64,000 nucleotides of DNA from an uncultured Pelagibacteraceae bacterium (GTDB lineage: Bacteria > Pseudomonadota > Alphaproteobacteria > Pelagibacterales > Pelagibacteraceae): positions 5,001 to 69,000 of the forward strand of contig CACKOH010000005.1 in assembly GCA_902601785.1 (NCBI GenBank). Direction: 5' to 3'. The translations under genes were made by a program, and so were the position numbers. Positions 1 through 64,000 of this stretch are shown in pieces. Each line of letters begins with the position of its first letter. Position 1 is the first letter of the stretch. Below the pieces are notes generated by a model. It was not told where the DNA came from and made no database searches. It worked only from the letters and a program-made list of their open reading frames with translations.

Positions 1-1169
<1,169 letters not shown>

Positions 1170-1180
1170 AAAAACGGCGC

Positions 1181-1235
1181 ACACTAGCTTCAATATAAAT
1201 TCTAAGAATAAAATTTATATTATGTTGAAGTGTGT
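1181..1235 (-). promoter_or_regulatory. Long hairpin in the 16S rRNA leader
   Basis: Two arms, 1181-1201 and 1212-1235, are close to complementary: the core CTTCAATATAAATT faces AATTTATATTATGTTGAAG, and ACAC faces GTGT outside it. The structure starts about 12 bases upstream of the mature 16S 5' end on the minus strand. It is probably a leader element of the primary rRNA transcript that helps folding or RNase processing. It could be one half of the 16S processing region, but the partner sequence 3' of 16S is outside the window. Confidence 0.6.
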
Positions 1236-1303
1236 ACGACAAATTTTTGGTAACCTTAACCGTCCACACTTCTCTTCTTAAATTTTTACGTTTTAAATAG
1301 CTA

Positions 1304-1324
1304 ATTGAGCAAAAAAGGCTCAAT
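1304..1324 (-). promoter_or_regulatory. Small hairpin with a boxA-like sequence in the rRNA leader
   Basis: ATTGAGC (1304-1310) and GCTCAAT (1318-1324) form a 7-bp stem. Read on the minus strand the segment contains TTTTTTGCTCAATTAG, which resembles the boxA antitermination signal of rRNA leaders (TGCTCTTTAACA type) and lies about 135 bases upstream of 16S. The boxA reading is a resemblance only; the stem itself is directly visible. Confidence 0.35.
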
Positions 1325-1376
1325 AATCCTCACTTATTTATTGTGTTAACAATATTTTTACTGAGAAAGTCCAGTG

Positions 1377-1404
1377 CTTATAGGCTAAAATAATAGGAAA
1401 TCAA
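1377..1404 (-). promoter_or_regulatory. Candidate rRNA promoter
   Basis: On the minus strand a TTGATT (-35, 1404-1399) and a TATAAG (-10, 1382-1377) are separated by 16 bases and would start the transcript about 200 bases upstream of mature 16S. This is the best sigma70-like pair I see in the 336-base gap between 16S and the M23 peptidase gene. The rest of that gap is A+T-rich with no reading frame. The start site has not been shown by anything in the sequence itself. Confidence 0.35.
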
Positions 1405-1506
1405 GCATTTAACACCAAAAAATGAGCTTAAAATATGGGATTTTCAAGGGTTTTTTTTGATTTTTAAGTTTCTGTAAACTAATAATTGTAACCTGTTCAT
1501 TTAGAA

Positions 1507-2799
1507 ATGCTTAAAAATATAAAAAATAAAATTAAAAAAAATATTGAGATTTTTGGACTACTTTTTTTAATATCTATTACAATTATCTCGACAAGTTATT
1601 TTAATTTAACAAAAAAAAATAATATCCAATCCTATAATGATTTTATTGATAATATTTATTTCAAAAAAACTTTAAACCACTTAGTTAATAACCTTGATCC
1701 TAAATACAAAAAAATTAAACATAAAATTAAGTCTGGAGAAACTTTTGATAAAATTTTAGAAAGCTATTCAATTGAAAAAAGTGAAATCATTAAGATAAAA
1801 AGCTATCTAGAAGACAAAGTTAATCTTAACAAATTAAATACAAAACAAATAATTCAATTTAATTTAGATAAAACAAGTAATAAAATTGATGAATTCATAT
1901 ATCAAACTTCTAATACTCAAAAAATATTATTAAAAAGAAATATTGAAAATGATAAATTTAACGATGAAATTTTATCAATTAAACTTGGTAAAAAAATAAT
2001 ATATAAGGAAAATTTAATTTTACAAAGTCTTTACAGAGCCGCAACTGACGAAAATATACCTGCTAATACAATAATTGAATTTGCAAGAATTTATGGATTT
2101 CAAGTAGATTTTCAAAGAGATATAAGAAAAAAAGATAAATTTCAAATTATGTATGAAATATTTTTAAACGAAAAAAATGAGATAGTTGAAACTGGAGAAA
2201 TTCTTTTTGCTAATTTAAAACTTAGTGGTCAAGATAATAGTCTGTATTACTTTGATAAAGATGGCAGTGAAGGTCATTATGACAAAAATGGAAAAAGTGT
2301 AAAAAAAGCATTAATGAAAACCCCAATAAATGGGGCTAGGCTTTCATCCCCATTTGGGATGAGAAAACATCCGATTGATGGATTTAATAAAATGCATAGA
2401 GGAACTGACTTTGCTGCACCAATGGGGACTCCTATAATGGCATCAGGTGATGGTGTAGTTAAAAAAGCTGGATGGTGTGGTGGTGGAGGGAATTGTGTTA
2501 AAATAAGACATAATTCAACTTATCAAACTATTTATGCTCATATGTCTAAATTTGCTCGTGGAATTAAAACTGGTGTAAGAGTAAAACAAGGTCAAACTAT
2601 AGGTTATGTAGGATCAACAGGTAAATCAACTGGCCCACATTTGCACTATGAAGTTATAGTTAATGGGAAAAAAGTTAATTCTCAAAAACTAAAGCTGCCT
2701 TCTGGAAAGATTTTAAAGGGTAAAGAGAGAAAAATTTTTGAGACTAAAAAAATTAAATTAGATGTTTTAAAATCTGAAAAAATTATAGGATTAAACTAA
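1507..2799 (+). CDS. M23 family metallopeptidase (LytM-type), membrane anchored
   Basis: 430 aa. Residues about 13-33 form one hydrophobic segment, so the enzyme is probably anchored in the inner membrane and faces the periplasm. A LysM/OapA-like stretch follows (around 70-105, 'IKSGETFDKIL'). The C-terminal M23 domain has the zinc-binding HxxxD ('HRGTDF', about 297-302) and HLHYE (about 379-383) motifs and the 'SSPFGMRKHP' entry. The family cleaves peptide cross-links of peptidoglycan or activates amidases. All expected zinc ligands are present, so it looks active. It is divergent from the 16S gene and is followed convergently by the DUF4167 gene. Confidence 0.9.
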   Translation: MLKNIKNKIKKNIEIFGLLFLISITIISTSYFNLTKKNNIQSYNDFIDNIYFKKTLNHLVNNLDPKYKKIKHKIKSGETFDKILESYSIEKSEIIKIKSYLEDKVNLNKLNTKQIIQFNLDKTSNKIDEFIYQTSNTQKILLKRNIENDKFNDEILSIKLGKKIIYKENLILQSLYRAATDENIPANTIIEFARIYGFQVDFQRDIRKKDKFQIMYEIFLNEKNEIVETGEILFANLKLSGQDNSLYYFDKDGSEGHYDKNGKSVKKALMKTPINGARLSSPFGMRKHPIDGFNKMHRGTDFAAPMGTPIMASGDGVVKKAGWCGGGGNCVKIRHNSTYQTIYAHMSKFARGIKTGVRVKQGQTIGYVGSTGKSTGPHLHYEVIVNGKKVNSQKLKLPSGKILKGKERKIFETKKIKLDVLKSEKIIGLN

Positions 2800-2803
2800 A
2801 GAT

Positions 2804-3250
2804 TTAAACTTGAGACTTTGAAACTTTTTTTTCCTCATTCTCTTTATTAGAAACATCAACTAAATTACTTTTTGAAATTTCCTCTTTTTGTATCTTAGTT
2901 TCTCCTGAAAGATTAACATTTTCGTCACTTTTGTTCTCATAAAATCTCTCTCTTCTTATGCTCTCTCTTTCATTTAAAACCCTGGTGAAATGATCGGCGT
3001 GTTGAAGGTAATTTTCAGATAAAATCTTGTCACCATTTGAAGAGGCTTCTCTTGCTAAATCATTATATTTATCAATCAATTTTGGTGCATTGTGGTTGTT
3101 TCTACCAGGAGCTTTTCTTTTAAAATTATCATTATTTGAGAAACTAGATCCAAACTTTGGTCTATCTCCATTTGATTTAAAGTTTCTGTCATTTCTTCTA
3201 AAATTACTTCTTCTATTGTTGTTATTGTTGTTGTTTCTAAATGTTACCAT
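2804..3250 (-). CDS. DUF4167 domain protein, Asn/Arg-rich
   Basis: 148 aa. It opens with a run of seven Asn encoded by AAC/AAT, then Arg/Asn/Phe-rich sequence, then the conserved block around residues 50-95 ('KLIDKYNDLAREASSNGDKI', 'NYLQHADHFTRVLNE') typical of DUF4167. The tail is charged and low in complexity. In alphaproteobacteria this gene normally follows prfA and prmC, as it does here. The basic N-terminus suggests nucleic acid binding, but the molecular role is unknown. Predicted soluble and largely disordered apart from the central block. Confidence 0.85.
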   Translation of the reverse strand: MVTFRNNNNNNNRRSNFRRNDRNFKSNGDRPKFGSSFSNNDNFKRKAPGRNNHNAPKLIDKYNDLAREASSNGDKILSENYLQHADHFTRVLNERESIRRERFYENKSDENVNLSGETKIQKEEISKSNLVDVSNKENEEKKVSKSQV

Positions 3251-3263
3251 GATTTTTAAAAAA

Positions 3264-4106
3264 CTATATTTTTGTACAGACTATGCATCGATCGTTATTT
3301 GCGAGATCCTTGTAAGCACTATTAATATAAAATCCTTCTTTTTTTAATAAACTAATTACTATATTTTTTTGATCAAAACCGATCTCTAAAACAAATTTGC
3401 CATTCTTTTTAATCAGTTCAGATGATTTTTTAATTACTTTTCTGATTGCTGACAAACCATCTAGTCCACCGTCTAAAGCTAGTTTTGGCTCAAACTTAGC
3501 AACATCTTTTTCCAAATATTTTAAAATTTTTTTTTTAATATATGGTGGATTAGATACAATTAAATCATATTTGCCTAAAGTGAATTTGTCAACATTTGAT
3601 TTGTATAATTTAAGTTTGGAGCCTACTTTAAGCTTAATAGCGTTTAATTTACTTATATTTAAACAACTTTTGCTTATATCAATTCCTGTTCCATAAAAAG
3701 TTTTTCTCTCTTTTAAAATAGATAAAAGTATACAGCCAGTTCCAATTCCTATCTCTAATATGCTTATATTTTTTTTATGACATGTTAATTCTAGAACTTT
3801 CTCGATAATCAATTCTGTATCAGGTCGAGGTATCAAAGTATCATTTGACACTAAAAATTCTGAGTTCCAAAAGAATTTTTTATTAGTTAAATAAGCAATT
3901 GGTTTTCCAAGTGATCTTTTTTTTATTAATTTTTGAAAAATATTTAAATCATCTATATCAATAGGTCTTTTAGAATTCAGCAAAACATATTTTCTATCTT
4001 TGTCGATTGCCTTAGCCATTAATATCTCTGAATCTAAAAATGGATTACTAATAGAGTTGTCTTTTAAAACTTTTGCACCATTGATGATTGCCGAATTAAT
4101 ATTCAT
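3264..4106 (-). CDS. prmC: Peptide chain release factor N5-glutamine methyltransferase
   Basis: 280 aa. It methylates the Gln of the GGQ motif in release factors RF1 and RF2 using S-adenosylmethionine. An N-terminal helical domain (1-85) is followed by a Rossmann methyltransferase domain with motif I 'LEIGIGTGCI' (about 118-127) and the hallmark NPPY tetrapeptide (about 185-188) that holds the substrate Gln. Its start codon shares one base with the stop of prfA, its substrate, so the two are probably translationally coupled. Length is normal for the family. Confidence 0.95.
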   Translation of the reverse strand: MNINSAIINGAKVLKDNSISNPFLDSEILMAKAIDKDRKYVLLNSKRPIDIDDLNIFQKLIKKRSLGKPIAYLTNKKFFWNSEFLVSNDTLIPRPDTELIIEKVLELTCHKKNISILEIGIGTGCILLSILKERKTFYGTGIDISKSCLNISKLNAIKLKVGSKLKLYKSNVDKFTLGKYDLIVSNPPYIKKKILKYLEKDVAKFEPKLALDGGLDGLSAIRKVIKKSSELIKKNGKFVLEIGFDQKNIVISLLKKEGFYINSAYKDLANNDRCIVCTKI

Positions 4107-5179
4107 TATTTTAAATTACTTAGGCTCTCTTCTTGAGCTTGTAAGGTTAATGACTCGATCATTTCATCAAAGGCTTCTCCTTCTAGAAATTCTTCTAATC
4201 TGTGTAATGTTAAGTTAATTCTATGATCTGTAACTCTTCCTTGGGGAAAATTATAAGTTCTGATACGTTCAGATCGGTCTCCAGTGCCAATTTTAGTTTT
4301 ACGATCTTTTGATCTTTCTTGATCGATTCTTGATCTCTCTAATTCATATAAACGAGCTCTCAGTATTTTCATTCCCTTTGCTTTATTTTTATGTTGTGAT
4401 TTTTCATCCTGCTGAGAAACAGATAATCCGGTAGGAATATGTGTAATTCTTACAGCACTATCCGTTGTATTAACAGATTGACCGCCTGGTCCCCCAGCTC
4501 TAAAAACATCTATTCTTAAATCTGAGTCGTTTATCTTTAAATCAACTTCTTCTGCTTCAGGCAATACAGCAACTGTTGCTGCTGATGTATGAACTCTTCC
4601 TTGAGTTTCAGTATCAGGAACTCTTTGTACTCGATGTACACCGCTTTCATATTTAAGTGTTGAATAAATATTATTACCTTTAATTGAGGCTATAACTTCT
4701 TTTAAACCACCTGCATCGCTTCTGGAAATTGAAATAAGTTCTAATGACCATTTTTTTTTATGGCTCACTTTTTCATACATTTTAAAAAGATCAGATGCAA
4801 ATAAACTTGCTTCTAATCCACCCGTACCTGCTCTTATTTCAATAATAGCATTTTTTTTATCTGCTTCATCTTTTGGTAGCAAAAATAATTTTAATTTTTT
4901 TTCATTTGTCTCATGTTGTATTTGTAGATCACTTAATTCAGTTGCAGCCATATTTCTTAATTCCTCATCCAATGAACTATCATTTAATATTTTTTCTAAT
5001 TCTTTCTTGTCATTATCAAATGAAATATATTTTTTTGCATTTTCAATAATTTCATTTACATCTGAATATTCTTTTGATTTATCCGCAAATAACTTTTTAT
5101 CTATAGTTCCAGAGGATAAATCCTTTTCTAATGTAGAATGCCTTGATATAAGTTCTTCTATTGTTTTATTGGGTATCAT
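4106..5179 (-). CDS. prfA: Peptide chain release factor 1
   Basis: 357 aa, the standard RF1 length. It recognises UAA and UAG stop codons and triggers peptidyl-tRNA hydrolysis. The GGQ motif lies at about 232-234 in '[13 protein letters not shown]'. The codon-recognition tripeptide is PDT, in '[11 protein letters not shown]', which fits the P-x-T rule of RF1 rather than the SPF of RF2. It overlaps ispG upstream by four bases (ATGA type) and touches prmC downstream. Ptss-type phosphotransferase genes that often sit near here in other alphaproteobacteria are absent. Confidence 0.97.
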
Positions 5180-6276
5180 TTTTGGTTTTCTAGATCGGAT
5201 ACTTTTTTTTCAACTTCTGTAACAACTTTTTCTATTATATCTTTGGTCAAAACCTTTTCATTTTGAACCCCTGACAAATAAAGCATATTATTTCCTTTTC
5301 CTCCTCCAGTAATTCCCACGTCAGTCATAGCTGCTTCTCCTGGCCCATTTACAACACATCCAATTATTGAGAGAGTTATTGGTGTTTTTATATGAGATAA
5401 TTTGTTCTCTAATATTTTGACAGTATCAATTACTTTAAAAGCTTGTCTTGCACAAGAAGGGCAAGATATAATTTTAACACCTCTATTTCTCAAATTTAAT
5501 GATTTTAGAATTTCATTTCCAATTGTAACTTCTTTTGTAGGATTATCTGATAGGGAAATCCTTATTGTGTCTCCAATTCCATCCATCAAAAGACTCCCAA
5601 GTCCTATAGAGGACTTTATACTTCCAGATACAAAACTCCCAGCCTCAGTAATTCCCAAATGGAGAGGATAATCACATACTTTAGATAATTGTCTGTAAGC
5701 ACCAATTGATAAAAAAACGTCAGAGGACTTAACACTTATCTTAAAATTAAAAAAATCTTTATCTTCTAATATTTTTATATTTCTTAAAGCACTTTCAACA
5801 AGAGCCTCCGGACAAGGTTCTTTAAACTTATCTAATATATCTTTTTCTAATGATCCAGCATTTACTCCAATTCTGACTGAACAACCATTATTCTTAGCAG
5901 CACTAAGAACATCATGAATTTTTGACTCCTCGCCAATATTTCCAGGATTTATTCTTAAACATTTAGCTCCATTCTCAGCTGCTTCGATCGCTCTTTTATA
6001 ATGAAAATGAATATCTGCTACTACTGGGATCGATACATGTTTAACTATTTCTTTAAGTGCTTTAGTTGACTCTACGTCTGGGCATGAAACTCTAACTATA
6101 TCAGCCCCTTCCTCGGCAATATCATTAATTTGATTTATTGTTGCTTTAACATCAGTTGTTAAAGTGTTGGTCATGGATTGAACTGAAATTGGATTATCTC
6201 CACCTATTTTAACATCACCAACATTTATTACTTTTGTTTTTCTTCTGTTGATATCTCTAAATGGCCTAACACTCAT
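5176..6276 (-). CDS. ispG: 4-hydroxy-3-methylbut-2-enyl diphosphate synthase
   Basis: 366 aa. It performs the penultimate step of the MEP isoprenoid pathway, reducing methylerythritol cyclodiphosphate with an iron-sulfur cluster. The N-terminal TIM-barrel is recognised by '[18 protein letters not shown]', and the cluster-binding cysteines lie in 'SCPSCAR' (about 270) and '[10 protein letters not shown]' (about 308). It is the short bacterial form with no insert domain. It overlaps prfA by four bases, so it is co-transcribed with the release factor genes. The start fits the family N-terminus. Confidence 0.96.
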
Positions 6277-6280
6277 TTAA

Positions 6281-7492
6281 TTAATCTAATTTAAATTCTT
6301 TATGTAAAGATGCAATTGCTTTTTTAACATGCTTTGCTGATACTAAAACTGAAATTTTAATTTCAGATGTTGAAATAACTAAAATATTTATTTTTTTTGA
6401 AGCCAAAGCTTGGAACATTCTATAAGTTATTCCTGGTGTTGTAATCATTCCAACACCAATTATTGATACTTTAGATACATTTCTGTCAAAAGATAATTTT
6501 TTATATGAAATACTTTTGTTTTCTTTTATCAGCTTTTCAGTTTTTTTAAGATCCTCAGATTTAATTGTAAAAGTCAGATCGGTATTTTTTCCATTTTGTG
6601 ATATATTTTGAATAACCATATCAACGTTAATCAAATTTTTAGATAACGGTTTAAAAATTGATGCAGCAACGCCTGGTCTATCCTTAACACCTACTATTGT
6701 AATTTTAGAGTCATTTTTGGTTGAGGAAATTCCAGTAATTATTTGGTCACTAAACGATTTTTTAGAATTTGTGATTAAAGTTCCTGACTTAAATGCAAAA
6801 GAGGATTTGACTTTAATATCTATCTTGTTTAGCTTTGCATCCTGAATAGAAGTTGGTTGCATAACTTTTGAGCCTAATGATGCCATTTCAAGCATCTCAT
6901 CATAAAAAATTTTTTTTATTTTTTTTGCTTTTTTATGTAGACGTGGATCGGTTGTATAAACACCTTCTACGTCAGTATAGATTATACATTCATCAGCTTT
7001 AATATATTTAGCTAACATTATTGCTGTAGCATCAGATCCACTTCTACCAATGGTCGTTATTCTAAAATTTTTATTAATTCCTTGAAAACCAGTAACAATT
7101 GGAATGCCCCCACTTTTAATATATTTATTCAATTCCTTAATATTTATTTTATTTATTCGAGCACCTGAATAATTACCCTCTGTAACAATAGGTAACTGCC
7201 AAGACAACCAAGACCTGGATTTTAATCCTATATGTTTCAATCTGCCTGCTATAAGTGAACATGAAACTTGTTCACCAGTAGATACCAGTGCGTCATATTC
7301 TGCCAAATCAAAATTATTACTAATTGACTTTGATTTATTAACTAGATCATTAGTAACACCACTCATAGCAGAAGAAATTACAACCACCTTATAATTTTTC
7401 TTTTTATAAGAAGCTATAATTTTACATACTTTTTTAATTCTATCGATACTACCAACAGAAGTTCCACCAAATTTAAGTACTACAGTTTTCAT
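6281..7492 (-). CDS. lysC: Aspartate kinase
   Basis: 403 aa. It phosphorylates L-aspartate, the first step towards lysine/diaminopimelate, threonine and methionine. The N-terminal 'LKFGGTSVGS' nucleotide-binding motif, 'VSTGEQVSCSLIAG' and 'GRSGSDATAIMLA' are in place, and two ACT domains (about 265-400) provide likely allosteric control by end products. Single-function enzyme of standard length. Four bases separate it from ispG. The divergent neighbour is ubiG, an arrangement seen in other alphaproteobacteria. Confidence 0.95.
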   Translation of the reverse strand: MKTVVLKFGGTSVGSIDRIKKVCKIIASYKKKNYKVVVISSAMSGVTNDLVNKSKSISNNFDLAEYDALVSTGEQVSCSLIAGRLKHIGLKSRSWLSWQLPIVTEGNYSGARINKINIKELNKYIKSGGIPIVTGFQGINKNFRITTIGRSGSDATAIMLAKYIKADECIIYTDVEGVYTTDPRLHKKAKKIKKIFYDEMLEMASLGSKVMQPTSIQDAKLNKIDIKVKSSFAFKSGTLITNSKKSFSDQIITGISSTKNDSKITIVGVKDRPGVAASIFKPLSKNLINVDMVIQNISQNGKNTDLTFTIKSEDLKKTEKLIKENKSISYKKLSFDRNVSKVSIIGVGMITTPGITYRMFQALASKKINILVISTSEIKISVLVSAKHVKKAIASLHKEFKLD

Positions 7493-7568
7493 GATCAGCT
7501 GAATAATAATTATTTAATTAATATTTGATAAAATACATCTTAATTGCTATGTCAACAAATTATCTTAT

Positions 7569-8291
7569 ATGAGTAGCGTAAATAAAAAAGAAATAGAAAA
7601 ATTTTCAAATATGGCGGATGAATGGTGGGATCCGCACGGAAAATTTAAACCTTTGCACAAATTCAATCCAATACGAATTAAATACATTAGAGAAAATATA
7701 ATCGACCAATTTAAAACAAGAAATAAAGTTAAGCCTTTATCTGGGATTAATATTTTAGATATTGGTTGTGGTGGGGGATTGCTTTCTGAACCAATGTATA
7801 GATTGGGTGCTAATATTACAGGAATCGATGCATCAATTAAAAATATTAAAATTGCGAAACTTCATGCAAAAAAAAATGGGCTTAAAATAAATTATATGTG
7901 CTCATCACCTGAAAAATTAAAAATTACAAAAAAATTTGATGTAATACTCAATATGGAAATAGTTGAGCATGTAGAAGATATTTCTTTCTTTTTAAAATCA
8001 TGCTCTAAACTTCTAAAGAAAAACGGATTAATGTTTATTGCAACAATTAATAAAACTTTAAAATCATATGTGTTTGCTATTGTAGGAGCAGAGTATGTTT
8101 TAAGATGGTTACCGATAGGAACTCATGAGTGGGAAAAATTTGTTAAACCCGAAGAACTAAAAAATATTTTGAACAAAAATAATTTATCTTTAAAAAAGTT
8201 TGATGGAATGCATTTTAATATAATTAAGGACGAGTGGAGTATTACAAAAGACTTATCCGTAAACTATATTGGGAAATTTTTAAAAAATTAA
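7569..8291 (+). CDS. ubiG: Ubiquinone biosynthesis O-methyltransferase
   Basis: 240 aa. An S-adenosylmethionine-dependent enzyme that carries out both O-methylations in ubiquinone synthesis. The N-terminus 'FSNMADEWWDPHGKFKPLH' is characteristic of UbiG. The SAM site is 'LDIGCGGGLLSEPM' (about 63-76), and 'MEIVEHVEDI' is motif post II. It is divergent from lysC with a 76-base spacer that must hold both promoters. Its 3' end overlaps the convergent DUF1178 gene by four bases. Confidence 0.94.
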   Translation: MSSVNKKEIEKFSNMADEWWDPHGKFKPLHKFNPIRIKYIRENIIDQFKTRNKVKPLSGINILDIGCGGGLLSEPMYRLGANITGIDASIKNIKIAKLHAKKNGLKINYMCSSPEKLKITKKFDVILNMEIVEHVEDISFFLKSCSKLLKKNGLMFIATINKTLKSYVFAIVGAEYVLRWLPIGTHEWEKFVKPEELKNILNKNNLSLKKFDGMHFNIIKDEWSITKDLSVNYIGKFLKN

Positions 8292-8716
8292 TTTTCTTTA
8301 TCATCTATCCAAGGAAACATCTGAGCCTCTATTCCTTCATCTTTTAGCTCTTTAAGATCTTGTGTTGAGGCACTTCCATATATGCCTTTTGATTTTTTTT
8401 TATTATTATAATGGATTGATCTTGCTTCATAAGCAAAATTGTCTCCTACGTATTGAAAATTGTCCTTAATAAACTTTTGATAATTTTTGATAGTTTTTTT
8501 TATTTTTTGGTATTTTGCAGTATTTAATTTTGTTTCAGATTTATTTTTGCTGTTTATTAATTGTGGAGCCATCAAAGTTTTTTCTATTTTTAATGAGTTG
8601 CAACTATGACAAGTCAAAAATTTTCTTTTTTTTAACTTTTCATATTCATTAGATGATGCAAACCAGCTGTCAAATTTAGTATTACAATCTTTACAAATTA
8701 ACTTGTATTTAATCAT
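8288..8716 (-). CDS. DUF1178 family protein with CxxC pairs
   Basis: 142 aa. The N-terminus reads 'MIKYKLICKDCNTKFDSWF' with CxxC (about 8-11) and a second CHSC pair (about 36-39), a probable zinc ribbon. The C-terminus 'DEGIEAQMFPWIDDK' is also conserved in the family. DUF1178 proteins are widespread in alphaproteobacteria with no established biochemical role. It is convergent with ubiG and is read in the same direction as argJ, with a 40-base gap. Confidence 0.88.
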   Translation of the reverse strand: MIKYKLICKDCNTKFDSWFASSNEYEKLKKRKFLTCHSCNSLKIEKTLMAPQLINSKNKSETKLNTAKYQKIKKTIKNYQKFIKDNFQYVGDNFAYEARSIHYNNKKKSKGIYGSASTQDLKELKDEGIEAQMFPWIDDKEN

Positions 8717-8756
8717 ATTTTATAAATAGACTTTAAATAAAAATTTTCAATATTAT

Positions 8757-10058
8757 TTAGCTTCTGTAGTCTGCATTAATATTTATATATTTCTTGGTTA
8801 AATCCATCGTGTATGAAGTAAAATTTTTTTTTCCTGTGTAAACTTCAACACTTATATCAATATTTTCATTTTTCATATATTTAGATGCTATCTCTTCACT
8901 GTAACTTTGATAAAGTTTTCCATCTTGAACTATTTTTATATTTCCTAATTTTATACTTAATTTTTTTAAATTAATTTTTGGTCCAGCTTTACCTATTGCC
9001 ATTATAATTCTTCCCCAATTTGGATCCTCACCTGCAATTGCAGTTTTTACTAAAGGTGAGTTTGCTATCGAAAAAGCTATTTTTTTTGCCTCTATTTCAT
9101 TTTTACATTTAGATACATTTATAGAAATAAATTTTGATGCTCCCTCACCATCAGCAACAACTCTTTTAGCTAAATTTAATAGAACATTATTTAAGGCTTT
9201 ATCAAAGTTTTTTATTTTATTTTCATTTATACTTTTTATTTTTGAGTTGTTAATTTTATTAGTTGCAAAAATAGTTACCATGTCGTTTGTACTAGTATCC
9301 CCATCACAAGAAATGGCATTAAAAGTGTTAAAGATATTTTTTTTTAATAATTTATTTAAAATATCATTAGATAAGCTCGCATCTGTAAAAATGTAAGCTA
9401 AAGTTGTTGCCATATTAGGATGTATCATCCCTGAGCCTTTAGCGATCCCATAAATTTTAACTTTCTCACTTCCTATATTGCACTCTTCCATAGCAATTTT
9501 TGGCTTAGTGTCAGTAGTCATTATTCCAAGAGCAGCTTTCATCCAAATAAATTTATTTTGTGTGTAACGAATTTTATTAATTAAATTAGGTATTTGATAA
9601 GATATTTTTTCAAATGGAAACGCTTCTCCTATTGTTCCTGTGCAGCCAAATAGAATTTCTTTTGGATTTATTTTTTTAGGTGTTTCCTCGTCTTGTTTTT
9701 GTTTCTCTGTCAAATTTTTAGAGACTATATCTGCTAATTTTTTTAAACTTTCATATCCCTCTTTACCAGTAAATGCGTTTGCATTTCTAGTATTAACAAT
9801 TAAAGAAAATACTTTTTTTGCTTTTTGATTTAAGTTCCATTTTATATTTTCAGAAACAATTTTAGACTGAGTATATAACGAGGCGTGATTTGCACCATCC
9901 CTAAAATAAAACATTGATAAATCGTCTCTGTCATTTTTATATAAATTTGCGCTTAGTACTGAAATTGATAGACCATCAATATGATCTAAGTCTTGAAAAT
10001 CAATCATTTTGGTATTTTTTGATTGTGAAGACAAAAAATTTGTTAAATTAATTCCCAT
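8757..10058 (-). CDS. argJ: Glutamate N-acetyltransferase / ornithine acetyltransferase
   Basis: 433 aa. It transfers the acetyl group from N-acetylornithine to glutamate in the cyclic arginine pathway and may also use acetyl-CoA. The autocleavage site with the nucleophilic Thr is in 'IHPNMATTLAYIFTD' (near 210-224); cleavage gives alpha and beta chains. 'GEDPNWGRIIMAIGKAG' near the C-terminus is a family hallmark. Other arginine genes in the window are argF, argD and argB, all at separate sites. It is divergent from secA with a 65-base spacer. Confidence 0.96.
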   Translation of the reverse strand: MGINLTNFLSSQSKNTKMIDFQDLDHIDGLSISVLSANLYKNDRDDLSMFYFRDGANHASLYTQSKIVSENIKWNLNQKAKKVFSLIVNTRNANAFTGKEGYESLKKLADIVSKNLTEKQKQDEETPKKINPKEILFGCTGTIGEAFPFEKISYQIPNLINKIRYTQNKFIWMKAALGIMTTDTKPKIAMEECNIGSEKVKIYGIAKGSGMIHPNMATTLAYIFTDASLSNDILNKLLKKNIFNTFNAISCDGDTSTNDMVTIFATNKINNSKIKSINENKIKNFDKALNNVLLNLAKRVVADGEGASKFISINVSKCKNEIEAKKIAFSIANSPLVKTAIAGEDPNWGRIIMAIGKAGPKINLKKLSIKLGNIKIVQDGKLYQSYSEEIASKYMKNENIDISVEVYTGKKNFTSYTMDLTKKYININADYRS

Positions 10059-10123
10059 ATTGTTTAAATTATTTATTTAATACATATATTAAACATAATA
10101 TTTAAAGAATAAATCAAATAGTC

Positions 10124-12688
10124 ATGTTTAATCCATTAAATCTAATCTCCAAATTTATTAAATCTAGCAACCAAAAAGAGCTTGATAGGGTCAGCAAGAT
10201 TGTTGAAAAAATTAATTCGTTAGAGGAAAAATTTATAAATTTAGATGACTCAGATTTTCCAAAAAAAACTTTAGAGCTCAAGGATCTAATTAAGAGTGGA
10301 AAATCATTAAATGATATAATGCCCGAAGCTTTTGCAATTGTAAGAGAAGCTTCAAAAAGAACTCGAAAAGAAAGGCATTTTGATGTTCAATTAATTGGTG
10401 GTGTTATTCTACATGAAGGTAAAATCGCTGAGATGAGAACTGGTGAAGGAAAAACTTTAACAATCACGTTGGCAGCTTATTTAAATGCACTAAATGAAAA
10501 AGGAGTTCATATAGTAACCGTTAATGATTATTTGGCAAAAAGAGACTCTATAGAAATGGGGCTAATTTATAATTTTCTTGGGTTAACTTCGGGGTTTATT
10601 AATAACAGCCAAAGCGATGAGGAACGTAAAAAAAATTATAATTGTGACATTACCTATGCAACAAATAGTGAGTTAGGATTTGATTATCTTAGGGATAATA
10701 TGAAATTTTCACAAAGTGAGATGGTTCAAAGAGAACATTCATTTTCAATTGTTGATGAAATTGACTCTTGCTTGATTGATGAAGCAAGAACACCATTAGT
10801 AATTTCTGGATCTGCCGAAAATAAAACTGAACAGTACAGGGTTATCGATAAACTAATAAAATTTTTAAATGAAAAAGATTTTGAAATTGATGAAAAAGAA
10901 AAAACTATTCTTTTAAGTAATCAGGGAATTAATAGTGTTGAAAAACATTTTTCAAATGCGGGAATATTAAAAAATGATAATTTTTATGATCCAGAAAACC
11001 TTCATTTAGTTCATCATGTTAATCAAGCTTTAAGAGCAAATCATTTATTTGAAAAAGGGAAAGACTATATTGTTCAAGATGGAAGTTTGAAAATAGTTGA
11101 TGAGCTAACTGGAAGAATTCTTGAAGGGAGACGTTTTGGAGATGGCCTTCATCAAGCACTTGAAGCTAAAGAAAAAATTGATATACAGGCTGAAAATCAA
11201 ACATTAGCATCAATAACTTATCAAAATTATTTTAAACTTTATAAAAAGATAGCAGGTTGTACTGGAACTGCTTTAACAGAATCTGCAGAGTTCTTTGAAA
11301 TTTATGATTTATCAGTTGTAGTAATTCCTACTAATAAAGAAATGATTAGAAAAGACTTTAATGATTTAATATTTAGAACTGAAAAAGAAAAAAATAATGC
11401 AATTATTAATAAAATTATAGAACGTAATGAGCTTGGCCAACCAATACTAGTTTTTACATCAAGTGTAAATAAATCTGAGGTTTATTCAAATTTATTAAAT
11501 AAAAAGAATATTAAACATGTGGTCCTAAATGCCAAAAATCATGAAAATGAGGCTGAAATTATAGCAAATGCAGGTAAAGAAAAATCTTTAATTATCACTA
11601 CCAGTATTTCTGGACGTGGTGTTGACATCCAGCTTGGAGGAAAAAAAGGATCTATTCCTGATGAACAGCTCACAATTGACAAAGATAAAATAAAGTCTTT
11701 AGGAGGCTTGTTTGTAATTGGCACAGAAAGAATGGAGTCTAGGAGAGTTGATAATCAAGCAAGAGGTAGATCAGGAAGACAAGGGGATGAAGGGAGCTCG
11801 GTATTCTATGTAAGTTTGGAGGATGACTTAATGAGAATTTTTGGTTCTGAGTCTATGAATAATATGCTTGAAAAGTTAGGGCTTAAAGATGGGGAAAGCA
11901 TAGATCATCCTTGGATCAATAAAGCATTAGAGAGAGCGCAGCAGAAAGTAGAGGCAAGAAATTTTGATATTAGAAAAACCCTAATAAAATTTGACAATGT
12001 GCTGAATGATCAAAGACATGTTGTTTTTTCTCAGAGAAAAAACGCAATGAGTAGTGGTGATATTTTTGGTTATTCTGATGAATTTTTAAAAGAGATAATT
12101 GAGGACTTAATTAAACTGAAGGTTCAAAAACTTTCAAACCCTAAGAGCACAGAATTTAGTAACAAAATTAAGCAAATACTAGGAAAAAGTTTCACAGATA
12201 AGGAGTTTGAGGAATTAATTGCATCTAAAGATGAAGAGTTAAAAGAAAAAATACTTTCAAAATTTAATGAAACAAGAAATGAAAGAATTAAGATCCTTGG
12301 AGAAGATTATGCAAAAGAAATAGAAAAAAGAATTTTTCTACAATCCATTGATTTAAATTGGAAATCCCACATTCAATATTTAGAACAATTAAGACAAGTT
12401 GTTGGTTTAAGATCTTATGGTCAAAGAGATCCCCTAGTTGAATATAAAAAAGAAGCTTTTGATTTATTTTCTAACCTCTTAGAAAAACTAAAATTAGACT
12501 ATGTTACAATCTTAATGAATTTAAAAGTAGTTCAGGAAGAACAACCCTCAAATCGAAATATTAGAAATATAGAAAAAAATAACAATCCTAAATGTTTACT
12601 TATCACTAAGAAAAATGAAAAAATTTCAAGAAATGACAGATGTCAAGCAACAGGGAAAAAATTTAAAAATTGCTGTGGGGCTTTGTAA
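10124..12688 (+). CDS. secA: Preprotein translocase ATPase subunit SecA
   Basis: 854 aa. It drives post-translational protein export through SecYEG. Visible motifs include Walker A in 'EMRTGEGKTLTITLAAYLN' (about 102-121), Walker B 'SIVDEIDSCLIDEARTPLV', 'CTGTALTES' and the helicase-like 'GRGVDIQLGG' and 'QARGRSGRQGDEG'. The C-terminus ends 'RNDRCQATGKKFKNCCGAL'. This resembles the SEC-C zinc motif (usually CxCGSGKKYKxCH/C) but lacks the second Cys and one residue. Whether it still binds zinc or SecB is uncertain. SecA is otherwise full length and convergent with accA at a 2-base gap. Confidence 0.97.
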   Translation: MFNPLNLISKFIKSSNQKELDRVSKIVEKINSLEEKFINLDDSDFPKKTLELKDLIKSGKSLNDIMPEAFAIVREASKRTRKERHFDVQLIGGVILHEGKIAEMRTGEGKTLTITLAAYLNALNEKGVHIVTVNDYLAKRDSIEMGLIYNFLGLTSGFINNSQSDEERKKNYNCDITYATNSELGFDYLRDNMKFSQSEMVQREHSFSIVDEIDSCLIDEARTPLVISGSAENKTEQYRVIDKLIKFLNEKDFEIDEKEKTILLSNQGINSVEKHFSNAGILKNDNFYDPENLHLVHHVNQALRANHLFEKGKDYIVQDGSLKIVDELTGRILEGRRFGDGLHQALEAKEKIDIQAENQTLASITYQNYFKLYKKIAGCTGTALTESAEFFEIYDLSVVVIPTNKEMIRKDFNDLIFRTEKEKNNAIINKIIERNELGQPILVFTSSVNKSEVYSNLLNKKNIKHVVLNAKNHENEAEIIANAGKEKSLIITTSISGRGVDIQLGGKKGSIPDEQLTIDKDKIKSLGGLFVIGTERMESRRVDNQARGRSGRQGDEGSSVFYVSLEDDLMRIFGSESMNNMLEKLGLKDGESIDHPWINKALERAQQKVEARNFDIRKTLIKFDNVLNDQRHVVFSQRKNAMSSGDIFGYSDEFLKEIIEDLIKLKVQKLSNPKSTEFSNKIKQILGKSFTDKEFEELIASKDEELKEKILSKFNETRNERIKILGEDYAKEIEKRIFLQSIDLNWKSHIQYLEQLRQVVGLRSYGQRDPLVEYKKEAFDLFSNLLEKLKLDYVTILMNLKVVQEEQPSNRNIRNIEKNNNPKCLLITKKNEKISRNDRCQATGKKFKNCCGAL

Positions 12689-12690
12689 TT

Positions 12691-13785
12691 TTAAATTAAT
12701 AAAAAAATCAAACCTAACAAAATAACAATTATACCAATACTAATTTGTATTTTTTTTGATTTTAAAATATTTTCAAATTTATTTTTTTTGACAGTCAATG
12801 AACTTAAATCTTCAGTTGTGCTTATAAATCCTTCATTCCTTCCAATCTTTAAAAACTTATTTTTTCTTTCATTTGCTATCTCCTCTGGAGATAAGTCTTT
12901 AAAGTAATCTAAATTTTGTGTGATAGAAGTTTTTAAGTTTTCAAGCATCTTATCTCTATCTCGATGAGCACCACCCAAAGGCTCAGGAATAATTTCGTCG
13001 ATAACTTTTAACTTCAATAAATCTTTTGCTGAGAGTTTCATTGCTTTTGCAGCATCGAGCATTTTCTTTGGGTCTCTCCAAAGAATAGTTGCACATCCCT
13101 CGGGAGATATAACTGAATAGATTGCATTCTCAAACATTATAACTTTATTTGAAGATGCAAGAGCGATTGCTCCTCCAGAACCACCCTCACCAATTATTAT
13201 TGCAATTGTTGGGACCTTAAGTTCCATGCAACATTCTATTGATTTTGCGATTGCTTCTGCTTGACCTCTTTCCTCTGCGCCAACACCTGGATACGCACCT
13301 GGAGTATCTATAAAGGAAATTATTGGAATATTAAATTTGTTTGCCAAATTCATTAATCGAATTGTTTTCCTGTATCCCTCAGGTCTCATCATTCCAAAGT
13401 TTCTCTCGATTCTGCTATCTAAATCCTCTCCTTTTTCTTGTCCAATAACTAAAACTGAATTTCCTTTAAATTTTGCAAAACCAGATAAAACTGATTTATC
13501 TTCACCATAATGACGATCACCAGACAATGAAATAAAATCTTCAAATAAATTGTCTATAAAAAATTTAGATTTTGGTCTGTCCTCATGTCTTGCGACCATA
13601 GTTGTTTGCCATGGATCTAAATTTGAGTAAATATTTTTTAGTTTCTCATCTAACTCTGCTTGAGTGCTAGATATTTTTTGAGTATCAACTTCTGATAGCC
13701 CTTCTTGATTATAAGGATCCTTTAATTTTTCTATCTCATTTTCAAGATTTTTAATTTCATTTTCAAAATTAAGGTAATTTTTCAT
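12691..13785 (-). CDS. accA: Acetyl-CoA carboxylase carboxyltransferase alpha subunit, with C-terminal membrane segment
   Basis: 364 aa, against about 320 for most AccA proteins. Residues 1-320 match the family throughout ('DRHYGEDKSVLSGFAKFKG', 'PGAYPGVGAEERGQAEAIA', 'GEGGSGGAIAL', 'SPEGCA'). With AccD it moves carboxyl from biotin-BCCP to acetyl-CoA, giving malonyl-CoA for fatty acids. About 43 extra residues follow; they end in a basic linker and a 19-residue hydrophobic stretch (about 346-364), a likely single membrane anchor. The extension is in frame with no sign of error. Its partner accD lies at 35170. Convergent with secA. Confidence 0.95.
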   Translation of the reverse strand: MKNYLNFENEIKNLENEIEKLKDPYNQEGLSEVDTQKISSTQAELDEKLKNIYSNLDPWQTTMVARHEDRPKSKFFIDNLFEDFISLSGDRHYGEDKSVLSGFAKFKGNSVLVIGQEKGEDLDSRIERNFGMMRPEGYRKTIRLMNLANKFNIPIISFIDTPGAYPGVGAEERGQAEAIAKSIECCMELKVPTIAIIIGEGGSGGAIALASSNKVIMFENAIYSVISPEGCATILWRDPKKMLDAAKAMKLSAKDLLKLKVIDEIIPEPLGGAHRDRDKMLENLKTSITQNLDYFKDLSPEEIANERKNKFLKIGRNEGFISTTEDLSSLTVKKNKFENILKSKKIQISIGIIVILLGLIFLLI

Positions 13786-13862
13786 GATTTAGTTATATCG
13801 GATAGTTAAATTATAAAAAAGGCTATAAAATGATGAATTATTTTAAAGGTAATTGTTATTAA

Positions 13863-13890
13863 TTGACTAAATAATTTTAACAGATAGAAA
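13863..13890 (+). promoter_or_regulatory. Candidate promoter of the riboswitch-glcB transcript
   Basis: TTGACT (13863-13868) and TAGAAA (13885-13890) are 16 bases apart. A start about seven bases downstream falls at 13897, exactly where stem P1 of the first glycine aptamer begins. The -10 match is moderate (4 of 6), so the main support is the position. Confidence 0.4.
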
Positions 13891-13896
13891 TTCATG

Positions 13897-14038
13897 ATCG
13901 GGAGAGACTAAGCAATTTTTAGCGCCGAAGGAGCAACCACCCCGGAAACTCTCAGGCAAAAGGACCGATTTAGGCATAACACTCTGGAAAGAGATTAAAT
14001 TCCGCCGAAGGAGCAAAACTCTCAGGCAAAAATACAGA
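13897..14038 (+). promoter_or_regulatory. Tandem glycine riboswitch
   Basis: Two aptamers lie in series. Each has the conserved core GCCGAAGGAGCAA followed by ACTCTCAGGCAAAA (13924-13936/13948-13961, and 14004-14016/14018-14031). P1 of aptamer 1 is ATCGG (13897) with CCGAT (13969), and P1 of aptamer 2 is TCTG (13983) with CAGA (14038). The linker is short. Only 18 bases separate the second aptamer from the glcB start; they include GGGG (14040-14043) and a CAC-GAAA-GTG mini-hairpin, which points to control of translation start rather than a terminator. A glycine riboswitch on malate synthase is a known SAR11 feature tied to its glycine/serine requirement. Confidence 0.95.
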
Positions 14039-14056
14039 TGGGGTCACGAAAGTGCT

Positions 14057-16219
14057 ATGCAAGAAAAATACATAAATATTAAAAGTTTGAAAGTTTCAAG
14101 TGATCTTGTTCAATTTGTTAAGGATGAGCTACTTAAAGAAACAGATATATCACCAGAAAATTTTTGGGCAGGTTTCGAAAAAACTGTAAATGAATTAGCA
14201 CCTAAAAATAGAGAATTAATAAACATTAGAAAAGATTTACAAAACAAAATTAATGATTGGCATATCAAAAATAAGGGATCAGAATTCAATTTTGAAAAGT
14301 ATAAAAAATTTTTAATTGAAATAGGCTATTTAAAAAATGAAGGACCTGATTTTCAAATTGAAACAAAAGATGTAGATGACGAAATAGCAAAAATCGCAGG
14401 GCCTCAACTGGTAGTGCCAGTTATGAACGCAAGATATGCTCTGAATGCTGCAAATGCTAGATGGATGAGTTTATATGATAGTCTATACGGAACTGATATC
14501 ATTGAGCAATCAGAAGATAGTGTTTCAGAGAGATATGACCCACTAAGAGGTGAAATGGTTATTAAGTATGGCAGAGATTTTTTAGACAAATATTTTCCAT
14601 TGAAAGATTTAAGCTGGAAAAAAATAACAAGCTTTGCAGTAAAAGATAGAAAACTAAAAGTTCTTAAAGGTGCTGATTTAGTTAGCTTGATAGATGAAGA
14701 TAAATTTATTGGTCATAGAGGCGAAAGTGATAATCCTTCTGCAATTATTTTAAGAAATAATAATTTGCATATTGAAATTTTAAAAGACTCTAGAGCATTT
14801 GCTGCTCAACAAGACCATGCAGGTATAAGCGATATAATAGTAGAGTCAGCAGTATCAACTATTTGTGATAATGAAGACAGTGTAGCAGCAGTTGACTCGG
14901 AAGATAAAATTATTTGTTACAGAAATTGGCTAGGTTTAATGCGTGGAGACCTAAAGTCAAAATTTGAAAAGGATGGAAAATTATATGAGAGAAAGCTAAA
15001 TCCAAATAGAAGTTATATTTCTAAGGATGGTAAGGGTCTAAAATTACATGGCAGAAGCCTTCTACTTGTAAGAAATGTTGGGCATTTAATGACAAACCCA
15101 TCCATTATTTTAAATGATGGAAATGAAGTGCCAGAAGGTATCTTAGATGCATTTATAACGACTGCTGCAGCACTTCATGATTTAAAGAAAAAAAATAATT
15201 CACGAACTGGATCAGTATATATTGTTAAACCCAAAATGCATGGACCAGAGGAAACGGCATTTACAGATTTAATTTTTTCAAAAGTAGAAGAGGTTTTAAG
15301 ATTAAAAAAATATACATGCAAAATAGGAATAATGGATGAAGAAAGAAGAACATCCTCTAATTTGAAAGAGTGTATTAGGTCCTTAAAAAATAGAGTATTT
15401 TTTATAAATACAGGATTTTTAGATAGAACTGGTGATGAAATGCACACATCAATGATGGCAGGACCTATGATTAAAAAAGGAGAAATGAAGTCATCAAAAT
15501 GGATTACAGCTTACGAAAACAGAAATGTGGATATTGGATTAAAATGTGGTTTTTCTGGTAAAGCTCAAATTGGTAAAGGTATGTGGGCTATGCCTGACAA
15601 GATGAAAGATATGATGGAACAAAAAACAGGCCATTTAAAAGCTGGTGCAAATTGTGCTTGGGTGCCCTCTCCAACTGCTGCTGCCCTTCACGCTCTACAT
15701 TATCATGAAATAAATATTTTTGATGAACAGAAAAAAATTTTAAATAGGAATCAAGCAAAACTTGATGATCTTCTAACAATACCAGTAGCAGATAGAACTA
15801 ATTGGTCTGTTGAAGAAATAAATAATGAAATAAGTAATTCAGCCCAAACATTACTTGGATATGTGGTGAGATGGGTTGACCAAGGAATAGGTTGTTCTAA
15901 AGTTCCAGATATTAACAACGTAGGTCTAATGGAAGATAGAGCGACTTTAAGAATTTCCTCGCAACATATTGCCAACTGGATACATCATGGAATTACTACA
16001 GAAATTCAAGTAACAGAAATTATGAAAGAAATGGCAAAAATTGTTGATAGCCAAAATAAGAATGACTCTGAATATATCAAAATGAGTGATGACTTCGAAA
16101 ACTCTATAGCTTTCAAAACTGCATGTGATTTAGTATTTAAAGGCAAGCAGCAGCCCTCTGGATATACTGAACCATTATTACATATTAATAGATTAGAAAA
16201 AAAATCTAATCTGAATTAG
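14057..16219 (+). CDS. glcB: Malate synthase G
   Basis: 720 aa, the monomeric G form. It condenses glyoxylate with acetyl-CoA to malate. Motifs include 'GRDFLDKYFPL', 'QQDHAGISDIIVESAVSTI', 'GLMRGDL', 'MHGPEETAFTDLIF' and 'NTGFLDRTGDEMHTSM', the last covering the catalytic region. It sits directly behind a tandem glycine riboswitch, so glycine level probably sets its expression; glycine can be a source of glyoxylate. The ATG lies 18 bases after the second aptamer. The 3' end overlaps convergent recR by 14 bases. Confidence 0.97.
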   Translation: MQEKYINIKSLKVSSDLVQFVKDELLKETDISPENFWAGFEKTVNELAPKNRELINIRKDLQNKINDWHIKNKGSEFNFEKYKKFLIEIGYLKNEGPDFQIETKDVDDEIAKIAGPQLVVPVMNARYALNAANARWMSLYDSLYGTDIIEQSEDSVSERYDPLRGEMVIKYGRDFLDKYFPLKDLSWKKITSFAVKDRKLKVLKGADLVSLIDEDKFIGHRGESDNPSAIILRNNNLHIEILKDSRAFAAQQDHAGISDIIVESAVSTICDNEDSVAAVDSEDKIICYRNWLGLMRGDLKSKFEKDGKLYERKLNPNRSYISKDGKGLKLHGRSLLLVRNVGHLMTNPSIILNDGNEVPEGILDAFITTAAALHDLKKKNNSRTGSVYIVKPKMHGPEETAFTDLIFSKVEEVLRLKKYTCKIGIMDEERRTSSNLKECIRSLKNRVFFINTGFLDRTGDEMHTSMMAGPMIKKGEMKSSKWITAYENRNVDIGLKCGFSGKAQIGKGMWAMPDKMKDMMEQKTGHLKAGANCAWVPSPTAAALHALHYHEINIFDEQKKILNRNQAKLDDLLTIPVADRTNWSVEEINNEISNSAQTLLGYVVRWVDQGIGCSKVPDINNVGLMEDRATLRISSQHIANWIHHGITTEIQVTEIMKEMAKIVDSQNKNDSEYIKMSDDFENSIAFKTACDLVFKGKQQPSGYTEPLLHINRLEKKSNLN

Positions 16220-16823
16220 AAATTAAATTTGAACGGTTTTTAAAAGCTGAAAATAAAGTTCCATCATCCAAACTTTCTATCTCACCACCAACGGGTAGAC
16301 CCTGAGCCAACTTCGTTACTTTAACCTCAATACCTTTTAGACTGTCCTGTATATAATATGCAGTTGTCTGACCCTCAACCGTTGCACTGGTAGCTAAAAT
16401 TACTTCATCGATATTATCTTTTTTTACTCTTTCTACTAAAGAATTAATTAGCAAGTCCTCTTTTTTTTGACCAACTGATGAAATTGTACCCCCTAAAATA
16501 TGAAAATATCCACTGAATATATTAGAACTTTCTATGCTCCATTGATCGGATATATTCTCAACAACACATATCTTATTATATTTTTTATCAACAATCTTAC
16601 AGTTGTCAAAATTACACTCAATTGAATTTGATTTTAAAGTCCCACAAATTTTACAACGAACAATATTTTTGTATACATCGGCTAGTGACTTTGCCAAAGG
16701 CTTAACAAGTTCATCACGATTATTTATTAATTTTAATACAATTCGCTTTGCTGATTTGGGTCCTAAGCCTGGTAGTTTAGATATTAGTTTAACCAGTTCT
16801 TCTATTTCATTAATGTTTTGCAT
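16206..16823 (-). CDS. recR: Recombination protein RecR
   Basis: 205 aa. Part of the RecFOR pathway that loads RecA at gaps. The helix-hairpin-helix ('LPGLGPKSAKRIVL', about 18-31), the zinc finger with 'CKIC' (about 57-60) and two further Cys, and the Toprim domain ('VVENISD', 'TSATVEGQTTAYY') are all present. It follows ybaB with a short spacer, the common recR-ybaB-dnaX order. Convergent overlap with glcB at the 3' end. Confidence 0.95.
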   Translation of the reverse strand: MQNINEIEELVKLISKLPGLGPKSAKRIVLKLINNRDELVKPLAKSLADVYKNIVRCKICGTLKSNSIECNFDNCKIVDKKYNKICVVENISDQWSIESSNIFSGYFHILGGTISSVGQKKEDLLINSLVERVKKDNIDEVILATSATVEGQTTAYYIQDSLKGIEVKVTKLAQGLPVGGEIESLDDGTLFSAFKNRSNLISNSD

Positions 16824-16826
16824 GAA

Positions 16827-17144
16827 TTATAAAGGCCATTTAAAACCAGGAATACCAAAACCACCTGTAGCTTTTGAAATTTCTTCAGAAGTCTTTGATT
16901 TTAACTGAGCTTTAGCGTTATTGTGAGCGGCAACAATTAGATCTTCAATAATAGCTTTGTCCTCTTTCATAATCTCATCAGATAATTTTATTGTTTGCAT
17001 CTCACCTTCACCATCAAGAGTTATTGTTACAGAATTAGAGCCAGAAACGCCCTCTACTCTTATTTCCTTAATTTTCTGCTGGCTTTCTTTCATTTTTGCC
17101 TCAAGCTCTTTGGCTTTATCTAAAATCTTACTAAAATCAGTCAT
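16827..17144 (-). CDS. YbaB/EbfC family nucleoid-associated protein
   Basis: 105 aa from the ATG at 17144 (MTDFSKILDKAKELE). An in-frame ATG four codons upstream (17156) would overlap dnaX. I prefer 17144 because GAGGG lies at a good ribosome-binding distance and it falls one base after the dnaX stop. Small dimeric DNA-binding protein with an N-terminal helix and the conserved 'MKEDKAIIEDLIVAAHNNA' block. Gene order dnaX-ybaB-recR supports the call. The exact cellular role is not settled in the family. Confidence 0.92.
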   Translation of the reverse strand: MTDFSKILDKAKELEAKMKESQQKIKEIRVEGVSGSNSVTITLDGEGEMQTIKLSDEIMKEDKAIIEDLIVAAHNNAKAQLKSKTSEEISKATGGFGIPGFKWPL

Positions 17145-17145
17145 T

Positions 17146-18780
17146 CTAACCCTCATCCTTTTTTATCTTAACGTCAATTAATTCTGCATCAGGAAAATTT
17201 TCTATTATATTTTTATAAGCTTCTGAAGATTTTGCTTCATCAATTAAAAGTTTCATATTGTTAAGTTGTTTTTCTTTTACAGACATTTCGCCCTTAGATT
17301 TACTAAAAGTAATTATCCATCGCTCAGCAGTCCAATCATAAAGTTTCGATGATAAATCTTTAACAAAATCTTTATCTAAACTATCGTTAAAAGATATCTC
17401 TATTCTATTTTTTTCAAATTTTACTAGATTGACATTTTTTTCTAATTCATATTTCAATTTGATTTCTTTTTTTTCAGAGCAGATTAATAATAGATCATCA
17501 AAAGAATTTATTAGTATTTTATTTTCTGCCTTAATTTCAGTTTGTAATTGTGGTTTATTCTTTTCTTCTTGGGAAATATTTTTTATTTGATCTATTATTT
17601 TATTTGAGCTTATATTTTCTTCAATATCATTGGTTGCTCTTTTTTCAGTTTCAGACTCAATTTTTTTTTGAGATTTCACAGACTGTAAATGCATTAATCT
17701 GATTAGAAACATCTCAATTGATAAATGTTGATTTGAAACTATATCTAATTCTTCAAGAGAGCTAATTGCAAATTGCCAGAACAGTACCAATACATCAGAC
17801 TCTACTTTATTTGAAATACTTTTTATTTTCGAAAACTCTTCATCATTAAGAGAAAAATTTGTACTTTCTAATGTTAAAGAATTTATATTTTTAAAGTAAT
17901 ACAACAATTCTAAGAAATCATTTATGAATACTTTAGGTTCTACTCCTTGGTCATAAATTTTTCTATAAATATTTATTACTTTTGTTTCTTCACCTTTTAA
18001 AATAAGTTCAAATAAATCTATTAGTTGAGATTTATCAAAGTAGCCAAATATTTTTTGTGCTGAGTTCAAATCTAATTCGGTATTTTCATCTAAGCTTAAT
18101 AAAGCCCTATCTAATAGAGATAATGCATCTCTAACTGACCCCTCAGAAATTTTTACTATTAATCTTAAAGCATCGTCAGTAACTTTACCATTTTCTTTAT
18201 CTTTAATTTTTTTTATAAACTCAAATAATTCTGATGATTTAATTCTAGATAAATTAAATCTTTGACACCTAGATACAACTGTGATCGGTATTTTTTTAAT
18301 TTCAGTAGTTGCAAAAATAAACTTCAGATATTCTGGTGGCTCTTCTAATGTTTTTAAAAGAGCATTAAAAGCCTGTTTGCTAAGCATGTGCACTTCATCA
18401 ATTATAAAAATTTTATATTTAGCTGAAGTTGGTCCATATCTAGAAAATTCTATGAGATCTCTAACATCATCTACACCAGTTTTACTAGCTGCATCCATTT
18501 CCAAAACATCAATATGATCGGAACTTGCAATGGAGTCACAATTCTCACATTTTACTTTGCATTTATTTTCAATGCCATTTGAACAGTTAAGAGTCTTTGC
18601 AACAATCCTGGCTATTGTGGTTTTACCAATTCCTCGAATGCCTGTGAATAAATATGCATTTGGAATTTTGTCTGCTTTAATTGAATTTTTTATTGTTTCT
18701 GCAACCACTTCCTGGCCTATTAGATCGTCAAAAGTTTGCGGTCTATATTTTAATGCCAGTACTTTCGAATTATTATTCAT
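17146..18780 (-). CDS. dnaX: DNA polymerase III subunit gamma/tau
   Basis: 544 aa. Clamp-loader ATPase of the replicative polymerase. 'YRPQTFDDLIGQE' opens the AAA+ domain, Walker A is 'GIRGIGKTTIARI' (about 48-60), a four-Cys zinc module ('CSNGIENKCKVKCENC') follows, and Walker B/sensor sequences are 'FIIDEVHMLS' and 'FATTE'. Domain III is present. The C-terminal third (370-544) is divergent and Lys/Glu-rich, as expected for tau. No obvious slippage site was checked in detail. It is followed by ybaB and recR and preceded by the SRP RNA gene. Confidence 0.95.
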   Translation of the reverse strand: MNNNSKVLALKYRPQTFDDLIGQEVVAETIKNSIKADKIPNAYLFTGIRGIGKTTIARIVAKTLNCSNGIENKCKVKCENCDSIASSDHIDVLEMDAASKTGVDDVRDLIEFSRYGPTSAKYKIFIIDEVHMLSKQAFNALLKTLEEPPEYLKFIFATTEIKKIPITVVSRCQRFNLSRIKSSELFEFIKKIKDKENGKVTDDALRLIVKISEGSVRDALSLLDRALLSLDENTELDLNSAQKIFGYFDKSQLIDLFELILKGEETKVINIYRKIYDQGVEPKVFINDFLELLYYFKNINSLTLESTNFSLNDEEFSKIKSISNKVESDVLVLFWQFAISSLEELDIVSNQHLSIEMFLIRLMHLQSVKSQKKIESETEKRATNDIEENISSNKIIDQIKNISQEEKNKPQLQTEIKAENKILINSFDDLLLICSEKKEIKLKYELEKNVNLVKFEKNRIEISFNDSLDKDFVKDLSSKLYDWTAERWIITFSKSKGEMSVKEKQLNNMKLLIDEAKSSEAYKNIIENFPDAELIDVKIKKDEG

Positions 18781-18788
18781 ATATATTA

Positions 18789-18872
18789 GGAGACTAGAAC
18801 CTGAATAACTGTCTCTACGACTGCTTCCGTTAAGATCTGGTCGGGTTCAAGCAGCATCCACCTCTAGCCTCC
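18789..18872 (-). ncRNA. ffs: Signal recognition particle RNA (4.5S type)
   Basis: On the minus strand the segment starts GGAGGCTAGA and ends TCTAGTCTCC, which pair to a long rod. The apex reads CCGACCAGATC-TTAACGG-AAGCAGTC, corresponding to the SRP domain IV core (CAGGTCCGGAAGGAAGCAGCC type), with the asymmetric loop AAGCAG conserved. The apical GGAA is replaced by UAAC closed by a U-G pair. It lies immediately upstream of dnaX, a common place for ffs in alphaproteobacteria. It scaffolds Ffh for co-translational membrane targeting. Ends are estimated from the pairing. Confidence 0.88.
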
Positions 18873-18918
18873 AAAAGTATTATAGCAGTTATATTTTCTA
18901 ATCTACAAGAAAAGATTA

Positions 18919-19752
18919 TTACTTATTTTCTCTCAACTTATCTGCTTCAAAAACACCTAAGACGTGAAAATCTTCACAATGAAGACCTAGTTCCTCTAAA
19001 GATTTTTGAACTTTTTTATCTTCAATGTGTCCATCTAGGTCACATAAGAAAAAATAAGAGTCGAATGTATTTTTTTCAGGATAGCTCTGAAGTTTAGTTA
19101 AATTTACTCCATTAATTGCAAAACCTCCTAGTGATTGATAAAGCGCAGCTGGTTTACTTTTGAGTTTAAATAAAAAAGACGTGATATAATTTTTATTTTT
19201 AAACTCAGGTTGGGAAATATTTTTACCCATTACTAAAAATCTTGTTAAGTTTCCATTCTCATTTTCAATATTTTTTTTTATTACCTCTAGTCCATAAATT
19301 TCAGCACTTAAAGATGAAGCTATAGCAGCTTGCTTAGCATTTTTAGTTTTTGAAATCATTTCAGCAGAGCCAGCAGTATCTGCTCTAATATGTTCTATTA
19401 AATTATTTTCCTTTATAAATTGTGAACATTGAGATAGCCCCTGTGCATGAGAATATACTTCTTTAATATCTTTTAATTTCGAGCCTGGTTGACCTAACAA
19501 ATTATGTTCAATTTTTTGAAAATGCTCCATATAAATATTTAATCTATGTTTAAATATCAAATACTCAATTCCAATGTTCCCTGTTATTCTATTAGACTCG
19601 GGAATAATTATTTTGTTTTCAGGTTCAAGTGAAGCCTTACTAAAACACTCATCAAAAGTTTTACAGGGTATAATTTCAGCATTTGGATCAACTGATAAAG
19701 CTGCCAAGTGAGAATATGCACCAAATGTACCTTGAAAATAAATTTTACTCAT
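18919..19752 (-). CDS. pheA: Prephenate dehydratase
   Basis: 277 aa. It converts prephenate to phenylpyruvate for phenylalanine synthesis. The dehydratase domain (1-180) carries 'FQGTFGAYSHLAA' and the catalytic 'NLTRFLVMG' (TRF motif, about 173-181). An ACT domain follows (about 190-270) and probably gives feedback inhibition by Phe. No chorismate mutase domain is fused. The usual PxENS segment reads PESNRITGNIG here, a modest departure. The start codon shares one base with the kdsB stop. Confidence 0.92.
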   Translation of the reverse strand: MSKIYFQGTFGAYSHLAALSVDPNAEIIPCKTFDECFSKASLEPENKIIIPESNRITGNIGIEYLIFKHRLNIYMEHFQKIEHNLLGQPGSKLKDIKEVYSHAQGLSQCSQFIKENNLIEHIRADTAGSAEMISKTKNAKQAAIASSLSAEIYGLEVIKKNIENENGNLTRFLVMGKNISQPEFKNKNYITSFLFKLKSKPAALYQSLGGFAINGVNLTKLQSYPEKNTFDSYFFLCDLDGHIEDKKVQKSLEELGLHCEDFHVLGVFEADKLRENK

Positions 19753-20483
19753 TAATCTTTATATTCCATAATTTTTTTTAAGGCCAAATAATCTTCTTCG
19801 GTGTCTACTCCTATTGGAGGAGATTTTGCTAATGCAACATTTATCTTGATACTATTATCTAGTGCTCTTAGCTGTTCTAATCTTTGCTCTATTTCATTTT
19901 TAGTCTGATTTAATTCGACAAATTTTTCAAGCGTTTCGGCAGAATAACAATAGATACCAATGTGATGATAAATGTTGTCTAATTTTTTAGATATCCGTGA
20001 AAATACTTCTGCTTCAGAAAAAGAGTCTTCTTGAAGATCAGATTTTGTTTGAACTTTGACAATATTTTCATTTTGAAAATCTTTTTCATTTTTGATTTTT
20101 GCAGCAAGTGTCCCTATTTTTGATTGGTAGTTAATCATTTTGTTTTTTAAACTTACTATGTCTTCTATATTTATTGCTGGCTCGTCTCCTTGTAAGTTCA
20201 TTATTAAGTCCACATCTTTAAATTTCATTTTTTTGAAAGCTTCATATATTCTGTCTGTACCAGTTTTGTGGTTATTGCTAGTTAAAACGGCTCTACCTCC
20301 ATTCATCGTCACATCTTCAACAATTTCCTTATTTTCTGTAGCTACTACCACATCTCCAATATCAGCATCTTGAGCCCTTTTAAAAACATGTGAAATTATT
20401 GATTTATTGTTAATCTTTAACAAAGGTTTCCCGGGTAATCTGGTTGCTCCTAGTCTTGATGGTATAATAATCAAAGTTTTCAT
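19752..20483 (-). CDS. kdsB: 3-deoxy-manno-octulosonate cytidylyltransferase
   Basis: 243 aa. It activates Kdo as CMP-Kdo for lipopolysaccharide core synthesis. The N-terminal 'IIPSRLGATRLPGKPLLKI' nucleotide-binding loop, 'TSNNHKTGTDRIYEA', 'NLQGDEPAI' and 'GIYCYSAETLEKF' are family signatures. Co-transcribed with pheA by one-base overlap and divergent from the cytochrome c gene, an order seen in other alphaproteobacteria. kdsD at 25508 makes the precursor. Confidence 0.95.
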   Translation of the reverse strand: MKTLIIIPSRLGATRLPGKPLLKINNKSIISHVFKRAQDADIGDVVVATENKEIVEDVTMNGGRAVLTSNNHKTGTDRIYEAFKKMKFKDVDLIMNLQGDEPAINIEDIVSLKNKMINYQSKIGTLAAKIKNEKDFQNENIVKVQTKSDLQEDSFSEAEVFSRISKKLDNIYHHIGIYCYSAETLEKFVELNQTKNEIEQRLEQLRALDNSIKINVALAKSPPIGVDTEEDYLALKKIMEYKD

Positions 20484-20594
20484 AAATACTTAATTAATTA
20501 TAGCTATTAAATACCAATAGAGGCAAATTTATACAGATAATTTTGATAATTTTTTAATTTATCGTGATATATGTTCAAAATTATTTAATAAAAA

Positions 20595-21134
20595 ATGGAT
20601 TCTTTCGAAATTAATAAAATAGTTGCTGCTGTTTTGATGGTTGCACTTTTAGTAATAGGTATTGGAAAATTATCAGATGTTATTTTTCATGTAGAAAAAC
20701 CAGAAACTCCAGGTTACGCAGTAGATGTAGAAGAAGCAACAACTGTTTCATCCTCTTCAAAAGCAAGTGTAGAAGAGAAAATCGATATTAATGCATTAAT
20801 GGCTATGGGCGATCTAACTCATGGAGAGAAAGTTTTTAAGAAATGTGCTGCATGTCACTCTATTGTTAAAGGTGGAAAAAATAATATTGGTCCTGCTTTG
20901 TATAATGTTGTTGGAAGAAAAATTGGCATAGTTGAAGACTACAAATATTCCAAGGCTTTAGCATCTTATGATAAAGAATGGACATTCGAAGAGCTTAACG
21001 GTTATTTAATCAAACCTGCTAAATGGATCAAAGGAACTAAGATGGCTTTTGCTGGATTGAGAAAAGAAAAAGATAGAGCTTCTGTAATTAAATATCTGAA
21101 CCAAAACTCGGATAATCCTTTACCATTACCTTAG
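20595..21134 (+). CDS. Membrane-anchored c-type cytochrome
   Basis: 179 aa. Residues about 8-30 form an uncleaved signal anchor, followed by a Ser/Glu linker and a single class I cytochrome c domain with haem site CAACH (about 96-100) and the distal Met in 'KWIKGTKMAFAG' (about 151). This is the CycM / c552 type that shuttles electrons from the bc1 complex to terminal oxidase at the membrane surface. It is divergent from kdsB, and its last nine bases overlap convergent argF. Confidence 0.93.
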   Translation: MDSFEINKIVAAVLMVALLVIGIGKLSDVIFHVEKPETPGYAVDVEEATTVSSSSKASVEEKIDINALMAMGDLTHGEKVFKKCAACHSIVKGGKNNIGPALYNVVGRKIGIVEDYKYSKALASYDKEWTFEELNGYLIKPAKWIKGTKMAFAGLRKEKDRASVIKYLNQNSDNPLPLP

Positions 21135-22055
21135 TTTTCCAAAACAGTATAATAAAATACTTTTTTGAACATGAACTCTATTTAGAGCTTGTTGCCAGAC
21201 ATGGGATTTTTTTCCTAAAAAAATGTCATCTGATACTTCATTTCCTCTTGGAAGACAATGTAAGAAAATACAATTTTTTTTTGCATATCTCATAAGTTTT
21301 TTATCAATTTTAAATTTTTTAAATTGGGCTATTTTTTTTTTCTTATTAACTTTATCATTTAAAGAAATTACTTTATCTGAAAAAATTACATCTGCATTTG
21401 AAGCTGCTTTTTTTGGATCGTTGTAAATAAAAATTTTCTTTTTATTTTTTTTAACCCAATTTCTTACTTTTGCGCTGGGTTCAAATTTTCTTGGACAACC
21501 TATACTCAATTTAAATGAAAATTTGACTGATGCTGCAATCAGACTGTCTAAAACATTATTAGAGTCTCCAATCCAGCAAATATTCAGTTTTGAAATTGGT
21601 TTTTTCTTTAATTCTTCAACTGTAAATACATCTGATAAAACCTGAGTCGGATGTGATGATGGGCTAAGACCGTTTATTACTGGGATTGAGAGATATTTTC
21701 TAAAATTTTCAACTTTTTTGTCACTATCAGTTCTCAGCATAAATCCATCACCGTATGTTGAGAGAATTTTTGCAGTATCCGCAATACTTTCACCGCCCTG
21801 ACCGAGATGAAGCTCATTTGATCTGAGAGTTAAAGTGCCCCCTCCAAGTTGTTTAATTGCTAGATAAAAGCTTAATCTAGTTCGCAAGCTTGACTTTTCA
21901 AACATTTGGATAAGCAACTTCCCCTTCAAAGGAGCACCTTTATCAACTTCGAGTGTGCTTAGTTTTTTTCTTAAATTTTTTCTTCTCTTTGCATCTATTA
22001 TTATTTTTTTAAGATCTTTAGATGGAATATCTTTTAAATTGATAAAGTGTTTCAT
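21126..22055 (-). CDS. argF: Ornithine carbamoyltransferase
   Basis: 309 aa. It makes citrulline from ornithine and carbamoyl phosphate. The ornithine-binding HCLP motif is present ('HCLPRGNEVSDD', about 268), as are 'DSNNVLDSL' and 'NRVHVQKSILL'. The carbamoyl phosphate loop, usually STRTR, reads SLRTR, and HPCQ reads HPTQ; both are conservative departures and the fold is clearly OTC. It is one base from argD, forming an argD-argF unit beside gcrA as in other alphaproteobacteria. Confidence 0.94.
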   Translation of the reverse strand: MKHFINLKDIPSKDLKKIIIDAKRRKNLRKKLSTLEVDKGAPLKGKLLIQMFEKSSLRTRLSFYLAIKQLGGGTLTLRSNELHLGQGGESIADTAKILSTYGDGFMLRTDSDKKVENFRKYLSIPVINGLSPSSHPTQVLSDVFTVEELKKKPISKLNICWIGDSNNVLDSLIAASVKFSFKLSIGCPRKFEPSAKVRNWVKKNKKKIFIYNDPKKAASNADVIFSDKVISLNDKVNKKKKIAQFKKFKIDKKLMRYAKKNCIFLHCLPRGNEVSDDIFLGKKSHVWQQALNRVHVQKSILLYCFGKLR

Positions 22056-22056
22056 T

Positions 22057-23223
22057 CTAATTTAATTCTTTGCAAACTTTATTTATTATTTTTAAAGCTT
22101 GATCAATCTCGTTTTTTTTAACATTTAGTGGTGGTAAAATTCTGACCACATTTTCTGCCGCACGTATAGTTAGTAACTTATTTTCCATAAGTTTTTTTAT
22201 AAATTTTGTCTGATCTGTATGTAGCTGAATACCTATTAAGAGTCCCTTGCCTCTTATATTTTTTATTATATTTGGATAAAGTTTTTTAAAATTATTCAAT
22301 TTTAAAAAAAAATATTTAGAAATACTTTTAACATTTTTTAAAAATTTTTTATCTGAAACAATATCCATTACTGTATTTCCAACAGCCATTGCTAATGGAT
22401 TACCTCCAAAAGTTGAACCATGTGTTCCTGGTGTCATCCCAGCAGCTACTTTCTTATTCATTAAAACAGCTCCAATAGGAAATCCACCTCCAATTCCTTT
22501 GGCGATTGGTACAATATCTGGCTTTACTTTTGATTTTTCAAATGCAAAAAAGTCACCAGATCTTGCAATTCCACACTGAACCTCATCTAAAATTAGTAGT
22601 ATTTTTTTTTGATTACATAACTTTCTCAATTCAACTAAGCACCAATCAGGTATTACTTTAATTCCGCCCTCACCCATTATAGTTTCCACCATAATAGCAG
22701 CTGTGTTTTTGGTAATTTTTTTCTTTAATGACTTATGGTCTCCGAAGTCAAAGTGATCAAATCCACTTACTTTTGGACCAAATCCTTCTGTCATTTTCTT
22801 TGATCCACTTGCATAAATTGCAGCCAAAGTTCTTCCATGAAAAGAATTTCTAACGCACAATATTTTATTTTTATTTATTTTACCAATTGAGTAGAAATAT
22901 CTTCTAGCAACTTTTATCGCAGCCTCAGTAGCTTCTGCACCACTATTTTGAAACATCACATAGTCAGCAAAAGTTTTTTTACACAATTTTCTAGCTAACT
23001 TTTCTCCTTCTGGAATTTGAAAAGCATTTGAGACATGCCATAATCTTTTTGCTTGAGTACTAATCGTTTTTGTAAGTTTTGGATGTGCATGGCCCAATGA
23101 ATTTACAGCAATACCCTGAACAAAATCTAAATATTTTTTGTTATCAATAGAGAACAAATAACTTCCTTTGCCATACTTGAAGGAAATTTTTTTTCGATTA
23201 TAGTTTTTTGCTAAATAGGTCAT
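22057..23223 (-). CDS. argD: Acetylornithine aminotransferase
   Basis: 388 aa. A class III PLP enzyme that transaminates N-acetylglutamate semialdehyde in arginine synthesis; the family often also serves succinyl-DAP in lysine synthesis, which would suit the dapD/dapE route found at 53872. 'FQNSGAEATEAAIKVARRY', 'RNSFHGRTLAA', 'LDEVQCGIARSGDFF' and the PLP lysine in 'PIAKGIGGGFPIGA' (about 243) are all present. Upstream partner of argF. Divergent from gcrA across 172 bases. Confidence 0.95.
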   Translation of the reverse strand: MTYLAKNYNRKKISFKYGKGSYLFSIDNKKYLDFVQGIAVNSLGHAHPKLTKTISTQAKRLWHVSNAFQIPEGEKLARKLCKKTFADYVMFQNSGAEATEAAIKVARRYFYSIGKINKNKILCVRNSFHGRTLAAIYASGSKKMTEGFGPKVSGFDHFDFGDHKSLKKKITKNTAAIMVETIMGEGGIKVIPDWCLVELRKLCNQKKILLILDEVQCGIARSGDFFAFEKSKVKPDIVPIAKGIGGGFPIGAVLMNKKVAAGMTPGTHGSTFGGNPLAMAVGNTVMDIVSDKKFLKNVKSISKYFFLKLNNFKKLYPNIIKNIRGKGLLIGIQLHTDQTKFIKKLMENKLLTIRAAENVVRILPPLNVKKNEIDQALKIINKVCKELN

Positions 23224-23395
23224 TAATTTAATTTGTTTTTATAAATTTTAATTATTAGATACAAGCTATGATTGAAAATACATATCTAATAAGTTGAGCC
23301 AATATGTGTTAATAACTATGATTTTTTCATTGTTTAATTAAATTTAATATCAGTATATTGTTAATATATAAAAGTTTAACACAATATATTGATTT

Positions 23396-23890
23396 ATGAG
23401 TTGGACAGACGAAAAAGTTGCAAAATTAAAAGAACTTTGGGGTTCAGGTAAAACAGCCAGTCAAATAGCTGAGATAATAGGTGGGGTTACTCGTAATGCT
23501 GTAATTGGGAAATCTCATCGGATGAATTTGTCAGCTAAAATAAAAACAAGAAAAGCTACCTCAAATCAAAGTTTTGAAAATTCTTTAGAAGAAAAAAACA
23601 TAAAGAGTAGAAGAGGTCGTAAAAGTAAGTTTAAATCTTTAATAATTGAAAAAGACTTTGAACCAGAAAATCCTAAACAATTAGAAGAATTGGATGAAAG
23701 TTCATGCAAATGGCCAATTGGACACCCAGACGAGAAATCTTTTTACTTTTGTGGTAGGTCATCATTAAAGGACTTTTCCTATTGTAAATTGCATCTCCTA
23801 TATGCATATCAGCCAAAAGGTAAAAAAGACGAAACAGCTGATAAAGAAGAGGTTCCTGAATTTATAGAAAAGAAAATACAAACAGGTTAA
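23396..23890 (+). CDS. gcrA: GcrA family cell cycle regulator
   Basis: 164 aa. The N-terminal helix-turn-helix 'MSWTDEKVAKLKELW..GKTASQIAEIIGG.TRNAVIGK' is the GcrA signature. The C-terminal part has 'SCKWPIGHPDEKSFYFCGR' and 'YCKLH', a conserved Cys/His region that contacts sigma70 in the family. GcrA acts with sigma70 RNA polymerase and senses CcrM methylation at GANTC. I see no GANTC in the 172-base upstream gap. That gap is A+T-rich, with TTGTTAATATATAA-like sequences that could hold a promoter. Confidence 0.96.
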   Translation: MSWTDEKVAKLKELWGSGKTASQIAEIIGGVTRNAVIGKSHRMNLSAKIKTRKATSNQSFENSLEEKNIKSRRGRKSKFKSLIIEKDFEPENPKQLEELDESSCKWPIGHPDEKSFYFCGRSSLKDFSYCKLHLLYAYQPKGKKDETADKEEVPEFIEKKIQTG

Positions 23891-23893
23891 ATT

Positions 23894-24880
23894 TTAACTT
23901 AAACTAATTTCTGAGTTTTTTTTAGAATTATATTTTTCAGTAGAAAATTGCCCACCCTCTCTCCACATATAACAATACTTTTTAACCTCCTCATCAAAAT
24001 GCCTCGTACTTGGAACGCCAATGTCTGAATTTGTTTTATATTTTCCAGATGCAATGTTATCGTATTTTAAAAGCTTTAATTGATCCTGTGTAAGCAAGGG
24101 TTTAGGCATTATTTCAAATATTCTCGCAGACATTTTGGCTAAAGGTAAGGGCATAGGTAATAAAATTCTTTTTTTTCCAATCAAATTTAATAATTTCATT
24201 ATTATTTCTTTGAAAGTAAAAACTTCTGGGCCCACACACTCAATGACTTTAGAATAAATATTATTTGAAATCACATGATAGATAGTATCTGTTAAATCAG
24301 AACAATGAATAGGTGAAAACTTTGTGTTTCCACTGTAATAAAGAGGAAAAAATGGGAGCCTATTTAAAAGGGTCATAAAGTTTGTCGTAAAGTTATCATC
24401 TACAGAATAAACTACAGATGGTCTTAATATTGTTGCAAGAGGAAAGTTTTTTAAGATGTTATTTTCACCGTCAACTTTACTATTTGCATAGGCTGAATCT
24501 TTAGCTTCATTTATGCCTAGGGCTGATAAATGAATGAAGTGCTTAAGGTTATATTCTTTGGAAAGTTTTGCTAATAAAGAAGGAAAGACTGTATGAATGT
24601 TTTTAAATGAGTTTCCACCTTTTTTTTCAAATAAAATACCTATTAAGTTGACACAAATATCAGATTTTTTAAAAAGTTTTCTTATTTTTTTTTCATCAAA
24701 TATATTAGACTCAACAATATCTATATAGCCAACATTTGCTTGGGTTTTAATAATATAACTTTTTTGGTGAATATTTCTAGTTACCACAGTAACTCTAAAG
24801 TTATTCTTGGTGAGTTTTCTTATAAGGTTTCGACCAATTTGGCCACTACCACCAAAAATTAGACAATTTTTTGCTTTCAT
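23894..24880 (-). CDS. NAD(P)-binding protein of the complex I NDUFA9 subunit type
   Basis: 328 aa. An atypical short-chain dehydrogenase fold starting 'CLIFGGSGQIGRNLIRKL' (NAD(P)-binding GxxGxxG, about 8-15), with 'NLIGILFEKK', 'HFIHLSALGINEAKDSAYANSK' and 'ILRPSVVYS', the standard pattern of the NDUFA9-like family. In some alphaproteobacteria and mitochondria the homologue is an accessory subunit of NADH dehydrogenase. No other complex I gene is in the window, so that role is inferred. Convergent with gcrA at a 3-base gap and divergent from the RNase D-like gene at 16 bases. Confidence 0.85.
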   Translation of the reverse strand: MKAKNCLIFGGSGQIGRNLIRKLTKNNFRVTVVTRNIHQKSYIIKTQANVGYIDIVESNIFDEKKIRKLFKKSDICVNLIGILFEKKGGNSFKNIHTVFPSLLAKLSKEYNLKHFIHLSALGINEAKDSAYANSKVDGENNILKNFPLATILRPSVVYSVDDNFTTNFMTLLNRLPFFPLYYSGNTKFSPIHCSDLTDTIYHVISNNIYSKVIECVGPEVFTFKEIIMKLLNLIGKKRILLPMPLPLAKMSARIFEIMPKPLLTQDQLKLLKYDNIASGKYKTNSDIGVPSTRHFDEEVKKYCYMWREGGQFSTEKYNSKKNSEISLS

Positions 24881-24896
24881 ATATATATGTTTAAAA

Positions 24897-25508
24897 ATGA
24901 CTAATAATATTCATCTTCATAAAAATGATCTACCAGATGATTTGAAATTAGGCAATATAATAGCAGTTGATGGAGAGTTTATGGGTCTTAATGTCAGAAG
25001 AGATCCTTTATGCTTAATTCAAGTATCTTCAGGAAATTCTGATGCTCACATCGTACAATTCGATAGAGATAATTACAAAGCACCTAACCTAGTTAAAATA
25101 TTAAAAGATGAAAATATTTCTAAAATCTTTCACTATGGTAGAGCAGATATTTCTCACATTAAATATTATTTAAAAACTGAGACTAATAATATTCTTGATA
25201 CAAAAATAGCTTCAAAACTTGCAAGATCATATTCTGATAATCATTCATTAAAAACTTTAATAAAAGAATTTGCAAATATAGATATTAGTAAGCAATTTCA
25301 AAGTTCAGATTTTGGAGGACAGTTAACCTCAGCCCAACTAAAGTATTGTGCAAATGATGTAATTTATTTGCATAAAATACATGAAAAATTAGAACAAATA
25401 TTAGAAAGAGAAAATCGTATAAAGCTTTACAAGGATTGTCTGAAATTTTTAAAAACTAGAGTTGATTTAGATTTAGCTCTTTTTAAAGATGATATCTGGT
25501 CACATTAA
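24897..25508 (+). CDS. RNase D-like 3'-5' exonuclease
   Basis: 203 aa from the ATG at 24897. A longer open frame reaching back to 24807 would run inside the divergent neighbour and lacks family similarity. DEDD-family residues are visible: 'AVDGEFMGL' (DxE, about 24), 'HYGRADISHI' (about 85) and 'YCANDVIYLHKIH' (YxxxD, about 158). It has only the exonuclease domain and no HRDC domain, the short form common in alphaproteobacteria. Likely role is RNA trimming. Its stop overlaps the kdsD start, and the order RNase D-kdsD-lptC is conserved. Confidence 0.9.
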   Translation: MTNNIHLHKNDLPDDLKLGNIIAVDGEFMGLNVRRDPLCLIQVSSGNSDAHIVQFDRDNYKAPNLVKILKDENISKIFHYGRADISHIKYYLKTETNNILDTKIASKLARSYSDNHSLKTLIKEFANIDISKQFQSSDFGGQLTSAQLKYCANDVIYLHKIHEKLEQILERENRIKLYKDCLKFLKTRVDLDLALFKDDIWSH

Positions 25509-26476
25509 TGATTAAAAAAAAATTTATAAACATAGCAAGGAGTGTTATAAATTTAGAAATTAAAGCTCTCCAAGATTTAAAAAAAAATATTAGTAATTCA
25601 TTTAATGATGCTGTAGTTGAAATTAGCAAATGTCAGTCAAAGGTTATACTATGTGGAGTAGGCAAAAGTGGTTTGATCGCATCTAAGATTGCAGCAACAC
25701 TTGCATCTGTTGGAACTCCATCATTTACTTTATCTGCAAGCGAAGCTTCACACGGAGATCTTGGAATGATTTCTAAAAAGGATGTTTTAATTTTGATCAG
25801 CAACTCTGGTGAAACAAGTGAACTTAAAAATATTATTCGATTTGCTAAAAGAAATAGAATTATATTAATTGGAATGGTTACTAAAAAAGATTCAATTTTG
25901 TATAAAGAATCAGACATTAGACTTATGACACCTAAAGTAACAGAGGCGGGTGGAATTGTTCCAACCGCCAGCACTACAACTCAATTAGCTTTGGGAGATG
26001 CATTGTCAATCGCAAGTATGAATTATAAAAAATTCGGTAAAATGGACTTTAAAAAATTACACCCTGCAGGTAGTTTAGGTGCTCAATTAAAAACTGTTGA
26101 AGATATAATGCTGACTGGAAACAAGATTCCTTTTGTCCATGAAAATATTAAAATGAATGAAGCTCTTAAGATATTAAGTAAAAAAAATCTAGGAATATTG
26201 ATAGTAAGAAATAAAAAGAAAATAACTACAGGGATAATCACAGATGGTCAGATAAGAAGATACAGTCAAAAAAATTCAGATTTACAGTCAATTAATGTTG
26301 ATAAAATTATGACAAAAAAACCTATTAGCATTAATAAAGATGCCTTAGCTGTAAAAGCTCTATCTTTAATGAATAGTAAAAAAATTACTTCGCTATGTGT
26401 TTTTGAAAAGAAAAATAAATTTAAAACTATAGGAGTAATTCATATACATAATATCTTAGAGTCAAACATTTCATAA
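25508..26476 (+). CDS. kdsD: D-arabinose 5-phosphate isomerase (KpsF/GutQ family)
   Basis: 322 aa. It converts ribulose 5-phosphate to arabinose 5-phosphate, the first Kdo precursor. A SIS domain (about 35-190) with 'CGVGKSGLIASKIAATLASVG' and 'SASEASHGDLGM' is followed by two CBS domains (about 205-320). It is the first of a lipopolysaccharide block with lptC and lptB. Start ATG overlaps the preceding stop; the lptC ATG follows its stop directly. Confidence 0.94.
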   Translation: MIKKKFINIARSVINLEIKALQDLKKNISNSFNDAVVEISKCQSKVILCGVGKSGLIASKIAATLASVGTPSFTLSASEASHGDLGMISKKDVLILISNSGETSELKNIIRFAKRNRIILIGMVTKKDSILYKESDIRLMTPKVTEAGGIVPTASTTTQLALGDALSIASMNYKKFGKMDFKKLHPAGSLGAQLKTVEDIMLTGNKIPFVHENIKMNEALKILSKKNLGILIVRNKKKITTGIITDGQIRRYSQKNSDLQSINVDKIMTKKPISINKDALAVKALSLMNSKKITSLCVFEKKNKFKTIGVIHIHNILESNIS

Positions 26477-27049
26477 ATGAAAAACAAAAAAATTATGGGG
26501 TTTTCTTTAATAATTATCCTTATAGTTATAAGTTATTTTATATATTTAAATTTTTTAAAAAAAGAAGATTCTAATAAGACAAATTCTAATTCTTTAGAGG
26601 AAAAGTCTTTTTCATCTAACACTATAAAGGATGTAAGCTATCTATCTAAAGACTCTAAAGGCAATGAATATATTATTAATGCAATAAGTGGGGAAATAGA
26701 CATTAATGACCCTGATGTAATTTATTTGACCGATGTGAGAGCTGAAATAAATCTAAAAAACTCGAACAAAATTGTGATCTCTTCTGAATATGGAAAATAT
26801 AATACTAAAAATTACGATACAATTTTTTCAGAAAGTGTAATAATAAATTATTTAGATAACAAGATAACAGGAGAGTATTTGGATTTTTCACTTGAAAGAA
26901 ATTTAATGGTTATATCTAGAAATATTGTTTATACAAATCCTGAAAATATTATGATTGCAGACGTTTTGGAAATGAATATTAAGACAAAGGATACAAAAAT
27001 ATTTATGTATGAGGACAAAAATAAAGTAAAAATTAAAAGTAGAAACTAA
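26477..27049 (+). CDS. lptC: LPS export periplasmic protein LptC
   Basis: 190 aa. One N-terminal transmembrane helix (about 6-26) is followed by a beta-rich periplasmic domain with the LptC pattern ('AISGEIDINDPDVIYLTDV', 'ISSEYGKYNTKN', 'ITGEYLDFSLE'). LptC links the inner-membrane LptBFG pump to LptA. It lies between kdsD and lptB with no gaps. In most proteobacteria lptA lies between lptC and lptB; here only two bases separate them, and I see no lptA in the window. Confidence 0.88.
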   Translation: MKNKKIMGFSLIIILIVISYFIYLNFLKKEDSNKTNSNSLEEKSFSSNTIKDVSYLSKDSKGNEYIINAISGEIDINDPDVIYLTDVRAEINLKNSNKIVISSEYGKYNTKNYDTIFSESVIINYLDNKITGEYLDFSLERNLMVISRNIVYTNPENIMIADVLEMNIKTKDTKIFMYEDKNKVKIKSRN

Positions 27050-27051
27050 AT

Positions 27052-27828
27052 ATGGGAATTATTAAAAAATTTAGAATTAAATCATTTAAAAATAAAAATT
27101 CAATAATTGAGTTTAAAAATATAACTCTTTCTTATGGTAAAAGAATAATTTTAGATAATATTAATTTTAAAATAAATGAAGGCCAAATTTTTGGAATGCT
27201 TGGACCAAATGGTGTAGGTAAATCTACAATATTCAATCTTATAACTGGACTAATAAGTCCAGATAGTGGTCAAATAAAAATAAATGAAGAGGAAGTTACT
27301 AATTATCCTATATATTTTCGTACTAAAAAATTTAAAGTTGGATACGTTCCTCAGTATGGTGGATACTTTAACGAGTTAACTCTTCATGATAATTTAAAAG
27401 CTATTAGCGAAATTGTTATTGATAATAAAAATTTAAGATCAGAAAAAATAAATTATTTACTTTCTAAGTTTGAGTTAGAAAATGTTAAAGAAATTAAAGC
27501 AAAATTTTTATCTGGAGGACAAAAAAAGAAATTAGTTATTGCGCTTTCTCTTTTAAGTGATCCAAAAGTTTTATTATTAGATGAATGTTTTGCGGCACTT
27601 GATGTGCTAACTATTAAAATGTTACAGGAAATTATTGTTAATTTGCAACAAGAAACACAAATAACTATTTGTATTTGCGATCATCAGGCAAGAGATCTTC
27701 TTGCTTGTGTAGATGTTGCAATGATATTAAGTAATTGTAAAATAATTGCCCAAGACACGCCTAATAATTTAGTTAATGATATAAATGCCAAGAATGCCTA
27801 CTTTGGTGAAAGTTTCAAATTTAACTAA
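27052..27828 (+). CDS. lptB: LPS export ABC transporter ATP-binding protein
   Basis: 258 aa. A cytoplasmic ATPase that powers lipopolysaccharide extraction with LptF and LptG (not in window). Walker A is 'GPNGVGKST' (about 56-64), the Q-loop 'GYVPQYGGYF', the ABC signature 'LSGGQKKK' (usually LSGGERRR in LptB), Walker B 'VLLLDECFAALD' and the switch His in 'CDHQARDLL'. Context after lptC supports LptB rather than another importer. About 20 extra residues at the N-terminus precede the usual start of the domain. Confidence 0.88.
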   Translation: MGIIKKFRIKSFKNKNSIIEFKNITLSYGKRIILDNINFKINEGQIFGMLGPNGVGKSTIFNLITGLISPDSGQIKINEEEVTNYPIYFRTKKFKVGYVPQYGGYFNELTLHDNLKAISEIVIDNKNLRSEKINYLLSKFELENVKEIKAKFLSGGQKKKLVIALSLLSDPKVLLLDECFAALDVLTIKMLQEIIVNLQQETQITICICDHQARDLLACVDVAMILSNCKIIAQDTPNNLVNDINAKNAYFGESFKFN

Positions 27829-27833
27829 TATTC

Positions 27834-29153
27834 ATGACAGAAACGATTATAATTAAGAGTAAAATTGCAGATTTTAATAAAAGAATAAATATTAGTGGCG
27901 ATAAAAGCTTAAGTATAAGATGGGTTTTATTTGCCTCATTAGCAAGTGGAGTTTCAAAATCAAAACACCTACTGATGTCCGAAGATGTTTTAGCGGCAAT
28001 CAATGCAATTAAGAAATTGGGCATTAAAGTAAAATTCAATAGAGATGTTTGCGAAATTTATGGAAAAGGTATTAATGGCTATAAATACAAGAAAAATGTA
28101 ATAATAAATTCTGAAAATTCGGGTACCCTTGGGAGACTTATTCTTGGCCTCTTAATAAATACTACTTACCCAATTAAATTGATTGGCGACAAAAGTTTAT
28201 CAAAGAGAGATTTTAAAAGAATTTCCGATCCATTAAGCATGTTTGGTGCAAATTTCAAACTTACAAATAAGAAAAATCTTCCTTTAAAAATATTTGGATC
28301 TCCAAAATTAAAACCAATAAAATATATTGAAGCAAGAGGATCAGCTCAATGTAAAAGTTCTATAATTTTTGCAGGAATGAGGACAGATGGAACAACTTAT
28401 ATTAAAGCAAAAAAAAGTAGAAATCATACAGAGTTATTATGTAAATATTTAAAACTTCCAATTAAAATTAAAGAAAAACAAAAATATGATTTAATTGAAA
28501 TAAAAAAAACAAATAAAATAATCCCTTTAAATTACAATATTCCTTCAGATTTAAGCTCTAGTTCTTTTTTTATAGTTTTAACTGCTTTAGCAGAAAATTC
28601 AAAACTTCTAATCAAGAATGTAAATATTAATCCATCAAGAACCGGTGTTATAAATATTTTAAAAAGAATGGGTGTTAATATAATATTGAAAAATCAAAAA
28701 AATTATAAAGGTGAAAAAAATGCTGATATTTTTGTCAGAAGCTCAAAAAAATTTAAATCTATTAATTGTCCGACAAAATTTAATAGTGGAGCTATTGATG
28801 AATTTTTATTAATTTTCCTAGTTGCAGCAAAAGCTAATGGGATTTCTTACTTTAAAAATTTGGCAGAATTAAACCAAAAAGAAAGTCCAAGACTCAAGTG
28901 GGGGTCTAAAATTTTAAATCAGTTAGGTGTGAAAAATATTTTAACAAAAAGTTCTATTAAAATATTTGGTAATCCAAATCTTAATATATCACATAAAATA
29001 ACTATTAAAAATTATTTTAAAGATCATAGAGTATTTATGACAAGTGTAATTGCGGCTTTGTCATTTGGGGGTGAATGGAAAATACATAACAAAGATTCAG
29101 TAAAAACATCTTTTCCAAAATTTATAAAAATAATAAATGACTTACAAAAATAA
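27834..29153 (+). CDS. aroA: 3-phosphoshikimate 1-carboxyvinyltransferase (EPSP synthase)
   Basis: 439 aa. Sixth step of the shikimate pathway. Substrate-binding motifs are readable: 'ISGDKSLSIRWVL' (about 18-30), 'NSENSGTLGRLILGLL', 'GDKSLSKRDFKRISDPL', 'SAQCKSSIIFAG' and the catalytic 'GAIDEFLLIFLVAA' (about 320). Sequence is divergent but the key acidic, Lys and Arg residues hold. First gene of a conserved aroA-cmk-rpsA-ihfB series. Its 3' end overlaps cmk by 17 bases. aroK and aroB of the same pathway are at 61479. Confidence 0.94.
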   Translation: MTETIIIKSKIADFNKRINISGDKSLSIRWVLFASLASGVSKSKHLLMSEDVLAAINAIKKLGIKVKFNRDVCEIYGKGINGYKYKKNVIINSENSGTLGRLILGLLINTTYPIKLIGDKSLSKRDFKRISDPLSMFGANFKLTNKKNLPLKIFGSPKLKPIKYIEARGSAQCKSSIIFAGMRTDGTTYIKAKKSRNHTELLCKYLKLPIKIKEKQKYDLIEIKKTNKIIPLNYNIPSDLSSSSFFIVLTALAENSKLLIKNVNINPSRTGVINILKRMGVNIILKNQKNYKGEKNADIFVRSSKKFKSINCPTKFNSGAIDEFLLIFLVAAKANGISYFKNLAELNQKESPRLKWGSKILNQLGVKNILTKSSIKIFGNPNLNISHKITIKNYFKDHRVFMTSVIAALSFGGEWKIHNKDSVKTSFPKFIKIINDLQK

Positions 29154-29814
29154 TAAAATTAAAAAAAGAAAAAATATTATTAAAGTTGCAATAGACTCTC
29201 CTGCTGCTGCAGGCGCAGGGACACAAGCAAAATTAATTTCCAAACACTACAATTTACTACAATTAGACACTGGTCGAGTTTATAGATTTGTTGCTAATAT
29301 TAAAATTAATCAACCTTATAAATTTAAGTATACCTACTTAAAAAAAAAAATTAATAAATTAAAAATTAAAGATTTAGAAAATAAAAAGTTACTTTCTGAC
29401 AAAGTTGCAACTGTTGCGTCGAAAGTTGCAAAAGATAGAGAAATAAGAAAATTGGTTCATGCGTTTCAATTAAAGTGTGCTTATAGCCCCCCAAAAAGAT
29501 ATGCTGGTTCTTGCCTGGATGGAAGAGACATATGTTCTGTTATTGTACCAGATGCAGATATAAAGTTATTTATTACTGCTAATCTTAAAACTAGAGCATT
29601 GAGAAGATATAAAGAACTCAAGGCTAAAAATAAGTATATTTCTTATGCAGATGTTCTAGAAAGTATTAAAAAACGCGACAAAAGTGACATAAACAGAAAG
29701 ATTTCACCTCTAAAAAAAACAAAGGATAGCATCTTGCTAAACACATCTAACCTAAGTATAAGACGTTGTTTTTTAAAAATAAAAAAAATAATAGACAGGA
29801 AAATAATTATTTAA
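29137..29814 (+). CDS. cmk: Cytidylate kinase with altered P-loop
   Basis: 225 aa. The family phosphorylates CMP and dCMP. Identification rests on the order aroA-cmk-rpsA and on 'LDTGRVYRFVA', 'GSCLDGRDICSVIVPDA' (canonical DGRDIGTVVxPxA), and the lid 'KKRDKSDINRKISPLKKTKDSILLNT'. The P-loop is odd: IDSPAAAGAGT at 19-29 where the family has IDGPxGxGKGT, so Gly becomes Ser21 and the Walker A Lys becomes Ala27. The rest of the active site looks intact. Translation continues into rpsA by a one-base stop/start overlap. Confidence 0.9.
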   Translation: MTYKNNKIKKRKNIIKVAIDSPAAAGAGTQAKLISKHYNLLQLDTGRVYRFVANIKINQPYKFKYTYLKKKINKLKIKDLENKKLLSDKVATVASKVAKDREIRKLVHAFQLKCAYSPPKRYAGSCLDGRDICSVIVPDADIKLFITANLKTRALRRYKELKAKNKYISYADVLESIKKRDKSDINRKISPLKKTKDSILLNTSNLSIRRCFLKIKKIIDRKIII

Positions 29815-31538
29815 TGGAAATTTATAAAGATTTATCAAATCCAGCCTCACAAGAATTCGAAAAATTACTTAATAGCCAGCTCTCAAAAATTCAAATAGAA
29901 GAAGGAAAAATTATAGAGGGTAAAATAAATAAAATTACCGAAAAATTTGTTTTTCTTTTTGTTGAAGGGCTTAAATCTGAACCTGTTCTAGATATTAATG
30001 AATTAAAAAGTATGGGTCTATCTGAAAAGATTAAAATTGGAGAAACAATATCTGTCTTATTAGAAAAAATTGAAGATAAGCATGGTGAGGTTTTAGTTTC
30101 TGCTTCTAAGGCACAAAAAATTAAAGGGTGGGATAAATTGGTTGAGGCCTACGAAAAAAATGAACCAATAATGGGCAAAATTACTTCAAAATGTAAAGGA
30201 GGTTGCATTGTTGAACATATTGATACAGGTTCACTCATGTTCCTGCCGGGTAGTCAGATATCAGACAAACCGTTAAAAGATATTAGTCACTTGATGAATG
30301 AACCACAAAAATTTGCATTAATAAAACTAGATAAAATCCGTGGAAATGCATGTGTTTCAAGAAGAGAAATTATTTCATCTTTTAAAAAAGAAGATAAAGC
30401 AAAAATAATTGAAAAATTTAAAGTAGGTGACATTATAAAAAATGCTGAAGTGAAAGGTTATAGTTCTTTTGGTTGCTTTTTTAATGTTAATGGAGAGTTA
30501 GATGTGCTGGTTCATTTACAAGAAATTTCCTACTCTAGAGTTAACCATCCTGACGAAGTATTTAATATTGGTGAAAAACATGATCTAAAAGTTATAAGTG
30601 TTGATAAAGAAAAATTACAAGTTGGATGTTCAGTAAAACAATTATCGCCAGATCCTTTTGAACATATAGAAAATTATGAACTTAACAAAATATATAAAGT
30701 AAAAGTTGTTAAACTAATGGACTTTGGTGCTTTCTGTGAATTAGAGCCTGGCCTGACTACTCTTCTACACTCAAGTGAACTAAGCTGGACAAAGAAAAAC
30801 TTGTCAGCAAAAAAAATGTTTAAAATTGGTGACGAAATAGACTGTGTAATTACAGAAATAGATAAAGATAAGAGAAGAGTTGCTATATCTCATAGATTAA
30901 CAAAAGAAAATCCTTTTGAAACTTTTGAGAAAAAATACCCAATCAATACAATTGTTGAAGGTGAAATTGTAAATAAAAATGAATACTCTTTGTTTGTTAA
31001 AATTGAAAATTTAGATGTAGATGCTTTTCTGCATTGCAATGACTTAACCTACTTAAACAATGGAGAAGAAGAACTAACAAAATATAAGAAAGGTGATAAA
31101 ATTAAAGTTATGGTTCTAGAGATAAAGTCCTCAGAACAGAAAATTAGAGTCGGTTTAAGACAAACTCAAGCTGATCCTTTTGACTTCTTTAAAGATAAAA
31201 CAAAAAATCAAACAATTACAGTAAAAGTTATATCAACTGACAATAAAGGATTAATAGTCAGACCTGAAAATTGTGAAATGGACTTTCAAATTAAAAAATC
31301 TGCAATTGCGATCAATGCAGCGGATGCTAGGCCAAGCAGATGGACAGGTGGAGAAAAACTTGATTGTGCAATAGCTGATATAGATTTTAAAAAAAGAAAA
31401 GTTGTTCTAAGTATAAAGCTACTTGAGGAAATTGAAAAAAAAGAGGCTTTAGAAAAATATGGATCAGAAGGATCTGGTAAAAACCTACCTTTTTCTTCTT
31501 TGTCTGAAGATTTAAAGAAAAAAGAAGAAGATAATTAA
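29814..31538 (+). CDS. rpsA: 30S ribosomal protein S1
   Basis: 574 aa from the ATG at 29814 (MEIYKDLSNPASQEFEKLL), which overlaps the cmk TAA as TAATG; an upstream in-frame ATG at 29766 would lie inside cmk. S1 binds mRNA leaders and helps place them on the 30S subunit. About six S1/OB repeats are visible, for example near 35 ('EGKIIEGKINKI'), 205 ('VGDIIKNAEVKGYSSFG'), 290 and 375 ('INTIVEGEIVNKNEYSLFV'), with the usual 'RRVAISHRL' style linkers. Standard alphaproteobacterial length. Confidence 0.96.
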   Translation: MEIYKDLSNPASQEFEKLLNSQLSKIQIEEGKIIEGKINKITEKFVFLFVEGLKSEPVLDINELKSMGLSEKIKIGETISVLLEKIEDKHGEVLVSASKAQKIKGWDKLVEAYEKNEPIMGKITSKCKGGCIVEHIDTGSLMFLPGSQISDKPLKDISHLMNEPQKFALIKLDKIRGNACVSRREIISSFKKEDKAKIIEKFKVGDIIKNAEVKGYSSFGCFFNVNGELDVLVHLQEISYSRVNHPDEVFNIGEKHDLKVISVDKEKLQVGCSVKQLSPDPFEHIENYELNKIYKVKVVKLMDFGAFCELEPGLTTLLHSSELSWTKKNLSAKKMFKIGDEIDCVITEIDKDKRRVAISHRLTKENPFETFEKKYPINTIVEGEIVNKNEYSLFVKIENLDVDAFLHCNDLTYLNNGEEELTKYKKGDKIKVMVLEIKSSEQKIRVGLRQTQADPFDFFKDKTKNQTITVKVISTDNKGLIVRPENCEMDFQIKKSAIAINAADARPSRWTGGEKLDCAIADIDFKKRKVVLSIKLLEEIEKKEALEKYGSEGSGKNLPFSSLSEDLKKKEEDN

Positions 31539-31555
31539 AATTAAGAAGATCTAAA

Positions 31556-31846
31556 TTGGCTATTGTAAAATCAAAGCTTTTAAAACAACTCTCAAAAAAC
31601 TACCCTAATTTTTTAAAAAAAGACTTAGAAAAGTTCACGAATATAATTTTAAATGAAGTAAAGAGAGCTCTAAGAAGAGGAGATAGAGTAGAACTTAGAG
31701 GGTTTGGAGTTTTTTTTACAAATATTCAAAAAGCTAGAATATCAAGAAATCCTAAAACAGGAGAAAAGGTCAATACTCCTGAAAAAAAAACTATTCACTT
31801 TAAAATGTCCAAAGACTTGTTTAAAAAATTAAATAATGAAGAATAA
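31556..31846 (+). CDS. ihfB: Integration host factor beta subunit
   Basis: 96 aa, with a TTG start at 31556 preceded by AAGAAGAT. HU/IHF fold: 'RRGDRVELRGFGVFF' and the DNA-intercalating arm 'ISRNPKTGEKVNTPEKKTIHFK' are clear. It bends DNA as a heterodimer with IHF-alpha (not in window) and affects transcription and recombination. Position after rpsA is conserved across proteobacteria and supports IHF-beta rather than HU. Its end overlaps pyrF by 11 bases. Confidence 0.93.
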   Translation: MAIVKSKLLKQLSKNYPNFLKKDLEKFTNIILNEVKRALRRGDRVELRGFGVFFTNIQKARISRNPKTGEKVNTPEKKTIHFKMSKDLFKKLNNEE

Positions 31847-32528
31847 AATTATATTTGTTGCGTGTGATGCATCAAAGATAAAAAAAATTAAAGATATTAT
31901 TATTCAAACAAAAAATAAAAAAATAGAGATAACTCCAAAATTTGGGCTACAACTTTTTTACTCAAAAAATGGCAGAAAGTTCCTTGAGAAGTTTAAAAAT
32001 AATTTTTGGTTGGATTTAAAAATAAATGATATTCCACAAACTGCCCTTTCAGCTTTAGATAGTTTGAAAGATTTAAAAAAATGTAAATATATCACAGTTC
32101 ATGTAAATGGTGGTCTTGAAATGCTAAAGGCTGTGAAAAAACATGCTAAGAAAGTTAATAAAAACTTAAAAGTTTTAGGTGTTACAATTTTAACAAGCTT
32201 AAATAATAAATCCTTGAAGGAGATAGGTTATACTAAAAATGTTCAACAATTAGTTTTAAAACAAGCTGAACTTATAAAAAAGTCAGGTTGTGATGGAATT
32301 GTATGCTCCCCTCAAGAGTCAAAAATGATTAGAAAAAAATTTAAAAATTTATTAATAATTACTCCCGGGATAAGATTGCCAGGAGATAATTCAAACGATC
32401 AGGCAAGAGTAATGACTCCCAAAGATGCTTTCAAAAATAAAGTTTCAGGGGTTGTAATAGGAAGATCCCTTACCAAAGGTAATATTAAATATAACGTAAA
32501 AAAATTAATTGATCATTTAAGCCAATGA
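31836..32528 (+). CDS. pyrF: Orotidine 5'-phosphate decarboxylase
   Basis: 230 aa. Last step of UMP synthesis. The catalytic DxKxxD is present in 'WLDLKINDIPQTALSAL' (about 67), with 'ITVHVNGGLEMLKAV', 'GVTILTSL', 'GCDGIVCSPQE' and 'TPGIRLPG' following in the expected TIM-barrel order, and 'GVVIGRSLTKG' near the end. It begins inside ihfB and overlaps trpF by four bases (ATGA type). Confidence 0.93.
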   Translation: MKNKIIFVACDASKIKKIKDIIIQTKNKKIEITPKFGLQLFYSKNGRKFLEKFKNNFWLDLKINDIPQTALSALDSLKDLKKCKYITVHVNGGLEMLKAVKKHAKKVNKNLKVLGVTILTSLNNKSLKEIGYTKNVQQLVLKQAELIKKSGCDGIVCSPQESKMIRKKFKNLLIITPGIRLPGDNSNDQARVMTPKDAFKNKVSGVVIGRSLTKGNIKYNVKKLIDHLSQ

Positions 32529-33154
32529 TCAAAGGATGTAAAATCTGTGGGGTTTCTGACCCAGATACATTAAGCTTTATTGTCAATCATCCTCATCCAC
32601 CAAAATTTATTGGTTTCATTTGTAACTATCAAAAAAGTCCTAGGTATGTTGAGTTTGATAAATTAGAAAACTTGTTAAATATAAAGAAAAATAATTGTCA
32701 GTATGTTGCTGTATTGGTCAAACCTAATGAAGAAATATTAGAAAAAATTAAAAATCTACCTTTTGACTATTACCAATTATATGATTGTACTCCTGAACAA
32801 ATAAACTCTCTGAAGATAAACTATAATAAAAAAATAATTACTGCATTTACTGTTAAAGACAAATCAGATCTAAAAAAATATCAAGATTTTAATGAGGTAA
32901 CAGACATTTATTTATTTGATAGTAAAGGTTATGAGAAAAGTGAAGCATTTGATCATGATCTAATTAAAGACTTAAAAATTAATAAAAAATTGATGATTGC
33001 TGGTAATATTAAATACAACGATGATTTAGAAAATTATGGTAAAATAGCTGATTTTATAGATTTGTCTGGAGGCTTAGAAACTTCTGGATTAAAAGATCTA
33101 TCCAAAATAGAAATTTTTTTAAATAAAGTAAAAAAAATTAAAGATGAAACTTAA
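32525..33154 (+). CDS. trpF: Phosphoribosylanthranilate isomerase
   Basis: 209 aa. Amadori isomerisation in tryptophan synthesis. The catalytic Cys is in 'GCKICGVSDPDT' (about 6), 'KSPRYVEF' follows, the general-acid Asp fits 'YLFDSKGYEKSE' (about 137), and the phosphate site is 'IAGNIKYND' and 'DLSGGLETSGLKDLSK'. The sequence departs from the consensus (for example SGG where SSG is usual) but the barrel order is right. Heads trpF-trpB-trpA, with a 4-base overlap upstream and 11 bases with trpB. Confidence 0.9.
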   Translation: MIKGCKICGVSDPDTLSFIVNHPHPPKFIGFICNYQKSPRYVEFDKLENLLNIKKNNCQYVAVLVKPNEEILEKIKNLPFDYYQLYDCTPEQINSLKINYNKKIITAFTVKDKSDLKKYQDFNEVTDIYLFDSKGYEKSEAFDHDLIKDLKINKKLMIAGNIKYNDDLENYGKIADFIDLSGGLETSGLKDLSKIEIFLNKVKKIKDET

Positions 33155-34373
33155 AAGAGGCATTCCATTAATTGACCAACATGATCAATTTGGTTTTTGG
33201 GGAGGGAAATTCGGAGGCAGCTTTATTCCCGAAACTTTGAAAAAACCTGTTGAGGATTTAACAGAAAAATTTAAAAAATTAAGAAAAGATAAAAAATTTA
33301 TTAAGAAGAGAGACTATTATTTTAAAAATTATATTGGTTCTCCAACCTCTTTTGTAAAGTTAGAGAATTTATCTAGTCATCTAGGTGGTGCTCAAATATG
33401 GGCAAAAGTTGTCTCTGAAGCTAACGGCGGTGCGCATAAAATATATAATGCGACTGTGCATGCACTTCTTTGTAAAGCAATGGGTAAAAAATATATCGTT
33501 GGCGATACGGGTGCAGGTTATGCTGGAAAAATGTTAAGTATGGCTGCAAAAAAGTTTGGCTTAAAATGTAAAATATTTATGGGTGCTAAAGATATTAAAA
33601 GGCAAAAACCAAATTGCGATGCAATGAAAAAAAATGGAGCAGAGATTGTTCCTGTGTATTCAGGTAGTCAGACTTTGGTTGATGCTGTTAGTGAATGTAT
33701 GAGATACTGGGTATCAAATTGTGATAATACTCATATGTGCGTTGGTAGTACAGTAGGCCCAAATATATTTGTTAAAATTTGTGGTTGGAGTACTGCTCAA
33801 ATTTCAAGAGAATTAAAGATACAATTAAAATCTGAATTTAAAAAAATCCCAAAAAAAATTAAACTTATTAATTGTGTAGGCGGTGGAAGTTCAGCCTACG
33901 GTTTCTGGAGTGAGTTTATAGATTTTAATAAAAAACAAATTGAGCTGATTGGAGTTGAAGCAGGTGGGCCTAAAAAATCAAAACTTCATGCAGCTCCATT
34001 AAGTAGAAATGCTAAAATTGGAGTTTTACATGGTGCTGCTTCTTATGTTTGCCAAGATAATGAAGGTCAAATTAAAGAAACTGAGTCAATCAGTGCAGGA
34101 CTAGATTATCCAGGTGTAAGTCCTATTCATTGTTTCTTAAAGGATACAAAAAGAGCAAGATACACTTATGCAACTGATGAGGACGCTTTAAATGCGCACG
34201 TTATGGTGACTAAGTTTGAAAACTTAAATCCAAGTTTAGAGCCTAGTCATGCATTTGCAGAAGCAATTAAAATTGCACCAAAGCTTAGTAAGGATACAAT
34301 TATAATTGTAAATTCTTGTGGAGATGCAAAAAAAGATAGGGATATTTTAAAAGAAAGATTGGTTAAAAATTAA
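33144..34373 (+). CDS. trpB: Tryptophan synthase beta subunit, divergent
   Basis: 409 aa. PLP enzyme joining indole and serine. The PLP lysine is in 'GGAHKIYNA' (about 95), and 'GFWGGKFGGSFIPE' and 'AGLDYPGVSP' are typical. Several usually fixed residues differ (Salmonella numbering): the catalytic Glu109 of ETGAGQHG is Asp121 in DTGAGYAG, Lys167 of TLKDA is Val in TLVDA, GGGSNA is GGGSSA, and Ser377 is Cys392 in 'VNSCGDAKK'. It sits between trpF and trpA with overlaps, so a role in tryptophan synthesis is still the best call, but the chemistry may differ. Confidence 0.88.
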   Translation: MKLKRGIPLIDQHDQFGFWGGKFGGSFIPETLKKPVEDLTEKFKKLRKDKKFIKKRDYYFKNYIGSPTSFVKLENLSSHLGGAQIWAKVVSEANGGAHKIYNATVHALLCKAMGKKYIVGDTGAGYAGKMLSMAAKKFGLKCKIFMGAKDIKRQKPNCDAMKKNGAEIVPVYSGSQTLVDAVSECMRYWVSNCDNTHMCVGSTVGPNIFVKICGWSTAQISRELKIQLKSEFKKIPKKIKLINCVGGGSSAYGFWSEFIDFNKKQIELIGVEAGGPKKSKLHAAPLSRNAKIGVLHGAASYVCQDNEGQIKETESISAGLDYPGVSPIHCFLKDTKRARYTYATDEDALNAHVMVTKFENLNPSLEPSHAFAEAIKIAPKLSKDTIIIVNSCGDAKKDRDILKERLVKN

Positions 34374-35173
34374 TGGTCTCATTAATTAATAAAGCTTTTA
34401 AAAAAGCAAGAGATGCTAACAGACCAGCATTATTAACTTACACAGTTGCTGGTGATAATACTAAAAAAAAATCTTTAGATATTCTTAAGTTAATATCAGA
34501 TCATGCTGATATATGTGAGCTAGGTTTCCCACATAACACTCCTATCGCAGATGGTGGCCAAATACAAACTAGTGCTTATCGCGCTATTAAAAATGGAATT
34601 AAAATAAATGATGTTTTTACAATTGCTAAAGCATTTAAGTTATCAAAAAAAACAACCCCTATTATTTTAATGGGCTATTACAACATGATTTATCAATATG
34701 ATGAAAATAAATTTCTTAAAAAATGTAAAAGTTCAAAAATAGATGGTTTAATTGTTGTTGACCTTCCCTATCCAGAAAATAAAAGTTTTTCTGAAAAGTG
34801 TAAAAGAAAAGGTATCAACTTTATACAATTAGTTTCTCCGACTACATCAAATATAAGATTAAAAAAAATTATTAAAGATTCTCATGATATGATTTACTAT
34901 ATAAGTATGCTATCAACTACAGGAGGAAAATTAAAAGTTTCCCCTAAAAAAATTTTAGAAAATTATTTCAAAATTAAAAATCAAAACAAATCAAAAAATG
35001 TTGTAATTGGATTCGGCATCACAGAAAAAACTATTAAATCACTCAAAAAGGCTGATGGTTTGGTTGTAGGAAGTGCGATTTGTAAGGAAATATCTAAATC
35101 AATTAAAAACAGACAAAATGTTGTCACAAATGTTACTAATGTAGTTAGAAGATTAAAAAATAAAATCAAATGA
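34373..35173 (+). CDS. trpA: Tryptophan synthase alpha subunit, divergent
   Basis: 266 aa. It splits indole-3-glycerol phosphate to give indole. The catalytic Glu49 and Asp60 are kept in 'CELGFPHNTPIADGGQIQ', but the PFSDP segment between them is PHNTP, so Asp56 is Thr. 'LMGYYNMIYQY', 'GLIVVDLPYPE', 'GFGITEKTI' and 'GLVVGSAI' support the fold. The mobile loop reads SMLSTTGG rather than SRxGVTG. Start ATG overlaps the trpB stop, and its end overlaps accD by four bases. Confidence 0.9.
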   Translation: MVSLINKAFKKARDANRPALLTYTVAGDNTKKKSLDILKLISDHADICELGFPHNTPIADGGQIQTSAYRAIKNGIKINDVFTIAKAFKLSKKTTPIILMGYYNMIYQYDENKFLKKCKSSKIDGLIVVDLPYPENKSFSEKCKRKGINFIQLVSPTTSNIRLKKIIKDSHDMIYYISMLSTTGGKLKVSPKKILENYFKIKNQNKSKNVVIGFGITEKTIKSLKKADGLVVGSAICKEISKSIKNRQNVVTNVTNVVRRLKNKIK

Positions 35174-36099
35174 ACTGGATTACAAAAATAATAAAAGCTG
35201 GTGAGAAAATCAAAACAGCTATTAAAGAAAGAGCTTCGAAAGAAGATATTGCAAATAGTGATTGGACTTCATGTTGCATAGGTCCAATACTTAAAAAAGA
35301 TTTAGAAAATAACTTATGGGTTTGTCCTGAATGTAACAAGCACCACCGAATTAAGCCTAAAGAGAGATTTGATATTCTATTTGGTAAAAACAATTATGAA
35401 ATATTTAAAACCCCTATTCCAAAAGATGATCCTTTAAATTGGACCGACTCTAAATCATACAAAGAGAGATTAAAAAGTGCTCGAAAAAAAACTGGTTTAG
35501 AGTGTGGAATGATGGTTGCATCTGGCACTATTGATAATGTTAAAATTACTGCAGTTGCATCTGATTTTGATTTTTTAGGTGCCTCAATGGCTGCTGCTGA
35601 AGGTGAAGCTTTTTTATATGGAATTCAACATGCGATAGAAAATAAAACTCCTTTTTTATGTATTAGTGCTGGTGGCGGAATGAGAATGATGGAAAGTTTA
35701 ATTTCATTATCTCAGATGACGAGAACTACTTTAGCAATTAATGAATTAAAAAAAAATGGTTTACCTTACTTGGTTTGTATTACTGACCCTACTGCTGGAG
35801 GGATAACTGCCTCTTATGCAATGCTTGGTGATATCAATATTGCAGAACCTGGTGCATTGATTGCATTTGCAGGAGCTAGGGTTATTCAAGGTACTGTTAA
35901 AGAGGAGTTGCCTGAAGGTTTTCAAAAGAGTGAGTATGTTGAAAAAACTGGATTTGTTGACCTAATAGTAGAACGAAAAGAACTAGCCTCTATAATTGGA
36001 ACTCTATTATCAATATTGTTAAAGCGAAATTCTGTTATAACTTCTGAACAAAATGAAACTGCAGAAGATAGTCAATCGCTTACAAAAGTTGCATCCTAA
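35170..36099 (+). CDS. accD: Acetyl-CoA carboxylase carboxyltransferase beta subunit
   Basis: 309 aa. Partner of AccA. The carboxyltransferase core is clear: 'GMMVASGTIDNVKITAVASDFDFLGASM', 'SAGGGMRMMESLISLSQMT', 'TDPTAGGITASYAMLGDI', 'AFAGARVIQGTVKEELPEGFQ'. The N-terminal zinc ribbon is unusual. The family has CxxC, 15 residues, CxxC; here the first pair is adjacent (Cys-Cys in 'WTSCCIGPIL', about 35-36) while the second is normal ('CPECNKHHR'). The order trpA-accD-folC is conserved in proteobacteria. The last 47 bases overlap folC in another frame. Confidence 0.95.
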   Translation: MNWITKIIKAGEKIKTAIKERASKEDIANSDWTSCCIGPILKKDLENNLWVCPECNKHHRIKPKERFDILFGKNNYEIFKTPIPKDDPLNWTDSKSYKERLKSARKKTGLECGMMVASGTIDNVKITAVASDFDFLGASMAAAEGEAFLYGIQHAIENKTPFLCISAGGGMRMMESLISLSQMTRTTLAINELKKNGLPYLVCITDPTAGGITASYAMLGDINIAEPGALIAFAGARVIQGTVKEELPEGFQKSEYVEKTGFVDLIVERKELASIIGTLLSILLKRNSVITSEQNETAEDSQSLTKVAS

Positions 36100-37321
36100 A
36101 GAAATAGATTTAAGTTTAAATAGAATAAAAAAACTCTGTAAAACCCTTGGAAATCCACAGGACAAATTAAAAGCTATTTCGGTAGTTGGAACTAATGGCA
36201 AATATTCAACTATTCAGGCTTTATTCGCAATTTTAAGAGAGACAAATATTAAATGTAATATTTATACCAGCCCCCATATCAAAAGAATAAACGAAAGATT
36301 TGTATTTAATAATGAAGAATTAAATGATGATGATCTTGGAATTCTTTTTGAGGAAATTGAAGAAGCAAATAACAATGAACCAATAACTTTTTTTGAAATA
36401 TTAACTGCAGCCTACTTTTATAATGCCTCAAAATACCCTGAAAATATTAACTTAATTGAAGCAGGGTTATTTCACCGTTTTGATGCAACAAATATACTAA
36501 GAAATAATTTAGCAAGTATTATAACATCTATTGGCTTGGATCATTTAGATTGGCTACCTGAAAATGAACAAACAATTAAAAAAATAATATTTGAAAAAAC
36601 TTCAACTTTATTAAATTCTAATATTATTATTGCAAAGCAAAATTCTACTGAAATTGTAAATGAAATAAAAAATTCAATTACAAAAAACTCTTCAAAAAAA
36701 TATTTTTTTAATGAAGATTATAATTATTCATTTAATGAAAATGGTTTTATTTTTTATGAAGATAAAAATGGTGGGATTAAGCTTCCAATTCCAAACGTTA
36801 AAGGTCAATTTCAATTAGAAAATATTTCAACTGCAATAGTAACTTTAAGATCGATTGATCAATTGCAAGTTAGTGAAAAACACATCAAAGATGGAGTTAC
36901 TAAAATTAAAAGTATTGCAAGACTCCAAGAAATCAGTTCTGGTAAACTCAAAGAATTGGTAAAAAATAATAAATTACTTGTTGATGGATCTCATAATCCT
37001 TTAGGAGCAAAAGTTTTAAATGAATATTTGGAAAGTTTGAATTGTAATAAACATATTATTCTAGGTATGATGGGCAATAAAGATCATAACGAATATATGA
37101 GTTACTTTAAAAATATTGCCTCTTTGACTACTATAGATATCCCTAATCAACCAAACTCAATCAAAGGAAAAGTATTAAAAAACAAACTTAATAGCTTTGA
37201 AAACGTTGAATATAGAGAAGGTATTATTGATGCTATTAAGTCAATTCCAGTCAAGGAAAACGATATAATTTTGATAACGGGATCTTTGTATCTTGCTGGA
37301 GAGGTGTTAAATCTAAACTAA
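36053..37321 (+). CDS. folC: Folylpolyglutamate synthase / dihydrofolate synthase
   Basis: 422 aa. It adds glutamate to folates. The Mur-ligase-type P-loop is 'VVGTNGKYSTIQ' (about 43-54), with 'YTSPHIKRINERF', 'LIEAGLFHRFDATNIL', 'TSIGLDHLDWL' and 'DGSHNPLGAK' further on. The chosen start gives the conserved 'LQKLHPKEIDLSLNRIKKL' N-terminus but overlaps accD by 47 bases; no later start keeps that conserved region. Converges with trxA with a four-base overlap. Confidence 0.93.
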   Translation: MKLQKIVNRLQKLHPKEIDLSLNRIKKLCKTLGNPQDKLKAISVVGTNGKYSTIQALFAILRETNIKCNIYTSPHIKRINERFVFNNEELNDDDLGILFEEIEEANNNEPITFFEILTAAYFYNASKYPENINLIEAGLFHRFDATNILRNNLASIITSIGLDHLDWLPENEQTIKKIIFEKTSTLLNSNIIIAKQNSTEIVNEIKNSITKNSSKKYFFNEDYNYSFNENGFIFYEDKNGGIKLPIPNVKGQFQLENISTAIVTLRSIDQLQVSEKHIKDGVTKIKSIARLQEISSGKLKELVKNNKLLVDGSHNPLGAKVLNEYLESLNCNKHIILGMMGNKDHNEYMSYFKNIASLTTIDIPNQPNSIKGKVLKNKLNSFENVEYREGIIDAIKSIPVKENDIILITGSLYLAGEVLNLN

Positions 37322-37635
37322 ATATTTTTGTCTAGGAATTCTTTCATATGACCTTCTGGAACTCCTCCAACCTTTCGACTTACTTCTTGTCCTTTTTTAT
37401 ATATAATCACTGTTGGAACTCCACGAATTCCAGCTGCTGAACCTGTATTAATTCCAGCATCTTCGATATCAGTAATGTAAAAATTTGCTTTATCTTTGTA
37501 CTCGTCTGACAATTTATCCATCACTGGTTTAAGAGCTTTACATGGACCACACCACGATGCTGAAAATTGAATCACTGATACGTCTTCATTTTTAATTTTA
37601 CTCTCAAAATCCTCGTCTTTAAAATCTATAAGCAT
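37318..37635 (-). CDS. trxA: Thioredoxin
   Basis: 105 aa. Single thioredoxin domain with the redox site WCGPC in 'FSASWCGPCKALKPVM' (about 28-32), the cis-Pro in 'IRGVPTVIIYKKG' and a standard length. It reduces cytosolic disulfides. It lies downstream of the nuclease genes on the same strand and converges with folC. In many alphaproteobacteria the genes next to trxA here are addA and addB; in this window they are not. Confidence 0.95.
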   Translation of the reverse strand: MLIDFKDEDFESKIKNEDVSVIQFSASWCGPCKALKPVMDKLSDEYKDKANFYITDIEDAGINTGSAAGIRGVPTVIIYKKGQEVSRKVGGVPEGHMKEFLDKNI

Positions 37636-37669
37636 AAAGTCTTTCTATAAATTGGAGCCTTAAAGTCAA

Positions 37670-39106
37670 CTAGGCAATTTCATATTTTTTTTCAATTGAC
37701 ATTATAAATTCATTAATTTCGTCTAATTTTTTCAACTCATCCTGATCGTCGCGATTAGAGGCTTGGTCTCTCAATGTGTCAATTTCAGTATAAGCTGTAC
37801 CAATAGTTTGCCATTTTTCCTTGTTTTTACTCAATATTCTCCTAGCAATTTCACTTTTAATATTTTTGTATAAATCGGGGGGTAAAATATGAGGTGCCTC
37901 TTGGTAGATTATTTTTTGTCCAAACCAACTGCATCTTTTGTCTTGAAACTTATCTAATAATCTTAGTTTATCTTCCCAAGATGAACTATGCCACGTTTTA
38001 AATAATGCAGTATCTTTATTGGGAATAAATTTTTCATACAACGTCTCTTCTGGAAGTAAATCTTCTTGTGTTTGAGTTTGGGCTTTCTCCTCAGCAGCTT
38101 CCCTATTAATAATTTGAATGTTTTTACAAAAATTTTTACTGCCTCTTACTAACTTTACTCTTTTAATAATTGTTTCTGAATCTAATTCTGAATATGCTTT
38201 TTCCTTTAATGCAAATTTTTTATCTAATACTACTGGAGCCTTATTAGTTTTTAGTACTCTTAGTGCTTTTGGACTAATTTTTTTTAAATTTGCTTTAAGC
38301 TCATTAACTGACAAATTTAAAAAAGGTTCTGGATCCCTTCTTAAATCCCAAACATATCCCCAAGATGCATAAGTAGGATGAAAACAATGCTCTGGATGAA
38401 GTGTAGAAACTAGATACATCATATTTCGTCCTTTAACATTTTCAAAGATAGAATAAATTCCCTCATTTTTTAAAAGTGACTCAACACTACTTTTTGTAGA
38501 AGTGCTTAAAAAATTTTCCCAATTATCTTTATGTTGATCTTTTATAATTCTAAGAATTTTTAAACTTGTGAAAGCGTCATGATAAGCTGTATGTTGTTGA
38601 GTGGTATCAAATCCTTGTTGTCGGGCAAGTGCTTCTAAAGCCAAACTTTCATTTCCTGCAGGTGTTAATTCAGTCTTTAAAGTTTTTGAGTTTATCGTTT
38701 GAGCAGCTCTTGCAATATGTAGACCATCAGACTCTTGATTGGGTGAAGAGTGGGTTAAATATGGATATCTGTTTCCTTTAAAAAAATTAAAATGAAACAT
38801 GCGACGATCAAAATTAAGATTACTCCAACCCATGAACAAAGATGGAGCTGCTTTTAAAAAGAAATTTTCGACAGCTCCTAGAAAATCATAATGTGAATAG
38901 TTGCCTTTGGTAAGTAAATCAATACTTGTAGAATTTACTAGAAGTGCTTTTGCACTAGGTACCTCCCCTTCTGGCATTCTGCCTCTAATATTTAACTTTC
39001 CAATTTCCTTAAGATTTTTATCCACAACTACAGCACCAACCTCAATAATGCTTCCCCATATAGTACTATTGGTTGTTTCTGTATCGTAGATTACTATTTT
39101 GTCCAT
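37670..39106 (-). CDS. Exodeoxyribonuclease I-like DEDDh exonuclease
   Basis: 478 aa. The N-terminal exonuclease domain has 'IYDTETTNSTI' (DxE, about 7-9), 'GWSNLNFDRRMFHF' (about 93-106) and 'HTAYHDAFTSLKI' (HxAxxD, about 172-184). An ExoI-specific SH3-like and C-terminal region follows: 'YVWDLRRDPEPFLNLSVNEL' and 'LKTNKAPVVLD' parallel the E. coli ExoI (SbcB) middle part. The family digests single-stranded DNA 3' to 5'. Uncommon in alphaproteobacteria. Eight bases separate it from the PD-(D/E)XK nuclease gene upstream, so they are probably one unit. Confidence 0.85.
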   Translation of the reverse strand: MDKIVIYDTETTNSTIWGSIIEVGAVVVDKNLKEIGKLNIRGRMPEGEVPSAKALLVNSTSIDLLTKGNYSHYDFLGAVENFFLKAAPSLFMGWSNLNFDRRMFHFNFFKGNRYPYLTHSSPNQESDGLHIARAAQTINSKTLKTELTPAGNESLALEALARQQGFDTTQQHTAYHDAFTSLKILRIIKDQHKDNWENFLSTSTKSSVESLLKNEGIYSIFENVKGRNMMYLVSTLHPEHCFHPTYASWGYVWDLRRDPEPFLNLSVNELKANLKKISPKALRVLKTNKAPVVLDKKFALKEKAYSELDSETIIKRVKLVRGSKNFCKNIQIINREAAEEKAQTQTQEDLLPEETLYEKFIPNKDTALFKTWHSSSWEDKLRLLDKFQDKRCSWFGQKIIYQEAPHILPPDLYKNIKSEIARRILSKNKEKWQTIGTAYTEIDTLRDQASNRDDQDELKKLDEINEFIMSIEKKYEIA

Positions 39107-39114
39107 ATTAATAT

Positions 39115-39801
39115 TTAAGCTAAGTTTGAAAGCTCATTAAATTTTTTTAATCTTCCCAAAAATAAGTTCTGATAAACAACTAAATCATGACTTTGAATTT
39201 TAAATTCTTGAAATAATTTATCTACTGTGCAAACTAGGATTACACAAGACGTGATATTAGAGTTATACACAATGTTATGAGCCAATGAATAAGCACTCGT
39301 TTGTAGAAGCCAAGAGTCAATATACTCTGATTTTTTTGGTTTATTGCTTTGTTTAAAATCTATTATCGTTTCTCGTCCCTCATAAACTCCAACACAATCC
39401 GCTGTACCAGCATATTTCTCTGGATAGTAAAGTGTGCATTCAACTCCCCAAATTTCTTCCAATCTATTTTTTAAACCTTTTTCAATAATTTCTTTTGCCA
39501 TTAATTTATATTGTTCATTATCGTCAAAAAAAGTGAGATTTTCTCTCCCAAGAAGATAAGACTCCAAATAATTATGCATTTGAGAGCCCCTGCTACTTGC
39601 TGCTTTTGTAATTGCCTCAGCCTCTTTATAGCCTGTTCTCTCACGCCAATTAGCTAGGGCAGCTTTATCCTCTTCAGAACGAGTTTGATCAAGAATACTA
39701 GTCACTGATGGTAATTTGGCCTCTCCCAATAAATACCTTCTTATACCATCTACCGTAGCTCTTGAGGATTTTGGATAATCGTATTTCTTATTCCACTGCA
39801 T
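39115..39801 (-). CDS. RecB/Cas4-like PD-(D/E)XK nuclease
   Basis: 228 aa from the ATG at 39801 (MQWNKKYDYPKS); a longer frame reaches back into rmuC and is not supported. Residues of the RecB-type nuclease family are in order: the GxxxH element in 'RGSQMHNYLESYL' (about 75), Asp in 'YAGTADCVGVY' (about 138), D-x-K in 'IIDFKQSNK' (about 150), and QxxxY in 'LQTSAYSLAH' (about 169). There is no helicase domain and no Cys cluster as in Cas4. Similar stand-alone nucleases occur in phages. It sits between rmuC and an ExoI-like gene. Confidence 0.8.
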   Translation of the reverse strand: MQWNKKYDYPKSSRATVDGIRRYLLGEAKLPSVTSILDQTRSEEDKAALANWRERTGYKEAEAITKAASSRGSQMHNYLESYLLGRENLTFFDDNEQYKLMAKEIIEKGLKNRLEEIWGVECTLYYPEKYAGTADCVGVYEGRETIIDFKQSNKPKKSEYIDSWLLQTSAYSLAHNIVYNSNITSCVILVCTVDKLFQEFKIQSHDLVVYQNLFLGRLKKFNELSNLA

Positions 39802-39838
39802 GTGATTTCTTATATTCTTTATTGGAGAAAAATTGAAA

Positions 39839-40936
39839 TTAATTATTTGCTTGTTTTGAACGATCAACAAATTTTTCAACATTTTCAGTTTGAACAGCTT
39901 TTTCAAGTTGTTCAGGATCTTTAATGCTTTCAAGCGTTCTTGTGATTGATCTAGCATCTGTTCCAAACTTATCTACAACAGCCATTGCTTCTTCTAATTT
40001 TTTTCTTAGTGAAATAATATTATCGAAGTGCTTACCAAATCTTGAACTGATTGTTTTTAGATGGTTGTATATTTCTGTTGCACCTTTTTGAACTTTCAAT
40101 GACTGAAAACCCATGTGAAGAGATTGTAAATAAGCTGAGAGAGTATTTGGTCCACAAATTACAACTTTATATTTTTTCATTAATTCTTGAGTTAACAATT
40201 CTTTAGTACTTGGATCTTGGTATTCAGTTAATTCTTTATATAAACTTTCAGTCGGTGCATAAACAATTGCAAAATCTGTAGTTTTTGGTGGAACAATATA
40301 TTTTTCATTAACAATCTTAGCTTTAGCTTTGAAAGCAGTTGCTAACTTAGCTCTTGCATCTGCAATAGCTCTTTTATCATCCGCGTCATAACCATCTGTA
40401 ATTGCTTTAAATTTTTCAACAGGAAAATGACTGTCAACTGGAACCATAACATCTCCTTGAAGCTTAATTGAAAATTCAACATTTTCACTTGTATCCTCTT
40501 TCATCTTTACATTTGTCATAAATTGAGATGCAGGTAATAAATCTTTTATTAAAGCATCTAAACTAAATTCCGCTAGCGTTCCATATTTTTTAACTCCAGC
40601 TAAAATTTTAGTGATCCCCTCTTGACTTTGATTTAATAACTTTACTTGTTGATTAAAATTTCCAACTTTTTCATCAACTTTAGTTAAGGCTTCAGTCATA
40701 TCTTTTGTAACTCCTGTTGATAGATTATTAAAGGAGGTTGACATTGAGCCCAGTGAGGTATTAATAGTATTATTGAGAGTGTCTTTTAAATTCTGAATTT
40801 CAGTCTTTAAATTAGATATCTCCTCGGCTTCCTTATTTTCATAATCATCCTTAGGCTTAGATTTTAGATTAAGATAAAGAATTGATGAGGCAATCCCTAC
40901 TAATAAAACTAATAAAACAATTAAAATTATATCCAT
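39839..40936 (-). CDS. rmuC: DNA recombination protein RmuC
   Basis: 365 aa. One N-terminal membrane helix (about 2-24), a coiled-coil segment (about 35-110) and the RmuC core with 'DSHFPVEKFKAI', 'YIVPPKTTDFAIVYAPTESLY' and 'VVICGPNTLSAYLQSLHMGFQSL'. The core belongs to the PD-(D/E)XK nuclease clan; RmuC limits inversion at short inverted repeats in E. coli. It is the first gene of a minus-strand series with a RecB-like nuclease, an ExoI-like nuclease and thioredoxin. Confidence 0.93.
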   Translation of the reverse strand: MDIILIVLLVLLVGIASSILYLNLKSKPKDDYENKEAEEISNLKTEIQNLKDTLNNTINTSLGSMSTSFNNLSTGVTKDMTEALTKVDEKVGNFNQQVKLLNQSQEGITKILAGVKKYGTLAEFSLDALIKDLLPASQFMTNVKMKEDTSENVEFSIKLQGDVMVPVDSHFPVEKFKAITDGYDADDKRAIADARAKLATAFKAKAKIVNEKYIVPPKTTDFAIVYAPTESLYKELTEYQDPSTKELLTQELMKKYKVVICGPNTLSAYLQSLHMGFQSLKVQKGATEIYNHLKTISSRFGKHFDNIISLRKKLEEAMAVVDKFGTDARSITRTLESIKDPEQLEKAVQTENVEKFVDRSKQANN

Positions 40937-41001
40937 GATTCTTATAATTTATTTTATAGTAAAAATATGATTAATATATTTAATTATTTAAAACTTATCC
41001 G

Positions 41002-41133
41002 ATGGAATTATTCTTAATATCAAAAATTATATTTGTTATAGGAGTGGTTATTGCTCTTTATGCTGTAGTCAGAAACCTTGATATTATAAGGATTATTTTA
41101 ATTTATTGGAAAGATCTAATCCTTAGAAAGTAA
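41002..41133 (+). CDS. Possible 43-aa membrane microprotein
   Basis: ATG at 41002 to TAA at 41131-41133. The peptide is MELFLISKIIFVIGVVIALY, a single hydrophobic helix, followed by 'AVVRNLDIIRIILIYWKDLILRK' with a second amphipathic stretch and a basic end. It starts in the gap between rmuC and hisG, divergent from rmuC, and its last 18 bases overlap the 3' end of convergent hisG. No family recognised. Support is the uninterrupted frame, the coherent membrane pattern and the use of otherwise empty sequence; there is no strong ribosome-binding site. Confidence 0.4.
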   Translation: MELFLISKIIFVIGVVIALYAVVRNLDIIRIILIYWKDLILRK

Positions 41134-41808
41134 GTTAGACAATTTTTTAACTTTTTTATTTTTAAAAGAAGATTTTGATATCATCATACAAGCCTTGGAT
41201 TTTAATATTTCTCCATCTTTTAGAATACGAAGATTATTAGCTTTTAAAGTCTCACCTGTTGAAGTTATGTCTGTGATAATCTCACTTGATCCAGTGAAAG
41301 GATAGGCTTCCGTTGCCCCCAAACTACCTACTAATTTGAATTGTGTTACTCCTTTTGAAAACAAGAACTCTCGAGTTAAATTGGGATATTTCGTGGCTAC
41401 TCTTAACCTTTTTTTCTTTTTATCTTTAAACTCAAATGCAATTTCCTCTAAATCTGCAACTGTTTGGACATCTATCCAGGGATCTGGAATTGCCACAACT
41501 AATGTTGCTTTTCCAAAATCATATTTTTTAGTAACATAAATTTTATTTTGAATATTAATTTCACTTTCTTTTAGTAAATCAAAACCTGAAAAACCTAGAT
41601 CTAATGAGCCATCACCAAGTCTTTCAACAATTTCTCTTGCATGAAGATACAAAACTTTAATATTTTTTAATTGTTTAATAGAGCCTATCAAGTCTCTTTC
41701 ACCACGTTCAGAAATAAGACTCAAATTATTTTTTTTAAAGATCTTTAAAATATCTTTTCTTAGTCTGCCTTTGCTGGGAATTCCAATACTAATAATATTT
41801 TTTGTCAT
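41116..41808 (-). CDS. hisG: ATP phosphoribosyltransferase, short form
   Basis: 230 aa. First step of histidine synthesis. 'IGIPSKGRLRKDILKIF' starts the protein, with 'LDLGFSGFDLL', 'RVATKYPNLTREFL', 'GATEAYPFTGSSEIITDITSTG' as the PRPP-binding region. It is the short form without the C-terminal regulatory domain, which requires HisZ, and hisZ lies directly upstream with a one-base overlap. Other histidine gene in the window is hisD (45135). Confidence 0.95.
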   Translation of the reverse strand: MTKNIISIGIPSKGRLRKDILKIFKKNNLSLISERGERDLIGSIKQLKNIKVLYLHAREIVERLGDGSLDLGFSGFDLLKESEINIQNKIYVTKKYDFGKATLVVAIPDPWIDVQTVADLEEIAFEFKDKKKKRLRVATKYPNLTREFLFSKGVTQFKLVGSLGATEAYPFTGSSEIITDITSTGETLKANNLRILKDGEILKSKACMMISKSSFKNKKVKKLSNLLSKD

Positions 41809-42860
41809 TAATTACTTAAGTTTAAAGCAGCCCCAACTGCTGGTATTTGTTTTTCAGAGCCAAGATCAGAAATTAATTTATCATATCTGCCTCCATTAAT
41901 TATATTTCTATTTTTTGACTTAAATTTAATGTCAATTTTAAAAACCATACCTGTGTAGTATTCTAATTGCCTTCCAAAAGAAGCTGAGAAAACTACATTA
42001 AGTTTTGAAATTTTATTTTTCGAAATTGGGAAATAATTTTGATCAACCACCAAATTAATCTTATTTTTTTTAAAAAATTTATTTAATTCAGCTGCTGCTT
42101 TATTTATTGGGCATTTTATTTTAAGAAAATTTTTTATGATCTGTGATACGTTTTTTCCTCTACTGGCTCCTCTTGGGTCCCTAATTTTATTATCAAATCT
42201 TTTTAATATTTCATTAATTGATCTTCCTGCAATAAATTCAGATAAATCCTCTTTTAACATTTTAAAATATCTTTTTTTGTCAATCTCAACAATAGTTGGG
42301 TCTACATCTGAGTTAGTTTCTAATCTTTTTAAAAGATCATTAAAATATTTCTCTCTCCAAAAATGCCTTATCAATCTTAACTTCCAACGCTTTGGGATGT
42401 TGAGTTTTGAAATTAATAAATTAAAGACTTCAACATTCCCAATAGTTAATGTTCCTGTTGTATATTTTATATTTTGTAGAGACTCTAAAGAAGTATTTAT
42501 GATTTCTTTATCGTCATTCTTTTCATCTTTTGATCCAATGATCTCAAAACCAACCTGATTTCTTATTATTGAATCTTTTTTATTTTGTACCTTTCTGTAT
42601 GCCTGACCACTATAGAAAATTTTCTCTTTACCTTTCAAATTTTCGTCTAAGTACCTTAAACAAGATGCAATTGTTAAGTCGGGTCTTAAGCATAATTCCT
42701 TCCCATTTATATCTATAAAGGAAAACATGAATTTCCTGAAGTTCTCTCCTGATCTTTGAACAATATGATTTGCCTCTATTACAGATGGTAGCTCAATATA
42801 TTTAAAACCCTTAGATTTTACTGACCTAAGGATTTTTTCAGATAAGTTTTTTGACTTCAT
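41808..42860 (-). CDS. hisZ: ATP phosphoribosyltransferase regulatory subunit
   Basis: 350 aa. A HisRS paralogue that activates short HisG and lacks aminoacylation activity. Class II synthetase-like motifs are present: 'LCLRPDLTIASCLRYL', 'FYSGQAYRKVQ', 'GFEIIGSKD' and 'LEYYTGMVFKI', 'INGGRYDKLISDLG'. It follows hisS, its paralogue, with a 23-base overlap and precedes hisG, so a hisS-hisZ-hisG unit is likely. Start is the first ATG giving the expected N-terminus. Confidence 0.93.
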   Translation of the reverse strand: MKSKNLSEKILRSVKSKGFKYIELPSVIEANHIVQRSGENFRKFMFSFIDINGKELCLRPDLTIASCLRYLDENLKGKEKIFYSGQAYRKVQNKKDSIIRNQVGFEIIGSKDEKNDDKEIINTSLESLQNIKYTTGTLTIGNVEVFNLLISKLNIPKRWKLRLIRHFWREKYFNDLLKRLETNSDVDPTIVEIDKKRYFKMLKEDLSEFIAGRSINEILKRFDNKIRDPRGASRGKNVSQIIKNFLKIKCPINKAAAELNKFFKKNKINLVVDQNYFPISKNKISKLNVVFSASFGRQLEYYTGMVFKIDIKFKSKNRNIINGGRYDKLISDLGSEKQIPAVGAALNLSN

Positions 42861-44232
42861 TGATTAAATCTTCTTTTGGGATTGTTTTGTTGTTTTCGCC
42901 CTTAATACCTTTTAGATTTTTTATGGTGACAGTATTTTCTTTAAATTCATTTTCACCACAAATAATTGCAACTGATAAATCTCGTTTATTTGCAAAAGTT
43001 AATTGTTTACCTAGATTTTTTTTACTATCTAAAAAAATTTCAGCATTAATACTATTAACTCTTAGTTGATCAACAATCTCATAATAATTTTTTAAATATT
43101 TTTTATCCATTACACATACTAAAACTGGTTTTTGACCCTCTACATTAATCTGATCTAATTGCATTAAAGCGAATAACAATCTATCAACTCCAAAACTTAT
43201 TCCAGTGCCTGGAATATCAACTCCTCTAAATCTTGATATAAGTTTTGCATAGGCTCCACCTGAACATATGCTGCCGATATCAACTTCCTTACCTTTGTTA
43301 TTTGTGACTTTGAAATTTAAGTTTGTTTCAACAATAAAGTCCGAATAGTAAGCTAATCCTCTCACAATCGTAAAATTTGTTTTAACTTGATTTAAATTTG
43401 ATCCATATCCAAGCACCTCAAATACATTTTCTAATTCACTTATTCCTTCTTGAGATAGTTGATTTTTTAAGGTTTGTTTTAATTCTTTTAAATCTTTTAT
43501 TTTTAAGAAATTTAATATTTGTGCTGCTTGTTTATCAGTTAAATCAGCCCCTTTAGTGATTGCTCCACTTTGATCTTTTCTCTCTTTCCTCAATAAATCT
43601 TCAACTCCCTTTAGACCAAATCCTGGCTTATCTAATTTATCTATAGCTCTAATAACTTTGACCTGTTTTTCTTCAGATATTTTTAATTCATTGATTAAAC
43701 CTTGCACGATTTTTCTATTACTTACATTGATTGTAAATTGAGTTTTATTCAAACCACAATCTAATAGTGTGCTTGATATTAGATTACAAAGTTCTGCATT
43801 TCCCTGTGCTGGATCAACATTCCCAACAATATCAAAGTCTGCTTGCATAAATTCTCTATACCTTCCGTTTCCAGCTTTTTCGTTACGAAAAACGTTTTGA
43901 ATTTGGTACCTTTTGAAAATTGATGGAAGTTCTTGATTATTTTGAGCTACAAATCTTGCAAGTGGGCTTGATAAATCATATCGAAGCGTAATACTTTTTT
44001 CACCATCTTGGAATGAGAATACATCAGACATAGGATTGGCCTCATCTTCTGCCAAAAAAGATCCAATATTTTCACTAATTTCAAACGAAGGGGTTTCAAG
44101 CGGTTCTGCTCCAAACTTAATAAAATTATTCTCGATAGCTTTTAATAGCTTTTTTTTGAGAAGAAGTTTAATTTCCCAACGATCTTCAAATCCTGAAGGT
44201 AATCCAGGTACTAATTTATTTTCTTTATCCAT
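42838..44232 (-). CDS. hisS: Histidyl-tRNA synthetase, divergent alphaproteobacterial type
   Basis: 464 aa from the ATG at 44232 (MDKENKLVPGLPSGFEDR). An open frame further upstream runs through the tRNA-His gene and must be rejected. Class II motifs: motif 2 in 'FRNEKAGNGRYREFMQADFDIVG' region (about 120), 'GLAYYSDFIVET' (canonical GLxYYTGxVFE) and motif 3 'GISFGVDRLLFAL'. These variants fit the HisRS of alphaproteobacteria whose tRNA-His lacks G-1. Only four bases separate the start codon from the CCA of tRNA-His, and no ribosome-binding site is visible. Confidence 0.93.
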   Translation of the reverse strand: MDKENKLVPGLPSGFEDRWEIKLLLKKKLLKAIENNFIKFGAEPLETPSFEISENIGSFLAEDEANPMSDVFSFQDGEKSITLRYDLSSPLARFVAQNNQELPSIFKRYQIQNVFRNEKAGNGRYREFMQADFDIVGNVDPAQGNAELCNLISSTLLDCGLNKTQFTINVSNRKIVQGLINELKISEEKQVKVIRAIDKLDKPGFGLKGVEDLLRKERKDQSGAITKGADLTDKQAAQILNFLKIKDLKELKQTLKNQLSQEGISELENVFEVLGYGSNLNQVKTNFTIVRGLAYYSDFIVETNLNFKVTNNKGKEVDIGSICSGGAYAKLISRFRGVDIPGTGISFGVDRLLFALMQLDQINVEGQKPVLVCVMDKKYLKNYYEIVDQLRVNSINAEIFLDSKKNLGKQLTFANKRDLSVAIICGENEFKENTVTIKNLKGIKGENNKTIPKEDLINEVKKLI

Positions 44233-44236
44233 TTTT

Positions 44237-44311
44237 TGGTACCCGGGCTGAGAATCGAACTCAAACTTAAAGTTCCACAAACTTTCGTGCTAACCGTTAC
44301 ACCACCCAGGC
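44237..44311 (-). tRNA. tRNA-His (GTG)
   Basis: 75-base cloverleaf: acceptor GCCTGGG/CCCGGGT, anticodon arm AAAGT-TTGTGGA-ACTTT with anticodon GTG, T-arm TTGAG-TTCGATT-CTCAG, encoded CCA. The discriminator base is A73 and the base before G1 is T, so the usual encoded G-1 and C73 of bacterial tRNA-His are absent. This is the exceptional alphaproteobacterial type. Directly upstream of hisS. Confidence 0.96.
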
Positions 44312-44361
44312 ATCCCTTGATTTTATATTATTTTCTGTGGATTTAAAATTATATTATAAAT

Positions 44362-44390
44362 AAATAGCCTAAAGGCTATGTAGGCTATTT
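44362..44390. repeat. Perfect 10-bp inverted repeat in the tRNA-His upstream gap
   Basis: AAATAGCCTA (44362-44371) and TAGGCTATTT (44381-44390) form a stem with a 9-base loop that itself repeats GGCTA. On the minus strand the stem is followed by ATTTATTT, so it could end transcripts coming from cspA before tRNA-His begins. The 228-base gap 44312-44540 otherwise has no convincing frame. Confidence 0.5.
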
Positions 44391-44483
44391 CTGTGAGTAC
44401 TTCTTGAAGTCTCTCTAAATGTAATATTTATAATCATAAGCAGTCTTTTAGACAAAAACTACTATAACGCAAGCTTTAAATAA

Positions 44484-44525
44484 TTAAGGACGTAATTCTA
44501 TTCTAATAAGATAAAACGTCCTTAA
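44484..44525 (-). terminator. Hairpin 3' of cspA, possible terminator or 3' stabiliser
   Basis: TTAAGGACGT (44484-44493) pairs perfectly with ACGTCCTTAA (44516-44525) across a 22-base loop. It starts about 15 bases after the cspA stop on the minus strand. The following T-run is weak (AATTATTT), and the loop is long for an intrinsic terminator, so a 3' stabilising stem is also possible. Confidence 0.4.
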
Positions 44526-44540
44526 AAATATTAAAAAAAA

Positions 44541-44753
44541 TTAGTCTACTTTCTTTAAATTAACTGCAGAAGGACCTTTAGGACCATCTTCTAATGTAAA
44601 TTCAAGTTTATCACCCTCATTAAGATATCTCATTCCAGCATCTTTTACTGCAGAGGCATGAACAAAGGCGTCTTTTTCTTTATCGTCTCTTTCAATAAAG
44701 CCATATCCTTTTTTTCCATTATACCATTTAATTTTACCAGTTAGTGTACTCAT
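44541..44753 (-). CDS. cspA: Cold shock domain protein
   Basis: 70 aa, one cold shock OB-fold. RNP1-like 'KGYGFIERDD' (about 15-24) and RNP2-like 'DAFVHASAV' (about 28-36) are present, with 'GDKLEFTLEDGPKGPSAVNL' at the end. The family binds single-stranded RNA and acts as an RNA chaperone; it need not be cold-induced. It lies between tRNA-Phe and tRNA-His on the same strand. Upstream leader to tRNA-Phe is 82 bases and A+T-rich. Confidence 0.95.
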   Translation of the reverse strand: MSTLTGKIKWYNGKKGYGFIERDDKEKDAFVHASAVKDAGMRYLNEGDKLEFTLEDGPKGPSAVNLKKVD

Positions 44754-44835
44754 CTTATTTCTTAGTCCTTTTGTTATTTATTATTGGAAATAGGTTAATT
44801 TTTTTTTGGATTATTTCAAGATCAAAAGTAGTGGG

Positions 44836-44910
44836 TGGTGCCTCGGGAAGGATTCGCACCTCCGACACAAGCCTTTTCAGGGCTCTGCTCTACTCCTGAG
44901 CTACCGAGGC
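44836..44910 (-). tRNA. tRNA-Phe (GAA)
   Basis: 75-base cloverleaf: acceptor GCCTCGG/CCGAGGC with A73 and encoded CCA, D-arm GCTC/GAGC, anticodon arm GAGCC-CTGAAAA-GGCTT with anticodon GAA. The T-arm is GGAGG-TGCGAAT-CCTTC, so base 55 is G in place of the usual T (pseudouridine site). Lies six bases after the infA stop, probably processed from the same transcript. Confidence 0.94.
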
Positions 44911-44916
44911 AGGATT

Positions 44917-45132
44917 TTAACCTCTAAAGATTATTCTGCCTTTTGTAAGATCATAAGGTGTCATTTCTACAGTCACATTATCACCTTGAAGAACTCTAAT
45001 TCTGTTTTTTCTTAACTTACCTGCTGTATGAGCTGTAACCGTATGTCCATTTTCTAACTTAACTCTAAACATAGCATTTGGAAGAAGATCAATTACTTTA
45101 CCCTTAAATTCCAGTAAGTCTTGTTTTGACAA
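44917..45132 (-). CDS. infA: Translation initiation factor IF-1
   Basis: 71 aa, the standard length. OB-fold factor that binds the 30S A site. '[20 protein letters not shown]', '[22 protein letters not shown]' and '[12 protein letters not shown]' match the family closely. It follows hisD by two bases and precedes tRNA-Phe, so a ribosome factor gene, amino acid biosynthesis gene and tRNA share one strand and probably one transcript. Confidence 0.97.
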
Positions 45133-45134
45133 AT

Positions 45135-46418
45135 TTATTTTCTCCTAATTCTTTTTATTACTGATTGAGCGTGTCCAACTAACCCTTCGTAATTTGCAAG
45201 TGTTATAACTGATGGTCCAAGACTTTCAATACCCTTTTTTGATAGGTTTATGTAAGAAATTCTTTTATAAAATTCATTAACACTAATTCCACTCGAATAT
45301 TTTGCAGATCCATTTGTTGGCAAGACATGATTGGAGCCAACATTATAATCTGTCATAGCCATCACAGCATATTTTCCTAAACATATTGATCCTGCATTTC
45401 TAATTTTAGAAATATAAGATTTATAATTTTTAATATTTAACTCTAAGTGCTCTGGTGCTATTTTGTTTACAATTTCAATTATTTTTTTATCAGAATTTAC
45501 ATACATTAAAATTCCATTGCTAATTAAACTCTTTCTAGCCACAGATGCTCTTGGAATTTGTTTTAATTGATTAATTATTTCTATGTTTACCTTTTGTAAT
45601 AATTTTTTATCTTTTGAAATTAAAATACATTGGGCAAGATTATCGTGCTCTGCTTGACCGATTAGATCACTTGCAACCCACTCAGGATTTGAAAATCTAT
45701 CACAAACAATAGTAACCTCTGAAGGACCAGCTGTCATGCCTTCGATGCCAACATCTCCAAAAACTTCTTTTTTTGCTGCAGCCACATAAGCATTTCCAGG
45801 GCCAACAATTTTATTAACCTTTTTAATTTTTCTTGTTCCATAAGCGGCGGCTGCAACTGCAGACGGACCACCTATAGAATAAATTTCTCTTATTTTACAT
45901 TTTCTAGCTGCGTATAAAACTGCTGGATTTTGCTTTCCTTTAAAACCTGGGTTAATCATTATTAATCTTTTAACACCAGCAACAATTGCTGGAATAGCAT
46001 TCATTAAAACACTTGATGGATAAGATGCTGAAGATCCTGGAACATATATTGCAACAGAGTCTAGTGGTAAATATTTATATTCAAGTTTATTTTTGAATTT
46101 ATCTAAATAAGAAATATTTTTAAATTTTTGAAGTGAATGAAATTTGTAAATTCTGTTATATGCAACATCAATTGCTTTTTTTACATTTTGATTTAAGGAC
46201 TTTATAGAATTATTAATTTGTTTAGAGCTTGGAACAATTGTTTTGTTTTTATTAAATCTTTTCTCATATTTCAATAAAGCTTTATCACCATTTTTTTTTA
46301 CATCTTTAACAATGCTAGTAACGGAAATAGAACTTGATTGAATTTTCTTTTTACGAAGTAAAAGTAACTTATTTAATAAATTATCAAAATTGTTGTTATT
46401 GCTATCAATTATTTTCAT
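45135..46418 (-). CDS. hisD: Histidinol dehydrogenase
   Basis: 427 aa. It carries out the last two oxidations of histidine synthesis with zinc and NAD. '[20 protein letters not shown]', '[11 protein letters not shown]', 'TAGPSEV', the zinc ligands Gln/His in '[10 protein letters not shown]' (about 258-262) and '[17 protein letters not shown]' (about 360) are all there. Overlaps the DUF2948 gene by one base. The order murA-DUF2948-hisD is an alphaproteobacterial constant. Confidence 0.96.
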
Positions 46419-46816
46419 TAATCTTTAATTTCATTTTGATCTTCAAGTCTTACTTCAATTGTCTCAGTAGTCAAAGCAATGTAAGCATTATTATTAAAAA
46501 TTAAGTTTATTTCATAATCGGTATTATTTTTCAAATAATCAATTCCAATTAAATCTAAAACTTGGTCCTGATTTGATTGATCTATATTTTTAGATTTTAC
46601 TTTATCGACAAAATCAAACCTACAAATACTATTGATTTTTTTGTCTTCTTGGTCAGTTTCAACTTTTGTCCTCTCAATAGACAATAAAAATACTTTATTT
46701 GATGGTAGATATTTAATGTCAACGACCTTAACTTTTGCACCAGCGCTGCATGCGGATATCATTTGGAGACCTTCTTGATCATTTGCGATAATTTTTGCTA
46801 AATATTTTCTTCCCAT
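46418..46816 (-). CDS. DUF2948 family protein
   Basis: 132 aa. 'IIANDQEGLQMISACSAGAKVKVVDIKYLPSNKVFLLSIER' and 'ICRFDFVDKV' match the DUF2948 layout. No function is known for the family. Identification leans on position between murA and hisD, where this family sits in other alphaproteobacteria, as well as on the sequence pattern. Soluble, no transmembrane segment. One-base overlaps on both sides. Confidence 0.83.
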   Translation of the reverse strand: MGRKYLAKIIANDQEGLQMISACSAGAKVKVVDIKYLPSNKVFLLSIERTKVETDQEDKKINSICRFDFVDKVKSKNIDQSNQDQVLDLIGIDYLKNNTDYEINLIFNNNAYIALTTETIEVRLEDQNEIKD

Positions 46817-48069
46817 TAATTTACTCGGCGTATTTTTGCACCAACCCTTTTTAATTTTTTTTCTATATTTTCATAACCTCTGTCTAAATGATAAATTCTG
46901 TTGATAACTGATTTTCCTTTAGCAGTAAGTGCAGCTAGCACTAATGAAACTGATGCTCGTAAATCTGTAGCCATCAACTCAGCTGGTGCGAAATTTATGT
47001 TTCCTTGAACTATAGCTTTATTTCCTTTGATTAATATTTGAGCACCCATTCGGTTCAATTCAGCAACATGCATAAATCTGTTCTCAAAAATATCTTCTTT
47101 AATTACAGATTGCTTATTTGCTTTACACAACAATACCATCATTTGAGCTTGTAAATCAGTTGGAAAGCCAGGGTATGGGGCGGTTTTTATATTGATACTT
47201 TTGATTTTTTTATTGCCCACTATATGAACCTCATCTTTTTTAATATTAATTTTTGCGCCTATTTTTTTTAAAATATTAATTTCTGTTTGTATAATCTTAG
47301 GAATAATATTTTTTATTTTAAGGTTTCCTTCTGTTACTGCTGCAGCAATTAAATATGTGCCAGCCTCTATTCTGTCAAACATGACTGGATAGGTAATGTC
47401 TTCAACTTCGGACACACCCTCAATTTTTACTGAACGCTTACCAGTCCATTTGATATTGCATCCCATACTTTTTAAAAAATTAATTAAATCTTTAATTTCA
47501 GCCTCAATTGCTATGTTACTTAAATAAGTAGACCCTTTTGCAAAGCTCGCAGCAATTATTAAATTTTCAGTAGCACCAACAGATATCTTTGAAAATCTTA
47601 TTTTATTTCCTATCAATCCTTTTGGAGCAGTTGCATGAACGTAACCTTGGATAATTTTATATTTAACTCCTAGTTTTGATAAAGCATCTAAATGTATGTC
47701 TACAGGTCTTGTTCCGATTGCGCAGCCACCAGGAAGAGATACTTTTGCATTACCAAATTTTGCTAATAAAGGACCAAGAACTAAAATTCCTGCTCTCATA
47801 GTTTTTACTAAATTGTAAGATGCGAATGTTTTTTTTTGATATGAGTTATTGATAATTATTTTATCTTTTGCTTTTTTAATATTGGAGCCTAATGAGTCTA
47901 ATAAATTCATCATTGTCTCAATATCTTTTACTTTTGGTAAATTTCTTAAAGTTATTTGATTTTTTGAGAGCAAAGTTGCTGCCAAAATTGGTAGTGATGC
48001 ATTTTTTGAACCTGAAATATTTATTTGTCCCTTGAGCTTCTTTGCTCCAAAGACTTCTAGTTTTTGCAT
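46816..48069 (-). CDS. murA: UDP-N-acetylglucosamine 1-carboxyvinyltransferase
   Basis: 417 aa. First committed step of peptidoglycan synthesis. 'INISGSKNASLPILAATLLS' (Lys/Asn substrate site), the catalytic loop Cys in 'LPGGCAIGTRPVDIHL' (about 117), 'GATENLIIAAS', 'PGFPTDLQAQMM' and 'DLRASVSLVLAAL' are intact. The active-site Cys means the enzyme is of the fosfomycin-targeted type. Stop lies one base from the DUF2948 start. Preceded by dcd. Confidence 0.97.
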   Translation of the reverse strand: MQKLEVFGAKKLKGQINISGSKNASLPILAATLLSKNQITLRNLPKVKDIETMMNLLDSLGSNIKKAKDKIIINNSYQKKTFASYNLVKTMRAGILVLGPLLAKFGNAKVSLPGGCAIGTRPVDIHLDALSKLGVKYKIIQGYVHATAPKGLIGNKIRFSKISVGATENLIIAASFAKGSTYLSNIAIEAEIKDLINFLKSMGCNIKWTGKRSVKIEGVSEVEDITYPVMFDRIEAGTYLIAAAVTEGNLKIKNIIPKIIQTEINILKKIGAKINIKKDEVHIVGNKKIKSINIKTAPYPGFPTDLQAQMMVLLCKANKQSVIKEDIFENRFMHVAELNRMGAQILIKGNKAIVQGNINFAPAELMATDLRASVSLVLAALTAKGKSVINRIYHLDRGYENIEKKLKRVGAKIRRVN

Positions 48070-48071
48070 AT

Positions 48072-48626
48072 TTAAACTTTTGGTAATGTTACTCCAGTTT
48101 GTCCCATGTACTTTCCATCTCGATCTGCATAAGAGACTTCTGGTTTTTCATTTCCTTTTAAGAAAATAAATTGTGCCACACCTTCATTTGCGTAAATTTT
48201 TGCAGGTAATGGTGTTGTGTTTGAAAATTCAAGAGTAACATATCCTTCCCAGCCAGGCTCTAATGGAGTTACATTTACAATAATTCCACATCTTGCATAT
48301 GTTGATTTACCTAAACAAATTACCAAGACATCATTCGGAATTTTAAACTTTTCCATAGTTCTAGCTAGAACGAATGAATTTGGTGGAATGATACATTCAG
48401 AAACGTTCTTTGTCACAAAATTTGTAGATTTAAAATTTTTAGGATCAACAATCTCAGAATTAACATTAGTAAAAATTTTAAATTCATCTGATACTCTTGC
48501 ATCATAACCAAAAGAAGAAAGTCCGTATGAGATACTCTTACCTCTTATCTGCTTCTCTTCAAATGGTGAAATCATATCTTGTTCTTTGGACATTTTTCTA
48601 ATCCATTTATCTGAGAGAACTGACAT
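48072..48626 (-). CDS. dcd: dCTP deaminase
   Basis: 184 aa. It makes dUTP from dCTP for thymidylate synthesis. '[20 protein letters not shown]', '[14 protein letters not shown]', '[34 protein letters not shown]' (substrate site and catalytic Glu) and '[12 protein letters not shown]' match the family closely. Its ATG overlaps the TAA of the upstream 33-aa gene as TAATG. Confidence 0.96.
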
Positions 48627-48727
48627 TACTTATTTTTTTTCTTATTTTTTTTTTGAAAAATCTTTCTTTTTTTTAAGTTCTTTCTTAAAGCTAGACTTAA
48701 ACGTTCATTTTTATCTTTAGAACTCAT
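48626..48727 (-). CDS. 33-aa Lys/Arg-rich small protein
   Basis: ATG at 48727, TAA at 48628-48626. The peptide starts [20 protein letters not shown] and ends in a Lys/Asn-rich tail. The LxxALRxNLKKRK pattern resembles a very small basic protein found near murA in other alphaproteobacteria. It overlaps the upstream 66-aa gene by four bases (ATGA) and dcd by one base (TAATG), exactly the coupling seen for real genes in this window. Likely nucleic-acid binding from charge; function unknown. Confidence 0.65.
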
Positions 48728-48924
48728 TCTTTATTTGGATTTGTCAGGAAGTCTAAAGATATTGGTTTATTTGGATCTAAAGGTTTTATTTTAGTTTCCT
48801 CTTGTTTTGGGCCTTCTTTGGCTAAACGTTTAGCTTTTTTTTCAGCAAGCTTTTTTTCTCTTTTAGCTTGCTTTTCCATAAGCTTATTTCCTTTGGTTGA
48901 TTTATAATCGTAGTGAATTCCCAT
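48724..48924 (-). CDS. Small basic hypothetical protein
   Basis: 66 aa, 'MGIHYDYKSTKGNKLMEKQA' followed by a Lys/Ala/Glu helix ('KKLAEKKAKRLAKEG') and an ordered-looking end '[20 protein letters not shown]'. No signal peptide or membrane segment. I do not recognise a named family. It heads the tight series 66-aa gene, 33-aa gene, dcd, murA, so it is probably expressed with them. The helix would be strongly charged. Confidence 0.7.
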   Translation of the reverse strand: MGIHYDYKSTKGNKLMEKQAKREKKLAEKKAKRLAKEGPKQEETKIKPLDPNKPISLDFLTNPNKE

Positions 48925-49023
48925 AACATTTCCTAAAGTAGATATAAATCATATTGGCTAAAAAATTAAGGCAATAATTTGAAAAAAATGCATTATTATC
49001 CACAAAAAATAAATTGTTTCTTT

Positions 49024-49097
49024 GCTCCTGTAGTTAAATGGCATAACAAGTCATTGGTAATGACTAGTTCCCTGGTCAGTACAGGGTGGGAGCACCA
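49024..49097 (+). tRNA. tRNA-Thr (GGT) with unusual T-loop
   Basis: 74 bases fold fully: acceptor GCTCCTG/TGGGAGC, D-arm GTTA-AATGGCA-TAAC, anticodon arm AGTCA-TTGGTAA-TGACT (anticodon GGT), variable AGTT, T-arm CCCTG-GTCAGTA-CAGGG, A73 and encoded CCA. The T-loop lacks T54 and A58, which are almost universal. A solitary gene that ends one base before the convergent membrane protein gene. It may be a functional divergent tRNA or a decayed copy. Confidence 0.82.
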
Positions 49098-49820
49098 CTA
49101 GTTTTTGTAAAATATTTTCCTTAAAAAAATAGTGATTAGTATTAAACTAAAAAAAGCAAAAAGCGGGACATATATTTCTGGTGAAAAAATAATTTCTGTA
49201 ATGCCAGGAACTTCAGAGTTTTGATCAATTAATTTTTCAAAACCACTTCCAATAGAAACTGCTAGAAAAATTTGTGGAATAATACCTATAAGTGTAGCAA
49301 AGAAGAAGTTACGTATCCTAACATTAAAAAGGGTTGGCAATAAACAACTGATTTGCCATGGTATTCCACCTATAAAACGATAAATAAGTAAATAAATAAA
49401 CTCAGACTTTTTAAATTTAGTTTCTAAGTTTTGATATTTTTTTAAAAACTTTTTTTTAATAAATTCTTTTAAAAAAAAATTTCCAAATATGTATAAGAAA
49501 GTTGCACCAATACTTAAGCCAAGTATAACAACAATAGTACCTATCCATTTTCCAAAAATAAAACCACCCATTAAAGCTACTGGGGAGCCAAATCCTAAAA
49601 ACGGGAATACCCATAAAATTGTTAAAAGTAAAAAAATAAAAAAAATTAGAATTAGGTTGGAATTTTTTAACTCTAAAAAATATGATCGATTATTTTTGAT
49701 AAAGTCATATGAGGTAAGTTCTTGTAGGCTAAATTTAGAAAAGAAAAAATATAAAAATAAACAAATAAGTATCAAATAAACCAAACCAATAAATAATTTC
49801 AATTTGTTTGATTTTTTCAT
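49098..49820 (-). CDS. TVP38/TMEM64 family (VTT domain) membrane protein
   Basis: 240 aa from the ATG at 49820 (MKKSNKLKLF); an ATG three codons further up (49829) is equally open, and neither has a clear ribosome-binding site. About six hydrophobic segments. The VTT core is visible: 'VFPFLGFGSPVALMGGFIFG' (about 75-94), 'GLSIGATFLYIFGNF' and 'YRFIGGIPWQISCLLPTLFNV' (about 160). The family is linked to lipid or small-molecule handling at the membrane, without a settled function in bacteria. Convergent with the tRNA-Thr gene. Confidence 0.88.
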   Translation of the reverse strand: MKKSNKLKLFIGLVYLILICLFLYFFFSKFSLQELTSYDFIKNNRSYFLELKNSNLILIFFIFLLLTILWVFPFLGFGSPVALMGGFIFGKWIGTIVVILGLSIGATFLYIFGNFFLKEFIKKKFLKKYQNLETKFKKSEFIYLLIYRFIGGIPWQISCLLPTLFNVRIRNFFFATLIGIIPQIFLAVSIGSGFEKLIDQNSEVPGITEIIFSPEIYVPLFAFFSLILITIFLRKIFYKN

Positions 49821-49912
49821 TAATAACAATGCTATTTATAAAATGTTCTATTTGCTATTTATATATTTAATTACTATAAAGGGCGAAATTTAATAAAAAT
49901 TAATCACTTATT

Positions 49913-50053
49913 ATGAAAAGAACTTACCAGCCCTCAAATGTAAAAAGAGCCAGAAAACATGGTTTTAGATCAAAAATGAAAACAAAAGGTGGTAAAAAAC
50001 TCTTAGCCAGACGAAGAGCTAGAGGAAGAAAGTCACTAACAGTTTCTGTTTAG
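49913..50053 (+). CDS. rpmH: 50S ribosomal protein L34
   Basis: 46 aa: '[20 protein letters not shown]' then '[21 protein letters not shown]', the universal L34 pattern. It is the first gene of the conserved rpmH-rnpA-yidD-yidC cluster, four bases before rnpA. The 83-base gap to the divergent membrane protein gene presumably carries the promoter (ATATATTTAATTACTATAAAG). Too short for many gene callers but certain. Confidence 0.98.
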
Positions 50054-50057
50054 ATAA

Positions 50058-50399
50058 ATGAAAAGCAAAATTGTTGCTCTTTCAAAAAATGAAGAATTTA
50101 AAAATCTTTTAAGTCAAAGAAAAGTATCCAACAAATATGTAACAATTTTTTTTGGAAAGCTAGTAAACAAGGATAATACAAAACTGAATATAAGCTTTGT
50201 AACAAAGAAAAAAATTGGAAATGCAGTTAAAAGAAATAAAATTAAAAGAAGATTAAGAAATATAATGAATGATGCAGTCAAGAAAATATCAGTAAACCTT
50301 AACTATTCATTTCTTGTTATAGCTAAGTCTTCTATGCTAAATAATGAATACAAAAATATAAAAGAAACTCTATTTCAAAACTTAGAAAAAATTAAATAA
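50058..50399 (+). CDS. rnpA: Ribonuclease P protein component
   Basis: 113 aa. Small basic protein that assists the RNase P RNA in tRNA 5' maturation. The family signature is 'KKKIGNAVKRNKIKRRLRNIM' (about 54-74, RNR motif as RNK). N-terminal 'LSKNEEFKNLLSQRKVSN' and length are normal. Start follows rpmH by four bases and the stop overlaps the yidD start by one base. Confidence 0.95.
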   Translation: MKSKIVALSKNEEFKNLLSQRKVSNKYVTIFFGKLVNKDNTKLNISFVTKKKIGNAVKRNKIKRRLRNIMNDAVKKISVNLNYSFLVIAKSSMLNNEYKNIKETLFQNLEKIK

Positions 50400-50650
50400 T
50401 GAATATATTTACTAAAGTATTAATTAAAGTTATTAAAGGCTACAAATATTTAATTAGTCCTTTATTTGGGCATTCTTGTCGATATTTACCCACATGTTCT
50501 GAATACAGTATTGATGCTTTAAAAGAATTTGGTTTTGTTAAAGGACTTTTCATGAGTATTAAAAGAATTCTGTCATGTCATCCTATTAAATTTTTAGGTG
50601 GTGGTGAAGGATTTGATCCAGTTAAAAAAGAAATAAAGATTAAAAAATAA
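50399..50650 (+). CDS. yidD: Membrane protein insertion efficiency factor YidD
   Basis: 83 aa. 'IKGYKYLISPLFGHSCRYLPTCSEYSIDALKEFG' with three conserved Cys, and 'RILSCHPIKFLGGGEGFDPV', match the YidD (haemolysin-like) family throughout. It assists insertion of membrane proteins with YidC and sits between rnpA and yidC as usual. A hydrophobic-amphipathic N-terminus would hold it on the inner membrane. One-base overlaps on both sides. Confidence 0.95.
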   Translation: MNIFTKVLIKVIKGYKYLISPLFGHSCRYLPTCSEYSIDALKEFGFVKGLFMSIKRILSCHPIKFLGGGEGFDPVKKEIKIKK

Positions 50651-52326
50651 TGGAAACAAGAAACATAATAGCAGCTATATCTTTATCAGCAGCGGTAATT
50701 ATTCTTTACACTTTATTTTTTTCACCTCCCCCAGTAAGTCAAGAAAATTTATCTGAAAAAAGTATAACTGAGCAAAATTCTGATGCACCAAGTCTGGATC
50801 AAAAAGAAAATATTACAGAAATTTCGAGGGAGCAGGCGTTAGGTGAAAGTGAAAGAATTCAGTTTGAGAACCAAAGTATAATTGGATCAATATCTTTGAA
50901 GGGAGCTACAATAGATGATCTAACTTTTAAAGAATATAATGTGGTTTTAAATAGTAATGAAAAAGTAAACTTATTAGCACCAAGAAATTCTAAAGAAGGA
51001 TACCTTATAGAGAGTGGATTTATAACAACTGATAAAAATGTCGAAATACCTAATTCAAATTCTATTTGGTCAGTATCAGGTAATAATAAACTTACTACAC
51101 AATCTCCAATAAAATTAACGTGGGCTAATGATCAGGGAATAACCTTTGAAAAAGAAATATCTATTGATGATAAGTTCTTATTTACAGTCAAACAACGTGT
51201 AATTAATTCTACAAATAATAAATATGATTTTTATTCATACGGCCAAATTATTAGAAATGAAGCTCCTGAGATATCAAATTTTTATATACTTCATGAGGGT
51301 TTAGTTGCAACACTTGATGATGAGCTTATTGAGGAAGATTATGATGATATTGAAGAAAAAAAATTCACAAGAATTGCTCAAAAAGGATGGCTTGGTATTG
51401 GAGATAAGTACTGGATCACTTCATTAATTCCACCAAAAGGAAAGGAATTTAAAACTACATTTGATTATAAAAATAAATTTAGAGTAAACTTTGTTGGCAC
51501 TGAGCCACTTGAATTAAATAGCAATTCTTCAATAGAAGATAAAATGCAGATAATAGTAGCTGCTAAAAGAGTAGATGTTATTGATGGATATGCGGAGTCA
51601 CTAAAAATAGATAAATTTGATCTAACAATAGATTGGGGATTTTTATATTTTATCACCAAACCATTATTTTTTGGAATAGATTACTTCTTTAAATTGCTTG
51701 GTAATTATGGTTTAGCAATCATAGCAATTACTATTTGTATAAGATTGGCATTTTTCCCTTTAGCAAATTTCTCATTCAGAAGTATGGCTAAAATGAAGGC
51801 TTTAACTCCGGAAATGACAAGACTTAAAGAACTTCATAAAGACGACAAGATGAAATTACAACAAGCAATGATGGCACTATATAAGAAGGAAAAAGTTAAT
51901 CCTATGTCAGGATGTTTACCAATTCTAGTTCAAATCCCAGTTTTTTTTGCTTTATATAAAGTATTATTTGTGACTATCGAAATGAGACACATGCCATTTT
52001 ATGGTTGGATACAAGACTTATCAGAAAGAGACCCAACATCATTATTTAATCTATTTGGTTTATTGCCTTATGACGTACCTTCTTTTTTAGTTATAGGAGC
52101 GTGGCCAATAGCAATGGGTATAAGCATGTTTATACAGATGAAACTTAATCCAGCACCAACAGATCCAATGCAGGCAAAAATATTCATGTTCTTTCCACTT
52201 TTCTTAACGATAATATTAGCTCCATTCCCTGCAGGATTAGTAATTTACTGGACAGTTAACAATATTTTAACTATGGCACAACAAGTCTTCATCATGAAGC
52301 GTACAACAGTAAAAACTGTAACCTAA
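50650..52326 (+). CDS. yidC: Membrane protein insertase YidC
   Basis: 558 aa. N-terminal helix (about 5-23), Ser/Glu linker, large periplasmic beta domain (about 70-340), then the conserved five-helix insertase core from about 345: 'GNYGLAIIAITICIRLAFFPL' with the hydrophilic-groove Arg, 'MALYKKEKVNPMSGCLPILVQIPVFFALYKVL' and 'PAGLVIYWTVNNILTMAQQ'. It inserts inner-membrane proteins alone or with SecYEG. Twenty-three bases separate it from argB; engB, often found here in alphaproteobacteria, is absent. Confidence 0.96.
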   Translation: METRNIIAAISLSAAVIILYTLFFSPPPVSQENLSEKSITEQNSDAPSLDQKENITEISREQALGESERIQFENQSIIGSISLKGATIDDLTFKEYNVVLNSNEKVNLLAPRNSKEGYLIESGFITTDKNVEIPNSNSIWSVSGNNKLTTQSPIKLTWANDQGITFEKEISIDDKFLFTVKQRVINSTNNKYDFYSYGQIIRNEAPEISNFYILHEGLVATLDDELIEEDYDDIEEKKFTRIAQKGWLGIGDKYWITSLIPPKGKEFKTTFDYKNKFRVNFVGTEPLELNSNSSIEDKMQIIVAAKRVDVIDGYAESLKIDKFDLTIDWGFLYFITKPLFFGIDYFFKLLGNYGLAIIAITICIRLAFFPLANFSFRSMAKMKALTPEMTRLKELHKDDKMKLQQAMMALYKKEKVNPMSGCLPILVQIPVFFALYKVLFVTIEMRHMPFYGWIQDLSERDPTSLFNLFGLLPYDVPSFLVIGAWPIAMGISMFIQMKLNPAPTDPMQAKIFMFFPLFLTIILAPFPAGLVIYWTVNNILTMAQQVFIMKRTTVKTVT

Positions 52327-52349
52327 TAATTTTAAATAATTAACGACAA

Positions 52350-53198
52350 ATGGATCTAAAAAATATACTGCCTAAAGACGGGCCACCTTTAAGTGAAGTA
52401 AATAAGTATATTGAAAAATATAAAAATGATTTAATTGTAATTAAATATGGAGGAAATGTTTTAATTGATAGAAGCGTATTTAATAATTTTATAACAGATC
52501 TATTTATTTTAAACAAATTGGGTCTTTCTACAGTAGTTGTTCATGGTGGTGGGCCAAGAATTAAAAGAGAATTAGAGAAGTCTAATATTGAATCAACATT
52601 TATTAGAGGTTTAAGAGTTACCGATAAAAGTATAATAAATATTGTAGAGAATGTTTTAATCGATTTTAATGATGATATTCTTCAAAATTTAAAAAAAAAA
52701 GGTTCTGAAGGTATTTCGATACACACAAAAAATAATAATATAATAGAGGTTATGCCTGAAGCAAAAGAACTAGGCTTTGTAGGTATACCAACCAAAATTA
52801 ATAACAATACAATATTAAATATTTTAAAACTAAATAAAATTCCAATTGTATCGCCATTAGGCTTAGACAAAAATAATCAGACCTATAATGTTAATGGTGA
52901 TACCGCTGCTATGGCAATAGCTAAATCTTTAAAAGCTAGAAGGTTATTACTAATGACAAATGTTGATGGTGTACTTGATAAACAAAAAAAACTTATAGAG
53001 GAAATATCTTCCTCAGAAATTTTAAAAATGATTAGAAACGAGACTATAACTGAAGGAATGATACCTAAAATTAATGCTTGTTTAGATGCTGTAAATAACG
53101 GAGTAACTGCAGTTGGTATTATTAATGGCACAAAAAAACATTCATGTTTATGGGAAATATTCTCTGATAAAGGTGCAGGTACGTTAATTAGAAGATGA
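52350..53198 (+). CDS. argB: Acetylglutamate kinase
   Basis: 282 aa. Second step of arginine synthesis. 'IVIKYGGNVLIDRS' (about 31-44), 'VVVHGGGPRIKRELEK' (about 62), 'YNVNGDTAAMAIAKSLKARRLLLMTNVDGVLD' (about 176-208) and 'GMIPKINACLDAVNNGV' are the substrate and regulatory sites. Length and N-terminal helix suggest the hexameric arginine-inhibited class. Overlaps the following hydrolase gene by four bases. Confidence 0.96.
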   Translation: MDLKNILPKDGPPLSEVNKYIEKYKNDLIVIKYGGNVLIDRSVFNNFITDLFILNKLGLSTVVVHGGGPRIKRELEKSNIESTFIRGLRVTDKSIINIVENVLIDFNDDILQNLKKKGSEGISIHTKNNNIIEVMPEAKELGFVGIPTKINNNTILNILKLNKIPIVSPLGLDKNNQTYNVNGDTAAMAIAKSLKARRLLLMTNVDGVLDKQKKLIEEISSSEILKMIRNETITEGMIPKINACLDAVNNGVTAVGIINGTKKHSCLWEIFSDKGAGTLIRR

Positions 53199-53866
53199 AT
53201 AAATTAAGGAATATTAAAAATATACTTTTTGATTGTGATGGAGTTTTATATCAAGATCTAGAAGCAGTTTTCGGTCAGGTAAGTAAAAAAATGACTGAAT
53301 ATATATCTAAAAAATTAAATTTAGATTTACAAGTGGCTAAAGAATTGCAGAGAAGTTACTTTCATAAATATGACACCAGTCTTAATGGTTTAATGATTAA
53401 TCATAATATCCCACCAAAAGAATTTTTAGATTATGTTCATGATATTGATTTATCTTTCTTAGAGAAAGATAAAGCTTTAAGACAAGAGCTTGAAAGCACC
53501 AATTTAAGAAAATTTGTTTTTACTAATGGAAGCAAAGAACATGTTAAAAACATAACCACATCACTTGGAATCGATGATCAATTTGAGAATATTTTTGACA
53601 TAGTAGACGCCAAATATAATCCTAAACCTGCAGCAAAAGCTTTTGATCTGATGTTAGAAAAATTCAAAATAGATCCAAAAGAAACACTTTATATTGAAGA
53701 TATTGCAAAAAATTTATCCATTGGAAAAGAAAGAGGAACAGCGACTGCGTGGTTAATCAATGACGAATACTGGGGTAAAAAAGAGTCAGATAAAGAATAC
53801 ATTGATTATAAAATAGAAAATCTTTCTTTATTTTTAAAAGAAATAAGGTTATTAAAAAACACATAA
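53195..53866 (+). CDS. HAD-family pyrimidine 5'-nucleotidase-like hydrolase
   Basis: 223 aa. HAD motif I 'LFDCDGVLYQD' (nucleophile Asp about 14), motif II 'FVFTNGSKEH' (about 108), motif III Lys in 'KYNPKPAAKAF' (about 148) and motif IV 'TLYIEDIAKN' (about 168). This SDT1/pyrimidine 5'-nucleotidase type commonly follows argB and precedes dapD in alphaproteobacteria, as here. Note DCDGV where many relatives have DLDNTLY. The physiological substrate is not evident from sequence. Confidence 0.85.
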   Translation: MNKLRNIKNILFDCDGVLYQDLEAVFGQVSKKMTEYISKKLNLDLQVAKELQRSYFHKYDTSLNGLMINHNIPPKEFLDYVHDIDLSFLEKDKALRQELESTNLRKFVFTNGSKEHVKNITTSLGIDDQFENIFDIVDAKYNPKPAAKAFDLMLEKFKIDPKETLYIEDIAKNLSIGKERGTATAWLINDEYWGKKESDKEYIDYKIENLSLFLKEIRLLKNT

Positions 53867-53871
53867 AAATT

Positions 53872-54699
53872 ATGAGTATAGAAAATATTATTAACGAAGC
53901 ATGGGAAAAAAGAGATCAAATAACCCCAAGTTCAGATGAAAATTTAAAGAATACTGTAAATCAAATTATTGACGATTTAGATAGTGGTAAAGTCAGAGTT
54001 GCTGAAAAAATTAATGATGAGTGGACAACTCATCAATATCTTAAAAAAGCAATCATGTTAAGTTTTAGAATGTACCCTATGGAAAATTTAAATGGTCCAT
54101 ATAGTAGTTGGTATGACAAAGCTCATCTTTTAAAAGGAAAAACAGCGGGATGGAGTAAAGAAGATCATGAAAATGCTGGTTTTAGAATGGTACCAAATTC
54201 ACCAGTAAGAAAAGGATCTTACGTCGGTAAAAATGCAGTATTGATGCCATGCTATGTTAATATTGGTGCGTACATAGATGAAGGCACTATGATTGACACT
54301 TTTGCAAGAGCTGGAAGTTGTAGTCAAATTGGAAAAAATTGTCATATCTCAGCTGGTTCAGGTGTTGGGGGTGTATTAGAGCCTGCCCAAGCATTACCCA
54401 CAATAATTGAGGATAATGTTTTTCTTGGTGCTATGTCAGAGGTTGTTGAAGGTGTAATAGTTGGAGAAGGATCTGTATTAAGTATGGGAATGTATATCGG
54501 TCAATCAACAAAAATAGTTGATAGAAAAACTGGTGAAATTACTTATGGAAAAATTCCACCTTATTCAGTCGTTGTACCTGGTTCTTTACCTGATAAGAAT
54601 AATCCAGCAGCGCCATCACTTTATTGTGCAGTAATTATTAAACAGGTTGATGAAAAAACTAGATCAAAAACATCAGTAAACGATCTTTTGAGAGAATAA
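53872..54699 (+). CDS. dapD: Tetrahydrodipicolinate N-succinyltransferase
   Basis: 275 aa. Lysine/diaminopimelate pathway, succinylase branch. A left-handed beta-helix is apparent from hexapeptide repeats at about 120-220 ('GSYVGKNAVLMPCYVNIGAYIDEGTMIDTFARAG', with 'CSQIGKNCHISAGSGVGGVLEP'). The tail 'SKTSVNDLLRE' is standard. It precedes dapE by two bases. Succinyl-DAP aminotransfer could be done by ArgD (22057). Confidence 0.96.
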   Translation: MSIENIINEAWEKRDQITPSSDENLKNTVNQIIDDLDSGKVRVAEKINDEWTTHQYLKKAIMLSFRMYPMENLNGPYSSWYDKAHLLKGKTAGWSKEDHENAGFRMVPNSPVRKGSYVGKNAVLMPCYVNIGAYIDEGTMIDTFARAGSCSQIGKNCHISAGSGVGGVLEPAQALPTIIEDNVFLGAMSEVVEGVIVGEGSVLSMGMYIGQSTKIVDRKTGEITYGKIPPYSVVVPGSLPDKNNPAAPSLYCAVIIKQVDEKTRSKTSVNDLLRE

Positions 54700-54701
54700 A
54701 A

Positions 54702-55859
54702 ATGCAAAAAATCAACGAACTTCAATTAGCTAAAGAGCTAATTAGGTTTCCATCGGTAACTCCTGTTGATGCAGGAATAATGAGTTTTTTAGAAAAAAAA
54801 CTAAAACAACTTGGTTTTAAAACTAAAGTACTTGAGTTTAGAGAAAATAACAGCAAACCAGTAAAAAATCTTTATGCAAGGCTTGGAAATAAAAGTCCTA
54901 ACTTTTGTTATGCTGGTCATTTAGATGTGGTTCCTGCTGGAAATCTAAAAGACTGGACTGTTAATCCATTTAAACCCTCAATTAAAAAAGGACATTTAAT
55001 TGGAAGAGGTGCAAATGATATGAAAAGCTCTATAGCAGCTTTCGTTTCAGCAATAAGTAATTTTATTGAAAATTACTCTAATTTTAGTGGCTCAATTAGT
55101 CTTTTGATTACTGGGGACGAAGAAGGTGCTGCTATTAATGGTACCAAAAAGGTTGTGGAGTATTTAAAAAAAAGAAAAGAGAAAATTGATTTTTGTTTAG
55201 TAGGAGAGCCAACTAACCCAAGTAAATTAGGTGAGATGATTAAAATTGGGCGAAGAGGAAGTATGAACGGTAGACTAACTATCACTGGAGCGCAAGGTCA
55301 CGTAGCTTATCCTCATCGAGCAAATAATCCTTCAACAGCACTTGTGCAAATACTTAAATTAATAAAAGATATCAAATTTGATCAAGGAACTAAAGATTTT
55401 CAACCAACTAACTTGGAAATAACGAAAATAAATATTAATAACACCGCTGATAATGTAATTCCAGGGGTTGCAACAGCTACATTTAATATAAGATTTAATA
55501 ATAAACATTCCTCTTCCTCACTTAAGAAGAAGATAAATAAAGTTATTAAAAAAATATCAGCTAAAAATAAATCTAAATATAAAATTGAATACAGTGTATC
55601 TGGAGAAGCTTTTTTAACAAATCCTAATAAAACAACTTTTATGATACAAGATGTAATTAGGAAAATTACAAAAATTAAACCTAAGCTTTCAACAACAGGA
55701 GGAACCTCAGATGCAAGATTTATAAGGAAAATTGCACCTTGTTTAGAATTTGGGTTGGTTGGTAAAACGATGCATAAAGTAGATGAGGCAGTTTCATTAT
55801 CAGATCTAAAAAAATTGACCTTAATTTATTCAAATATATTGAAAAATTATTTTAAGTGA
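54702..55859 (+). CDS. dapE: Succinyl-diaminopimelate desuccinylase
   Basis: 385 aa. M20 metallopeptidase-like enzyme with two zinc ions. Ligands and catalytic residues are readable: 'FCYAGHLDVVPAG' (His, Asp about 68-70), 'GRGANDMKSSIAAF' (Asp about 104), 'TGDEEGAAINGT' (Glu-Glu about 137) and the C-terminal His in 'GKTMHKVDEAV' (about 355). It converts succinyl-DAP to LL-DAP. The stop overlaps a GTG start of the next gene. Confidence 0.95.
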   Translation: MQKINELQLAKELIRFPSVTPVDAGIMSFLEKKLKQLGFKTKVLEFRENNSKPVKNLYARLGNKSPNFCYAGHLDVVPAGNLKDWTVNPFKPSIKKGHLIGRGANDMKSSIAAFVSAISNFIENYSNFSGSISLLITGDEEGAAINGTKKVVEYLKKRKEKIDFCLVGEPTNPSKLGEMIKIGRRGSMNGRLTITGAQGHVAYPHRANNPSTALVQILKLIKDIKFDQGTKDFQPTNLEITKININNTADNVIPGVATATFNIRFNNKHSSSSLKKKINKVIKKISAKNKSKYKIEYSVSGEAFLTNPNKTTFMIQDVIRKITKIKPKLSTTGGTSDARFIRKIAPCLEFGLVGKTMHKVDEAVSLSDLKKLTLIYSNILKNYFK

Positions 55860-56785
55860 AAACAGGGTTAATTACATCAAATACATATCAAAATCATAAT
55901 ACCGGGGATGGACATCCTGAAAAAATTGATAGAGTTACTGCTGTAATAGATAATTTTAAAAAATTAGACAATAAAAACCTAATTTGGAAAAAACCAAATA
56001 AATTTGAGAATTCTTTTTTGATTAAAACTCATACCTCAAATTATATAGATCAAGTTGATAAATCTTTTCCAAAAAAAGGATATAATTTTCTTGATGGAGA
56101 CACCGTAGTTTCTCCTGGTAGCAAAGATGCTTCTAAGGATGCTGTAGGTTCAATTATCACTGCAATTGATGGCGTACATAAAAATGAATTTAAAAATGCA
56201 TTTTGTGCAGTAAGACCTCCAGGACACCACGCAGAAAAAGAGAAAGCAATGGGATTTTGTATCTATAATAATGTTGCTGTTGGGGCAAATTACTTAATTG
56301 AAAAATACAAATATAACAAAATCGCAATTATTGACTTTGATGTTCACCATGGAAATGGTACTCAAAACATTTTTTATGATAACGAAAAAGTTTTATTTAT
56401 TTCTACTCATCAATACCCTTATTATCCAGGATCTGGCTCTGAAAAAGAAAAAGGTGATTTTAATAACGTATTAAATATCCCCCTTGAAGCTGGAACATCT
56501 GCAGAAATGTATTTAAACGCTTACGAAAATGTCTTAAATAAAGTAAGAGAGTTTAAGCCTGAATTCTTATTGTTTTCTGCAGGTTTTGACGCACACATTG
56601 ATGATCCTTTAGCCCAACTGCAGCTTAGTTCTGAAGATTTTTATAAAATTACTAAAAGAACATTAGAGATCTCAAAATCATTTTGTAATGGAAATGTTGT
56701 ATCAATACTTGAGGGTGGATATGATCTTAAAGCTTTGCAAGAGAGCACCAAAAGACATGTTGATGCTCTAATAGAATTTAATTGA
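55856..56785 (+). CDS. Histone deacetylase superfamily protein
   Basis: 309 aa with a GTG start at 55856 that overlaps the dapE TGA (GTGA). Zinc-dependent deacetylase fold: 'FCAVRPPGHHAEKEKAMGFCIYNNVAVGA' (two His, about 120-140), 'IDFDVHHGNGTQNIF' (zinc ligands Asp/His, about 160-172), 'STHQYPYYPGSG', 'SAGFDAHIDDPLAQLQLS' (Asp ligand, about 243) and 'LEGGYDL'. It belongs with bacterial HDAC-like and acetylpolyamine amidohydrolases. No histones exist here, so substrates are probably acetyl-lysines on other proteins or small acetyl compounds. Followed by a SET-domain gene. Confidence 0.9.
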   Translation: MKTGLITSNTYQNHNTGDGHPEKIDRVTAVIDNFKKLDNKNLIWKKPNKFENSFLIKTHTSNYIDQVDKSFPKKGYNFLDGDTVVSPGSKDASKDAVGSIITAIDGVHKNEFKNAFCAVRPPGHHAEKEKAMGFCIYNNVAVGANYLIEKYKYNKIAIIDFDVHHGNGTQNIFYDNEKVLFISTHQYPYYPGSGSEKEKGDFNNVLNIPLEAGTSAEMYLNAYENVLNKVREFKPEFLLFSAGFDAHIDDPLAQLQLSSEDFYKITKRTLEISKSFCNGNVVSILEGGYDLKALQESTKRHVDALIEFN

Positions 56786-56817
56786 TAATTTAATATAACT
56801 ATCTAAACACGATCTAA

Positions 56818-57309
56818 ATGAAACTGTACAGAATTAAAAAGTCAGGTATAGATAAAAAAGGACGAGGACTTTACGCAACAAAAGATATTAAAGCTGGAAC
56901 TAAGGTAATTGATTACATCGGTAAATTAATCACAAAAAAACAAACTGAAGAATCTGATAAATATGATAATGGTAAACCCATTTATTTATTTACTATAAAT
57001 AAAAGATACGATCTTGATGGAGATTTTCCATGGAATACTGCAGGTTTAATCAATCATTCATGTGATAACAATTGCGACTATGATGGTAAAGGACTAAAAA
57101 TTTGGGTTAAAGCAATTAGAAATATCAAAAAAGGTGAAGAATTTACTTGCGATTATGGATTTGGTTACGATGAAAATTACAAACAATTTCCATGCAAATG
57201 CAAATCTAAAAACTGTTGTGGCTATATAGTAAGAGCTGAGTCTAGATGGAGAATAAATAAAAAGTTTACAATGAGTAATAAGAAAAAATTAATAAATAAC
57301 TCTATATAA
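56818..57309 (+). CDS. SET domain protein methyltransferase
   Basis: 163 aa. Nearly the whole protein is a SET domain: 'KKGRGLYATKDIKAGTKVIDYIG' (about 15-38), the pseudoknot 'GLINHSCDNNCDY' (NHS, about 77-89), 'IKKGEEFTCDYGFGYDE' (about 108-124), and a post-SET zinc site 'CKCKSKNCCGYI'. The family transfers methyl from S-adenosylmethionine to lysine side chains. All catalytic elements are present. Thirty-two bases after the deacetylase-like gene. The 3' end overlaps convergent truA by 21 bases. Confidence 0.9.
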   Translation: MKLYRIKKSGIDKKGRGLYATKDIKAGTKVIDYIGKLITKKQTEESDKYDNGKPIYLFTINKRYDLDGDFPWNTAGLINHSCDNNCDYDGKGLKIWVKAIRNIKKGEEFTCDYGFGYDENYKQFPCKCKSKNCCGYIVRAESRWRINKKFTMSNKKKLINNSI

Positions 57310-58029
57310 AAAAAGCCCTTCAGGTGGTGCTGGCGGAGCACACAGTACTCTTTTTTTAGATTTAAATACTTTGTCAAAAGTTTTTAGATCCCATTTCTTT
57401 TCCCCCAAATATTTTAGACAACCTACCATCGATCTTACTTGCTGTTGTAAAAATGATTGTGATTTAAATTCTATTTCAATTTTATTTTTTAATGCTCTTA
57501 TTTTAATTGATTTAATTGTTCTAATTGGACTTTTAGCGTGACAACTTGATGATCTGAACGTTGAATAGTCATTTGTCCCCAATAATTTTTTTGCCCCTTT
57601 TTTCATTAAATCAACATCTAGTATTTTTCTTACATGCCACCCTCTTCCATTTTCAATTATAGGAGCACTTATTTGATTAAAAATTATATATCTATAAATT
57701 CTTTGTTTAGCAGAAAATCGTGAATGAAATTTTTCACTTCTTTTTTTAATTTGAGTAATTGCTATACCCTTTTCATTAAGAAAATGATTAATTGATTTTA
57801 AAAATTTTGTTAAATCTAAAATTTTATTTTGAGAATCAAAGTGAGCTGACTGAGCGTTAGCATGTACACCTGCGTCTGTTCTGCCAGATCCATTTAGAAT
57901 TATTTTTTCTTTTAAAAGTTTTGATAAATGATGTTGAATTAATCCTTGAATAGTAGAGCCTTTTTTTTGAATCTGCCAGCCTCTAAAACTTGTTCCAAGA
58001 TATTCAATAAGAACTTGATACCTCGCCAT
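57289..58029 (-). CDS. truA: tRNA pseudouridine synthase A
   Basis: 246 aa. It modifies U38-U40 in tRNA anticodon stems. The catalytic Asp is in 'NGSGRTDAGVHANAQSAHFD' (about 53), with 'EYLGTSFRGWQ' at the N-terminus and 'QQQVRSMVGCLKYLG' towards the C-terminus. It is directly after fmt, with the start codon one base from its stop. The order def-fmt-truA is conserved in alphaproteobacteria. Confidence 0.95.
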   Translation of the reverse strand: MARYQVLIEYLGTSFRGWQIQKKGSTIQGLIQHHLSKLLKEKIILNGSGRTDAGVHANAQSAHFDSQNKILDLTKFLKSINHFLNEKGIAITQIKKRSEKFHSRFSAKQRIYRYIIFNQISAPIIENGRGWHVRKILDVDLMKKGAKKLLGTNDYSTFRSSSCHAKSPIRTIKSIKIRALKNKIEIEFKSQSFLQQQVRSMVGCLKYLGEKKWDLKTFDKVFKSKKRVLCAPPAPPEGLFLYRVIY

Positions 58030-58953
58030 TTAAATCTGATGGCCTTTTCTAATTCTTGAACCAAGCATAAATTCACCAATATTTTGGGGCCTTTTTCCTT
58101 GTCTTTGTATCTCTGTGACTTTAATTGATTGCTTATCTCCACAAGCAATTTCTAAATAATCATTAAGAACCTGTCCCGGATTTCCAATCCCATTGCTGAT
58201 TTCTGCTTTTAAAATTTTATATCTCTCACCACTTGAAATAAAAAAAGCACCTGGGACAGGATATAAACCATTTATTTTCCCTATAATATTTTCTGCATTA
58301 CTCGTCCAATCAATTAAACCTTCGGTCTTTTGAATTTTTGGAGCATAAGTTGCTTTAGAATGATCTTGAGCCAAGAAAGTTGCTTTGTCTTCAAGTATGT
58401 CATCAATATTATCTAAAATTTTTTCTGCAGCAATAAAAGATAACTTTTCAGTAATTTCAGTAGAATTAAAATTATTCTCCATATTGATCTTATAGGTATT
58501 GCAAACTGGGCCTGTGTCTAATTTTTCCTCTATTTTCATAATACTGACCCCAGTTTCTTTATCTAAATTCATTATAGCTCTTTGTATGGGTGCCGCTCCT
58601 CTCCAGTTGGGCAGAATAGATGCATGTATATTTATAAATCCTTTTTTTGTTAAACTTAAAAATTCTTTAGGTATAATTTGTCCATAGGCTACAACAATTG
58701 CTAGATCTGCATCTACTGATTTAAAAAATTCGTATTCTTCTTTATTTTCTTTTAAAGTTAATGGTGCCCTGTACTCTAAATTTAAAGTTTCAGAAATTCC
58801 TTGAATAGGGGATTTGTTAATTTTTTGTCCACGATGTGATTTTTGTGGAGGTTGAGTATAAACGCATGTTACAGGATATCCATTTTGATAAAGAGATTTT
58901 AAAATTGGTACAGCAAACATGGGTGTACCCATAAAAATAATTTTCTTAGCCAT
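58030..58953 (-). CDS. fmt: Methionyl-tRNA formyltransferase
   Basis: 307 aa. It formylates initiator Met-tRNA. 'IIFMGTPMFAVPILKSL' starts the domain, 'VVAYGQIIPKEFL', the folate/catalytic loop 'NIHASILPNWRGAAPIQRAIM' (about 108-128) and 'MKIEEKLDTGPV' (Asp about 145) follow. A C-terminal OB domain (about 205-300) binds tRNA. It acts before peptide deformylase, whose gene is three bases upstream. Confidence 0.96.
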   Translation of the reverse strand: MAKKIIFMGTPMFAVPILKSLYQNGYPVTCVYTQPPQKSHRGQKINKSPIQGISETLNLEYRAPLTLKENKEEYEFFKSVDADLAIVVAYGQIIPKEFLSLTKKGFINIHASILPNWRGAAPIQRAIMNLDKETGVSIMKIEEKLDTGPVCNTYKINMENNFNSTEITEKLSFIAAEKILDNIDDILEDKATFLAQDHSKATYAPKIQKTEGLIDWTSNAENIIGKINGLYPVPGAFFISSGERYKILKAEISNGIGNPGQVLNDYLEIACGDKQSIKVTEIQRQGKRPQNIGEFMLGSRIRKGHQI

Positions 58954-58956
58954 GAA

Positions 58957-59475
58957 TTAAACTTCGGCTGTACTCGATTTTAATTTTGATAATTTTTTAA
59001 TTATCATTGATCTTTTTAATTTTGAGAGATAATCGATAAATAATATGCCCTCTAGGTGATCCATTTCATGTTGAATGCATGTAGCAAGTAAACCTTCAGC
59101 CTTTAGCAATTGTTTTTTTCCATTATAATCTAAATACTCTACTTCGCATTTACTTGGTCTATCTATATCTGCAAATTGGTTTGGAACCGAAAGGCATCCT
59201 TCTTCATAAGTTGCCTTAAAAGGATCTTTATTTTTAATTATAGGATTTACAAAATATCTTGGCTCTTTTTTATTTTCTTCCTTGCAAATATCCATGACTA
59301 TAATTCTTTTCGGTATTCCAACTTGTATTGCAGCAAGACCAATCCCGTTAGCTGCATACATGGTCTCCAACATGTCTTTCATTAGTTTCTGCTCTTCCTT
59401 TCCAACTTTACCTACTGGTTTTGAAACTTGTCTCAGCAGTTTATTAGGTTCTGTAATTATAGTTCTTGTAGCCAT
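58957..59475 (-). CDS. def: Peptide deformylase
   Basis: 172 aa. It removes the formyl group from new proteins. Motif 1 'GIGLAAIQVG' (about 44-53), motif 2 'EEGCLSVPN' with the metal Cys (about 92-100), and motif 3 'QHEMDHLEGILF' (about 134-145, HExxH) are intact. The Ile in motif 1 where E. coli has Pro is common in alphaproteobacteria. First gene of def-fmt-truA. Confidence 0.97.
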   Translation of the reverse strand: MATRTIITEPNKLLRQVSKPVGKVGKEEQKLMKDMLETMYAANGIGLAAIQVGIPKRIIVMDICKEENKKEPRYFVNPIIKNKDPFKATYEEGCLSVPNQFADIDRPSKCEVEYLDYNGKKQLLKAEGLLATCIQHEMDHLEGILFIDYLSKLKRSMIIKKLSKLKSSTAEV

Positions 59476-59500
59476 GTTTTAATTTATTTTATTATAAATT

Positions 59501-61264
59501 TTATACTTTTAAAGGTAGAACTTTTAACAAAAGTTTATTTCTAATCAAATCAACATTTAGCTGATTGAGTGTATTGATAATAAAATAAACTGTATCTTCA
59601 TCTAGATTCTCAATTTTTTCTGGACCAATGACTTCTATTACTCTTAGCAATGCAGCGCCAATTTCATTGTTTTCAATCATAAACTGAATATCTGCAGGCA
59701 TTTCTGACTCTTTAATCTCATATAAGCTATCATATTTTTTTGAGATTTGTATTCCATCAGATTTCAATGCTTCTAAGAAAATAATATCTTTTTTAGATAA
59801 AAAATATTTTTTATCTTTTTTGATTTTCTTTAAAAATTTTTCAAGATCTTGTTCGATCTGGGATTTAGCGTAGTCCCCGTTAAAATAATTCACTAATTTA
59901 GATTGATGCAAAACTTTATTGTTAAATTTAATTTTTTTATCTCTTACTTTCTCAGTTTTAGAATAACTGTTATAAAAAGTTGTATAATTTGAAGGTACAT
60001 CATCTTCTGAAATTTGATCTAAAAAATTTTTTAATTCTTCATCAAAAGTATTACCAATTTCATCCCTATTAAAGACATCTTTTAATGTTTTCATCAACTC
60101 TAACTTTAATTTGGTATCTTCTGTTAAAAGTATTCGTTGGTATAAGAGTGCTCTCCCTTCTATAGGAGGCAAGGATTTGTAAGCTTCCTGTGCGTTTAAG
60201 AATTGATTAATATTGAATTGAAACTTTTTATAAAATTCAAATAAATCTTTTTCTGAATAATTTTTATCATGAACTGCTTTTTCAATAATAGAAATTTTAT
60301 CTATTTCAGTAATTTCTAAATCTTTAATATTAAAGAGAAGATTTGATGCAGATAAATATTGCCAAATAAATTTTGGAGTATCCACATTTGGCTCAAATGA
60401 AAATTCAGGATCAGTTCTATGTGCTAAATGAAAATCTAAAATAGAGTTTTCAGAAATTGTTTTATCTACTTCCTCTACATATCCGAATAAGTAACTTATT
60501 TTATTTTCATAATAATCATCTTGAAAACCAAGTTCTTTTTTCAAATCTAAAATTAATTGAGCCTCTTCATTTTTGCCATAATTGACTAAACAATATAAAT
60601 TGAACTTGGACAAATATTCATCCTCAATTGGTTTAGTAATATTAGAAAAAATTTCACATGATTTTTTTACGTTTGAGTCAGATAAATAAGTGTCTACTAA
60701 AAACCTAGTTAGCTCAGGGTGCAAGTTAATAGTCTGATTGTAAATCAAATATTCTTCAATTAGTTCTAGATTAGAGTTTTTAATTAACCAATCAGATTTA
60801 AATTTCAAAAACTCTTGCTCACTTATATTTTGATTTGGATAGTAAGCATTGGTTAACAAGGAAATATTCATTATTTCTGAAGCATCTTGTGAAAGATTAT
60901 ATTTATTAATGTTTTCAAAAAGACTTTTTAATTTAGAACCATCAGAATTTGACCACATATCGATACTTAGTCCATATTCGGCTGGATCATATAATCCCAC
61001 AATTTTAATTTCTTTTGACACAACATCTTTATCTAGTTTAATTGGATCATTTTTCTTGTTTGATTGTAAGTTATAAATAGTGCTTCCAGTATTGTTGTTT
61101 CGATTTTGATTAGAAATATTGGTTTCTACAACAATATCTGTTTCTTTCTTTTCTAAATTCCAGATATCAACTGGTTTATCTTCTGCGAACATATTTGTAG
61201 CTAATAATAAATAAAATATTAAAATTGAAAAATATTTCTTATTTAACAATTTTAAAATTTTCAT
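59501..61264 (-). CDS. Uncharacterised exported helical protein
   Basis: 587 aa. The N-terminus (about 1-28) looks like a signal peptide ending '...NMFAEDKP'. The remainder has no membrane segment and is rich in Leu, Lys, Glu, Asp with short repeating helix pairs ('FLKFKSDWLIKNSNLELIEEYL', 'EELKNFLDQI'), suggestive of an alpha-solenoid, though no TPR consensus is clear. No catalytic motif recognised. It is probably periplasmic. Preceded by a 60-aa membrane protein whose 3' end overlaps its start by 26 bases; followed by def at 26 bases. Confidence 0.75.
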   Translation of the reverse strand: MKILKLLNKKYFSILIFYLLLATNMFAEDKPVDIWNLEKKETDIVVETNISNQNRNNNTGSTIYNLQSNKKNDPIKLDKDVVSKEIKIVGLYDPAEYGLSIDMWSNSDGSKLKSLFENINKYNLSQDASEIMNISLLTNAYYPNQNISEQEFLKFKSDWLIKNSNLELIEEYLIYNQTINLHPELTRFLVDTYLSDSNVKKSCEIFSNITKPIEDEYLSKFNLYCLVNYGKNEEAQLILDLKKELGFQDDYYENKISYLFGYVEEVDKTISENSILDFHLAHRTDPEFSFEPNVDTPKFIWQYLSASNLLFNIKDLEITEIDKISIIEKAVHDKNYSEKDLFEFYKKFQFNINQFLNAQEAYKSLPPIEGRALLYQRILLTEDTKLKLELMKTLKDVFNRDEIGNTFDEELKNFLDQISEDDVPSNYTTFYNSYSKTEKVRDKKIKFNNKVLHQSKLVNYFNGDYAKSQIEQDLEKFLKKIKKDKKYFLSKKDIIFLEALKSDGIQISKKYDSLYEIKESEMPADIQFMIENNEIGAALLRVIEVIGPEKIENLDEDTVYFIINTLNQLNVDLIRNKLLLKVLPLKV

Positions 61265-61421
61265 TTGGAATTATTTTTTCTATTTCTTTTTTAGGTGCAG
61301 GGAAATCTAATGAGTTTATAAAAAATACAATTCCTATAACCACAATCAATCCGAGTGTTAATTTAATTACGATTCCTGTAATACTAGCTTTGCCTGAACT
61401 TGTGTTTTTAGTAAATTGCAT
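61239..61421 (-). CDS. Small single-pass membrane protein
   Basis: 60 aa: polar N-terminus 'MQFTKNTSSGKASITGI', one transmembrane helix (about 15-36), and a periplasmic or cytoplasmic tail 'SLDFPAPKKEIEKIIPNEN'. It overlaps the start of the 587-aa exported protein gene by 26 bases, so the two are probably translated together. The membrane pattern and position speak for a real gene. No named family recognised. Divergent from aroK with 57 bases between them. Confidence 0.65.
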   Translation of the reverse strand: MQFTKNTSSGKASITGIVIKLTLGLIVVIGIVFFINSLDFPAPKKEIEKIIPNENFKIVK

Positions 61422-61478
61422 ATAACTTTAGATAATTTCAAATTAAGACATATTTGTGTTTTTTCAATAAAGAAACTT

Positions 61479-61991
61479 ATGAAATCAAAAGAAAATCTTG
61501 TGTTTTTAGGAATGATGGGATCTGGAAAGAGTTCTATAGGCATGTTGGTCGCAAAAAAACTAAAATTAAATTTTATAGATATAGATAATGAGATTGAAAA
61601 TAAAGTGGGTACAACCATAAGCAAAATGTTTGAGGATAAAGGTGAAGATTTTTTTAGAAAAGTAGAAGAGAAAGTAACGCTAAAAAATTTAAAACTACGC
61701 TCGTCCGTGATTTCTCTTGGTGGTGGAGCTTTTATGAATGAAAATATTAGAAAAGAAGTTTTAAAAAGTCATATATCTTTTTGGCTAAACTGGAATAACA
61801 ATATTTTGTTAGGGAGAATAAAAAATAGTAAAAAAAGACCTCTTGCGATAAACTCATCAGATGATCAAATAATTGATTTAATTCAAAAACGCTCTAACAT
61901 TTATGCAAGAGCTTTATTTGAGATCAAGTGTGATAACTTAACTAAAAATGAAGTAGTTAATAAAATAATTAAAATTTATGAGTCAAATTAA
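61479..61991 (+). CDS. aroK: Shikimate kinase
   Basis: 170 aa from the ATG at 61479 (MKSKENLVFLGMMGSGKSS); an open frame reaching back to 61416 overlaps the divergent gene and is not supported. P-loop 'GMMGSGKSS' (about 9-17), 'FIDIDNEIE' (shikimate Asp about 35), 'DFFRKVEE' (Arg about 58), 'GGGAFMN' (about 80) and the lid Arg in 'KKRPLA' (about 118). It overlaps aroB by 14 bases; aroKB is a usual pair. Confidence 0.95.
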   Translation: MKSKENLVFLGMMGSGKSSIGMLVAKKLKLNFIDIDNEIENKVGTTISKMFEDKGEDFFRKVEEKVTLKNLKLRSSVISLGGGAFMNENIRKEVLKSHISFWLNWNNNILLGRIKNSKKRPLAINSSDDQIIDLIQKRSNIYARALFEIKCDNLTKNEVVNKIIKIYESN

Positions 61992-63084
61992 ATTAAATAT
62001 AGTAACAAAAACACAAAAATATCCCATCTATATTGGAAAAAAAATATCTGTAAATATTTCTCAAATTACAAAATCTAACTCAATTAAATTTAATAGATGT
62101 CTTTTAGTTGTAGATAGTAATGTTCCTAAAAAATTTGTTTCAATAATTAAAAAATCTTTAAAAAATAAAATGAGTTATATCCATTATTTTAAAGCCAATG
62201 AATTAAACAAGAACATGAATAGTACTAACAAGATTTTAGAAATTTTGTTAAATAAAAATTTTTCACGAGATGACTGTTTGATATCCATTGGGGGAGGAAT
62301 TACAGGAGATATAAGTGGTTTTGCTGCAAGTCTTTTCAAGAGGGGACTTAAGTTTATAAACGTACCAACGACTCTTTTGTCTCAAGTTGACTCATCAATT
62401 GGTGGTAAGACTGGTTTAAATACTAAGTATGGTAAAAATCTGGTTGGGAGTTTTTACCAGCCAAATCTTGTTATTTCTGATACTGAATTTTTAAAAACAT
62501 TACCTAAGAGAGAGATAGTTTGTGGATATGGAGAAATTTTAAAACATTCAATTATTGGGAATAAAAAATTTTATAATTTTTTAAACAACCATAAAAATAA
62601 AATTTTAAAGCTTACTTCGCCGTTTCTTGAAAAGGCTATTCACGAAAGTTGTAAAATTAAAAAAGCTGTAGTCCAAAAAGATGAAAAAGAAAAAGGTTTA
62701 AGAAAAATTTTAAATTTTGGTCATTCGTTCGCGCATGCTTATGAAGCAACATTAGGATTTAGCAAAAAACTAAATCATGGAGAAGCTGTAATACTTGGAA
62801 TGAAAACTGCATTAAATTTTAGTCTTAAGACAAAATTAATGAATAAAAGAGAGTATTATTCCATCATAGATCATATCGATAATTCTGATTTACCATCTTC
62901 AGTAAGTAAATTTTTCAGTCCAAAAGATGTAAACAAAATTTTAAGCTTTATGGCAAAAGATAAGAAAAATATATCAAAAAATATTAATTTGGTCTTACTC
63001 AAAAAAATTGGAACTCCAGTAATTAATAAAGAGTATCCTAAAAAAAAAATAGGCTTATTTTTAAAAATCTTTTTACGAGATTAA
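61978..63084 (+). CDS. aroB: 3-dehydroquinate synthase
   Basis: 368 aa. Second step of the shikimate pathway; NAD and metal dependent. 'ISIGGGITGDISGFAASLFKRGLKFINVPTTLLSQVDSSIGGKTG' region (about 105-150), metal Glu in 'GYGEILKHSII' (about 185) and His in 'LNFGHSFAHAYEA' (about 250) and 'LNHGEAVILGM' (about 270) are intact. Converges with bolA and overlaps it by 12 bases. Confidence 0.96.
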   Translation: MSQIKLNIVTKTQKYPIYIGKKISVNISQITKSNSIKFNRCLLVVDSNVPKKFVSIIKKSLKNKMSYIHYFKANELNKNMNSTNKILEILLNKNFSRDDCLISIGGGITGDISGFAASLFKRGLKFINVPTTLLSQVDSSIGGKTGLNTKYGKNLVGSFYQPNLVISDTEFLKTLPKREIVCGYGEILKHSIIGNKKFYNFLNNHKNKILKLTSPFLEKAIHESCKIKKAVVQKDEKEKGLRKILNFGHSFAHAYEATLGFSKKLNHGEAVILGMKTALNFSLKTKLMNKREYYSIIDHIDNSDLPSSVSKFFSPKDVNKILSFMAKDKKNISKNINLVLLKKIGTPVINKEYPKKKIGLFLKIFLRD

Positions 63085-63333
63085 GATTCGTATTGAGTGA
63101 ATAGACTCTTTCATCTCCTTATCTAGAATTTTGTAAATTTTCTTATTACTTTCTATCTTAGTCATGGTCTTGAGTTCACTTGAGATTAAACTTATTTTCA
63201 AATGAAATTTACCTTCTTGATTACCGGCATGATTTTTATGAAGAAAAGATTTATCCTCAACTTGAATGTCTTCAATATTTATCTGATTTTGTAATTTATT
63301 TTTTACAATTGCAATTAAGTCATTTATATCCAT
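63073..63333 (-). CDS. BolA family protein
   Basis: 86 aa. The BolA pattern is clear: 'DIQVEDKSFLHKNHAGNQEGKFHLKISLISSEL' with the conserved His residues (about 32, 35 and 44), then 'MTKIESNKKIYKILDKEMKESIHSIRI'. BolA proteins with monothiol glutaredoxins handle iron-sulfur clusters. Divergent from the J-domain gene with 19 bases between them; the bolA/J-domain/cobS group is recurrent in alphaproteobacteria. Confidence 0.92.
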   Translation of the reverse strand: MDINDLIAIVKNKLQNQINIEDIQVEDKSFLHKNHAGNQEGKFHLKISLISSELKTMTKIESNKKIYKILDKEMKESIHSIRILIS

Positions 63334-63352
63334 AAGTATAAGTTATTATATC

Positions 63353-63886
63353 ATGAAAAATATTTGTGACTGGAATAATTGTAATGAAATTGGTGAATAT
63401 AAAGCACCAGTTGAAAAAGATAATAGTAAAAAATTTAGAATGTTATGTCTTGAGCATGTAAAAGAATTCAATAAAAATTGGAATTACTTTTCAGGTATGA
63501 ATGATGACCAAGTAATGGATTTTTTGAAGTCTGACATGATATGGCACAAGCCTACTCAGAGTTTTAGCTCTTCAGATAATTTTTTTAAAGTTCTTTGGAA
63601 TACAACTTTAAAAGATGAATTAGATAAAGATAAAATAAATGGTGATTATGATCATATGCGTCAATTTAAATTTGATCACAAAGATATCAAAGCGTTTGGT
63701 ATTCTTGGTATTTCCGTAGGCCTAAAGTGGAAGAAAATACAGGATAAATTCAAAGTGCTTGTGAAAAAATTCCACCCTGATATGAATTCTGGAAATAAAA
63801 AATACGAGGAAAAACTTAAATTAATTACTTTAGCTTATACGCAGCTTAAAAATACTTATAGAGATAAAATTGACGCCAAACCTTGA
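63353..63886 (+). CDS. J-domain (DnaJ-like) protein with N-terminal zinc site
   Basis: 177 aa. The N-terminal part has 'CDWNNCNEIGEYKAP' and 'LCLEHVKEFN', a Cys/His set likely to bind zinc. The C-terminal 70 residues are a J domain with the HPD motif in 'KFKVLVKKFHPDMNSG' (about 137-139), so it should stimulate an Hsp70. It lies between bolA and cobS. Its end overlaps the cobS start by 17 bases. Confidence 0.92.
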   Translation: MKNICDWNNCNEIGEYKAPVEKDNSKKFRMLCLEHVKEFNKNWNYFSGMNDDQVMDFLKSDMIWHKPTQSFSSSDNFFKVLWNTTLKDELDKDKINGDYDHMRQFKFDHKDIKAFGILGISVGLKWKKIQDKFKVLVKKFHPDMNSGNKKYEEKLKLITLAYTQLKNTYRDKIDAKP

Positions 63887-64000
63887 CATAAAACCAGATA
63901 TCAAAGTTTCCTTAAAACAGACTTTCGGAATAGACTCAGAGATGGAAGTTGAGGCATTTTCAAAAAAAAATGATTACGTTCCTGAAATTGATAAAAGTTA
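63870..64000 (+). CDS. cobS: Cobaltochelatase CobS-like AAA+ ATPase, 5' part only
   Basis: Only the first 43 codons are in the window. A TTG at 63870 gives (M)TPNLDIKPDIKVSLKQTF, then 'GIDSEMEVEAFSKKNDYVPEID', the N-terminal domain of CobS. TTG is chosen because no ATG or GTG lies before the conserved segment; a downstream ATG (63942) would cut it. CobS is an AAA+ subunit of aerobic cobalt chelatase. Overlap of 17 bases with the J-domain gene. Product and function rest on the N-terminus alone. Confidence 0.75.
   Translation, partial: MTPNLDIKPDIKVSLKQTFGIDSEMEVEAFSKKNDYVPEIDKS

Follow-up and report, generated by a model that had tools for sequence, protein, structure and literature searches.

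Organization of the locus

The window, i.e. the whole stretch of 64,000 nucleotides analysed from an uncultured Pelagibacteraceae bacterium, carries three compactly arranged genes next to trxA:

36053-37321, + strand: folC, convergent with trxA (4-base overlap) and used as synteny anchor
37318-37635, - strand: trxA (PF00085), the conserved edge of the slot
37670-39106, - strand: exoI-like (sbcB-like) gene coding a DEDDh exonuclease of 478 aa (PF08411 and RNase_T)
39115-39801, - strand: probably phage-derived gene coding an MGME1-type PD-(D/E)XK exonuclease (the nuclease; 228 aa, ATG start)
39839-40936, - strand: rmuC (PF02646), transcribed first of the three

The original prediction located the three genes correctly, including the gaps of 8 bases between exoI and the nuclease gene and of 37 bases between the latter and rmuC; 34 bases separate trxA from exoI. 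This compact organization on the - strand would be compatible with co-transcription of the rmuC-nuclease-exoI-trxA region. Promoter and terminator patterns occur there at a frequency not above that of shuffled sequences and thus speak neither for nor against a single transcript. The ORF caller preferred a TTG at 39966, inside rmuC, as start of the nuclease gene; the ATG was retained because most full-length relatives begin near it. The similarity in base composition to neighbouring genes holds for total GC content (0.336 in the nuclease gene, within the 0.265-0.343 span of its neighbours) while the third-position GC is slightly higher (0.240 against 0.161-0.219).

RmuC is assigned with a score of 164.9 bits to PF02646 (cut-off 26). 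The ExoI-like protein combines the DEDDh nuclease (RNase_T, 27.3 bits, cut-off 24) with the exonuclease I carboxyl-terminal domain (Exonuc_X-T_C, PF08411, 59.7 bits, cut-off 27), and a sequence search of structures retrieves those of exonuclease I. It is a divergent member of the SbcB family not termed an equivalog, since it scores 94.8 bits against the NCBIfam PRK11779 cut-off of 260. Members of this family degrade single-stranded DNA (ssDNA) in the 3'-5' direction. A match to the PADLOC profile RTasSbcB (E 7e-54) was rejected as evidence of a DRT defence system: Escherichia coli SbcB gives 1e-52, and among ORFs of at least 90 aa in the interval 34000-45000 of the window none is left over between folC and hisS for a reverse transcriptase.

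Family and predicted structure of the nuclease

The nuclease scores below the cut-off of the Pfam family PDDEXK_1 (15.6 against 22 bits) and matches the phage family PHROG 298 'exonuclease' (E 7.2e-49) over most of the profile length (positions 24-253 of 293). The motifs of a stand-alone RecB-type nuclease that had been read from its sequence (GxxxH, D, DxK and QxxxY) are present, and residues G72, H76, D135, D148, K150, Q167 and Y171 do not vary among 55 aligned sequences, namely the window nuclease, 51 viral proteins and three from Pelagibacter.

A profile search of the PDB retrieved only MGME1 (E 1e-21), the human mitochondrial genome maintenance exonuclease 1, whose catalytic H, D and DWK align with those of the nuclease. 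Single-sequence fold prediction was of no use (pLDDT 35) while the AlphaFold model reached a pLDDT of 93.1. The top nine Foldseek hits of this model are MGME1 structures (best E 1.9e-13; next protein 3.2e-6). Its VIA-align superposition yields a Z-score of 22.4 (2.1 A over 187 residues), within a range of 20.5-22.4 for five MGME1 entries, followed by RecE (13.6); AddA gives 11.5. Among PD-(D/E)XK enzymes with solved structures, MGME1 is thus the one that the full-length predicted fold resembles most. The two proteins differ in sequence (24-26% identity in structural alignments) and in genomic setting, the nuclease being encoded on a bacterial chromosome and known from its sequence and a model. 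It is proposed to work like MGME1, not to be its orthologue.

Weak profile matches and fold similarity relate the nuclease also to Cas4. This assignment was rejected: TIGR00372 scores 14.5 bits against a cut-off of 65 and neither alignment has an invariant cysteine, while the Fe-S cysteines of Cas4 are conserved.

Two studies describe MGME1 as an exonuclease that prefers ssDNA and is stimulated by a 5'-phosphate (PMC6237815, PMC9460513); the former also reports that it cuts flaps and acts from both ends (PMC6237815). Polarity can therefore not be read from the fold. By analogy, the nuclease is most likely a single-strand-specific exonuclease trimming 5' ends and flaps.

Phage relatives and origin

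Members of PHROG 298 are found in pelagiphages HTVC023P and HTVC027P, cyanophages P-SSM2 and P-SSM3 and jumbo phages. The nuclease shares up to 47% identity with relatives from phage isolates and 51% with those from viral contigs. It belongs to the same family as the phage exonucleases, differing from them by its chromosomal location, near-fixed beside a repair-type gene pair, and by its position in a clade separate from the sampled viral proteins: 37 host nucleases form a single clade relative to 40 viral ones (support 100/99). The untrimmed trees and dN/dS estimates were based on ORFs opened at the first available start codon, which adds up to 55 residues at the amino terminus. Trimming to the ATG gave a support of 99/100 and left the outcome unchanged (one host clade, three changes of RecJ state and dN/dS of 0.02-0.06 in seven pairs, compared to 0.03-0.07 untrimmed). 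Such values show purifying selection, by which the host nuclease appears to have kept its function. As read from the trees, its origin is one old capture of a phage exonuclease by the ancestor of the genus.

The proposal that the whole trio derives from phages is thus upheld for the nuclease, by PHROG 298 and the trees, but not for the set. ExoI matches the phage profile PHROG 19080 (E 1e-31), but a tblastn search of 50,697 phage records found nothing similar to it at E 1e-5, and both ExoI and RmuC are widespread in the order.

Distribution in Pelagibacterales

The nuclease is found in 71 of 76 genomes of one genus, judged to be Pelagibacter, and in none of 18 from sister genera. In 52 of the 65 loci that could be read with their flanks, rmuC, the nuclease gene and exoI follow one another without interruption on a single strand. 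This arrangement together with the frequency in the genus argues against chance. Among 385 genomes of the class, the three that belong to this genus are the only ones to carry the nuclease. Outside the genus, a match in a genome of the second family (G121; 46 residues, 78%) was discarded: the contig carrying it encodes an ExoI with 86% identity to that of the window and appears to have been misbinned from Pelagibacter. A match in G119 is marginal (E 8.5e-4). ExoI and RmuC are present in 138 and 136 of the 147 genomes of the order, respectively, across all ten genera, and the rmuC-exoI pair occurs throughout, including lineages that lack the nuclease.

AddAB and the slot adjacent to trxA

The slot next to trxA corresponds to the position of addA, as originally proposed: of 30 addA loci examined in Alphaproteobacteria, 24 have trxA no more than 1.5 kb away. 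The predicted lack of AddAB is supported as well. AddB was found in none of the 147 genomes of the order by a search that detected the Caulobacter control, and AddA in none over the family cut-off, the frames among the AddA matches listed having at most 755 aa. The source genome (87% complete) gave one UvrD-type match. Longer frames are found in G038 (1118 aa, weak UvrD match) and in G068 and G072 (1130-1138 aa, touching PDDEXK_1). The large frame of G072 was rejected as AddA, its domains being Cas4-like, RNase_H_2 and SF1 helicase. The nuclease resembles AddAB and RecBCD in its slot and in the RecB-type nuclease domain fold but has no helicase domain, in the same protein or in a partner. A study on SAR11 describes these bacteria as lacking RecBCD and, in Ca. 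Pelagibacter ubique and in subclade Ic, also RecF, although they recombine freely (PMC12374537).

That a phage-derived end-processing set of three genes took the place of AddAB could be argued from the missing AddAB, the occupied addA slot and the phage profile matched by ExoI. This is highly improbable: ExoI and RmuC belong to the order at large, and AddAB is equally absent from nuclease-free lineages, so that there is no correspondence between its loss and the nuclease. Such a correspondence is seen instead for recJ.

Association with the absence of RecJ

RecJ, a protein of the DHH superfamily, is the usual bacterial enzyme trimming 5' ends of ssDNA. Its fold and sequence are unrelated to those of the nuclease and the likeness would lie only in the proposed job. 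When only genomes of 90% completeness or more are counted, 13 of 70 nuclease carriers have RecJ, compared to 29 of 35 genomes devoid of the nuclease (Fisher p 2.8e-10, uncorrected for kinship). These counts cover RecJ as one of several 5'-acting exonucleases (others being ExoVII etc.).

The RecJ state changed at least three times on the nuclease tree, well-supported branches forcing only two of the three, and a single change, basal to a clade of 48 rows, accounts for much of the association. Although it is no species tree, the nuclease tree was relied upon because recombination and long branches seemed to have disturbed that of trpB, trpA and accD (nine RecJ changes). In two single-contig genomes (G062 and G070) the genes that flank recJ elsewhere are separated by ~127 and ~140 bases, measured between aligned ends, with only a tRNA-Glu between them. 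These are the only two that display the recJ-less site, since the neighbour genes were not found in the 120 kb region expected to hold it in G068. The 13 genomes that carry both proteins show that RecJ did not have to disappear as soon as the nuclease was present. Conversely, six nuclease-negative genomes (G040, G048, G112, G124, G135 and G137; at least 90% complete) have no RecJ match, so that loss of RecJ, or a gap in the assembly, can occur without the nuclease.

Proposed role of the nuclease

The reading that is somewhat favoured is that of a domesticated phage ssDNA exonuclease of the MGME1 type with a RecJ-like role at 5' ends, working beside ExoI and RmuC. The ancestor of Pelagibacter would have captured the phage gene and joined it to the rmuC-exoI pair, which by then was established at the addA position next to trxA. 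The nuclease would then trim 5' ends and flaps and ExoI 3' ends, with RmuC as accessory, making RecJ dispensable in most of the genus. As a consequence, the cell would depend on the nuclease for 5'-strand resection ahead of RecA loading, for gap repair or for flap removal.

The enzyme might instead serve replication, removing 5' flaps and primers, the RecJ losses being ordinary genome streamlining. Such a task is carried out by MGME1 with POLG and by Rnh in phage T4, and MGME1 is described in PMC11002302 as yielding ligatable ends. In P-SSM3 the homologue immediately precedes gp33 and gp59, and gp32 follows one gene later; this is near the site of rnh (5'-3' exonuclease) in T4, a setting that speaks for the favoured reading too. 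The two enzymes are mostly, not strictly, complementary: 376 records with an organism name beginning with Synechococcus match the cyanophage exonuclease form and 41 match T4 rnh, but phages PAC2 and Sharanji match both, rnh weakly. The six genomes devoid of both nuclease and RecJ fit streamlining too. The company of rmuC and exoI rather than replication genes and the strength of the RecJ contrast nevertheless make a replicative role unlikely, though worth serious consideration. A function in clearance of linear DNA or in defence is less probable still. Here the nuclease and ExoI would degrade ends of phage or taken-up DNA and the trxA-his slot would be a hot spot for nuclease and defence genes, as might be suggested by a large protein in or beside it in G072, G137, G079, G116 and G156 (1119-1134 aa where whole), with Cas4-like, RNase_H_2 and SF1-helicase domains in the two scanned (G072 and G116), and by a DUF2130 protein replacing rmuC in G149. 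PMC11002302 also gives MGME1 a role in the elimination of linear mtDNA fragments. However, no PADLOC system fits, and near-fixation, a single clade and slow evolution are unlike most defence genes.

Significance

It is conceivable, as a tentative view, that most Pelagibacter recombine without AddAB/RecBCD, RecF and RecJ, 5'-strand resection being performed by the domesticated MGME1-type phage nuclease. MGME1 also figures among the genes that a metagenome study reports as abundant in samples from the open ocean, the passage naming no organism for it (PMC10834444). The titles and openings of the literature surveyed make no link between Pelagibacter and an MGME1-type nuclease or RecJ loss.

Pelagibacter (SAR11) ranks with the ocean's most abundant bacteria. 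For preparation of its DNA ends a single candidate enzyme can now be named, small and related to a protein of solved structure, and the proposed RecJ-like role predicts that it complements recJ. A phage MGME1-type nuclease is nearly fixed in this free-living alphaproteobacterial genus. Mitochondrial DNA replication runs partly on phage-type enzymes; if the proposed role is true, the Pelagibacter case would parallel that of mitochondria.

Gene order and the trxA-adjacent slot

The nuclease gene lies in a group (37318-40936) transcribed in the order rmuC, nuclease, exoI, trxA, with gaps of 37, 8 and 34 bases, respectively:

39839..40936, minus strand: rmuC
39115..39801, minus strand: nuclease, 228 amino acids, MGME1-type PD-(D/E)XK
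37670..39106, minus strand: exoI
37318..37635, minus strand: trxA

The source genome has 1.04 Mb in 33 contigs and is 87% complete.

A search for addA in 58 genomes of other Alphaproteobacteria found it in 50, in 39 of them above the cut-off. TrxA is beside addA in 24 of 30 addA loci fetched, showing that the trxA-adjacent slot is the usual addA position, as originally predicted. The accompanying proposal, that the rmuC-nuclease-exoI trio replaced AddAB, is not supported. AddB was found in none of 147 Pelagibacterales genomes and AddA in none above the cut-off, but AddAB is absent with and without the nuclease alike and its loss is therefore older or independent. According to PMC12374537, RecBCD is missing from SAR11, and the RecF pathway from Ca. 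Pelagibacter ubique and subclade Ic; its section on these absences makes no mention of RecJ.

Five loci have another content in or beside the trxA-exoI slot: L076 (genome G072), L077 (G137), L079 (G079), L080 (G116) and L315 (G156). It features a different RmuC and a large protein, 1119-1134 amino acids long where whole; both copies of the latter that were scanned have Cas4-like, RNase_H_2 and SF1 helicase domains. The G079 copy of the large protein is split into two frames and that of G137 lies between folC and trxA. Further proteins of ~530 and ~196 amino acids are found in G072 and G137, the G072 copies having no Pfam match. In L279 (G149) a DUF2130 protein occupies the place of rmuC, and in L081 (G012) and L082 (G082) one adjoins a large protein that matches LRR weakly. 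The DUF2130 placements suggest that slot members are interchangeable.

Distribution of the three genes

Judged from their sequences, ExoI is a divergent exonuclease I and RmuC an ordinary member of its family. They are present in 138 and 136 of the 147 genomes, respectively, both across all ten genera. This sample has one genome per species, and most of its genomes are incomplete. RmuC and exoI directly adjoin in all eight loci read from sister genera; the pair adjoins trxA in five, while one or two other ORFs intervene in three. The same two genes are beside trxA in opposite order in all five loci read from the second family of the order.

The nuclease is found in 71/76 Pelagibacter genomes (the genus of the window), 0/18 of sister genera and, as doubtful matches, 2/53 of the second family. 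One second-family assembly segment (G121:C25 1840-3423) is likely a misbinned Pelagibacter contig. Among 385 genomes of the class, the only matches are three from this genus. The 80 loci kept out of 520 matches in named genomes belong to records titled Pelagibacteraceae, Pelagibacterales or Candidatus Pelagibacter ubique, and it is from these titles that the genus is called Pelagibacter here. Flanks were read for 65 of the 71 nuclease loci of the genus: rmuC, nuclease and exoI are adjacent on one strand in 52, and in the other 13 rmuC is swapped, turned or elsewhere, the contig ends, or (two loci) the nuclease converges with exoI. Since rmuC and exoI are also paired in sister genera and the second family without the nuclease, the latter was added to an older pair.

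In G110:C3 (156825-158293) exoI is split into two frames, with a TAG read through in one match, beside an intact nuclease; this is either a pseudogene or a sequencing error. In L323 (G101), compared with window positions 37670-39801, ExoI is merely 75% identical while the adjoining nuclease is 96% identical, a pattern that reads as single-gene allele replacement within the unit. TrxA and folC alleles show the same mosaic variation across the genus.

Family and origin of the nuclease

The nuclease falls below the Pfam cut-off, yet matches PHROG 298 (phage exonuclease; E 7e-49). Of 50,697 phage records 885 match it, led by two pelagiphages and one phage from seawater with 43-47% identity; among viral contigs identity rises to 51%. 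Human MGME1 is the only solved-structure relative found by sequence (E 3e-11 with a single sequence, 1e-21 with a profile). An AlphaFold model from 55 sequences (pLDDT 93.1) matches MGME1 far above all other structures. The catalytic histidine, two aspartates and lysine are invariant and align with their MGME1 counterparts.

Of the 65 available host proteins, 37 were placed in a tree with 40 viral sequences, rooted by our choice on two cyanophage proteins; a single clade takes in all 37 (100/99; 99/100 after trimming). After trimming there is one change in all 200 bootstrap trees. This points to a single capture, and nothing in these rows suggests that exchange followed it. Values of dN/dS of 0.02-0.06 in seven pairs indicate that the gene is in use.

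Association with RecJ

RecJ, scored by TIGR00644, is present in 15/76 Pelagibacter genomes, 17/18 of sister genera and 46/53 of the second family. At completeness of at least 90% it is found in 13/70 genomes with the nuclease versus 29/35 without (Fisher p 2.8e-10, ignoring kinship). Complete copies left in the genus score ~360-425 bits versus 520-575 elsewhere. RecJ needs at least three changes on the nuclease tree, which is not a species tree, two being forced by well-supported branches; the pattern is largely due to a single change, basal to a clade of 48 rows (100/100).

Six genomes at least 90% complete have neither protein (G040, G048, G112, G124, G135, G137). FolC, exoI and rmuC were also not found in G112 and G135, whose assemblies may therefore lack the region. 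In or next to the slot, G137 encodes a PDDEXK protein of 258 amino acids distinct from the nuclease, together with a helicase-nuclease; homologues are present in G072.

Five RecJ-positive loci scanned for tRNAs have the order a9, recJ, tRNA-Glu, a11, where a9 and a11 are conserved flanking genes. Two RecJ-negative genomes that are 99% complete and consist of one contig, G062 and G070, have a9, tRNA-Glu, a11, the aligned ends of a9 and a11 lying 127 and 140 bases apart. No RecJ match at E 0.01 was found in 400 kb examined over three genomes.

Proposed action

MGME1 is reported to prefer single-stranded DNA, to be able to cut it in both directions and to cut flaps (PMC6237815), and is described in PMC11002302 as the 5'-3' partner making ligatable ends. 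In cyanophage P-SSM3 an MGME1-type homologue (L378 1441-2124) comes before gp33 and gp59, and gp32 follows one gene later. This is near the position held in T4 (L381 4788-5705) by rnh, a 5'-3' exonuclease followed by dsbA, 33, 59 and, beyond a homing endonuclease, 32. Among records whose name begins with Synechococcus, 376 match the cyanophage exonuclease and 41 match T4 rnh. From its predicted fold, neighbourhood and distribution, we infer that the nuclease would trim 5' ends, complementing the trimming of 3' ends by ExoI, and that it may stand in for RecJ in Pelagibacter.
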